The notes under the pieces: generated by a model
The model's database searches: none
What the model was told of the DNA's origin: nothing
What the model saw: only the letters and a program-made list of their open reading frames with translations
Part shown: positions 1-38,705 of the stretch, piece by piece
Numbering within the stretch: position 1 is the first letter of the stretch
Layout: every line of letters starts with the position of its first letter
Assembly: GCA_903876045.1 (NCBI GenBank)
Contig: CAIQYP010000335.1
Coordinates: 1-38,705 of the forward strand
Length of the DNA stretch: 38,705 bases
Source: an uncultured beta proteobacterium
Lineage (GTDB): Bacteria; Pseudomonadota; Gammaproteobacteria; Burkholderiales; Burkholderiaceae_C
Direction of reading: 5' to 3'
Made by a program: the position numbers and the translations under genes

Positions 1-209
1 CGGAAAGCCTGCTGCCCGCCCACTGGCCTGGTAGCCGGGCGCGCCACCTGTGTCGGGATTTGTACCGCAAACTGTTGCCGCTGTCCGAGCGCCACCTGGA
101 TGCGTGTGTAAGACTATCTAGCGGAAGCGCGCCGCATGCCTCGCAGGGGGTGGTGAGCCGCTTTGAATACGGAATGGATCTGCCTGCGGGTGCCGCAAGC
201 CCAGCTTGA
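1..209 (+). CDS. C-terminal fragment of an unidentified CDS (truncated by window edge)
   Basis: Frame 3 is open from position 3 to TGA at 207-209 (ESLLPAHWPGSRARHLCRDLYRKLLPLSERHLDACVRLSSGS...); stop overlaps the TTG start of the next ORF. Family not recognised. Confidence 0.4.
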   Translation, partial: ESLLPAHWPGSRARHLCRDLYRKLLPLSERHLDACVRLSSGSAPHASQGVVSRFEYGMDLPAGAASPA

Positions 210-1000
210 AGAGGAAGCGTATGGATGACGAACTAAAGAGCAGCCACGGCGTCCAGTCCCTGGAAATCGGGATTGGTGTGTTGAAGGTGCTGGTGGAGTC
301 CGGCTCTGCCTTGATGCTCAAGGAAATTGCCGCTGCGGCAGACATGCCAGCGTCCAAAGCGCACCGCTACCTGGTGAGTCTGGTGCGCTCCGGCTTGGTG
401 CAGCAAGACCGCGAAAACTCAAAATATGACCTGGGGCCCCTGGCCATTCCCCTGGGGCTGGCCGCCGTGGATCGGCTTGATCGCGTCAAGCTCGGACTCA
501 ACAGTATTTCCCAGTTGCGCGACCTGACTAACGAGACCACAGCCTTGTCGGTGTGGGGCGAGTTTGGTCCGGTGATGGTGCGCTGGGAGCGGCCGCACCG
601 TCCCATTACCGTTAACGTGATCACCGGCAATACGGTCAGTTTGCTGGCCACCTCCACCGGACGATTGTTTGCTGCATGGATGCCTGCGGAGCTTGTGCGC
701 CCGCTGCTTGAGCGCGAGTTGCAGTTGGGGCGCTCTACTCAATTCAAAACGCTGGCACAAGTGGAGCGCGTGCTGCAGCAAGTTCGCGCCGACGGCTATT
801 CCTTTGTGCAGGACAGTGATTATTCGAGCCGGGTTCTGGGGCTGGCGGCTCCGGTATTCAACTTCAAGAACAACATCTCCATGGCGGTTTCCATCGTGGG
901 GGTCGAAGGCATATCCGACCTGGGGCCCCGGAGTCTGGCTTTGACAGAGCTCTTGCAAGCAACGGCGGCCTTGTCCAAGCGCTTGGGTTCATCACGGTAA
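206..1000 (+). CDS. IclR-family transcriptional regulator (TTG start at 206 or ATG at 221)
   Basis: N-terminal wHTH (VQSLEIGIGVLKVLVESGSALMLKEIAAAADMPASKAHRYLVSLVRSGLVQQD) and IclR effector domain (LRDLTNETTALSVWG..., STGRLFAAWMP); located upstream of the paa block. Confidence 0.9.
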   Translation: MKRKRMDDELKSSHGVQSLEIGIGVLKVLVESGSALMLKEIAAAADMPASKAHRYLVSLVRSGLVQQDRENSKYDLGPLAIPLGLAAVDRLDRVKLGLNSISQLRDLTNETTALSVWGEFGPVMVRWERPHRPITVNVITGNTVSLLATSTGRLFAAWMPAELVRPLLERELQLGRSTQFKTLAQVERVLQQVRADGYSFVQDSDYSSRVLGLAAPVFNFKNNISMAVSIVGVEGISDLGPRSLALTELLQATAALSKRLGSSR

Positions 1001-1123
1001 GTGATTCATGTGCTTTGCGAATTTGAATAAGTTCGTGTCTATAAAAGCCCTGAAATTGCCTAGGTGTAAACCCTAACGTGATACAAAATTTCTACAAATT
1101 ATGGAATCCATGTATCTTTTCAT

Positions 1124-1152
1124 TTGACGTAATCGATTCTGAATGTCAGAAT
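1124..1152 (+). promoter_or_regulatory. Candidate promoter/operator for the paa block: TTGACG -35 (1124-1129), 4/6-match -10 (1147-1152) and perfect inverted repeat ATTCTGA-atg-TCAGAAT (1136-1152)
   Basis: 17-bp perfect dyad between/overlapping the -35/-10 hexamers in the 272-bp gap upstream of livH. Confidence 0.4.
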
Positions 1153-1216
1153 TTAGGCCAAGTTAAGACATAAACCTGGACGCTTCGAATTCCGGGTGAA
1201 ACACGAGGAGACTTCT

Positions 1217-1273
1217 GTGCCCCAAGGTCGAAAGACAACTAAAAAACGCCATGGTCATCGGGTGAATACCTGA
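1217..1273 (+). CDS. Putative 18-aa basic leader peptide MPQGRKTTKKRHGHRVNT, coupled to livH
   Basis: GTG at 1217 preceded by a strong SD-like GAGGAGA; in-frame TGA (1271-1273) overlaps livH ATG (1273) as TGATG. livH has only a weak SD of its own. Confidence 0.4.
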   Translation: MPQGRKTTKKRHGHRVNT

Positions 1274-2148
1274 TGCTGGCCGAATTCCTGCAGTTCCTGT
1301 TCTCAGGCATCACGGTGGGTTCCACCTATGCGCTGGCAGCCTTGGGCTTCACGCTCATTTACAACTCCAGCCATGTGATCAACTTCGCGCAGGGCGAGTT
1401 CATCATGTTGGGTGGCATGCTGGCCGTGTACTTCACCAACTCGGGTCTGCCTTTGCCGTTGGCCTTGTTGCTGGCTATTGCACTGCCTGCCATCGTGGGG
1501 CTGGTGCTTGAAAAAGTGGCCATCGAGCCGGTTAAAGGGGCTGAACCCGTCACGCTCATCATCATCACCATCGGTGCCTCGCTGGTGTTGCGCGGTCTGA
1601 TGCAAATCTGGCTGGGCAAGGGCACTTTCAGTCTGGCACCCTTCTCGGGCGACGAACCCATTCATGTGCTGGGCGCCACCCTCATGCCGCAAAGCCTGTG
1701 GGTGCTGGGCGTCACGGCGGTGGTGGTTGGCGCGTTGTGGTATTTCTTTACCCGCACCCTGATGGGCAAGGCCATGCTGGCCACCTCTTACAACCGGGTC
1801 GCGGCTGAGTTGGTGGGCATCAACACCGACGGTGTGCTGTTCCTGAGCTTTGCCATGTCGGCCGCGCTGGGCGCTTTAGGCGGCATTCTGGTGACACCGA
1901 TCACGCTCACCTCCTATGACGCCGGCATCATGCTCGGCCTCAAGGGATTTGTCGGCGCAGTGCTGGGCGGTCTGGGCAATGGTCTGGGCGCCGTGGTTGG
2001 CGGCCTGCTGGTGGGCGTGCTGGAGGCCATGGGCGCCGGCTACATCTCGTCCTCCTATAAGGACGCGATGCCCTTTGTCCTGATTCTTCTGATTCTGTTT
2101 TTCCGGCCCAGCGGCCTCTTCGGTGGCAAAGCCACAGACCGGGTCTAG
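1273..2148 (+). CDS. Branched-chain amino acid-type ABC transporter permease (LivH family)
   Basis: MLAEFLQFLFSGITVGSTYALAALGFTLIYNSSHVINFAQGEFIMLGG...; characteristic LivH N-terminus and hydrophobicity. Confidence 0.95.
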   Translation: MLAEFLQFLFSGITVGSTYALAALGFTLIYNSSHVINFAQGEFIMLGGMLAVYFTNSGLPLPLALLLAIALPAIVGLVLEKVAIEPVKGAEPVTLIIITIGASLVLRGLMQIWLGKGTFSLAPFSGDEPIHVLGATLMPQSLWVLGVTAVVVGALWYFFTRTLMGKAMLATSYNRVAAELVGINTDGVLFLSFAMSAALGALGGILVTPITLTSYDAGIMLGLKGFVGAVLGGLGNGLGAVVGGLLVGVLEAMGAGYISSSYKDAMPFVLILLILFFRPSGLFGGKATDRV

Positions 2149-2150
2149 CC

Positions 2151-3083
2151 ATGAACCAGCATCCTTACCGCGGTCTGTACCTGATCGCCGCCGTGCTGCT
2201 CCTTTTGCCGCTGGTCTTGCCCAATAGTTTTTATATGGACCTGGCGATTCGCATGGCCATCAATGCGGTCATCGTGCTGGGATTGAATCTGCTGATCGGC
2301 TTTGCCGGGCAGATCAGCCTGGGCCACGCCGGCTTCATTGGCATAGGCGCCTATGCCTCTGCTGCTTTGCCCACGCACTTTGGCTGGCATCCACTCCTGG
2401 CGATTGTTGCGGGCGCGCTGGCCGCAGGTGCCTTGGCAGCGGTGCTGGCACGCCCCATCTTCCGTCTTAAGGGCCACTACCTCGCCATGGCGACTTTGGG
2501 CCTGGGCATCATCATCAACATCGTGGTGCGCAACGAAGCCGCCTGGAGCGGTGGCCCGGACGGCATGGCCGTGCCCGCGATGGTTTTTGGCAGTTTCGAA
2601 GTCTCGGGCGACAAGCCCTGGTACTGGATCGTGGCCAGCCTGTTGTGCATCAGCATCTGGGCCTCGATCAACATTATCGATTCGCCATTTGGCCGTGCCC
2701 TGCGGGCCCTGCACGGCTCTGAGGTCGCGTCCAAAGTGGTGGGCGTGCATGTGGTGCGCTACAAGGTCAGCGTGTTTGTCATGTCCGCCATGTTTGCCAG
2801 CATCATGGGCAGCGTTACGGCGCTGTATGTGGGTTTTGTTTCACCCAATCTGGCGGACTTCTTTCACTCGATTGAACTCGTCACCATGGTCGTGATTGGT
2901 GGCATGGGCTCCATCTACGGCTCGGTGCTGGGCGCGGTTTTGCTCACCGCCTTGCCGCAAGCCCTGGCCACTTTCGAGGGCTGGGAGACCGTGGTGTTTG
3001 GTGCCATCCTGATGCTCAGCATGATCTTCATGCCCCGTGGCCTGGTGCCCACACTGGCCGCCCGTTTTGGCCGGGGGGAATGA
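2151..3083 (+). CDS. Branched-chain amino acid-type ABC transporter permease (LivM family)
   Basis: LNLLIGFAGQISLGHAGFIGIGAYASA, GMGSIYGSVLGAVLLTALPQ; LivM signatures. Confidence 0.95.
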   Translation: MNQHPYRGLYLIAAVLLLLPLVLPNSFYMDLAIRMAINAVIVLGLNLLIGFAGQISLGHAGFIGIGAYASAALPTHFGWHPLLAIVAGALAAGALAAVLARPIFRLKGHYLAMATLGLGIIINIVVRNEAAWSGGPDGMAVPAMVFGSFEVSGDKPWYWIVASLLCISIWASINIIDSPFGRALRALHGSEVASKVVGVHVVRYKVSVFVMSAMFASIMGSVTALYVGFVSPNLADFFHSIELVTMVVIGGMGSIYGSVLGAVLLTALPQALATFEGWETVVFGAILMLSMIFMPRGLVPTLAARFGRGE

Positions 3084-3847
3084 ACATGGCACTGCTTGAA
3101 GTTCATGACCTCTCGATCCATTTCGGTGGTGTCAAGGCCGTGCAAAACGTGTCCTTCAGCATCGATGCCGGCATCGTCTATGCCGTCATCGGGCCCAACG
3201 GCGCAGGCAAGACCACGCTGTTCAACCTCATCACCGGCATCTACACGCCCACCGCCGGCAGCATCACGCTGGATGGCCAGCCCATTCAAGGCAAATCGCC
3301 TGACGTGCTGGCGCAGCGCGGCGTGGCGCGCACCTTTCAGAACCTGCAAATCTGCATGAACATGAGCGCCATCGAGAACGTGATGGTGGGCGCCCATTTG
3401 CGGCTGGATCGCAATCTGTTCAAGGCCGCTTTGCGCTGGCCGTCCCTCAAGGCGCGTGACCGCGATTTGCACACCGAAGCGGTGGAACTCATGCGCTTTG
3501 TTGGCCTGGACGCCTACACCGCTGCACGCGCTGACAGCATGTCTTATGGCGCCTTGAAGCGTCTGGAAATTGCCCGTGCCCTGGCCATGAAACCGCGCCT
3601 GCTGTTTCTGGACGAGCCAGCGGCTGGTCTGAATCCCAAGGAAACCATTGAGGTGGATGCCCTCATCCGCAAGGTTGCAGATACCGGCGTGACGGTGGTG
3701 CTGGTAGAGCACGACATGAAGATGGTGATGAATCTGTCTGACCGCATTCTGGTGCTGGACTACGGGCGCAAGCTGGCCGAAGGCACTGCTGCTGAAGTGC
3801 GGCGCAACCCCGATGTGATTGCCGCCTATCTGGGCGCTCACACCTGA
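3080..3847 (+). CDS. ABC transporter ATP-binding protein (LivG family)
   Basis: Walker A GPNGAGKTT, Walker B LLFLDEPAAGLNP, typical GVARTFQN Q-loop; ATGA overlap with livM. Confidence 0.95.
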   Translation: MNMALLEVHDLSIHFGGVKAVQNVSFSIDAGIVYAVIGPNGAGKTTLFNLITGIYTPTAGSITLDGQPIQGKSPDVLAQRGVARTFQNLQICMNMSAIENVMVGAHLRLDRNLFKAALRWPSLKARDRDLHTEAVELMRFVGLDAYTAARADSMSYGALKRLEIARALAMKPRLLFLDEPAAGLNPKETIEVDALIRKVADTGVTVVLVEHDMKMVMNLSDRILVLDYGRKLAEGTAAEVRRNPDVIAAYLGAHT

Positions 3848-3860
3848 CTGGAACACACCC

Positions 3861-5174
3861 ATGGACGCACTCACCATCATCAGCCAGGAGCACAGCAATA
3901 TGTGGCGCCTGGCCACCGCCCTCGATCAAGTGGCCTCCGACATGCAAGCCGGTGCCCCGCTGGAGCCGGCCTTTTTTGAGGCCGCTCTGGACTACATCTC
4001 CCAGTTTGTGGACCACATGCACCACCCCAAGGAGGACGACTTCCTGTTTCGCCTGCTGCGCCTGCGCAGTGCAGAAGCGGCTGAGGTGCTGGATGCGCTG
4101 GAGGCAGATCACCGGCAGGGCCCGCACAACCTGACCCAGTTGCGTGCCAAATTAAACGCCGCAGCGCAGGGGCAACTGCCCATCGCAGAGTTGGCCGTTG
4201 CCATCAATCGCTACACCGATGTGCTCAAGGGCCATATCAAAACCGAAGAAAAGCACGTGCTGCCGCTGGCGCGCAAGGCGCTGTTGCCGCAAGACTGGGC
4301 CGAGATTGACCAGGCCTTTCTCAACCACAGTGACCCGGTGTTTGGCGATCAGGCCAAGGCCGAGTTCCGTGAACTGTTTCACCGCATCGTCAGTCTGGCC
4401 CCAGATTCGATCGGCATGGGCGCCAGCGTGGACGGCCTGCCAGTCGCTTCGGTCGTCGCCCAGCAGCCGGTGCTGTTGCAGGTGCAGGGGCTGGAGAGTT
4501 GTTACGGCCGCATCAAGGCGCTCAAAGGCATCAACCTCGAAGTACGGCGTGGCGAAACCGTGGCCCTGGTGGGCGCCAATGGCGCAGGCAAAACCACCTT
4601 CCTGCGTGCCGTCTCGGGCGTGCAACCCATTAGTGCGGGCAGCATTCACTTCGACGGCGAAGACATCAGCAAACTACGCTCGGACAAACGCATGCGTCGC
4701 GGCATCTGCCAAAGCCCGGAAGGCCGCCAGGTCTTCGGCCCGCTAACGATTGAAGACAACCTGCGCCTGGGTGCTTACACGCAACCCAAGCACCAGGTAG
4801 CCGGTGACATGGAAAAGATCTTTGCCATGTTTCCGGTTTTGAAAGAAAAGCGCGCCCTGCCTGCGGGCACCTTGTCGGGTGGGCAGCAGCAGATGCTGGC
4901 CATCGGCCGCGCGCTGATGGGCCGCCCCAGCTTGTTGCTGCTGGACGAGCCCTCCATGGGGCTGGCGCCGCTGCTGGTGGAAGAAGTTTTCAACGTCATC
5001 AAGACGCTCAAAGCCCAGGGCATGACTATTCTGCTGGTGGAGCAAAACGCCTTTGCCGCGCTGGCCATTGCCGACCGTGGCTATGTGCTGGAGACCGGCA
5101 GCGTGACGCTCACCGGCACCGGTCAGGAACTTATTAATAACGAGCAAGTGCGCGCCGCCTATCTGGGCATGTGA
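3861..5174 (+). CDS. Fusion protein: N-terminal hemerythrin-like (HHE) domain + LivF-family ABC ATPase
   Basis: N-term ISQEHSNMWRL...FVDHMHHPKEDDFLFRLL...EADHRQGPHNL...GHIKTEEKHVLPLARK (HHE iron-ligand pattern); C-term LESCYGRIKALKGINLEVRRGETVALVGANGAGKTT...LSGGQQQMLAIGRALMGRPSLLLLDEPSMGLAP. One uninterrupted frame; ATG at 3861 preferred over ORF-track start 3819. Confidence 0.92.
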   Translation: MDALTIISQEHSNMWRLATALDQVASDMQAGAPLEPAFFEAALDYISQFVDHMHHPKEDDFLFRLLRLRSAEAAEVLDALEADHRQGPHNLTQLRAKLNAAAQGQLPIAELAVAINRYTDVLKGHIKTEEKHVLPLARKALLPQDWAEIDQAFLNHSDPVFGDQAKAEFRELFHRIVSLAPDSIGMGASVDGLPVASVVAQQPVLLQVQGLESCYGRIKALKGINLEVRRGETVALVGANGAGKTTFLRAVSGVQPISAGSIHFDGEDISKLRSDKRMRRGICQSPEGRQVFGPLTIEDNLRLGAYTQPKHQVAGDMEKIFAMFPVLKEKRALPAGTLSGGQQQMLAIGRALMGRPSLLLLDEPSMGLAPLLVEEVFNVIKTLKAQGMTILLVEQNAFAALAIADRGYVLETGSVTLTGTGQELINNEQVRAAYLGM

Positions 5175-5219
5175 AGCAGACGGCGCAACCCTTCCACAAA
5201 CGCAAAACAGAAACAGACC

Positions 5220-6011
5220 ATGGACTACCAGAATATTCGCTTTGAAGTTGCCGCGGGCGTGGCCCGTCTGACGCTGAATCGCCCGGACAAGCTCAACAGC
5301 TTCACCGGTGCCATGCATGTCGAATTGCGCGACGCGCTCGACACCATTCAAACTGACAAGAGCATTCGCGTGCTGGTCATCACTGGCGCAGGCCGTGCCT
5401 TTTGTGCGGGCCAGGACCTGGCCGACCCGGACATGGCCGTAGGGGCCACCATGCCGGACGTCGGCAATGTGGTCGAGCAAAACTACAAGCCACTCATCCT
5501 GCGTTTGCAAAACCTGCGCGTGCCCACGGTGGCCATGGTCAACGGTGTGGCGGCAGGTGCAGGTGCCAGCCTGGCCCTGGCCTGTGATTTGGTGATTGCC
5601 GGCAAGTCGGCTTCCTTCCTGCAGGCTTTCAGCAAGATCGGTCTTATTCCGGATACCGGTGGCACCTGGTTCCTGCCGCAACGCGTGGGCATGGCCCGTG
5701 CCATGGGCCTCGCCCTGCTGGCCGACAAACTGCCCGCTGAAAAAGCCGCCGAGTGGGGCCTGATCTGGCAAGTGGTGGAGGACGCCGATTTGGCGTCCAC
5801 AGTCGACGAACTAGCCACCCAACTGGCAGGCATGCCCACCAAGGCGTTGGTGCGCACGCGCCAGGCGATGCACGCCGCACCCACGCACACGCTGGAGCAG
5901 CAACTCAGCATGGAAGGCGGCTTCATGCGCGAGCTGGGCTGGAGCGCCGACTTTGCCGAAGGCGTTGCTGCTTTCATGGAAAAGCGTGCACCGCGCTTCA
6001 CCGGGAACTGA
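5220..6011 (+). CDS. paaG: 2-(1,2-epoxy-1,2-dihydrophenyl)acetyl-CoA isomerase
   Basis: Crotonase fold (RPDKLNSF, GAGRAFCAGQDLADPDM, GLIPDTGGTWFLPQRVG) in paa context. Confidence 0.92.
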   Translation: MDYQNIRFEVAAGVARLTLNRPDKLNSFTGAMHVELRDALDTIQTDKSIRVLVITGAGRAFCAGQDLADPDMAVGATMPDVGNVVEQNYKPLILRLQNLRVPTVAMVNGVAAGAGASLALACDLVIAGKSASFLQAFSKIGLIPDTGGTWFLPQRVGMARAMGLALLADKLPAEKAAEWGLIWQVVEDADLASTVDELATQLAGMPTKALVRTRQAMHAAPTHTLEQQLSMEGGFMRELGWSADFAEGVAAFMEKRAPRFTGN

Positions 6012-6015
6012 TGCG

Positions 6016-7554
6016 ATGACAACTGTTCTTTCCGCAACGCTTTCCAAAGACGCCCTCGTCGCCGTGGTCGGTGCCGGTGCCATGGGTGCCGGTATTGCAC
6101 AGGTGGCCGCCGTGGCGGGTCACCGCGTGCTGCTGCTGGACAACCGCCCGCAAGCTGCCGAACAAGCGATTGAAGGCTTGCGCGCCCAACTCGACAAGCT
6201 GGCCGCCAAGGGCAAGATGACGCTTGAGGCGGCACAGGCCGCCGGCCAGCGCATGCAAGCCGCCACGCAACTCAGCGACCTGGCGGATGCCGCGCTGGTG
6301 GTCGAAGCCATTGTGGAAAACCTCGTTGCCAAGCAAACGCTGTTTGCTGATCTGGAAGCGCTGGTGACTGACGAATGCATTTTTGGCAGCAACACTTCCT
6401 CCATCTCCATCACCGCCATCGGCTCGGCGCTCAAGCAACCGCAACGGTTGGCTGGTCTGCACTTCTTTAATCCCGCGCCCGTCATGGCGCTGGTGGAAAT
6501 TGTCAGCGGGCTGGCGACCGACGCGCAGGTGGCCGAGACCTTGTTTGCCACCGCCACCGCCTGGGGCAAGACGGCAGTGCATGCCAGGTCCACGCCCGGC
6601 TTTATCGTCAACCGCGTGGCCCGTCCGTATTACGCCGAAGCCCTGCGCCTGCGCACCGAAGGCGCAGCCGATTGCGCCACGCTGGATGCCGTGATGCGCG
6701 AGTCCGGCGGCTTCCGCATGGGCCCGTTCGAGTTGATGGACATGATCGGGCTGGACGTCAACTTTGCCGTAACCCGCTCGGTCTGGAACGCCTATTTCAA
6801 CGACCCGCGCTACCTGCCTTCCCTGATCCAGCAAGACCTGGTGGATGCGGGGTATCTGGGCCGAAAGAGTGGCCGCGGCTACTACGATTACCGTGAGGGT
6901 GCAGCCAAGCCCCAGCCACAAACCGAGCCGCGCCATACCGCACCAGTGCGCATCGTGGTGTGTGGTGATGCACCCGCAGCGCAGGCCTTGGCCGCGCGTT
7001 TGCAGGCGACCAACGTGTCGTTTGATTTGGCAGTGTCTATTGATGGCCGCATTGCCGAAGCGGACGATGCCGTGCTGTTCGTGACCGATGGCCGCAGCGC
7101 CACCCAGCGCGCAGCAGAGGGCGGCATTGCCAACACCGTGCTGATCGATTTGGCGTTGGACTACAACAAGGCGACCCGCGTTGCTTTGGCCCACGCCGGT
7201 CAGTGCAGCGAGAGCGCTTTTGCGTCTGCCTGTGCCGTTCTCCAGGCCGCTGGCCTGCAGGTCTCGCGCCTGGCCGATGTGCCGGGGCTGGCCGTGATGC
7301 GCACCGTGGCCATGCTGGCCAACGAGGCAGCTGACGCGGTCTATCAAGGCGTGTGCACCGCACGCGCCGCTGACGACGCCATGCGCCTGGGTGTGAACTA
7401 CCCCGCAGGCCCGCTGGCTTGGGCTGACCAGGTGGGGCTGGCCAGCATCCACGCCGTGCTGACCCACTTAAACGCCAGCTATGGCGAAGACCGTTACCGC
7501 ATTTCTCCGCTGATTCAGCGTCAAGTATTTCAAGGAAAGAACATTCATGGCTGA
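6016..7554 (+). CDS. paaH: 3-hydroxyacyl-CoA dehydrogenase, phenylacetate pathway
   Basis: Rossmann GAGAMGAGIAQVAAVAGH, FFNPAPVMALVEIVSG, GRKSGRGYYDY; duplicated 3HCDH C-terminal domain; ATG at 6016. Confidence 0.92.
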   Translation: MTTVLSATLSKDALVAVVGAGAMGAGIAQVAAVAGHRVLLLDNRPQAAEQAIEGLRAQLDKLAAKGKMTLEAAQAAGQRMQAATQLSDLADAALVVEAIVENLVAKQTLFADLEALVTDECIFGSNTSSISITAIGSALKQPQRLAGLHFFNPAPVMALVEIVSGLATDAQVAETLFATATAWGKTAVHARSTPGFIVNRVARPYYAEALRLRTEGAADCATLDAVMRESGGFRMGPFELMDMIGLDVNFAVTRSVWNAYFNDPRYLPSLIQQDLVDAGYLGRKSGRGYYDYREGAAKPQPQTEPRHTAPVRIVVCGDAPAAQALAARLQATNVSFDLAVSIDGRIAEADDAVLFVTDGRSATQRAAEGGIANTVLIDLALDYNKATRVALAHAGQCSESAFASACAVLQAAGLQVSRLADVPGLAVMRTVAMLANEAADAVYQGVCTARAADDAMRLGVNYPAGPLAWADQVGLASIHAVLTHLNASYGEDRYRISPLIQRQVFQGKNIHG

Positions 7555-8026
7555 TCACGCACCAGCACGCGCACCCGAACTTTCGCCTGCCGAGGCGCTG
7601 CAATTGGCGCAGGACGCCGCCGATGCCATGTGGTCGCGCGACCACGCGGCACAAGCGCTTGGCATGGCGATCGTTGAAGTGAAGCCAGGCACGTCATGCC
7701 TGACCATGCCGGTACGCCAGGACATGGTCAATGGCCACGCCATTTGCCACGGCGGCATGCTGTTCGCATTGGCTGATACCGCTTTTGCCTACGCCTGCAA
7801 TAGCTACAACCTCAACACGGTGGCCTCCGCCTGCAACATCGACTTTTTGGCCCCCGCCCATCTGGGTGACAGCCTGGTCGCCGTTGCGGAGGAGCGTTCG
7901 CAAAGCGGCCGCACCGGTGTCTATGACGTGACCGTCAGCACCACTGCGGGCAAGACCGTGGCCCTGTTTCGCGGCAAGTCGGCGCGCATCAAGGGCGAAG
8001 TGATTGCCAGTTTTGCGCAGGCCTGA
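7547..8026 (+). CDS. paaI: Hydroxyphenylacetyl-CoA thioesterase
   Basis: Hotdog fold, NGHAICHGGMLFALADTAFAYACNSYN; overlaps paaH end by 8 nt. Confidence 0.92.
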   Translation: MADHAPARAPELSPAEALQLAQDAADAMWSRDHAAQALGMAIVEVKPGTSCLTMPVRQDMVNGHAICHGGMLFALADTAFAYACNSYNLNTVASACNIDFLAPAHLGDSLVAVAEERSQSGRTGVYDVTVSTTAGKTVALFRGKSARIKGEVIASFAQA

Positions 8027-8083
8027 GAGCCGATTCGCCATATCCATCACAGTCATAACAACACATCCCAGCAGGAGACATTC

Positions 8084-9409
8084 ATGACCGTCAAAACCCC
8101 CCAGCCCGGTGACCTCGAAGCCATTGAAACCGCCAGCCGCGACGAGATTTCGGCGCTGCAACTGGAGCGCATGAAGTGGTCGCTGCGCCATGCCTATGAC
8201 AACGTGCCTTTTCACAAAAAGGCCTTTGATGACAAGGGCGTGCATCCGGACGATTTGAAGAGCCTGGCCGATCTGTCCAAGTTCCCCTTCATGACCAAGA
8301 CCGCGCTGCGCGACAACTACCCCTTCGGGCTGTTTGCTGTGCCACGTGATCAGGTGTTGCGCCTGCATGCCTCCAGCGGCACCACCGGCAAATCGATTGT
8401 GGTGGGCTATACCGCGCAGGACATTGATAACTGGGCCAACCTGGTGGCGCGCTCCATCCGGGCAGCTGGTGGCCGCAAGGGCGACATGCTGCACAACGCC
8501 TATGGCTACGGCATGTTCACCGGCGGTCTGGGTGCGCACTATGGTGCCGAGCGCCTGGGCTGCACGGTGGTGCCCATGTCAGGCGGCCAGACCGAAAAGC
8601 AGGTAGCTCAGATTCTGGATTTCCAGCCGCAAATCATCATGGTTACGCCTTCGTACTCGCTGGTGATTGCCGAAGAGTTCGAGCGCCTCGGTGTCAAGCC
8701 GGAAGACATCTCACTCAAGGTTGGCATCTTCGGGGCCGAGCCTTGGGGCGAGGGCATGCGTGCCGAGATAGAACGCAAGCTCGGCATTGACGCCATCGAC
8801 ATTTATGGTCTGACCGAAGTGATGGGGCCAGGCGTGGCCTGCGAATGCATTGAGTCCAAGGACGGCCCGGTGGTCTGGGAAGACCACTTCTATCCCGAAG
8901 TCATCAACCCCGACACCGGCGAAGTGGTGGCCGATGGTGAGGATGGCGAACTGGTGTTCACCTCACTCACCAAGCAGGCTTTCCCGGTGATTCGCTACCG
9001 CACGCGCGACCTCACGCGCCTGCTGCCACCCACCTCGCGTGCCTTCCGTCGCATGGGCAAGATCACCGGCCGCTCGGACGACATGCTGATCGTGCGCGGC
9101 GTCAATGTGTTCCCGACGCAAATCGAAGAGCAAATCCTGCGCGACAAGCGCCTCTCCGGCAATTACCAGGTGGTGCTCACCCGCGATGGCCACCTGGACA
9201 ACCTGGAGGTGCGTTGTGAGATCCAGCGCGAACTCTCGGCCGGCATGAGTGACAGCCTGCGCAACGAAATCGCCAAAGAACTGCAACACCACATCAAGAC
9301 CAATGTCGGTGTGTCCACCCGCGTCACGGTCTTGCACTTTGAAGGCATCCCCCGCACGCTGGTGGGCAAGGCCCGCCGCGTAATCGACGAGCGCCCCAAA
9401 TTAGTTTGA
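8084..9409 (+). CDS. paaK: Phenylacetate-CoA ligase
   Basis: AMP-binding LHASSGTTGKSIVVGYT, DIYGLTEVMGPGVACEC, GRSDDMLIVRGVNVFPTQIE. Confidence 0.96.
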   Translation: MTVKTPQPGDLEAIETASRDEISALQLERMKWSLRHAYDNVPFHKKAFDDKGVHPDDLKSLADLSKFPFMTKTALRDNYPFGLFAVPRDQVLRLHASSGTTGKSIVVGYTAQDIDNWANLVARSIRAAGGRKGDMLHNAYGYGMFTGGLGAHYGAERLGCTVVPMSGGQTEKQVAQILDFQPQIIMVTPSYSLVIAEEFERLGVKPEDISLKVGIFGAEPWGEGMRAEIERKLGIDAIDIYGLTEVMGPGVACECIESKDGPVVWEDHFYPEVINPDTGEVVADGEDGELVFTSLTKQAFPVIRYRTRDLTRLLPPTSRAFRRMGKITGRSDDMLIVRGVNVFPTQIEEQILRDKRLSGNYQVVLTRDGHLDNLEVRCEIQRELSAGMSDSLRNEIAKELQHHIKTNVGVSTRVTVLHFEGIPRTLVGKARRVIDERPKLV

Positions 9410-9419
9410 AAGAAACACC

Positions 9420-10625
<1,206 letters not shown>

Positions 10626-10651
10626 TTCCAACCACCAAAAGGAGACACCCC

Positions 10652-11797
10652 ATGATTTCACGCTTTAAAAAATTGGCACTCGCAAGCGCCCTGGTCCTCA
10701 CGGCCTGCACGGTATTTGCCGCAGACCCGATCAAGATCGGTTCCGTGCTGTCCGTGACCGGGCCTGCCGGTTACCTGGGCGACCCCGAGCTCAAGACCCT
10801 GCAGATGATGATTGAAGACATCAACAAAAAGGGTGGCGTGCTGGGCCGTCCGCTGGAACTGGTGCATTACGACGATGGCAGCGATGCCAGCAAGGCCAAT
10901 GGCTTTGGCAAACGCTTGATAGATGACGACAAGGTCGACATCCTGGTCGGTGGCACCACCACCGGATCCACCATGTCCATGGCACCGCTGGTGGAAAAGG
11001 CCGGCATTCCTTTCATCTCGCTGGCGGGTGCCGTGGTGATTGTTGAGCCGGTCAAGAAGTTTGTCTTCAAGACCCCGCACACCGACCGCATGGCTGCCGA
11101 AAAAGTGTTTGAGGACATGAAGAAGCGCGGCATCACCAAGGTCGCGTTGTTGTCAGAGACCAGTGGCTTTGGACAAAGCGGCCGCAAGGAAACCGAAGGC
11201 GTGGCGGGTAAATACGGCATCACCCTGGTGGCTAACGAAACCTACGGCCCCAAGGACACCGACATGGGTCCGCAGCTCACCAAGATTCGCAACACCCCCG
11301 GCGTGGAAGCTGTCTTCATCTTCGGTCTGGGTCAAGGCCCGGCGCTGGCTACCAAGGGCTACAAGCAATTGGGTATCACCCTGCCGCTGTACCACGCACA
11401 TGGCGTGGCCTCTGACGATTTCATCAAGCTCGCAGGCCCTGCAGCCGAAGGCGTTCGCCTGCCCACCTCGGCCCTGCTGGCCCCGGACAAGCTGGCCGCC
11501 AACGACCCACAGCGCCCGGTGGCTGACGGCTACACCAAGGCCTTCATGGCCAAGTACAAGACCGACGTATCCGCCTTCGGTGGCTATGCCTATGACGGCC
11601 TGGGTCTGGCAGTTGACGCTATCAAGCGTGCCGGTTCCACCGACAAGGCCAAGGTACGTGATGCCATCGAAGCCACCAAGGGCTTTGTCGGCACCGGTGG
11701 CGTTTTCAACATGTCGGCCACCGACCACATGGGCCTGGATCTGTCGGCCTTCCGCATGTTTGAAATCAAGAACGGCGACTGGGTTCTGACCAAGTAA
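10652..11797 (+). CDS. Branched-chain amino acid-type ABC transporter substrate-binding protein (LivK/LivJ family)
   Basis: Signal peptide MISRFKKLALASALVLTACTVFAADPIKIGSVLSVTGPAGYLGDPELKTLQMMIEDINKKGGVLGRPLELVHYDDGSD; Peripla_BP_6 type. Confidence 0.93.
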   Translation: MISRFKKLALASALVLTACTVFAADPIKIGSVLSVTGPAGYLGDPELKTLQMMIEDINKKGGVLGRPLELVHYDDGSDASKANGFGKRLIDDDKVDILVGGTTTGSTMSMAPLVEKAGIPFISLAGAVVIVEPVKKFVFKTPHTDRMAAEKVFEDMKKRGITKVALLSETSGFGQSGRKETEGVAGKYGITLVANETYGPKDTDMGPQLTKIRNTPGVEAVFIFGLGQGPALATKGYKQLGITLPLYHAHGVASDDFIKLAGPAAEGVRLPTSALLAPDKLAANDPQRPVADGYTKAFMAKYKTDVSAFGGYAYDGLGLAVDAIKRAGSTDKAKVRDAIEATKGFVGTGGVFNMSATDHMGLDLSAFRMFEIKNGDWVLTK

Positions 11798-11826
11798 GCA
11801 GCGCAACGCAACAACCCTTCATCACC

Positions 11827-12612
11827 ATGTTTGAAACGCTCACCATCGAACAAGCAGGCCCGGTTGCCACAATCTGGATGAACCGGCCCGAGGTGTTCAA
11901 CGCCTTTAACGAGCAACTCATAGATGAGCTCACCCGCGCATGTGAACTGCTCGACAAAGACGCATCGGTGCGCGTGGTGGTGCTGGGCGGTCGCGGCACG
12001 CATTTCTCCGCCGGTGCCGACCTGAACTGGATGCGCCGCGCTGCCACCGCCAGCGAGCAGGAGAACCTGGAAGACGCGCGCCGCTTCGCCCGCATGCTGC
12101 GCATGCTTTCCACTTTGTCCAAGCCCACCATTGCCCGCGTGCAGGGTGCGGCACTGGGCGGTGGTACCGGGTTGGCTGCTGCCTGCGATATGGCGGTGGC
12201 CAGTGCGGATGCGGTGTTCAGCACCTCGGAAGTGAAGTTCGGCATCATCCCCGCCGTCATCAGCCCCTATGTGCTGCGGGCCATCGGGCCGCGCCAGGCG
12301 CTGCGTTACTTTCAGTCGGCCGAGCGCATCAGCGCCGAGCGTGCAATGGCCATCGGTCTGGTGCATGAAGTGGCGCCACTAGACCAACTCGATGCGGCGG
12401 TGGCGGCACTGGTGAAGCCCTTGCTTGCCGGTGGGCCGCTGGCACAAAAGGCCGCCAAGGAATTGATCGCCGCCGTGCAGGGCCAACCACTGGACGAGCG
12501 CACGTTGGAAGAAACAGCACAACGCATTGCACGACAGCGCCGTACCGACGAGGGTCGCGATGGCGTCTCCGCATTCCTCGACAAGCGGCCTCCCGCCTGG
12601 ATGAGCACCTAA
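11827..12612 (+). CDS. Enoyl-CoA hydratase/isomerase family protein (possible PaaF role)
   Basis: Crotonase signatures RPEVFNAFNEQL, GRGTHFSAGADLNWM, GGGTGLAAACDMAVAS, GIIPAVISPYV. Confidence 0.9.
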   Translation: MFETLTIEQAGPVATIWMNRPEVFNAFNEQLIDELTRACELLDKDASVRVVVLGGRGTHFSAGADLNWMRRAATASEQENLEDARRFARMLRMLSTLSKPTIARVQGAALGGGTGLAAACDMAVASADAVFSTSEVKFGIIPAVISPYVLRAIGPRQALRYFQSAERISAERAMAIGLVHEVAPLDQLDAAVAALVKPLLAGGPLAQKAAKELIAAVQGQPLDERTLEETAQRIARQRRTDEGRDGVSAFLDKRPPAWMST

Positions 12613-12643
12613 CCTAACTATGAACCCCAAGGAGTGAGCGCAG

Positions 12644-13657
12644 ATGTATACCCAATCATTTAACGTACAGGACAAGCCGGGGCAAAAGCCCGCAGCCAAG
12701 CCGGTATCGCTGGAAAACGCCGAGTCGCAAAAGCGCTTTGACGCGCGCATTGATGACGACGGCAAGATCGAGCCGCAGGACTGGATGCCCGAGGCCTATC
12801 GCAAGACCCTGGTGCGCCAGATCAGCCAGCACGCGCACAGCGAAATCGTCGGCATGCTGCCCGAGGGCAACTGGATCAGCCGCGCACCCAGCCTCAAGCG
12901 CAAGGCCATTTTGATTGCCAAAGTGCAGGACGAAGGCGGCCACGGCCTCTACCTTTACAGCGCGGCGGAAACGCTGGGCCAGGGCCGTGACCAGATGCTG
13001 GCCGACCTGCACAGCGGCAAAGCCAAGTACAGCTCCATCTTCAACTACCCCACGCTCAATTGGGCTGATGTGGGAACCATCGGTTGGCTGGTGGATGGCG
13101 CGGCCATCATGAACCAGATCCCGCTGTGCCGTTGCTCGTATGGCCCCTATGCGCGCGCCATGATTCGCGTCTGCAAGGAAGAGTCTTTTCACCAGCGCCA
13201 GGGCTACGAAGCGCTGCTGGTGATGATGCAAGGCACGGCCGAACAGCGTGCCATGGTGCAGGACTCGGTGAACCGTTTCTGGTGGAAGTGCCTGGCCATG
13301 TTCGGGCCACCGGATGCCAACAGCCCGCACAGCGAGCAAGCCATGCGCTGGGGCATCAAGCGCATCAGCAACGACGACCTGCGCCAGAAATTTATCGACG
13401 CCACCGTGCCGCAAGCCCGCGTGCTGGGCGTGACCCTGCCCGACCCTGACTTGAAGTGGAACGAAGAGCGCCAGCACTACGACTACGGCCAGATCGACTG
13501 GGACGAATTCTGGAACACCGTCAACGGCAATGGCCCCTGCAACAAAGAGCGCCTGGCCACCCGCGTCAAGGCGCATGACGACGGCCAGTGGGTGCGCGAC
13601 GCGGCCCTGGCCTACGCCCAAAAACACCAACCCAACACACACAAGGAAGCAGCATGA
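12644..13657 (+). CDS. paaA: 1,2-phenylacetyl-CoA epoxidase subunit PaaA
   Basis: Di-iron epoxidase with EVRRQ-type region ...[22 protein letters not shown]; ...[16 protein letters not shown]; first gene of paaABCDE. Confidence 0.97.
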
Positions 13658-13950
13658 GCACCACCGCATTGAAGGACTGGCCCCTCTGGGAAGTATTTGT
13701 TCGCAGCAAGCAGGGCCTGGAGCACAAGCACTGCGGCAGCCTGCACGCGTCCGACGCACAGCACGCCCTGCAAATGGCCCGTGATGTCTACACCCGCCGC
13801 CAGGAAGGTGTGAGCATCTGGGTGGTGCCCTCGAAGTCGATCACCGCCAGCGCACCGGAAGACAAGGACGCGATGTTCGAACCCGCAGCGGACAAGATCT
13901 ATCGCCACCCCACCTTCTATGACATCCCTGAAGAAGTGGGGCACATGTAA
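13654..13950 (+). CDS. paaB: 1,2-phenylacetyl-CoA epoxidase subunit PaaB
   Basis: [53 protein letters not shown] 13654 overlaps the paaA stop. Confidence 0.96.
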
Positions 13951-14735
13951 TGGCGGGCTACCAAGACTATCTGCTGCACCTCGCGGATAACGCGGTGATC
14001 CTGGGCCAACGCAATGCGGAGTGGTGTGGCCATGGACCGGTGCTGGAAGAAGACCTGGCACTGGCCAACAACAGCCTGGACCTGATCGGCCAGGCCCGTT
14101 TGCTGTACCAGCATGTGGCCACCGTGCGCAAGGACGGCAAGAGCAGCGAAGACCTGCTGGCTTACTTTCGCGACGTACCGGACTTCAAGAACTACACGCT
14201 GTTGGAGTTGCCACATCGCACCGCGATCTTGCCCACCTCAAGCGGCGACCGCGACTATGCCGTCACCATGGCGCGCAACTTTTTGTACAGCGCACTGATG
14301 GTGCAGGTCTGGGCCGCGCTGGCTGCGTCGACCGATGCGCAGCTTGCGGCAATAGCCTCCAAGTCGCTGAAAGAAGTGCAGTACCACCTGCGCCACGCGC
14401 ATGACTGGGTGCTGCGCTTGGGTGATGGCACGGACGAATCGCACCGCCGCATGCAAGCGGCCTTCGATTACCTGATGCCTTTCACGCAAGAGTTCTGGAC
14501 TGCCAGCGCCATGGAAACTGCCGCCATCAAAACCGGTGCCGGTGTCGATGTGACCGCGTTCAAGGCCGAGTGGGAAGCCATGGTCAGCGACACCCTGCAG
14601 GCCGCCACGCTGAAGGTTTCTGCCAGCACCGGCTTTGTCACCACCGGCAAGCACGGTGTGCACTCCGAGCACCTGGGCTTTGTGATGGCTGAAATGCAAA
14701 GCCTGGCACGCGCGCATCCCGAAGCCGTCTGGTAA
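13950..14735 (+). CDS. paaC: 1,2-phenylacetyl-CoA epoxidase subunit PaaC
   Basis: LLHLADNAVILGQRNAEWCGHGPVLEEDLALANNSLDLIGQARLLYQH; order paaABCDE. Confidence 0.96.
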   Translation: MAGYQDYLLHLADNAVILGQRNAEWCGHGPVLEEDLALANNSLDLIGQARLLYQHVATVRKDGKSSEDLLAYFRDVPDFKNYTLLELPHRTAILPTSSGDRDYAVTMARNFLYSALMVQVWAALAASTDAQLAAIASKSLKEVQYHLRHAHDWVLRLGDGTDESHRRMQAAFDYLMPFTQEFWTASAMETAAIKTGAGVDVTAFKAEWEAMVSDTLQAATLKVSASTGFVTTGKHGVHSEHLGFVMAEMQSLARAHPEAVW

Positions 14736-14740
14736 TTGCC

Positions 14741-15337
14741 ATGTCTGTGAATGCCACCTCCAGCGCTGCGCTGGTGTCTTCTGGCGCTTTGCCCGAAGGC
14801 CCGCTGGCGCAGAGCCAGCAGGCACAGGCGCACCACGCCATCTGGGAATTGCTGGAGTCGGTGACCGACCCCGAAATCCCGGTGGTGAACCTGCGCGAGA
14901 TGGGCATTCTGCGTGCCGTGCGGCAGGGCCCGAATGGCCTGGAAGTGGTCATCACCCCCACCTACAGCGGTTGCCCGGCTATGAGCCAGATGGCAGACGA
15001 TGTGGCGAATGCGCTATCCAGCGCAGGCGTCTCTGCCAACGTCATCACGCAACTGGCACCGGCCTGGTCCACCGATTGGATGACGCCTGAAGGACGCGAG
15101 AAATTGCGCGCTTACGGCATAGCGCCCCCTGCGAAAAGTGCGTGCGCCGCAGCTGCCGGCGCCCAGGTGATGGCCTTCGCGCCACGCCAGGGGCTGGCCG
15201 TGCGGGACACCGTAGCCTGCCCGCAATGTGGCTCTGACAACACCACCGAGATTTCACATTTTGGTTCTACCGCTTGCAAGGCGCTGTATCGATGCCTGAG
15301 CTGCATGGAACCGTTTGATTACTTCAAACCCTATTAA
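14741..15337 (+). CDS. paaD: Phenylacetate epoxidase maturation/assembly protein PaaD
   Basis: MIP18/DUF59 domain (ESVTDPEIPVVNLREMGILRAV) plus C-terminal zinc-ribbon-like CPQCGSDNTTEISHFGSTACKALYRCLSC. Confidence 0.95.
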   Translation: MSVNATSSAALVSSGALPEGPLAQSQQAQAHHAIWELLESVTDPEIPVVNLREMGILRAVRQGPNGLEVVITPTYSGCPAMSQMADDVANALSSAGVSANVITQLAPAWSTDWMTPEGREKLRAYGIAPPAKSACAAAAGAQVMAFAPRQGLAVRDTVACPQCGSDNTTEISHFGSTACKALYRCLSCMEPFDYFKPY

Positions 15338-15361
15338 CCCCCCATCCACACACGTTCCACC

Positions 15362-16465
15362 ATGACTGCAACTTCCCGTTTTCACGATCTGCGCATCGCG
15401 CGGATCAGCCCCGAGGCGGCTGGCTCGGTCGCCATAGCCTTCAGCGTGCCAGACGACTTGCTGGAACGTTTTGATTTTCAGCCCGGCCAGTACCTGACTC
15501 TGCGCAGCAAAATTGACGGCGCTGATGTGCGCCGCAGCTACTCCATCTGCTCCACGCACAGCCACCTGCGCCGTAAACGCGAGTTGGTGGTGGGCATCCG
15601 TCCGATGGAGAACGGTGTGTTTTCCAATTGGGCCGCCAACATCCTGAAGGCCGGTGACACCCTGTCGGTGATGCCGCCCGAGGGACGCTTTGTGTCCAAG
15701 CGCCCGCGTGCCCTGCACCGCGTGGCCTTTGCGGCGGGCTCCGGCATCACGCCGATTCTGTCCATCATGGCCAGCACGCTGGAAGACCAGCCGGAGTCCA
15801 AGTTCACGCTGGTCTATGGCAACCGCAGCATGAACTCGGTGATGTTCAACGAGGCGCTGCAAGACCTGAAGGACCGCTTCGCCGACCGCCTCACGCTGAT
15901 TCACATCCTCTCGCGCCAGGCGCAAGAGGTGGACCTGCTGCAAGGCCGTATCGATGCCGCCAAGGTGCAAAACATCATTGACACGCTGTTGCCCGTGGCC
16001 AGCATGGACGAAGTTTTTATCTGCGGCCCGGAAGTGATGATCGAGGCCACACAAAAGGCCTTGCTGGCAGCCGGTGTGCCGCAGAAGCAGATCCACACCG
16101 AACGCTTTACCTCGCCCTTGCTGGAGGCCCTCACGCCCGAGGCGCGTCAGGCTGCAGTGGCCAACCTGAAACTGCCCGCGGGTGGCCAGGTGGCACTGAC
16201 GGTGGTGCTGGACGGCAAATCCCACGCATTGCAGATGAATCCAGGCGAGCACTTGCTGGATGTGGCCATGGCGGCCGGCCTGGATCTGCCGTTTTCCTGC
16301 AAGGGTGGCGTCTGTGCCACCTGCCGCTGCAAGGTGATGAGTGGCAGCGTGTCTATGGACAAAAACTTTGGCCTGGAGACCTGGGAAACCGACAAGGGCT
16401 TTGTGCTGAGTTGCCAGTCGCGCCCCACCAGCGAAGCGGTGACCGTGAGTTTTGACGAACGCTAA
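15362..16465 (+). CDS. paaE: 1,2-phenylacetyl-CoA epoxidase reductase PaaE (FNR + 2Fe-2S ferredoxin)
   Basis: FAD-binding RRSYSICS, NAD-binding GSGITPILSI, plant-type ferredoxin CKGGVCATCRCKVMSG...C. Confidence 0.96.
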   Translation: MTATSRFHDLRIARISPEAAGSVAIAFSVPDDLLERFDFQPGQYLTLRSKIDGADVRRSYSICSTHSHLRRKRELVVGIRPMENGVFSNWAANILKAGDTLSVMPPEGRFVSKRPRALHRVAFAAGSGITPILSIMASTLEDQPESKFTLVYGNRSMNSVMFNEALQDLKDRFADRLTLIHILSRQAQEVDLLQGRIDAAKVQNIIDTLLPVASMDEVFICGPEVMIEATQKALLAAGVPQKQIHTERFTSPLLEALTPEARQAAVANLKLPAGGQVALTVVLDGKSHALQMNPGEHLLDVAMAAGLDLPFSCKGGVCATCRCKVMSGSVSMDKNFGLETWETDKGFVLSCQSRPTSEAVTVSFDER

Positions 16466-16549
16466 AAGCCAGGCGTCTACCCACGCAGCTTCCAGCGCGG
16501 TTTCCCGTACCGCCTTCCATTCTGTTTACTCCGACTTCTCAAGTTCACC

Positions 16550-18589
16550 ATGACCCAAACGATTCAAAGTTATATCGGCGGACGCTGGCAGGGCGTGCAA
16601 GCCGCCAGCGCGCTGCGCAGTGCCGTCAACGGCACCACCATCGCCCACACCCATGCCGAAGCACTCGACTTTGGCGAGGCTGTGGAGCACGCCCGTCGCA
16701 AAGGGTTGCCCGCTCTGATGGCGATGGACTTTCAGGAACGTGCCCTGCGCCTCAAGGCCCTGGCCAAGTACCTGATGGAGCACAAGGAACAGCTCTACGC
16801 AGTTTCCGCCCACACCGGTGCCACCAAGGTGGACAGCTGGATTGATATTGACGGCGGCGCCGGTACTCTGTTTGCCTACGCCAGCATCGGCAGCAACGAG
16901 TTGCCGTCCGGCAATCTGGTGCATGAAGGCCCGGCGTTTGCGATCGGTAAAAAAGGTGGTTTCTCCGGCACCCATGTGCTGGTTCCGCGCGGTGGTTTGG
17001 CCGTGCACATCAATGCCTTCAACTTTCCTATTTGGGGTCTGTTGGAAAAGTTTGCGCCCAGTTTTCTGGCAGGCATGCCTTGCATCGGCAAGCCGGCCAG
17101 CGCCACCAGCTACCTGACCGAAGCGGCCATGCGCCTGATCGTGCAATCGGGCATCCTGCCCGAGGGCAGCTTGCAGTTGGTCATTGGTGGCACGGGTGAT
17201 TTGCTGGACCGCTTGAACGGTGCCGATGTGGTGACCTTCACCGGCTCGGCCGACACGGCATCGCGCCTGCGCGTGCACCCCAATCTGATTGCCAACTCGG
17301 TGCCCTTCAATGCGGAAGCCGATTCGCTCAACTGCGCCATCCTCGGGCCGGACGTCAACCCGGACGACGAAGAGTTTGAACTGTTTGTGAAAGAAGTGGC
17401 GCGCGAGATGACGGTCAAGGCCGGACAGAAGTGCACCGCCATTCGCCGAGCCATCGTGCCCGCCAAACATCTGGATGCGGTGTGTGAAAAGCTCGCTGCG
17501 CGCCTGGCAAAAACCAGCGTGGGCGATCCTTCCGTCGAAGGTGTGCGCATGGGTCCGCTGGCCTCGCATGCACAACAGGCCGACGTGGCGGAGCGCATTG
17601 CGCTGCTGCGTCAGGATGCTGAGCTGGTGTACAGCGGCAAAGCAGAATGGATTGGCGAAGGCACGGCGCAAGGCGCTTTCTGCGCGCCCACGCTGCTGGC
17701 CTGCCGCAAGCCCATGGATGTCGACTCGGTACACACCATCGAAGCCTTCGGCCCGGTCAGCACCGTGATGGCCTACGAAGATTTTGATGAAGCGTTGGCT
17801 TTGGCCGCGCGCGGTCAGGGCAGCCTGGTCGCCACGTTGGTAACCCACGACACCGCCGTGGCGGCCAAAGCCATTCCGGCCATGGCCGCCTGGCATGGTC
17901 GACTGCACATACTGGACCGTGAATCGGCCGTGGAATCCACCGGCCACGGCTCGCCCCTGCCGACACTCAAACACGGCGGCCCCGGCCGCGCCGGTGGTGG
18001 CGAGGAGTTGGGCGGTCTGCGCGCAGTGAAGCACTACTTGCAACGCGCGGCAGTGCAGGGCTCACCCACCATGTTGGCAGCCGTCACCGGTGAGCATGTG
18101 CGTGGTGCCAAGGTCAACAACACCGTGGTGCACCCCTTCCGCAGTTACTTTGAAGACCTGCAGATTGGCGACTCGCTGCTGACGCACCGGCGCACCGTGG
18201 GTGAGGCCGATATCGTGGCTTTCGGCGGCATTTCGGGTGACTACTTTTACATGCACTTTGATGAAGTGGCAGCCAAGGATTCACCGTTTGGCAAGCGCAT
18301 TGCACACGGCTATTTTGTGCTGTCGGCGGCCGCTGGTTTGTTCGTTTCGCCCGCACCCGGCCCGGTGCTGGCCAACTACGGTCTGGACACGCTGCGCTTT
18401 GTCAAACCGGTAGGAATCGGCGACACCATTCAGGCGCGCCTGACGGCCAAGCGCAAGATTGATCGCAACAAGGTTGACGTCAAAGGTGTCGGGCAGGGCG
18501 TAGTTGCCTGGGATGTGGAAGTGACGAACCAGGATGGCGAGTTGGTGGCCAGCTATGACATCCTGACTTTGGTGGCTAAGCGTACTTAG
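16550..18589 (+). CDS. paaZ: Bifunctional oxepin-CoA hydrolase / 3-oxo-5,6-dehydrosuberyl-CoA semialdehyde dehydrogenase
   Basis: ALDH domain (VTFTGSADTASRLRVH, GQKCTAIRRAIVP) fused to MaoC-like hydratase (ISGDYFYMHFDEVAAKDSPFGKRIAHGYFVLS). Confidence 0.96.
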   Translation: MTQTIQSYIGGRWQGVQAASALRSAVNGTTIAHTHAEALDFGEAVEHARRKGLPALMAMDFQERALRLKALAKYLMEHKEQLYAVSAHTGATKVDSWIDIDGGAGTLFAYASIGSNELPSGNLVHEGPAFAIGKKGGFSGTHVLVPRGGLAVHINAFNFPIWGLLEKFAPSFLAGMPCIGKPASATSYLTEAAMRLIVQSGILPEGSLQLVIGGTGDLLDRLNGADVVTFTGSADTASRLRVHPNLIANSVPFNAEADSLNCAILGPDVNPDDEEFELFVKEVAREMTVKAGQKCTAIRRAIVPAKHLDAVCEKLAARLAKTSVGDPSVEGVRMGPLASHAQQADVAERIALLRQDAELVYSGKAEWIGEGTAQGAFCAPTLLACRKPMDVDSVHTIEAFGPVSTVMAYEDFDEALALAARGQGSLVATLVTHDTAVAAKAIPAMAAWHGRLHILDRESAVESTGHGSPLPTLKHGGPGRAGGGEELGGLRAVKHYLQRAAVQGSPTMLAAVTGEHVRGAKVNNTVVHPFRSYFEDLQIGDSLLTHRRTVGEADIVAFGGISGDYFYMHFDEVAAKDSPFGKRIAHGYFVLSAAAGLFVSPAPGPVLANYGLDTLRFVKPVGIGDTIQARLTAKRKIDRNKVDVKGVGQGVVAWDVEVTNQDGELVASYDILTLVAKRT

Positions 18590-18649
18590 TGATCAGTTCG
18601 TAACGGATAGAGCGTTGGGGTTCATGTGCGGTGGGTGAAGACACTTCGG

Positions 18650-18750
18650 GACTCAGGCCGACGTGGCACTCAGCGACGTACGTGTCCCCCGCCCGCTTAA
18701 GCGGGCTCCTCCTTTACCTCCCGTCGCTGAGCGCCACGCCGTCCTGAGTC
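18650..18750. repeat. Imperfect 29-bp inverted repeat (18650-18678 / 18722-18750, 26/29 complementary) flanking the first B repeat
   Basis: GACTCAGGCCGACGTGGCACTCAGCGACG versus CGTCGCTGAGCGCCACGCCGTCCTGAGTC. Confidence 0.85.
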
Positions 18751-18877
18751 TGCAAGCATGGTTGGTGCGCACAGGTTGTTCAGTCATGTCACGCCAACAG
18801 TGCAGGTTGCCGATGACAGTGGGGTGGATGGTGCAGTGAGGTAAAGGAGGAGCCCGCTTAAGCGGGCGGGGGACACG
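18681..18877. repeat. Exact 40-bp inverted repeat (18681-18720 / 18838-18877), each arm containing the 16-bp palindrome GCCCGCTTAAGCGGGC
   Basis: CGTGTCCCCCGCCCGCTTAAGCGGGCTCCTCCTTTACCTC and its exact reverse complement, 117-bp spacer. Confidence 0.95.
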
Positions 18878-18974
18878 AACAGAACCATCTACCCCGCTGT
18901 CATTGGCGTACCCAAACACGCAACAGCACGAGCAGCGGCGTACACAAATTAACAACGTATCAAACAGGAAAACT

Positions 18975-19577
18975 ATGCCGAGCTATTCGATCGAAGGGGT
19001 CATCCCCGTGGTGCACCCCACTGCCTATGTGCACCCCACCGCCGTGCTGATCGGAGATGTGCATATCGGCCCTAATTGCTACGTCGGCCCCAACGCCAGT
19101 CTGCGTGGTGACTTTGGTCGCATCGTGTTGCTTGCTGGCGCGAATGTGCAGGACAACTGCGTCATGCATGGCTTTCCGCAACAGGACACGCTGGTCGAGG
19201 AAAACGGCCACATCGGCCATGGTGCGGTGCTGCACAGTTGCACCGTGCGCCGCGATGCGCTGGTGGGCATGAACGCCGTGGTGATGGACGAGGCCGTAGT
19301 GGGCGAGCGCGCCATCGTCGCCGCTTGCGCCTTTGTGCCGGCGGGTATGCGCATTGCTGAACAGACACTGGTGGCGGGTGTGCCCGCCAAGGTGATTCGT
19401 TTGTTGAAAGACGAAGAAGTGGCATGGAAGCGCACGGGCACCGAGACCTACCAAGACTTGACGCGACGCTGTCTGGCTACCCTGACCGAAGTGCAACCGC
19501 TGGCTCAGGTGGAAACCAATCGACCCACTGTTCAGGCGCCACAGGTCAAACCGTTGATTGCCACCAAGCGGGGTTAG
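18975..19577 (+). CDS. paaY: Phenylacetic acid degradation protein PaaY (gamma-carbonic anhydrase-like hexapeptide thioesterase)
   Basis: [50 protein letters not shown]...[41 protein letters not shown] 18975. Confidence 0.93.
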
Positions 19578-19620
19578 TCGTTTTGAAAACGAAGCCGGTG
19601 CCGCCCGCGCCCTCGCAGAC

Positions 19621-20394
19621 TTAAGTGGGCACTGCGTCCGGGGCCAGGGCCTCATTCGCGTCAAAGAGGCGTTGGGCTAGTTCCGCAGCATCTTCACGCA
19701 ACAAGCGCCGGCTCCAGGCCGCGGCGGATGGCTCTGACACCGCATGGGGCTCAAAGGCAATGCGGGGTAGCACGCGTGCCAGCACCGGCGACGCTACACC
19801 AGCGGCCAACAGCGCGGCGGCAAAGCGGCTTGCGGCATCGCCCATGCGAAAGGCGTTGATATTGGCGTTGACGATGCGTTCGCCTTTGCGGCGAAACAGG
19901 GCGTGCAGCTGGTGCTCGATCAGCTCCGCAGGAAATGGCAGATGCGACGCCGCGGCGCCCAGCACCACGGTGTTTTGCACCTTGATGCTGCCGGCCTTTT
20001 TGGCCAGCAGCACAGCATCCAGCGCCACCAGGCGGGGGGCTGAAAACAGCACGTCGTACAGTGCCGGCAAGGCCGGGTAGTTATCGACATTCACCATCGG
20101 CGTAATGTCGGTCACGATCCAGCCGTCCGGGCGCAAAAGAGGGACGTAGCGCAGCGCCTCCATCGGCTCCACCGAGAGCACCATGCTGGCCGTACCGTCG
20201 GCAATCAAATCGCTGGCCACCGGCTGATCAGAGATGCGCACAAAGGCCGACACGGCCCCACCGCGCTGGGCCATGCCATGCACTTCGGACTGCTTGAGCT
20301 GCAGCCCGGCGTCGTGAATGGCGTGGTCAATCACACCCGCCATGGTCAGCACACCCTGGCCACCCACGCCGCACACTACCAAGTCGTAACTCAT
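19621..20394 (-). CDS. iorB: Indolepyruvate:ferredoxin oxidoreductase, beta (gamma-domain) subunit
   Basis: MSYDLVVCGVGGQGVLTMAGVIDHAIHDAGLQLKQSEVHGMAQRGGAVSAFVRIS; ATG at 20394 overlaps the iorA stop. Confidence 0.88.
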   Translation of the reverse strand: MSYDLVVCGVGGQGVLTMAGVIDHAIHDAGLQLKQSEVHGMAQRGGAVSAFVRISDQPVASDLIADGTASMVLSVEPMEALRYVPLLRPDGWIVTDITPMVNVDNYPALPALYDVLFSAPRLVALDAVLLAKKAGSIKVQNTVVLGAAASHLPFPAELIEHQLHALFRRKGERIVNANINAFRMGDAASRFAAALLAAGVASPVLARVLPRIAFEPHAVSEPSAAAWSRRLLREDAAELAQRLFDANEALAPDAVPT

Positions 20395-22052
20395 GCACTC
20401 ACCACCGGAATATGGCGCTTGCTTTCGCGGACTTCTTTCAAGTCCTTGATCTCTTTGGCATAGGTGACACAAGCGCGCCGGGCAATGATCACCGACAAGC
20501 CGGTGTAGGCCAACTCTTCGCGAATGGTGTCCATGGTGTGGTGCTTTTTGTGCGGTGAGGGCACCACGATGCGAATGTGTTCACGCGGCACGCCCAGACC
20601 CGCCACCAGATTGACCACGTCTTCGTCGGTGGCCGCAGTGGGCTGCCCACCGGTCATGGCGATGATGCTGTTGTCCAGAATAAACACCTTGATATTGGTG
20701 TTGTCGCGGGCTGCATCCAGCAGTGGAGCCAATCCGGAATGGGTGAAGGTGCCGTCACCAATCACGCACAACGCCTGCCCCATGCCGGCATGCACGACGC
20801 CAATGGCCATGCCAATCGAGGAGCCCATGCACAGGCACGAATGCATGCCTTGCAGTGGCCCCGTTGCCCCCAAGGTGTAGCAGCCAATATCGCCCATGAC
20901 GCGGGCATCGGGGTTGAATTCGGCGATCACCTCGTTGATGGCCAAATAGGAGTCGGTGTGCGGGCACTTGTCGCACAACACCGGCGGTCGGTTCACCAGC
21001 ACATCCGCCAGTCCGGCAATCTGCAGAGACACGCTGAGCGGCAGACCGAAGCAGCGTTTGATGGCATCCTGTGAGAGCTCACCCATGCGTGGCAGGTCGC
21101 CGGTGAGCTTGCCACGGATGGTGCGCTCGGTCATCAGGCCCTGCGCACTGATATAGCGTTCTATAAACGGGTAGCCCTCTTCAACTACAAAAATTTCGCT
21201 CGACGCATCCATCAGTTGGCGGATCTTTTTCACCGGCAGCGGATAACAGCCGATGCGCAGGATGTTGTAGTGCTGCAGTGCATCGCCCAGCGCCTCTTGC
21301 AGGTAATTCCAGGCCAGACCGCTGACCAGAATGCCAGGGCGATTTGCGCCTTCGCCCGCGCGCAGCGTCAGCGCATTGACGGGGTGGGCTTCAGAATAGG
21401 CGAGCAGCGCTTTTTGCTTTTCCACCAAACTTGCATAAGCGCGCCGTGCGTTACCTGGCAGCAAAATGAAGCGACTCGGGTCCTTCACATAGTTGGCTTC
21501 ATTCTGGGCTCGCGGAGTGGCCAACTTCACGCTCGAACGGCTGTGCGCCAACCGCGTGACCAGACGCAGCAACACCGGCACCTGAAATTGCTCCGATAAC
21601 TCAAAGGCCTCGCGTGTGAAGTCGTAGCACTGTTGCTGATCGGACGGCTCTAAACAGGGTGCCATGGCAAAGTCGGCAAAGTAGCGCGAGTCCTGCTCGT
21701 TTTGCGAGCTGTGCATGCCGGGGTCATCCGCCACCACCACCACCAGGCCACCGTGGGTGCCTGAAACCGCCGAGTTCATAAAGGGATCGGCCGCCACGTT
21801 CAAGCCCACATGCTTCATCGAGACGACACAGCGACGACCGGCGTAAGACACGCCAACCCCTTCTTCCAGGGCCACTTTTTCATTCGTGGACCACATGCCG
21901 CGCACTTTCAAGTGGTGCTTTTTGACATAGTCCTCGATGGCCTGATAAATCTCGGTGGAGGGTGTGCCAGGGTAGGCAAATGCAGCGCTTATCCCTGCGT
22001 CAATGGCCCCGCGTGCCACCGCCTCGTCGCCTAGCAGAATGATTTCCGACAT
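20391..22052 (-). CDS. iorA: Indolepyruvate:ferredoxin oxidoreductase, alpha subunit (TPP-dependent), lacking an evident C-terminal ferredoxin domain
   Basis: AYPGTPSTEIYQAIEDY, STNEKVALEEGVGVSYAG, MKHVGLNVAADPFMNSA, GDIGCYTLGA...VIGDGTFTHSGL...DNSIIAMTGGQPTAA (TPP-binding); C-term ends ...KEIKDLKEVRESKRHIPVVSA. Confidence 0.88.
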   Translation of the reverse strand: MSEIILLGDEAVARGAIDAGISAAFAYPGTPSTEIYQAIEDYVKKHHLKVRGMWSTNEKVALEEGVGVSYAGRRCVVSMKHVGLNVAADPFMNSAVSGTHGGLVVVVADDPGMHSSQNEQDSRYFADFAMAPCLEPSDQQQCYDFTREAFELSEQFQVPVLLRLVTRLAHSRSSVKLATPRAQNEANYVKDPSRFILLPGNARRAYASLVEKQKALLAYSEAHPVNALTLRAGEGANRPGILVSGLAWNYLQEALGDALQHYNILRIGCYPLPVKKIRQLMDASSEIFVVEEGYPFIERYISAQGLMTERTIRGKLTGDLPRMGELSQDAIKRCFGLPLSVSLQIAGLADVLVNRPPVLCDKCPHTDSYLAINEVIAEFNPDARVMGDIGCYTLGATGPLQGMHSCLCMGSSIGMAIGVVHAGMGQALCVIGDGTFTHSGLAPLLDAARDNTNIKVFILDNSIIAMTGGQPTAATDEDVVNLVAGLGVPREHIRIVVPSPHKKHHTMDTIREELAYTGLSVIIARRACVTYAKEIKDLKEVRESKRHIPVVSA

Positions 22053-22200
22053 AAATTCTCCGGATTGCAAATAGTTCGATATGAAATAAAAAGCTTACTT
22101 CAATTGCGGCTATTCGCCTTTGACCTGGGATCACCTGCAATGACGCTGCAGCGATTGATTTCTTAAATCGATAGATTAGTTACAACAAAACACCGAATCC

Positions 22201-22215
22201 ATAGCCGAAATCTAT
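22201..22215 (+). promoter_or_regulatory. OxyR-like dimer half-site ATAG-N7-CTAT upstream of ahpC; TATAAT (22213-22218) overlaps it
   Basis: ATAGCCGAAATCTAT matches the tetranucleotide spacing of OxyR boxes; second half-site not found at canonical spacing. Confidence 0.3.
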
Positions 22216-22273
22216 AATTTGACCTGTGCTCAGAGCACGATATGCCGCCAGTCTTCACTTAAAAGGAATTTTC

Positions 22274-22837
22274 ATGTCTCTCATCAACACCCAAATTGTG
22301 CCGTTCAAGAATCAGGCTTTTCACAATGGCAAGTTCGTCACCGTGACCAACGAAACCCTGAAGGGCAAGTGGAGCGTGTTCATTTTCATGCCCGCCGCTT
22401 TCACCTTCAACTGCCCCACCGAAGTGGAAGATGCCGCTGAGAACTATGCCGAGTTCCAAAAGGCCGGTGCAGAGGTCTACATCGTGACAACCGATACCCA
22501 TTTCTCCCACAAGGTGTGGCACGAAACATCTCCGGCGGTAGGCAAAGCCAAGTTCCCGCTGATTGGCGACCCCACCCACACCCTGACACGCGGCTTTGAC
22601 GTGCATATCGATGCGGATGGCCTGGCGTATCGCGGCACTTTCATCATCAATCCCGATGGCGTAATCAAGACTCTGGAAATCCACTCCAATGAAATCGCCC
22701 GTGACGTCAAGGAAACCCTGCGCAAGCTGAAGGCTGCCCAGTACACTGCCGCTCACCCCGGCGAAGTGTGCCCGGCCAAGTGGAACGAAGGTTCCAAGAC
22801 CATTGCTCCTTCCATCGACCTGGTCGGCAAGATCTAA
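22274..22837 (+). CDS. ahpC: Alkyl hydroperoxide reductase subunit C (peroxiredoxin)
   Basis: FIFMPAAFTFNCPTEVEDAAENYAEF (peroxidatic Cys), HPGEVCPAKW (resolving Cys); ATG 22274. Confidence 0.97.
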   Translation: MSLINTQIVPFKNQAFHNGKFVTVTNETLKGKWSVFIFMPAAFTFNCPTEVEDAAENYAEFQKAGAEVYIVTTDTHFSHKVWHETSPAVGKAKFPLIGDPTHTLTRGFDVHIDADGLAYRGTFIINPDGVIKTLEIHSNEIARDVKETLRKLKAAQYTAAHPGEVCPAKWNEGSKTIAPSIDLVGKI

Positions 22838-22855
22838 ATCACCGGTATGGATCCC

Positions 22856-22925
22856 GGGAGCGCATCTAGCGCTCCCCGCCGGACTGCGCCAGGGTGCCCA
22901 GCACCTTGCCGTCCGGCTTTTTTTT
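22856..22925 (+). terminator. Tandem hairpins with T8 tract downstream of ahpC (rho-independent terminator)
   Basis: Hairpin 1 GGGAGCGC-atcta-GCGCTCCC (22856-22876); hairpin 2 GCCGGAC...GTCCGGC (22878-22917) followed by TTTTTTTT (22918-22925). Confidence 0.8.
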
Positions 22926-22955
22926 GACCCAAATTGAAGCGTAGAAAGAACCATC

Positions 22956-24524
22956 ATGCTTGACGACACCCTCAAATCCCAGCTCGCCGCCTACCTGGAA
23001 CGCGTAACGCTGCCGATCGAAATGGTGGCGTCGCTGGGCGATGACGACAACTCTTCCGAGATGCGCGACTTGCTGCAAACCATCCAGAGTTTGCGCAGCG
23101 ACAAGATCAGCCTGCGCCTGGACGGCCAGGATGCGCGCAAGCCCTCGTTCACGCTGCAGCGCAGCGGCAGTTCCAACCAATTGCGCTTTGCCGGGCTGCC
23201 CCTGGGCCACGAATTCACCTCGCTGGTGTTGGCGCTGCTGTGGAGCGGCGGTCACCCGCCCAAGGTCGAGGCGGATGTGATCGAGCAGATCAAAGCGCTG
23301 GACGGCGACTTCAATTTTGAGGTCTACATGAGCCTGACTTGCCACAACTGCCCGGACGTGGTGCAGGCGCTGAGCCTGATGGCAATTTTTAATCCTAAGA
23401 TTAAAACCACGGTCATCGAAGGTGGTGCCTTCCAGGGCGAAGTCGAGGCACGCGAAATCATGGCCGTGCCCAGCATTTATCTGAATGGCCAGCTGTTCGG
23501 TAATGGTCGCATGCTGGTGGAAGAAATCGTCGCCAAGCTCGACACCCACTCCGCTGACAAGGACGCGGCCAAGCTGTCCGCGAAAGAGGCCTATGACGTG
23601 TTGATCGTCGGCGGTGGTCCGGCCGGTGCCGCTGCTGCGGTATATGCCGCGCGCAAGGGCATTCGCACCGGTGTGGTGGCGGAGCGCTTTGGTGGCCAGG
23701 TAAACGACACCTTGGGCATTGAAAACTACATCTCGGTACTGGAAACCGATGGACCCAAATTCGCCGCCGCTATGGAAGCGCAGGCCCGGTCTTATGGTGT
23801 AGACATCGTGAATTTTCAACGCGTCCAAGGCATTGTTCCGGCGGCACAGGCGGGTGGTTTGATCGAGGTGAAGCTGGCCAACGGCGGCTCACTTAAATCC
23901 AGGACGGTGATTCTTTCTACCGGAGCGCGCTGGCGCAACGTGAACGTGCCCGGAGAAGCCGAGTACAAGAACAAGGGCGTGGCCTATTGCCCCCATTGCG
24001 ACGGCCCGCTGTTCAAGGGCAAACGCACGGCCGTGATTGGTGGTGGCAACTCCGGCATTGAAGCGGCGATTGATCTGGCGGGTATCGTGGCGCATGTCAC
24101 GGTGGTGGAATTTGCCGAACAACTCAAGGCCGACGCGGTGTTGATCAACAAGCTCAACAGCTTGCCCAATGTGACCGTGCACACCAATGCCCAGACCACC
24201 GAAATTACGGGTGCCGATGGCAAAGTGAACGGCCTGCGTTTTAAAGACCGCGCCACCGGCATCGAGCAGGCGGTGGAGTTGGCCGGCGTGTTTGTGCAAA
24301 TCGGATTGGTGCCCAACACTGAATGGCTCGCGGGCACCGTCGACTTGAGCAAGTTTGGCGAAATTGTGATCGATGCCAAAGGCCACACCAACATTCCCGG
24401 TGTGTTCGCCGCCGGCGATTGCACCACGGTGCCCTACAAACAGATTGTTATCGCGGCAGGGGCTGGCGCAACCGCTGCGCTGAGCGCTTTTGACCACCTG
24501 ATTCGCACGCCCGCAGTGGCTTGA
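22956..24524 (+). CDS. ahpF: Alkyl hydroperoxide reductase subunit F
   Basis: N-terminal glutaredoxin-like [42 protein letters not shown] redox motif, ATGDCTT-type [11 protein letters not shown]. Confidence 0.97.
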
Positions 24525-24638
24525 AGCCCAACCCAATTGGTTCTGCGGCCTAGGGTTAACCCTGATTGGCGTTATCATCCAATGATCAGCCCCTGGCACA
24601 GCAAGCCGTAGCAGGGGCTCCATCAGCGGAGGCTTTTC

Positions 24639-26690
24639 ATGCGTACCTATTTCGTTGCGGCGACGCAGCCCAACGTGGGCCTTACTTCAGTTTCACTTGG
24701 TCTTTTGCGCGCGTTGCAAAGGCGCGGGCTGAAGGTTGCATTTGTCAAACCCATCACTAAACTCACGGCCGATAGCGAACCTTCCGTTCTATTTGCACGC
24801 GACATCTGCAAAGTTGCCAACGCGCCTGATCCGTTGCCCATGAGTCAGGTGACGCAGTACGTCAACGATGATAAAACCGATGAACTGCTGCAGGACATTG
24901 TCAGCATGGTCATGTCCGCTTCCAAGGGATGCGATGTACTGGTGGTTGAGGGCATGCATGCCGACCCGAGCCGGGCCTTTATTCCGCGCCTGTCAGGCGA
25001 CATCGCCCGCAGTTTGCAGGCTGAAGTGGTGCTGGTTGCCAGCGGTGCCGATGCGGAAGGCATTGCGCAGACTCAACACATGATCGCCCAGGTTGGCCGT
25101 GCAGGTCGCCACGTGGTGGGTGTCATCTTCAATCGTGCAGCGCATGATTTTGACAAAGCTGCAGTGACGGCTCAACTGGGTGGTGTGCCGGTTTGGGGTG
25201 CTATCGAAAACAACCCCACCTTGTCGACGCCGCGCACTATCGACGTGGCCCGCCATCTGGGTGCGGAGATCATGATCGAAGGCCAGATTGCCACCCGCCG
25301 CGTGCGCGATACCGTGCTGGCCGCGCGCTCGGTGACTGAAGTCATTGCGCGTCTGACGCCCGGCGCATTGGTGATCAGCGCAGGCGACCGCGATGACGTT
25401 ATCCTGGCTACCGCCTTGGCAGAAAGCAATGGCATTGAGCTTGCAGGCCTTTTGCTCACCCACAACAGCTTTATAAGCCCGCGCATTGAGCGCTTTGGTT
25501 CGCGTGCATTCAATAGTGGCCTGCCGGTTATGCGCACCAACGGCGACAGCTATGGCACAGCGGCCCGCATCAGTCGCTTACCCCTGGCAGTGCCACGGGA
25601 CGACTTGAGCCGGATGGATGCGGTAATCGACAACATGGCCGAGCAACTGGATGTTGACGCGATTTGTGCCGGATTGGACCTGGCCGTATCAACCCACATG
25701 TCACCCCCAGCCTTCCGCTACCAACTGATACAAAAGGCGCGCGCCGCCAACAAGCGCATCGTGCTGCCCGAAGGCGAAGAGTCACGCACGATTCGTGCGG
25801 CCGTTATCTGCACACAAAAAGGCATTGCGCGCTGCGTGCTATTGGGCCGGCGCAAAGTGGTTCAGTCGTCATGCGAATCGCTGGGTATTGAGTTGCCGGC
25901 AGGGCTGGAAATCCTGGAGCCGGAAAAGATACTCGACCGCTATGTCGCGCCCATGGTGGAACTGCGCAAAAACAAGGGACTGACGTTGGGGCAAGCCCAC
26001 GTTGCACTAGAGGACACTGTCACGCTAGGCACCATGATGCTGGCGGTGGGAGACGTGGATGGCCTGGTTAGCGGCGCTGTTCACACGACGGCCAGCACGG
26101 TGCGTCCGGCTCTGCAACTGATTAAGACGGCGCCGGGTTCGTCGATTGTTTCTTCCTGCTTTTTCATGCTCATGCCAGAGCAGGTGTTGGTGTATGCCGA
26201 TTGCGCCATCAACCCCGACCCGACGGCCCCGGAACTGGCCGAGATCGCCAAGCAAAGTGCCGACAGCGCCCTGGCTTTCGGTATCACGCCGAAGGTTGCC
26301 ATGATCAGCTACAGCACCGGCGTTTCGGGCTCAGGTGACGACGTTGAGAAAGTACGTGCGGCGACCGATCTGGCCCGCGCCAAGTGGCCCGGTCTGGTGA
26401 TCGATGGCCCCATGCAATATGACGCCGCCACGGTGCGTGAAGTGGCTGAACAAAAGGCCCCCGGGAGCGCCGTGGCTGGGCAGGCAACTGTCTTTGTGTT
26501 CCCTGACCTCAACACCGGCAATACCACTTACAAGGCGGTGCAACGCTCGGCCAATGTGGTGTCAGTGGGGCCCATGCTGCAGGGATTGCGCAAGCCGGTG
26601 AACGACTTGTCTCGTGGTGCGCTGGTGGATGACATTGTGTTCACCATCGCCCTGACAGCCATTCAGGCTGAGGCTATGGCAAAGGCTTGA
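24639..26690 (+). CDS. pta: Phosphate acetyltransferase (long form with N-terminal P-loop/DRTGG region)
   Basis: AATQPNVGLTSVSLGLLRAL; PTA_PTB domain (RIVLPEGEESRTIRAA, MLAVGDVDGLVSGAVHTTASTVRPALQLI, FPDLNTGNTTYKAVQRSANV). Confidence 0.95.
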   Translation: MRTYFVAATQPNVGLTSVSLGLLRALQRRGLKVAFVKPITKLTADSEPSVLFARDICKVANAPDPLPMSQVTQYVNDDKTDELLQDIVSMVMSASKGCDVLVVEGMHADPSRAFIPRLSGDIARSLQAEVVLVASGADAEGIAQTQHMIAQVGRAGRHVVGVIFNRAAHDFDKAAVTAQLGGVPVWGAIENNPTLSTPRTIDVARHLGAEIMIEGQIATRRVRDTVLAARSVTEVIARLTPGALVISAGDRDDVILATALAESNGIELAGLLLTHNSFISPRIERFGSRAFNSGLPVMRTNGDSYGTAARISRLPLAVPRDDLSRMDAVIDNMAEQLDVDAICAGLDLAVSTHMSPPAFRYQLIQKARAANKRIVLPEGEESRTIRAAVICTQKGIARCVLLGRRKVVQSSCESLGIELPAGLEILEPEKILDRYVAPMVELRKNKGLTLGQAHVALEDTVTLGTMMLAVGDVDGLVSGAVHTTASTVRPALQLIKTAPGSSIVSSCFFMLMPEQVLVYADCAINPDPTAPELAEIAKQSADSALAFGITPKVAMISYSTGVSGSGDDVEKVRAATDLARAKWPGLVIDGPMQYDAATVREVAEQKAPGSAVAGQATVFVFPDLNTGNTTYKAVQRSANVVSVGPMLQGLRKPVNDLSRGALVDDIVFTIALTAIQAEAMAKA

Positions 26691-26799
26691 GTCGACTCAT
26701 TTTTCCGGGAGCGTTGCAGGTGGATAGCTGTTTTTTCATAAGGTATCATCCACCCCTCCTACAACGAATAAGCATGCGGTAAACCGCAGCATCAAAAGG

Positions 26800-26819
26800 C
26801 TCACCCAGGTGAGTTTTTT
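26800..26819 (+). terminator. Small terminator-like hairpin + T6 between pta and the DUF3348-like gene
   Basis: CTCAC-ccag-GTGAG followed by TTTTTT (26814-26819), 12 nt before the next ATG. Confidence 0.5.
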
Positions 26820-26831
26820 CAGTTATCTGAT

Positions 26832-27593
26832 ATGACGCGAGTTCTAACGCGTACCCACTTCCATAGCTCCCGACTGCTTCGCATCCTCACAGACTTGTCT
26901 GATGTGGGGGTGCCTGCGCCAGGAGTGGCGTTTGCAGAAAAACTGGGCTTGTGGGTGGATTACACCGATGCCATTGCTTTGTATGCTGTGCACTGCGCGA
27001 GCACTTTTGAGGCGGGTGAATCGCATGAAGCTGAGCAGGTGGATATTGCCGATGATTTCGCGCGCATACGGGCCAGTCTGGAGCAGCAGATTGCCCGCAC
27101 GGCTGCACCCAAACGGGGGCAAAGTGGCGTCGAGTTGCCTATGCCGCAAGCCAACATGCCGGCCGACCTTAACGGCGCCTACGAGCCCTACCGCCGCTAC
27201 TATCTGGCACACCAACGCGACATGGACTTGAGTGTGCCGCCCCTGCGCTCCCGAGTGCGCGAAAAGCTGGCCACGCTATCACCCGCGCTCCAGCAACTGG
27301 CTGCCCTGGACGGGACTTTTGAGAACATCCTGAACGAGCGCGAAGCCATGTTGTTGGCCAAGTTGCCGCAAATCCTGAAGAAGCGCTTTGCGCACTTGCG
27401 TCAGTTGCATCAGCAATCGTTGGTGGATACGCAGCAGGTGGACCGGCCCGAGCAGTGGATGCAACCGGGTGCCTGGTTGGCGCGCTTCTGTAACGAACTA
27501 CAAACCGTGTTGCTCGCAGAGTTGGATCTCCGCTTGCAACCCGCAGTGGGGCTGCTTGATGCCCTGCAACACGAGAAAACCAAACAGTTATGA
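26832..27593 (+). CDS. DUF3348-like protein, first gene of motor-like operon
   Basis: HSSRLLRILTDLSDVGVPAPGVAFAEKLGLWVDYTDAIALYAVHCAS; recognised from memory as DUF3348-like, by pattern and gene neighbourhood. Confidence 0.75.
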   Translation: MTRVLTRTHFHSSRLLRILTDLSDVGVPAPGVAFAEKLGLWVDYTDAIALYAVHCASTFEAGESHEAEQVDIADDFARIRASLEQQIARTAAPKRGQSGVELPMPQANMPADLNGAYEPYRRYYLAHQRDMDLSVPPLRSRVREKLATLSPALQQLAALDGTFENILNEREAMLLAKLPQILKKRFAHLRQLHQQSLVDTQQVDRPEQWMQPGAWLARFCNELQTVLLAELDLRLQPAVGLLDALQHEKTKQL

Positions 27594-29254
27594 ATAGACA
27601 TTTTTTCACCGCCACGTTTGCTCTTGGCTCAATGGCTTTGGTGTGGGTTGCCGCCGGATTTTTTGGCACCAACCTTCTGGCGCTGATGGTCACGCTGCTG
27701 ATATCAGCCGTGTATGGTTTTGGCGCATTCGAGTTGCACCGCTTCAGGCAGTCCACGTCCGGTTTGACAGCCGCGCTCGCCGCAATTCCCGAAGGACTGC
27801 GCGATCTCAATGACTGGTTGGCCAGCGTGCCTGCCTCGTTGCAGAACCCGGTGCGTTTGCGCGTGGAAGGTGAGCGCGTTGGTTTGCCCGGCCCGGCACT
27901 CACCCCGTATTTGGTGGGCCTGCTGGTGATGCTGGGCATGCTGGGCACGTTCCTGGGTATGGTCGTCACGCTCAAAGGTGCAGTCTTCGCGCTGGAAGGC
28001 ACTTCTGATCTGGCTGCTATTCGCAGTGCCTTTGCCACACCCATCAAAGGCTTGGGCCTGGCCTTTGGAACCTCGGTCGCAGGCGTGGCCTCCTCCGCAG
28101 TGCTGGGTCTGTTGTCGGCCCTTAGCCGGCGCGACAGAATGCAAGCCGCGCAATTGCTGGACAGCAAAATTGCCACGCAGCTGCGTAGTTTTTCACACAG
28201 CCACCAGCGCCAGGAAACCTTCAAGGCCTTGCAGCTGCAATCCCAGGCCTTGCCGCTGATCGCCGACAAAATGCAGGCCATGATGCTGCAGATGGAGCGC
28301 GTGGGCCAGCAGATGAATGAACGCCTGCTCAGCAATCAAGAGAGCTTTCACCGCAACGTCGATTGCGTCTATACCGACCTGGCACGCTCCGTCGATCTAT
28401 CGTTGCGCAACAGCCTGTCGCAAAGCATGCAGATCGCGGGCGAAAGCATCAAACCTGTGGTCGAGGCCGCCATGACCGGTATGGCTGGCGAAGCCCGTCT
28501 GATGCACGAACGCATGGTTCTCAGCGTAGGGCAACATGGCGCTATGCTGCGCGACGAATTCAGTGCACTGCGGACCGAAGAAGCCGTGCGCGGCAACGCG
28601 GCGGTGGACCGCCTGGCCGAACTGCAAACTGCGCTCACCAGCCACCTGACAACGCTAGGCACCGCACTGGAAGACCCGATCACCCGGCTTATACAAACAG
28701 CGTCCGAGGCACCGCGCGCGGCAGCCGAAGTCATTGGCCAGTTGCGACAGGAAATCTCCCACGGCATGGCACGCGACAACGCTTTGCTGGAAGAGCGCAG
28801 CCGCATCATGGAAACCTTGAACACGCTCTTGGCGGGCATCAACCACGCCTCCCTGGAGCAGCGCGCTGTGATCGACTCGCTGGTTGCGTCGTCTGCGGTT
28901 TCGCTGGAGCGTGCGGGTGAGCAGTTTGCCGAGAAGGTGGACGCGGAAGCCATCAAGCTCGCCGACATTGCGGCGCACGTCACCAGCAGTTCGGTGGAAG
29001 TTGCCAGCCTGGGCGAGACGTTCAACTTTGCCGTACGCTCTTTCAATGAAGGCAACGAAAAGTTGATCGCCAATCTGCAGCGCATTGAGGGTGCGATGGA
29101 TAAATCCTTGGCCCGCAGCGATGACCAGTTGGCGTACTACGTGGCCCAGGCGCGTGAAGTGATTGACCTGAGCACCATGTCGCAGAAAGAAATTGTCGAA
29201 GAGTTGCGTCAATTGGCGGACAGGCAAGCCATGCTGGCGCCGGAGGCCGCGTGA
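27590..29254 (+). CDS. MotA/TolQ/ExbB-like membrane protein with long helical C-terminal tail (DUF802-like)
   Basis: Two N-terminal TMs; LVGLLVMLGMLGTFLGMVVTLKGAVFAL...IRSAFATPIKGLGLAFGTSVAGVASSAVLGLLSAL (proton-channel TMs); extended coiled-coil-like region; tail AREVIDLSTMSQKEIVEELRQL. ATGA overlap with previous gene. Confidence 0.85.
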   Translation: MNRHFFTATFALGSMALVWVAAGFFGTNLLALMVTLLISAVYGFGAFELHRFRQSTSGLTAALAAIPEGLRDLNDWLASVPASLQNPVRLRVEGERVGLPGPALTPYLVGLLVMLGMLGTFLGMVVTLKGAVFALEGTSDLAAIRSAFATPIKGLGLAFGTSVAGVASSAVLGLLSALSRRDRMQAAQLLDSKIATQLRSFSHSHQRQETFKALQLQSQALPLIADKMQAMMLQMERVGQQMNERLLSNQESFHRNVDCVYTDLARSVDLSLRNSLSQSMQIAGESIKPVVEAAMTGMAGEARLMHERMVLSVGQHGAMLRDEFSALRTEEAVRGNAAVDRLAELQTALTSHLTTLGTALEDPITRLIQTASEAPRAAAEVIGQLRQEISHGMARDNALLEERSRIMETLNTLLAGINHASLEQRAVIDSLVASSAVSLERAGEQFAEKVDAEAIKLADIAAHVTSSSVEVASLGETFNFAVRSFNEGNEKLIANLQRIEGAMDKSLARSDDQLAYYVAQAREVIDLSTMSQKEIVEELRQLADRQAMLAPEAA

Positions 29255-29895
29255 TGGAGGACGTTGACTCCGGCCTGGAACAAACCGCGCCGGTCTGGGC
29301 CGTTTTTGGCGACCTGATGTCGGGCTTGCTCGGGGCCTTTGTACTGTTGCTGTTGGGTGTGCTGGTGGTGCAACTGCAGTTGACCGCCAACCTCGAAGAC
29401 GAGGTGAAAAAACGCCAGGTCGAAGAGCAACGCCGCATCAGCCTCGAAAAAGCCTTGGCGATTCCCCTGGCCACCGGGCGCATTACCCTGAACAACGGGC
29501 GCATTGGCATCAGCGGGCGCTTGTTGTTCTCGCTGAACTCAGACCAGTTGCAGCCCGAGGGACGCAAGCTGCTCAACAGCCTGGTCCCGCCACTGCGGGC
29601 CTACCTGGGCGCGCGCGATGAACTGTTGATGATCAGCGGCTTTACCGATGACCACTCCGTTCGCGCCAGCAATAGCCAGTTTGCGGACAACTGGGAGCTG
29701 TCGGCCCAGCGGGCCTTGACCGTTACCCGCGCCCTGATTGAGGAAGGCATGCCGTCCTCCATGGTGTTTGCGGCGGCATTTGGTGCCGAGCAACCCATCA
29801 CGCCCAATGTGAACGAGGCTGCCCGCGCACAAAACCGGCGTGTGGAAATGGCACCCGTGCCCAAGGCCCGCAGTGAGAAGAATGTCGCTCCATGA
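29254..29895 (+). CDS. MotB/OmpA-family protein (single TM with conserved Asp plus peptidoglycan-binding OmpA domain)
   Basis: APVWAVFGDLMSGLLGAFVLLLLGVLVVQLQL; OmpA motifs ISGFTDDHSVRASNSQFADNWELSAQRALTVTRALIEEG...AQNRRVEM. ATG 29254 overlaps the previous TGA. Confidence 0.93.
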   Translation: MEDVDSGLEQTAPVWAVFGDLMSGLLGAFVLLLLGVLVVQLQLTANLEDEVKKRQVEEQRRISLEKALAIPLATGRITLNNGRIGISGRLLFSLNSDQLQPEGRKLLNSLVPPLRAYLGARDELLMISGFTDDHSVRASNSQFADNWELSAQRALTVTRALIEEGMPSSMVFAAAFGAEQPITPNVNEAARAQNRRVEMAPVPKARSEKNVAP

Positions 29896-30581
29896 GTGAG
29901 CCCGGCCATGGCGAAGTTGCAACGGACTTGTTGCCAGAGCCCTTTGACTGTGCGTGGCAGATTGCCGCTTTGCGTGAATCCGGGGCCTGTCTGTTGGATC
30001 CTGTGCGCTTCCACTACCTTGAGGCGCTGTGCGCGCGTGCAGAGGCGCAGCAAGGCCGGGTCAAAAGCATCCTGGAAAATAAGCTCGTGCTGGTTGTGGC
30101 AGATTTCAGATTGCATTTGGCGCAAGTGCAACAGCAGAGTCAAAGCGCGAGGGTAGATCGCATGGCCCCGCAGGACGTCACGGCCTTGCGCGGCGAATCG
30201 TTGGGCGAATTGGTCCGGTCAATGGCCCAGGCGGAGCCGGATGCAGGGAATCTGAACCAACACGCAACCGTTGCTATGGGGCCTGAACTGAAGTCGGTTC
30301 GCCTGTTCAGAAGCACCTGGTCCAAGCTCAGCGTCGATAAGCAGCTCAACGCCGCACTGGATCAGGCTCCCAAAAATGCCGGACCCATCAATTCCCACAT
30401 GCTGGTTTTGCGCTCACTGGCGCTGATGCGGGAAATCTCGCCCGATTACCTCAGTTGCTTTGTCTCATATGTTGATACGTTGGTTCATCTGGAGCAAAGC
30501 GATAAGTCGAAGCTCGCCATACCCAAGATTGAGGCTGAAAGCAGGGGCGGCAAAAAGCCGAAAGTGCGGCGCGCACGCTAA
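29892..30581 (+). CDS. DUF2894-like protein, last gene of motor-like operon
   Basis: HMLVLRSLALMREISPDYLSCFVSYVDTLVHLEQSDKS recalls DUF2894; ATGA overlap with OmpA gene. Confidence 0.75.
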   Translation: MSEPGHGEVATDLLPEPFDCAWQIAALRESGACLLDPVRFHYLEALCARAEAQQGRVKSILENKLVLVVADFRLHLAQVQQQSQSARVDRMAPQDVTALRGESLGELVRSMAQAEPDAGNLNQHATVAMGPELKSVRLFRSTWSKLSVDKQLNAALDQAPKNAGPINSHMLVLRSLALMREISPDYLSCFVSYVDTLVHLEQSDKSKLAIPKIEAESRGGKKPKVRRAR

Positions 30582-30753
30582 TCCTGTCCTGGCAGCGAAA
30601 ATGGCTCTTTGATGCCAGGTTTTGAGCGTTCAGCGCGCGCAAGAAAATCGGTAACCACATGTACCGGCGAACTATTTCGATGCAATTTGCGGCAATGCAG
30701 GCTAAGATTCCTTCAGGGAAAATTTCGATGATATTGACTGATCGGATTCGAAA

Positions 30754-31089
30754 ATGAAGAATACTTTGGTACGTAAATTTCAGCCGTCCACGGCCAACGG
30801 GCCTTTAGCTGAATCGGGCACCGAAAAACCTGCCACGGCAGCCGCGCCGTCAGTGGATAGTCCACCCGCCTCGGACGTCGACATCCCCGAGATCAACACC
30901 AACTTCATCGACAATTTGTTTACCGACCCCACCTTTGTCGACCGGTTTGATGTGGCGTTTGGTCAAACTGTGCCTATGGGGCTGGATCCGGAAACGAAGC
31001 AGTCTGCAAAACAACGTGAGCCAGAAGACCACAGCCAAGATTGGCCGGACATGCTGGATATTTCTTTCACCAAAAAGAAACCCGATTGA
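30754..31089 (+). CDS. Hypothetical 111-aa acidic soluble protein
   Basis: Open frame with ATG; DVDIPEINTNFIDNLFTDPTFVDRFDVAFGQTVPMGLDPETKQ; no family recognised. Confidence 0.65.
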   Translation: MKNTLVRKFQPSTANGPLAESGTEKPATAAAPSVDSPPASDVDIPEINTNFIDNLFTDPTFVDRFDVAFGQTVPMGLDPETKQSAKQREPEDHSQDWPDMLDISFTKKKPD

Positions 31090-31248
31090 CTTTGCGTTTT
31101 TGACTTCGCGCGCCAGCGCAGATTCATCCATGGCCCGAGTAAACCACTACGTAGACACACATAGTCGGGCCACGTAGCCAAGCTGCGGATCACACACCTC
31201 CTTGAAACGACACTGCTTGAAAGGCAAGTGAAGTGAAAGGATTCGGTG

Positions 31249-32034
31249 ATGGACACAGTGGCTTACTCCAACGGCAGAATGCAGCCCATCCAGGTGTGGC
31301 TCGTCCGCAGTGTGGCCGTGCTTGCCGTAGTGGCTCTATTGGCAATTTCCGCGCCACTGCTTTGGGCGGCAGTATCCGCAGGCGCTGGAATCATTGCGCT
31401 CGCAGGCATGGCCACCGCAGGGTTTGCCTGCTTGCAGTTGGTTCCATGGGCGCTGCAAAAGCTGGAAAATAAAATCCTGGCCTTGAGAAAAGCAGAGGCC
31501 CGTCAAAACCCCATCGAGCAATTGCAGAATGATTGTTTCAAGCGGGAGGAGCGCCTGCAATCCTTCCGGCGTGCGCTGGTGACCATTGGCGGGCAAATTG
31601 AGTCCATGGGCCAGATGGTGGAGGAAAGACGCCATAGCGATCCGGAACATGTTCTGGACCGCCAGGACCGGGCGCTAACACGCATGAAGCACTTTTATAA
31701 CGCGAACATCCGTCGTCTTGAAGAGGCACAAATTGCACTGGAGGCGTTCCGGCATCAGGTCAAGCAAAAGATGTTTGAGTGGGAGTTCGCACAAGCGGGC
31801 AAGGTGGTGATGGCCGCTCTTAACCCCCGTGAACTGGAAGACCTCATGCAGGACCTGTTGACCGACGAAGCCCTGCGTGAAGTTCAGAGCCGCTTCAACA
31901 GCGTATTTGCAGAACTCGATATCGAGATGCGATCCATGAGTTCGCCAACCAATGATTTTCTGGAGCGCAACGACATGGAAAAAATGGAAGCGCTGACGCT
32001 TCCTGAGTTGGCAGGAAAGAGGAAATCCAAATGA
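31249..32034 (+). CDS. Hypothetical membrane protein, N-terminal TMs then helical/coiled-coil cytoplasmic domain
   Basis: VWLVRSVAVLAVVALLAISAPLLWAAVSAGAGIIALAGMATAGFACLQL followed by a long charged helical region; stop overlaps the next ATG. Confidence 0.75.
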   Translation: MDTVAYSNGRMQPIQVWLVRSVAVLAVVALLAISAPLLWAAVSAGAGIIALAGMATAGFACLQLVPWALQKLENKILALRKAEARQNPIEQLQNDCFKREERLQSFRRALVTIGGQIESMGQMVEERRHSDPEHVLDRQDRALTRMKHFYNANIRRLEEAQIALEAFRHQVKQKMFEWEFAQAGKVVMAALNPRELEDLMQDLLTDEALREVQSRFNSVFAELDIEMRSMSSPTNDFLERNDMEKMEALTLPELAGKRKSK

Positions 32035-32180
32035 ACTTCTGGAAATTACTTCGCTGGGTCTCAGCCGCAATATTTGTGGTGTTGATTCTCTTGAGCCTTG
32101 TGCTTGCGCACTCGCGTTTTGACTTCTCAACCAGCGGTGCACAAGAAATCCCGCGTCCCGCCCCCCTTATCGTCCACTAA
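32031..32180 (+). CDS. 49-aa single-TM membrane peptide
   Basis: Below the ORF-track cutoff: MNFWKLLRWVSAAIFVVLILLSLVLAHSRFDFSTSGAQEIPRPAPLIVH; ATGA overlap with upstream gene and 18-nt gap to the TAXI gene. Confidence 0.65.
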   Translation: MNFWKLLRWVSAAIFVVLILLSLVLAHSRFDFSTSGAQEIPRPAPLIVH

Positions 32181-32198
32181 AAACCCAAGGAGAAAACT

Positions 32199-33170
32199 AT
32201 GAATCTATCCAAAATGCGCCACCTCTTCATCGCCTCAATAGCGGGCCTTTGCGCCCTTTCTGTTAGTCCTTTTGGTCATGCTCAGGAGACGCAGGCCGAC
32301 TGTTCGATTCGTATTGGGGGTGGTCCAAAAGGCAAGGTCTATGAATTGATGATCAAGGATATGCAGGCCGTTTGTGGTGCAGAAGTTTCTATTTGCGCCG
32401 TCCCCAGCATTGGCGGTTTGCCTAACCTGATGATGCTGTCCTCCAATCAGACGGAGTTGGGTATCGCACAACTCGATACGCTGCAAGTCATGGCGAGCGG
32501 AGGGGATGAGAATATTGCCGCGCTGCAGGCCGTTATGCCTTTGCATACCAACTTGCTGCATATTCTGTCGTTGCGTGACGGCTCCAGGGTGGGCGTCACA
32601 CCCATGCCATTTTCCGGTCAGATCCAAGTCATACGCAAGTTCTCGGACCTCAGGGGAATGAAGATTGCCGTCGTGGGCTCGACCCAATTGCTGGGTCAAA
32701 CCCTGAACAAGCAAACCGGATATGCGATGGAGCTATTGCTGGCCGAGTCCGACGACATCGCAATCAAAATGTTGCAAAGCAACCAGGTGCAGGCCGTCTT
32801 TACGGACGGCGGTTGGCCGTTGCCATCCATAGCTGGACGGTTGCCTACCAGCGGCCTCTCGCTGGTGGAGTTCGATCTCCCTGCGCCGCCGCGCTTTACC
32901 ATTGTGCAACGCACCTACCAGAACCTGGATTCGTTCAATAACAAATACCTGGGTTCCCCCAATATTCTGGTGACTCGCCCGTTCAAGGCCAGCGGTGACA
33001 TGGGCAAAAAAGTGACCACACTGCAAAGCTGCCTGATCCGTCATTTGGAAGAACTGAAAGAGGGGCGTTACCAGGCCGCATGGAAGGACGTCAAGGATCC
33101 ATTCAATACCTTGGGAGTCGCTCGTTTTGCACCGGCAATAGCCGATAAGACAAAAGTCAGCGCGCGTTGA
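32199..33170 (+). CDS. TAXI-family (TRAP-transporter-associated) solute-binding protein
   Basis: Signal peptide; CSIRIGGGPKGKVYELMIKDMQAVCGAEVSICAVPSIGGLPNLMMLSSNQTELGIAQLDTLQVMA; TAXI/NMT1-like periplasmic fold. Confidence 0.75.
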   Translation: MNLSKMRHLFIASIAGLCALSVSPFGHAQETQADCSIRIGGGPKGKVYELMIKDMQAVCGAEVSICAVPSIGGLPNLMMLSSNQTELGIAQLDTLQVMASGGDENIAALQAVMPLHTNLLHILSLRDGSRVGVTPMPFSGQIQVIRKFSDLRGMKIAVVGSTQLLGQTLNKQTGYAMELLLAESDDIAIKMLQSNQVQAVFTDGGWPLPSIAGRLPTSGLSLVEFDLPAPPRFTIVQRTYQNLDSFNNKYLGSPNILVTRPFKASGDMGKKVTTLQSCLIRHLEELKEGRYQAAWKDVKDPFNTLGVARFAPAIADKTKVSAR

Positions 33171-33295
33171 ATAGTTGGGGTTTGCATTCGAGAGTCCAGG
33201 GTTTACGAGTATGTGCTGGCACCTATAGACCCCGTGCGAACCCGTGGTTGAATAGGGCATAGAGAGATTGAACATAAAACTAAACGCACGGAGCT

Positions 33296-34711
33296 ATGGG
33301 CTTCTGCAGGGGAGCATATGCCGTGGAACAAACCAAGTCCCGATTTTTACCTCAGTTGAAAGGACGTTTGACCGTTCTCCTTCTGGCGGCATTGCCCCTG
33401 ATTTTCGCCATTGTTTCCGTGGCTTTCATCGTTCAATTTCAATTTGACAATTTGTCTCGCGTCCAGCTGACTTCGGTGGAGCCGATCTTGCTGCAGGCCA
33501 GAAAAGATGAGATCAGGGACTTCGTGCAGACTGGACGCAAGGCCGTGGTGGACCTGATCAAACGCAATGGCAACACCCCCCGGACGCAGCACGAGGCGCG
33601 CGAAATGCTGCGTAGCATGGACTTCGGTGCCGACAACTACTTCTTCGTCTATGACACGCGGGGCAACGGTGTCATGCACCCCAGGCTGCCAGCCATGGAG
33701 ACCCATAATTACTGGGACCTCAAGGACCCGGACGGGGTCATGATCATTCAGCGCTTGATCAAGGAGGGAGAAGCCGGCGGCGGCTTTGTAGAGTTCCTCT
33801 GGCATCGCCCCTCCACTGGCTTGAATGAGAAAAAGATTGGCTACGCCGTCATCATTCCGGAGTGGAACTGGATGGTTGGCAGTGGCCTCTACCTCGATGC
33901 GCAACAGGAAACCGAGAGCCGTTTGCGGGAGTCAATCATCAATGCCAACCGTGCCACCCGCCAGCAGATTTTGCTGGTCTCACTGGCTGCCATCCTGATG
34001 GTGTTTGTGGGCGTGTTTACGCTCAACCTGTATGAGCATCGCAAGGCCAATAGCAAGGTCCGTTTTCTGGCGCAGGAAGTGGTTCGCTCGCAGGAGCTTG
34101 AACGAACCCGGGTCGCCCGGGAACTCCACGACGGCGTCAGCCAATCCCTTGCCTCGGTGAAATTCACCATGGAATCGGCGGACATATATCTCGACCGTGG
34201 CAAGACCGAACCCGCATCCGCATCTTTGAAGTCATCTATCGCGCAGTTGATCGCCGCCATGATTGATGTGCGTCGAATTTCACATGACCTCTACCCCACC
34301 ATTCTGGACGATGGGGGGCTTGGCGTAGCCATTGAGCAGTTGGGCCGTGAGTTCAGCGCACGCACCCACGTTCCGGTGCTGGCTGAAGTTGCACCCGTGC
34401 CGCTGCTCAAGCGCGAAGTGGCGTGGGCGCTTTACCGCTTCGTGCAACAGGCGTTGGCAAACATAGAGAGCCATGCACACGCAGGCACCGTAAGAGTCAC
34501 TTTGAATTTTTCGCACGGAATTCACTTGCACGTCGGCGACGATGGCATTGGATTCAGTGTGCTGGATTGCATGCACCGCAGAAGTGGACTGGGACTGACC
34601 AGCATGCGCGAGCGAATTGAAATGTTGGGTGGCGAGTTTGAGATCCAATCTCGGCCCGGGATGACTATTTTGAAGGCCTACCTGCCTTTGGAATCTTTAA
34701 GAACAGATTGA
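33296..34711 (+). CDS. Cache-domain sensor histidine kinase (HisKA_3/NarX-type)
   Basis: Extracytoplasmic Cache (NYFFVYDTRGNGVMHPRLPAMETHNYWDLKDPDG...YAVIIPEWNWMVGSGLYLD), H-box RVARELHDGVSQSLASVKF, G-boxes GDDGIGF and SGLGLTSMRER. Start may be GTG ~33323. Confidence 0.93.
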   Translation: MGFCRGAYAVEQTKSRFLPQLKGRLTVLLLAALPLIFAIVSVAFIVQFQFDNLSRVQLTSVEPILLQARKDEIRDFVQTGRKAVVDLIKRNGNTPRTQHEAREMLRSMDFGADNYFFVYDTRGNGVMHPRLPAMETHNYWDLKDPDGVMIIQRLIKEGEAGGGFVEFLWHRPSTGLNEKKIGYAVIIPEWNWMVGSGLYLDAQQETESRLRESIINANRATRQQILLVSLAAILMVFVGVFTLNLYEHRKANSKVRFLAQEVVRSQELERTRVARELHDGVSQSLASVKFTMESADIYLDRGKTEPASASLKSSIAQLIAAMIDVRRISHDLYPTILDDGGLGVAIEQLGREFSARTHVPVLAEVAPVPLLKREVAWALYRFVQQALANIESHAHAGTVRVTLNFSHGIHLHVGDDGIGFSVLDCMHRRSGLGLTSMRERIEMLGGEFEIQSRPGMTILKAYLPLESLRTD

Positions 34712-34715
34712 CTTC

Positions 34716-35156
34716 ATGACTACACCTGAACCAGAACTTGCGCAATACCATGAGCCCACTCGACTACTACTGGTAGATATCCACGCCATATCGCGCACCA
34801 GTTCGAGACTATTGCTGGAATCCTTTTCGACGCTGCATGTGTTGGGGGAAACCAGTGATTACCTGGAGGCCATGAATATGGTTGCGGTATTGCAGCCTGA
34901 CGTCGTCTTGATCAGCATGCGTGTGCAAGGTGCTACGGGACCGGAGGCGGCAAAGCAGATCCTTAAGATAAAACCGAATACCAAGGTCATATTTCTAACG
35001 CTTTTTGATGACCCGGAATACGTCCGCTCGGCTATGGATGCAGGAGCCCACGCCTATGTGCTCAAGCAGGAACCTGCGGCACAGGTATTGCAGGCCATCG
35101 ATCGGGTCATGCGTAACGAGATCTATTTGTCACCTGGTTTGAATAGAAAACATTGA
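34716..35156 (+). CDS. Stand-alone receiver-like protein lacking the phosphoacceptor Asp (pseudo-receiver)
   Basis: RLLLVDIHAISRTSS...LQPDVVLISMRVQGATG...VIFLTLFDDPEYVRSAMDAGAHAYVLKQEPA; Asp position is Ser (codon AGC); no HTH. Confidence 0.88.
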   Translation: MTTPEPELAQYHEPTRLLLVDIHAISRTSSRLLLESFSTLHVLGETSDYLEAMNMVAVLQPDVVLISMRVQGATGPEAAKQILKIKPNTKVIFLTLFDDPEYVRSAMDAGAHAYVLKQEPAAQVLQAIDRVMRNEIYLSPGLNRKH

Positions 35157-35162
35157 AGGAAT

Positions 35163-35828
35163 ATGGTTATGACCGCTCCGATCAAATTGCTGGTGGTTGA
35201 AGATCACCCTCTTTCTCGCCATGGACTCATTTCGATGCTGGAGGCGTTCGGTGATCAATTTGAAGTCGTAGCCGAGGCTGCCAACGGCGAAGAAGCCCTG
35301 CTGAAATTCGTGAACATCAAACCGGATGTGGTGATAACGGACCTGCACTTCGCGCCGAATGATCTGACGGATGGAATTGACCTGGTGCGCAGGCTACGTG
35401 AGCGGCATCCGCTAGTGCCGGTCGTAATGCTCACAGCAGAACTGGACGATGAATATTTGCTGCTGGCCCATGAGGTCGGCGTAAACGCATTTCTAAGCAA
35501 GCACTCTAGCGCTGCAGAGATTGCCAAAGCCATTGATGCTGTGGCCAGTGGCTTCACTCACTTCCCCGCGCGGCTGCGTGAGGTGCTTGAAAAGCGCAGC
35601 AAAGAGCCCCGACTGACGGAGCGTGAAAGCCAGGTAGTACCGCTCATCGCCATAGGCATGACGGCGAAGCAAATTGCAATTGAACTTACAAAACGCCAGC
35701 CGTCGAGGCCGATTGCGGATCGCACAGTTGAAATATTCAAGGGAAAAATCAGACGAAAGTTTGATTTGACCTCAACAAATTCGCTCATCGCGTTCTCTAT
35801 CAATTACTGCAAGAAAATTCGTAAATAG
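35163..35828 (+). CDS. Response regulator, receiver + LuxR-type HTH
   Basis: LLVVEDHPLSRHGLIS, DVVITDLHFAPND (Asp present), VVMLTAELDDEYLLLAHEVGVNAFLSKHSS; HTH LTERESQVVPLIAIGMTAKQIAIEL...RTVEIFKGKIRRKFDLTSTNSLI. Confidence 0.93.
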   Translation: MVMTAPIKLLVVEDHPLSRHGLISMLEAFGDQFEVVAEAANGEEALLKFVNIKPDVVITDLHFAPNDLTDGIDLVRRLRERHPLVPVVMLTAELDDEYLLLAHEVGVNAFLSKHSSAAEIAKAIDAVASGFTHFPARLREVLEKRSKEPRLTERESQVVPLIAIGMTAKQIAIELTKRQPSRPIADRTVEIFKGKIRRKFDLTSTNSLIAFSINYCKKIRK

Positions 35829-35864
35829 AGCCCGCATGCTGAACGTGTTGCTGACTGTATTTCT

Positions 35865-36617
35865 TCACTGTGCGGCAGCTACAGCCGATACTGGAATGGA
35901 TTGAACAATGCTTTCGTTGCCCTCCAGAAAATCGATGTAGGCCTTGCCCGTGGATTTGATCCAGGTGCCGGTTGCACCGTCCAAAGGTTTGCCGGTCGAG
36001 ATTGCAGTATTTGATCGGGCGATAAAAGCAATATCGAGGCTCCGCCCGCGATCCCGATTGACGTGAAGTGATGACCAGATATTCCTGTCCGGGATGTCGG
36101 CTAGATAAGGCACAAGAGGAGACAGGTTTTCCTTCACCCAAGCGTTGGCATGCGCAGGCGCATTGGCTACAAATGTCTTGAAACCCTCTTTGTTGGCATA
36201 GGAGATTGAACAGGCGTAGGTCAAACTGCCCGTGGTGGTGCCGAAGTCTTCTACCAAATTGGCTTTTGAATCTTCGCATTTGACATTGCCATTCCAGCGG
36301 ATCTGGATGACTTCAGGTGTATAGCCAATCACCATCGCTGCAAGCGTTGCAGTCACATCCGTATTGCGGAGGGTTAGACTTACTTTGGGTGCAGCGCTGC
36401 GACCTTCACCGGTCAGCTTGACTTCTGAATCGGCACGGCGGATGACTTCCCACTTGCCGGGCGGCAGTGGCATCGGATTGCCGAAAAACGAAAGTTGAAT
36501 ACCTAGAGCGTCCAATACCGTTCCCTGCTTGATTGCGTCAGACGGTACCTGCGCCATGGCTACTGAAGTGAGCAAACAGTAAGCTAGAGAGATTTCGCAG
36601 ATTTTGAAAGGGTTCAT
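35865..36617 (-). CDS. Hypothetical secreted/periplasmic protein
   Basis: MNPFKICEISLAYCLLTSVAMAQVPSDAIKQG signal peptide; ATG 36617 with AGGAACGAC SD; no family recognised. Confidence 0.8.
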   Translation of the reverse strand: MNPFKICEISLAYCLLTSVAMAQVPSDAIKQGTVLDALGIQLSFFGNPMPLPPGKWEVIRRADSEVKLTGEGRSAAPKVSLTLRNTDVTATLAAMVIGYTPEVIQIRWNGNVKCEDSKANLVEDFGTTTGSLTYACSISYANKEGFKTFVANAPAHANAWVKENLSPLVPYLADIPDRNIWSSLHVNRDRGRSLDIAFIARSNTAISTGKPLDGATGTWIKSTGKAYIDFLEGNESIVQSIPVSAVAAAQ

Positions 36618-36749
36618 TGTCGTTCCTAAAAATGTTCGTAGTTGTCTATCCACCAAGAGCTGCCCGGTTTTCAACATGGCAGCGAATCCGGCTTTAGTGT
36701 GAACCCCACCATTACTTTGCGAAGTGGTTAAATTCCCAATGCAACGTAT

Positions 36750-36784
36750 GTGTGATTACTTAGCCGGTTTCAGTAATCTCACAC
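36750..36784. repeat. Inverted repeat GTGTGATTACT...AGTAATCTCACAC (2-nt bulge) between divergent genes
   Basis: Reverse complement of the right arm is GTGTGAGATTACT; loop TAGCCGGTTTC. Confidence 0.6.
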
Positions 36785-36895
36785 AGAACTTTGTGTCCGA
36801 AGTGCGTGAAACTATCCCATCTGTGTAGAAGATCGTGCCAAATGGGTCGGTCCTACGGCAGCTACATTTCTTGGGGCGGATCGGGACAGGCAATC

Positions 36896-38395
36896 ATGAA
36901 TACACAACTTTCAATTTCCGGAGTCTTCCGGCCCATGGCGTTTTTTCTGCTGGCACTTTGTTTCGGCATTTCATTATTTTTGGTGGGATGTGGCGGAGGA
37001 GGCGGCGGCGGTGGTGGCACTGCGACGAGCGATGCAGGACGTAGCTTTGCGCCTTCCGCGAGTTTGGCCAATTTGTGCGCTAGTCCGAGCCCGAATACTT
37101 CGGTCGTGCAGGGAACAGTAGTTCAGGAAAAGGCTTACCTTCGTTCATTCATCGACGAGACCTACCTCTGGTATCGGGACGTTCCAAGCAACTTGGTTGC
37201 GGCGAACTATGCGACAGCGCCTTTGTATTTTGATGTCCTGAAAACCAGTGCGAGAACAGCGTCAGGCGTTGCAGTAGATCAGTTTCACTGGTCGCAGACA
37301 ACCGCGTCCTGGAATGCGGCCCAGTCCGGGCAGGCAGCGGACTATGGCATTCGGTGGGCTGCGTTGGCTAGCTCTCCACCGCGCAATTGGCTGGTGGCGG
37401 ATGTGGCGCCCAACTCGCCGGCGGCGCAGGCGGGTATCAAGCGTGGGTACAAGGTCACCTCTGTTGATGGTGTCGATTTTGTGAATGCCAATACGCAAGC
37501 AGAAGTGGATATTTTGAACGCAGGATTGTCTCCGGGCGTTGCAGGGGTTCACCGTTTCGTCTTTTATGGCATCCCTGAGTTGAGCTTGACCCCGGCGCCG
37601 TACACGGTCACCACGGTTCAAAGCGTACAGACCTTCGCGACGAGCAACGGAACGGTTGGCTACTTTACCTTTGACAGCCAAATCGCTCAGTCAGAGGGAG
37701 AACTGATAGCTGCAATAGCCCAACTCAAGGCCGCAAATGTGAACGACCTTGTGATTGACATGCGATACAACGGCGGTGGTTTGCTGTACATCGCCAGCGA
37801 GTTGGCCTACATGATTGCAGGCCCAGACCGGACCGCCGGCAAAGTCTTTGAGCAAACGATTTTCAACGACAAGCAAAGCGCTTACAACGCAGCATATAAG
37901 TTTGCGTTCTATGGAACAACCCCGATCAGCAGTCTGCCTCATCTTGATTTGGCGCACGTGACGCTATTGGTGACCCATGGCACTGCCTCCGCGAGCGAAT
38001 CCGTTATCAACAGTCTGCGTGGTGTGGACGTGACCGTGGATCTGATTGGTGCCAACACACGTGGCAAGCCCTATGGTTTTTATCCCCAGGACAATTGCGG
38101 TTACACCTATTTCGCGATTCAGTTCAAGGGCGTGAACAACAAGGGCATTGGCGATTATGTTGACGGCTTCGCGCCGAACTGTGCCGTAGCGGACGATTTC
38201 AACCATGCGCGCGGGGATACAGCCGAGGGCATGCTAAGTGGGGCATTGAGCTATCGGCAGACAGGTGTTTGTCCGATCAACGCAAATGCACAGGTGATGC
38301 AGGCCGTTGGGCGAGGTGGCGGTGGCGCCGGCCTTGGGCTGATTCAGCCGGCTACGCCGGAATTGCGCGTGCTGACAGCGTTGCCAGGACCATGA
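36896..38395 (+). CDS. S41-family (C-terminal processing-like) peptidase, lipoprotein
   Basis: Lipobox-like FLVGCGGGGG; PDZ-like VAPNSPAAQAGIKRGYKVTSVDG; S41 NDLVIDMRYNGGGLLYIASELAYMI and HGTASASESVINSL. Confidence 0.9.
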   Translation: MNTQLSISGVFRPMAFFLLALCFGISLFLVGCGGGGGGGGGTATSDAGRSFAPSASLANLCASPSPNTSVVQGTVVQEKAYLRSFIDETYLWYRDVPSNLVAANYATAPLYFDVLKTSARTASGVAVDQFHWSQTTASWNAAQSGQAADYGIRWAALASSPPRNWLVADVAPNSPAAQAGIKRGYKVTSVDGVDFVNANTQAEVDILNAGLSPGVAGVHRFVFYGIPELSLTPAPYTVTTVQSVQTFATSNGTVGYFTFDSQIAQSEGELIAAIAQLKAANVNDLVIDMRYNGGGLLYIASELAYMIAGPDRTAGKVFEQTIFNDKQSAYNAAYKFAFYGTTPISSLPHLDLAHVTLLVTHGTASASESVINSLRGVDVTVDLIGANTRGKPYGFYPQDNCGYTYFAIQFKGVNNKGIGDYVDGFAPNCAVADDFNHARGDTAEGMLSGALSYRQTGVCPINANAQVMQAVGRGGGGAGLGLIQPATPELRVLTALPGP

Positions 38396-38418
38396 CCGGC
38401 CCAGGCAATCTCCTCAGA

Positions 38419-38705
38419 TTAGCGCGAGCCGATTGACACGTTCTTGTTGCCCCTGAGTTCCCGCTTCTCGAAATAGCGCAAACCAAAAAAGGTCGCGCCA
38501 CCCATAAGGCATGATGCGGCCAAAAAGGCGCCGTAAGCGAGCGGCCAGGGAATGCCCTGGGTCATCATGGAAAACTCGGACATGCCGCCCATCCCGGCAA
38601 GGATATTGATGGGCATGAAGACCACACCAAATACGGTGAGCTTGTTAATGCGCCGGTTCTGGTTGATGTTGATGAAACCGATGGTGGCGTCCATCAGGAA
38701 ATTGA
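38419..38705 (-). CDS. CorA-like magnesium/divalent cation transporter, C-terminal part (truncated by window end)
   Basis: ...NFLMDATIGFININQNRRINKLTVFGVVFMPINILAGMGGMSEFSMM...; two C-terminal TMs; frame stays open to the window edge. Confidence 0.85.
   Translation of the reverse strand, partial: NFLMDATIGFININQNRRINKLTVFGVVFMPINILAGMGGMSEFSMMTQGIPWPLAYGAFLAASCLMGGATFFGLRYFEKRELRGNKNVSIGSR

Follow-up and report, generated by a model that had tools for sequence, protein, structure and literature searches.

A TAXI-type binding protein and two constant membrane partners encoded beside three kinds of two-component system in bacteria related to Rhodoferax

A TAXI-type periplasmic binding protein encoded within a two-component system (TCS) locus that holds no TRAP permease raises the question of what such a protein does there, and we know of no accepted role for orphan TAXI proteins. 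We have addressed this question in an uncultured beta proteobacterium, using a window of 38,705 nucleotides (the whole stretch of DNA that was analyzed, contig CAIQYP010000335.1). The first-pass annotation proposed that the TAXI protein may be a receptor for signaling rather than for transport, with a coiled-coil protein as accessory membrane component. The real unit is wider than the window locus: it is a triad of genes encoding the coiled-coil protein (CC), a small transmembrane (TM) peptide and the TAXI protein, i.e., a previously undescribed three-gene membrane module carried by bacteria related to Rhodoferax, which most likely helps to sense a small molecule rather than to import it.

The locus comprises six co-directional, tightly packed genes (31249-35828, + strand), and ORF and Pfam analyses confirmed all those named in the first-pass annotation together with their overlapping or closely spaced starts. 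The CC gene (31249..32034; ATG at 31249, alternative GTG at 31246) overlaps by the 4 bp ATGA the gene for a 49-aa peptide beginning MNFWK, with a single TM segment (32031..32180). The TAXI gene (32199..33170), encoding a periplasmic binding protein with a Sec signal peptide, lies 18 bp downstream. It is followed by the genes for a sensor histidine kinase with the Pfam domains sCache_2-HisKA_3-HATPase_c (33296..34711; the start may be GTG 33323), for a stand-alone pseudo-receiver (Response_reg) whose acceptor Asp is replaced by Ser (34716..35156, 4 bp after the kinase gene), and for a LuxR/NarL-type response regulator (Response_reg and GerE) with an intact acceptor Asp (35163..35828, 6 bp further on). 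A candidate operator, CCACTACGTAG, lies at 31144..31154 (+ strand), 105 bp upstream of the CC start. Neither an Rfam family nor a tRNA was found within the window, and the scans for sigma-70 promoters and terminators gave scores no better than those of shuffled sequences.

Directly upstream of the candidate operator there is a 111-aa ORF without family (30754-31089), and another triad locus, L046, has at the same place an ORF of similar size with a similar end sequence. Further upstream, the 26832-30581 block encodes in overlapping order a DUF3348 protein, a TM coiled-coil protein (MotA/TolQ-like by eye), an OmpA-type protein and a DUF2894 protein, and part of it appears upstream of the L046 triad too. 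On the other side, 36791-38395 encodes a C-terminal-processing peptidase of the S41 type, whose signal region is followed by a poly-Gly stretch.

The assignment of the TAXI protein was borne out clearly by its fold and weakly by its sequence. It scores 34 bits on TIGR02122, below the cut-off of 84.35 (the best TAXI paralogue of the same genome, with 55 bits, is also below it), and its Pfam NMT1_3 match is sub-threshold. The AlphaFold model has a mean pLDDT of 88, and the seven best PDB matches to it are without exception TAXI proteins (E 4e-15 to 3e-13). Ligand binding by VcGluP, the binding protein of a TAXI-TRAP system, rests chiefly on Tyr45 and Gln93 (PMC11574862). In a profile alignment Tyr48 and Gln91 are their equivalents in the window protein, and the equivalent of Glu125 is Asn118, so that the pocket looks functional and is perhaps not tuned to glutamate. 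The pocket Gln is lost in the TAXI proteins of Massilia. The window protein also differs from TAXI-TRAP systems such as VcGluP in having no fused DctQM permease.

The kinase is MctS-like, with 377 bits on NF052443, below the cut-off of 700. In the sCache pocket of PscD, Tyr90, His103 and Lys156 are among the residues that bind C2/C3 carboxylates (PMC5062169), and they correspond to Tyr115, His128 and Lys180, invariant in the kinases of this type described below as kind A. At the Tyr143 position, the window and L046 have Phe and the other six kind A loci have Tyr. The window kinase can thus plausibly bind C2/C3 carboxylates directly. The acceptor position of the stand-alone receiver is Ser in seven of the eight kind A loci and Gly in one, which indicates that the pseudo-receiver is conserved and not a local defect.

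The CC protein consists of two TM helices followed by a coiled-coil domain, which would be cytoplasmic by the positive-inside rule; neither it nor the microprotein encoded after it matched any family in Pfam or NCBIfam. Its AlphaFold model, a TM hairpin plus a long helical hairpin, is of low confidence (pLDDT 68). Kinship to PspA/ESCRT-III or XpaC was rejected (hhalign probability about 10% or less), as were the Foldseek matches of this pLDDT 68 model in the PDB (PspA, Vipp1, CHMP2A, CdvB, and BAR domains among them; all E > 0.4). A distant CC relative occurs on another contig of the same genome (C406; L045:5975-7986) and in the genome G479 (L085:7939-9920), paired with a protein that, as scanned in the former locus, fuses an N-terminal TM segment, SBP_bac_3 and LysM; this partner protein is possibly a fused form of the TM peptide and a binding protein.

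The grouping of these genes is more than chance, since the combination of triad and TCS is present at four places in this genome and again in relatives. Each of the four CC and TAXI copies of the genome lies beside a TCS: an sCache kinase, a pseudo-receiver and a LuxR regulator in the window (C335) and on C476; a dCache-PAS kinase and a FixJ-type regulator on C127; and, on C125, a divergent kinase/FixJ pair and an orphan DctP, followed by CC, TM peptide, TAXI and an SPFH protein. Together with 33 loci from a CC search of GTDB genomes, one of the genome G059 and one of the Azospira plasmid pAZI09, these make 39 triad loci, nearly all in Burkholderiales. The TAXI gene adjoins the CC gene in 39/39, and a small single-TM ORF follows CC in 38/39, mostly starting with M[N/K/T]FW and usually with the 4-bp ATGA overlap; this ORF stays with CC even in loci ordered TAXI-CC. 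The suggested accessory role of the coiled-coil protein is consistent with this constancy, which the TM peptide shares. CC and this TAXI subfamily are found in exactly the same 3 of the 201 genomes of the family, which makes the module a rare one whose parts occur together; order- and phylum-level genome samples gave the same matches.

A TCS adjoins the triad in 26 of the 39 loci, in three kinds. Kind A, the window type, is found at eight loci (the window, L006, L046, L054, L057, L061, L069, and L073), so that the expected conservation of TAXI, Cache kinase and two receivers as a neighborhood holds there. Kind B, with a dCache-PAS kinase and a FixJ regulator, is found at nine (L005, L047-L053, and L055), and kind C, with a DctS/DctR-like pair and an orphan dctP, at another nine (L007, L056, L058, L059, L062-L064, L066, and L067). 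Among the carriers of kind C is a cultivable isolate, Ramlibacter rhizophilus. Thus TAXI and TCS genes do co-occur, and the arrangement of a three-component system, i.e., a binding protein gene beside kinase and regulator genes and conserved in relatives, is present. Outside these counts stand L068, which has the kind C layout on a contig beginning inside dctP, L060, whose contig ends at TAXI, and the G059 locus, with a divergent kinase/regulator pair about 1.4 kb from the triad. Ten loci of Massilia, Azospira and others (L065, L070-L072, L074-L078, and L103) have no operonic or divergent TCS, although in the Massilia loci L071, L074 and L075 a hybrid kinase gene lies next door on the opposite strand. 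The existence of the triad without a TCS, including in the outgroup-like Massilia and Azospira, means that its role is not confined to signaling to a kinase.

Several of these loci have further features. In the conjugative plasmid pAZI09 of Azospira sp. I09 (L103:2122-9960), the co-directional run of the TCS-less triad includes two TelA (toxic anion resistance) proteins. An SPFH/Band 7 protein recurs beside the triad or just past the TCS (L007:13349-14293, L051, L052, L059, L064, L068, and L065:3955-5265). L077:9722-13815, on a contig that bears the label Candidatus Adlerbacteria, encodes a triad-like CC, a small TM ORF and a pair of NMT1_3-type binding proteins; this set is unusual for the taxon, and the contig is possibly misbinned.

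The phylogenies of the two larger triad proteins differ. The TAXI tree requires four changes of TCS kind (the minimum is three), against 18.6 in shuffled data, whereas the CC tree requires eight, and on it the hypothesis of a single clade failed for kind A as well as for kind B (AU p 1.7e-4 and 5.8e-5). The window CC shares about 70% identity with several kind B CCs and about 50% with most other kind A CCs, and the window TAXI groups with kind A. Since the TAXI tree follows the TCS kind and the CC tree does not, CC appears to have moved from one system to another, TAXI remaining with its TCS. This agrees with a role of TAXI as the specific element and of CC as a shared membrane partner, a pattern to which linkage to the TCS could contribute; linkage alone could also cause the TAXI tree to follow the TCS kind.

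Each TCS kind has a motif of its own, palindromic or repeated, directly upstream of the triad operon, which makes control of the triad by the neighboring TCS probable. As the motifs were derived from the same loci in which they were counted, their class exclusivity and fixed position count as evidence rather than their number: the class A motif CCMYTAYGTAR occurs once each in seven of the eight class A loci, 100-116 bp upstream of CC (7 matches against 0.69 expected), and in none of 30 other module loci (2.27 expected); the class B motif TGTGTAGTTCTACACA, allowing up to three mismatches, is found in 7/9 class B loci, some 66-134 bp ahead of the first gene in the triad (some start codons, and hence distances, are approximate), with two matches elsewhere in 526 kb; and TGTGG-N4-CCACA, mostly in tandem copies, occupies the divergent kinase/dctP promoter in 9/9 class C loci. 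In L057 and L061, the class A motif is one arm of a palindrome. The LuxR regulator is presumed to bind the motif at 31144. One further class A site, with one mismatch, was found genome-wide, close to the number given by chance (about 0.9 by our own estimate), so that a wider regulon is only a lead. This site, the extended palindrome ACATAAGGGTTAACCCATGT on contig C195 (L106:1956-1969), lies in the promoter region of an operon for a branched-chain-type ABC binding protein and permease.

The first-pass annotation saw no TRAP permease in the window, and indeed the window contig has no DctM gene. Searches with the DctM, DctQ and fused QM proteins of the same genome found no TRAP permease beside the triad in any relative examined, no permease gene recurs there, and the genes neighboring the window TAXI gene, all assigned, include no gltS or other symporter. 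A pairing of TAXI with a remote TRAP permease was also rejected, since each of the six DctM permeases of this genome lies beside a DctP-type or DctP7-type partner, none beside TAXI. Kind C is closest to the dctSR-dctPQM locus of the same genome (C286), with 59% identity in DctP and 42% in both kinase and regulator. It has the same divergent layout, and one copy of TGTGG-N4-CCACA lies at the same place before dctPQM, but CC, TM peptide and TAXI stand downstream of dctP where dctQM should be. We infer that kind C may be a permease-less duplicate of a TRAP locus, rebuilt around the triad.

Functional linkage of triad and TCS is thus well supported; that its direction is sensory is most likely, as the best single reading, though unproven. 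We propose, with a probability of about 0.48, that the locus encodes a two-component system that regulates itself and is assisted by a binding protein, TAXI, acting as a co-receptor tethered to the membrane. CC and the TM peptide, constantly paired and overlapping by 4 bp, would form an inner-membrane assembly that holds the secreted TAXI protein at the membrane. To judge from its fold and two conserved pocket residues, TAXI would bind a small, probably carboxylate-bearing ligand and, once loaded, present it to, or modulate, the Cache domain of the neighboring kinase. The kinase would phosphorylate the LuxR-type regulator, and the pseudo-receiver would serve as a modulator that cannot itself be phosphorylated. 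By acting at the conserved site that lies about 100 bp before CC, the regulator may induce the operon as a whole. The signaling role of TAXI put forward at the outset is thus favored by the TCS linkage, the upstream motifs specific to each kind, the TAXI lineage that tracks the TCS kind, the intact fold and pocket, the constant membrane partners and the lack of a nearby permease; that it acts as receptor of the kinase is the less certain part. The kinase may sense alone, since its carboxylate-binding residues are kept; the upstream motifs speak at most for regulation of the triad, not for sensing by it; and the TCS-less loci count on the same side. Moreover, when binding proteins encoded next to kinases were tested, no interaction was found, so adjacency is not always coupling (PMC11113362).

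A possible though less probable explanation is that the TCS has the triad as its output only. The kinase would sense a carboxylate with its own Cache domain and induce the triad, and a non-signaling TAXI would capture a ligand at the membrane for a permease encoded elsewhere. The plausibility of direct carboxylate binding by the kinase is the main reason to rank it high. The motifs upstream of all three kinds, the kind C triad at the dctQM place (where a regulated uptake operon would normally stand), the motif copy before dctPQM and the triads without a TCS also agree with it, and TAXI proteins can work with permeases outside the TRAP family, for example GltS (PMC12344293). However, no permease gene is found repeatedly next to the triad, the TRAP permeases of this genome each have their own adjoining DctP, and it is the TAXI lineage, not that of CC, that follows the TCS kind.

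It is rather doubtful, in turn, that CC, the FW-type TM peptide and the binding protein make up a membrane-tethered complex of a new class, able on its own to relay ligand occupancy to the other side of the membrane, wired to three TCS kinds and replacing a TRAP permease in one lineage. We consider it quite unlikely that the triad is a signaling or transport device in its own right, in which loaded TAXI would act on a target in the cytoplasm via the TM peptide and CC, the role of the TCS being limited to control of expression. Its persistence without a TCS in Massilia and Azospira, the pairing of the distant CC relative with the TM-anchored SBP_bac_3-LysM protein, and the SPFH neighbors would suit such a device, but no more than three TM helices are predicted for the triad, which shows no transporter fold, and CC has a low-confidence model with no significant structural match. 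Finally, an ordinary TAXI-TRAP system with a fused permease elsewhere and an incidental TCS neighborhood is very improbable given the DctP partners of all six permeases found, the relatives without a permease beside the triad and the recurrent linkage to three TCS kinds, even if an assembly of 578 contigs, about 94% complete, could miss a permease gene.

The co-receptor reading has parallels in known systems. In CuaD-CuaSR, a binding protein has a dedicated TCS but lacks a dedicated permease (PMC10384115), and BctC is described in PMC9602780 as both target of and co-sensor for its own TCS in the BctC-BctE system. TAXI proteins can leave TRAP permeases, as in TAXI-GltS of Bordetella pertussis, where the partner is a Na+/glutamate symporter, none of which adjoins the triad (PMC12344293). 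The nearest NCBIfam families to the window kinase and regulator are MctS/MctR of Rhizobium, named in PMC9100948, from which the locus differs in the lower kinase score, in having no adjoining mctP symporter, and in the added TAXI triad and pseudo-receiver.

AioX-AioSR is another three-component system of binding protein and TCS. It shares with CuaD-CuaSR, BctC-BctE and our locus a periplasmic binding protein gene beside kinase and regulator genes. The binding proteins of those three systems belong to other families, none has CC, the TM peptide or a conserved pseudo-receiver, and contact between binding protein and kinase has been shown in those systems, whereas it is only proposed for the window locus. 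The literature searched, which covered few subscription papers and so gives weak evidence, mentions neither a TAXI protein linked to a TCS nor the CC/TM-peptide pair.

These results give the orphan TAXI protein a constant and uncharacterized membrane pair, together with regulatory partners of three kinds, each with its candidate operator. CC defines a protein family and the TM peptide a microprotein family, for neither of which a Pfam or NCBIfam model was found. With partners and operators defined, sensing and uptake become separable by simple deletions and reporters. The linkage of the triad to three TCS kinds makes the finding more general than a single locus, and TAXI joins the families of binding proteins plausibly linked to kinases.
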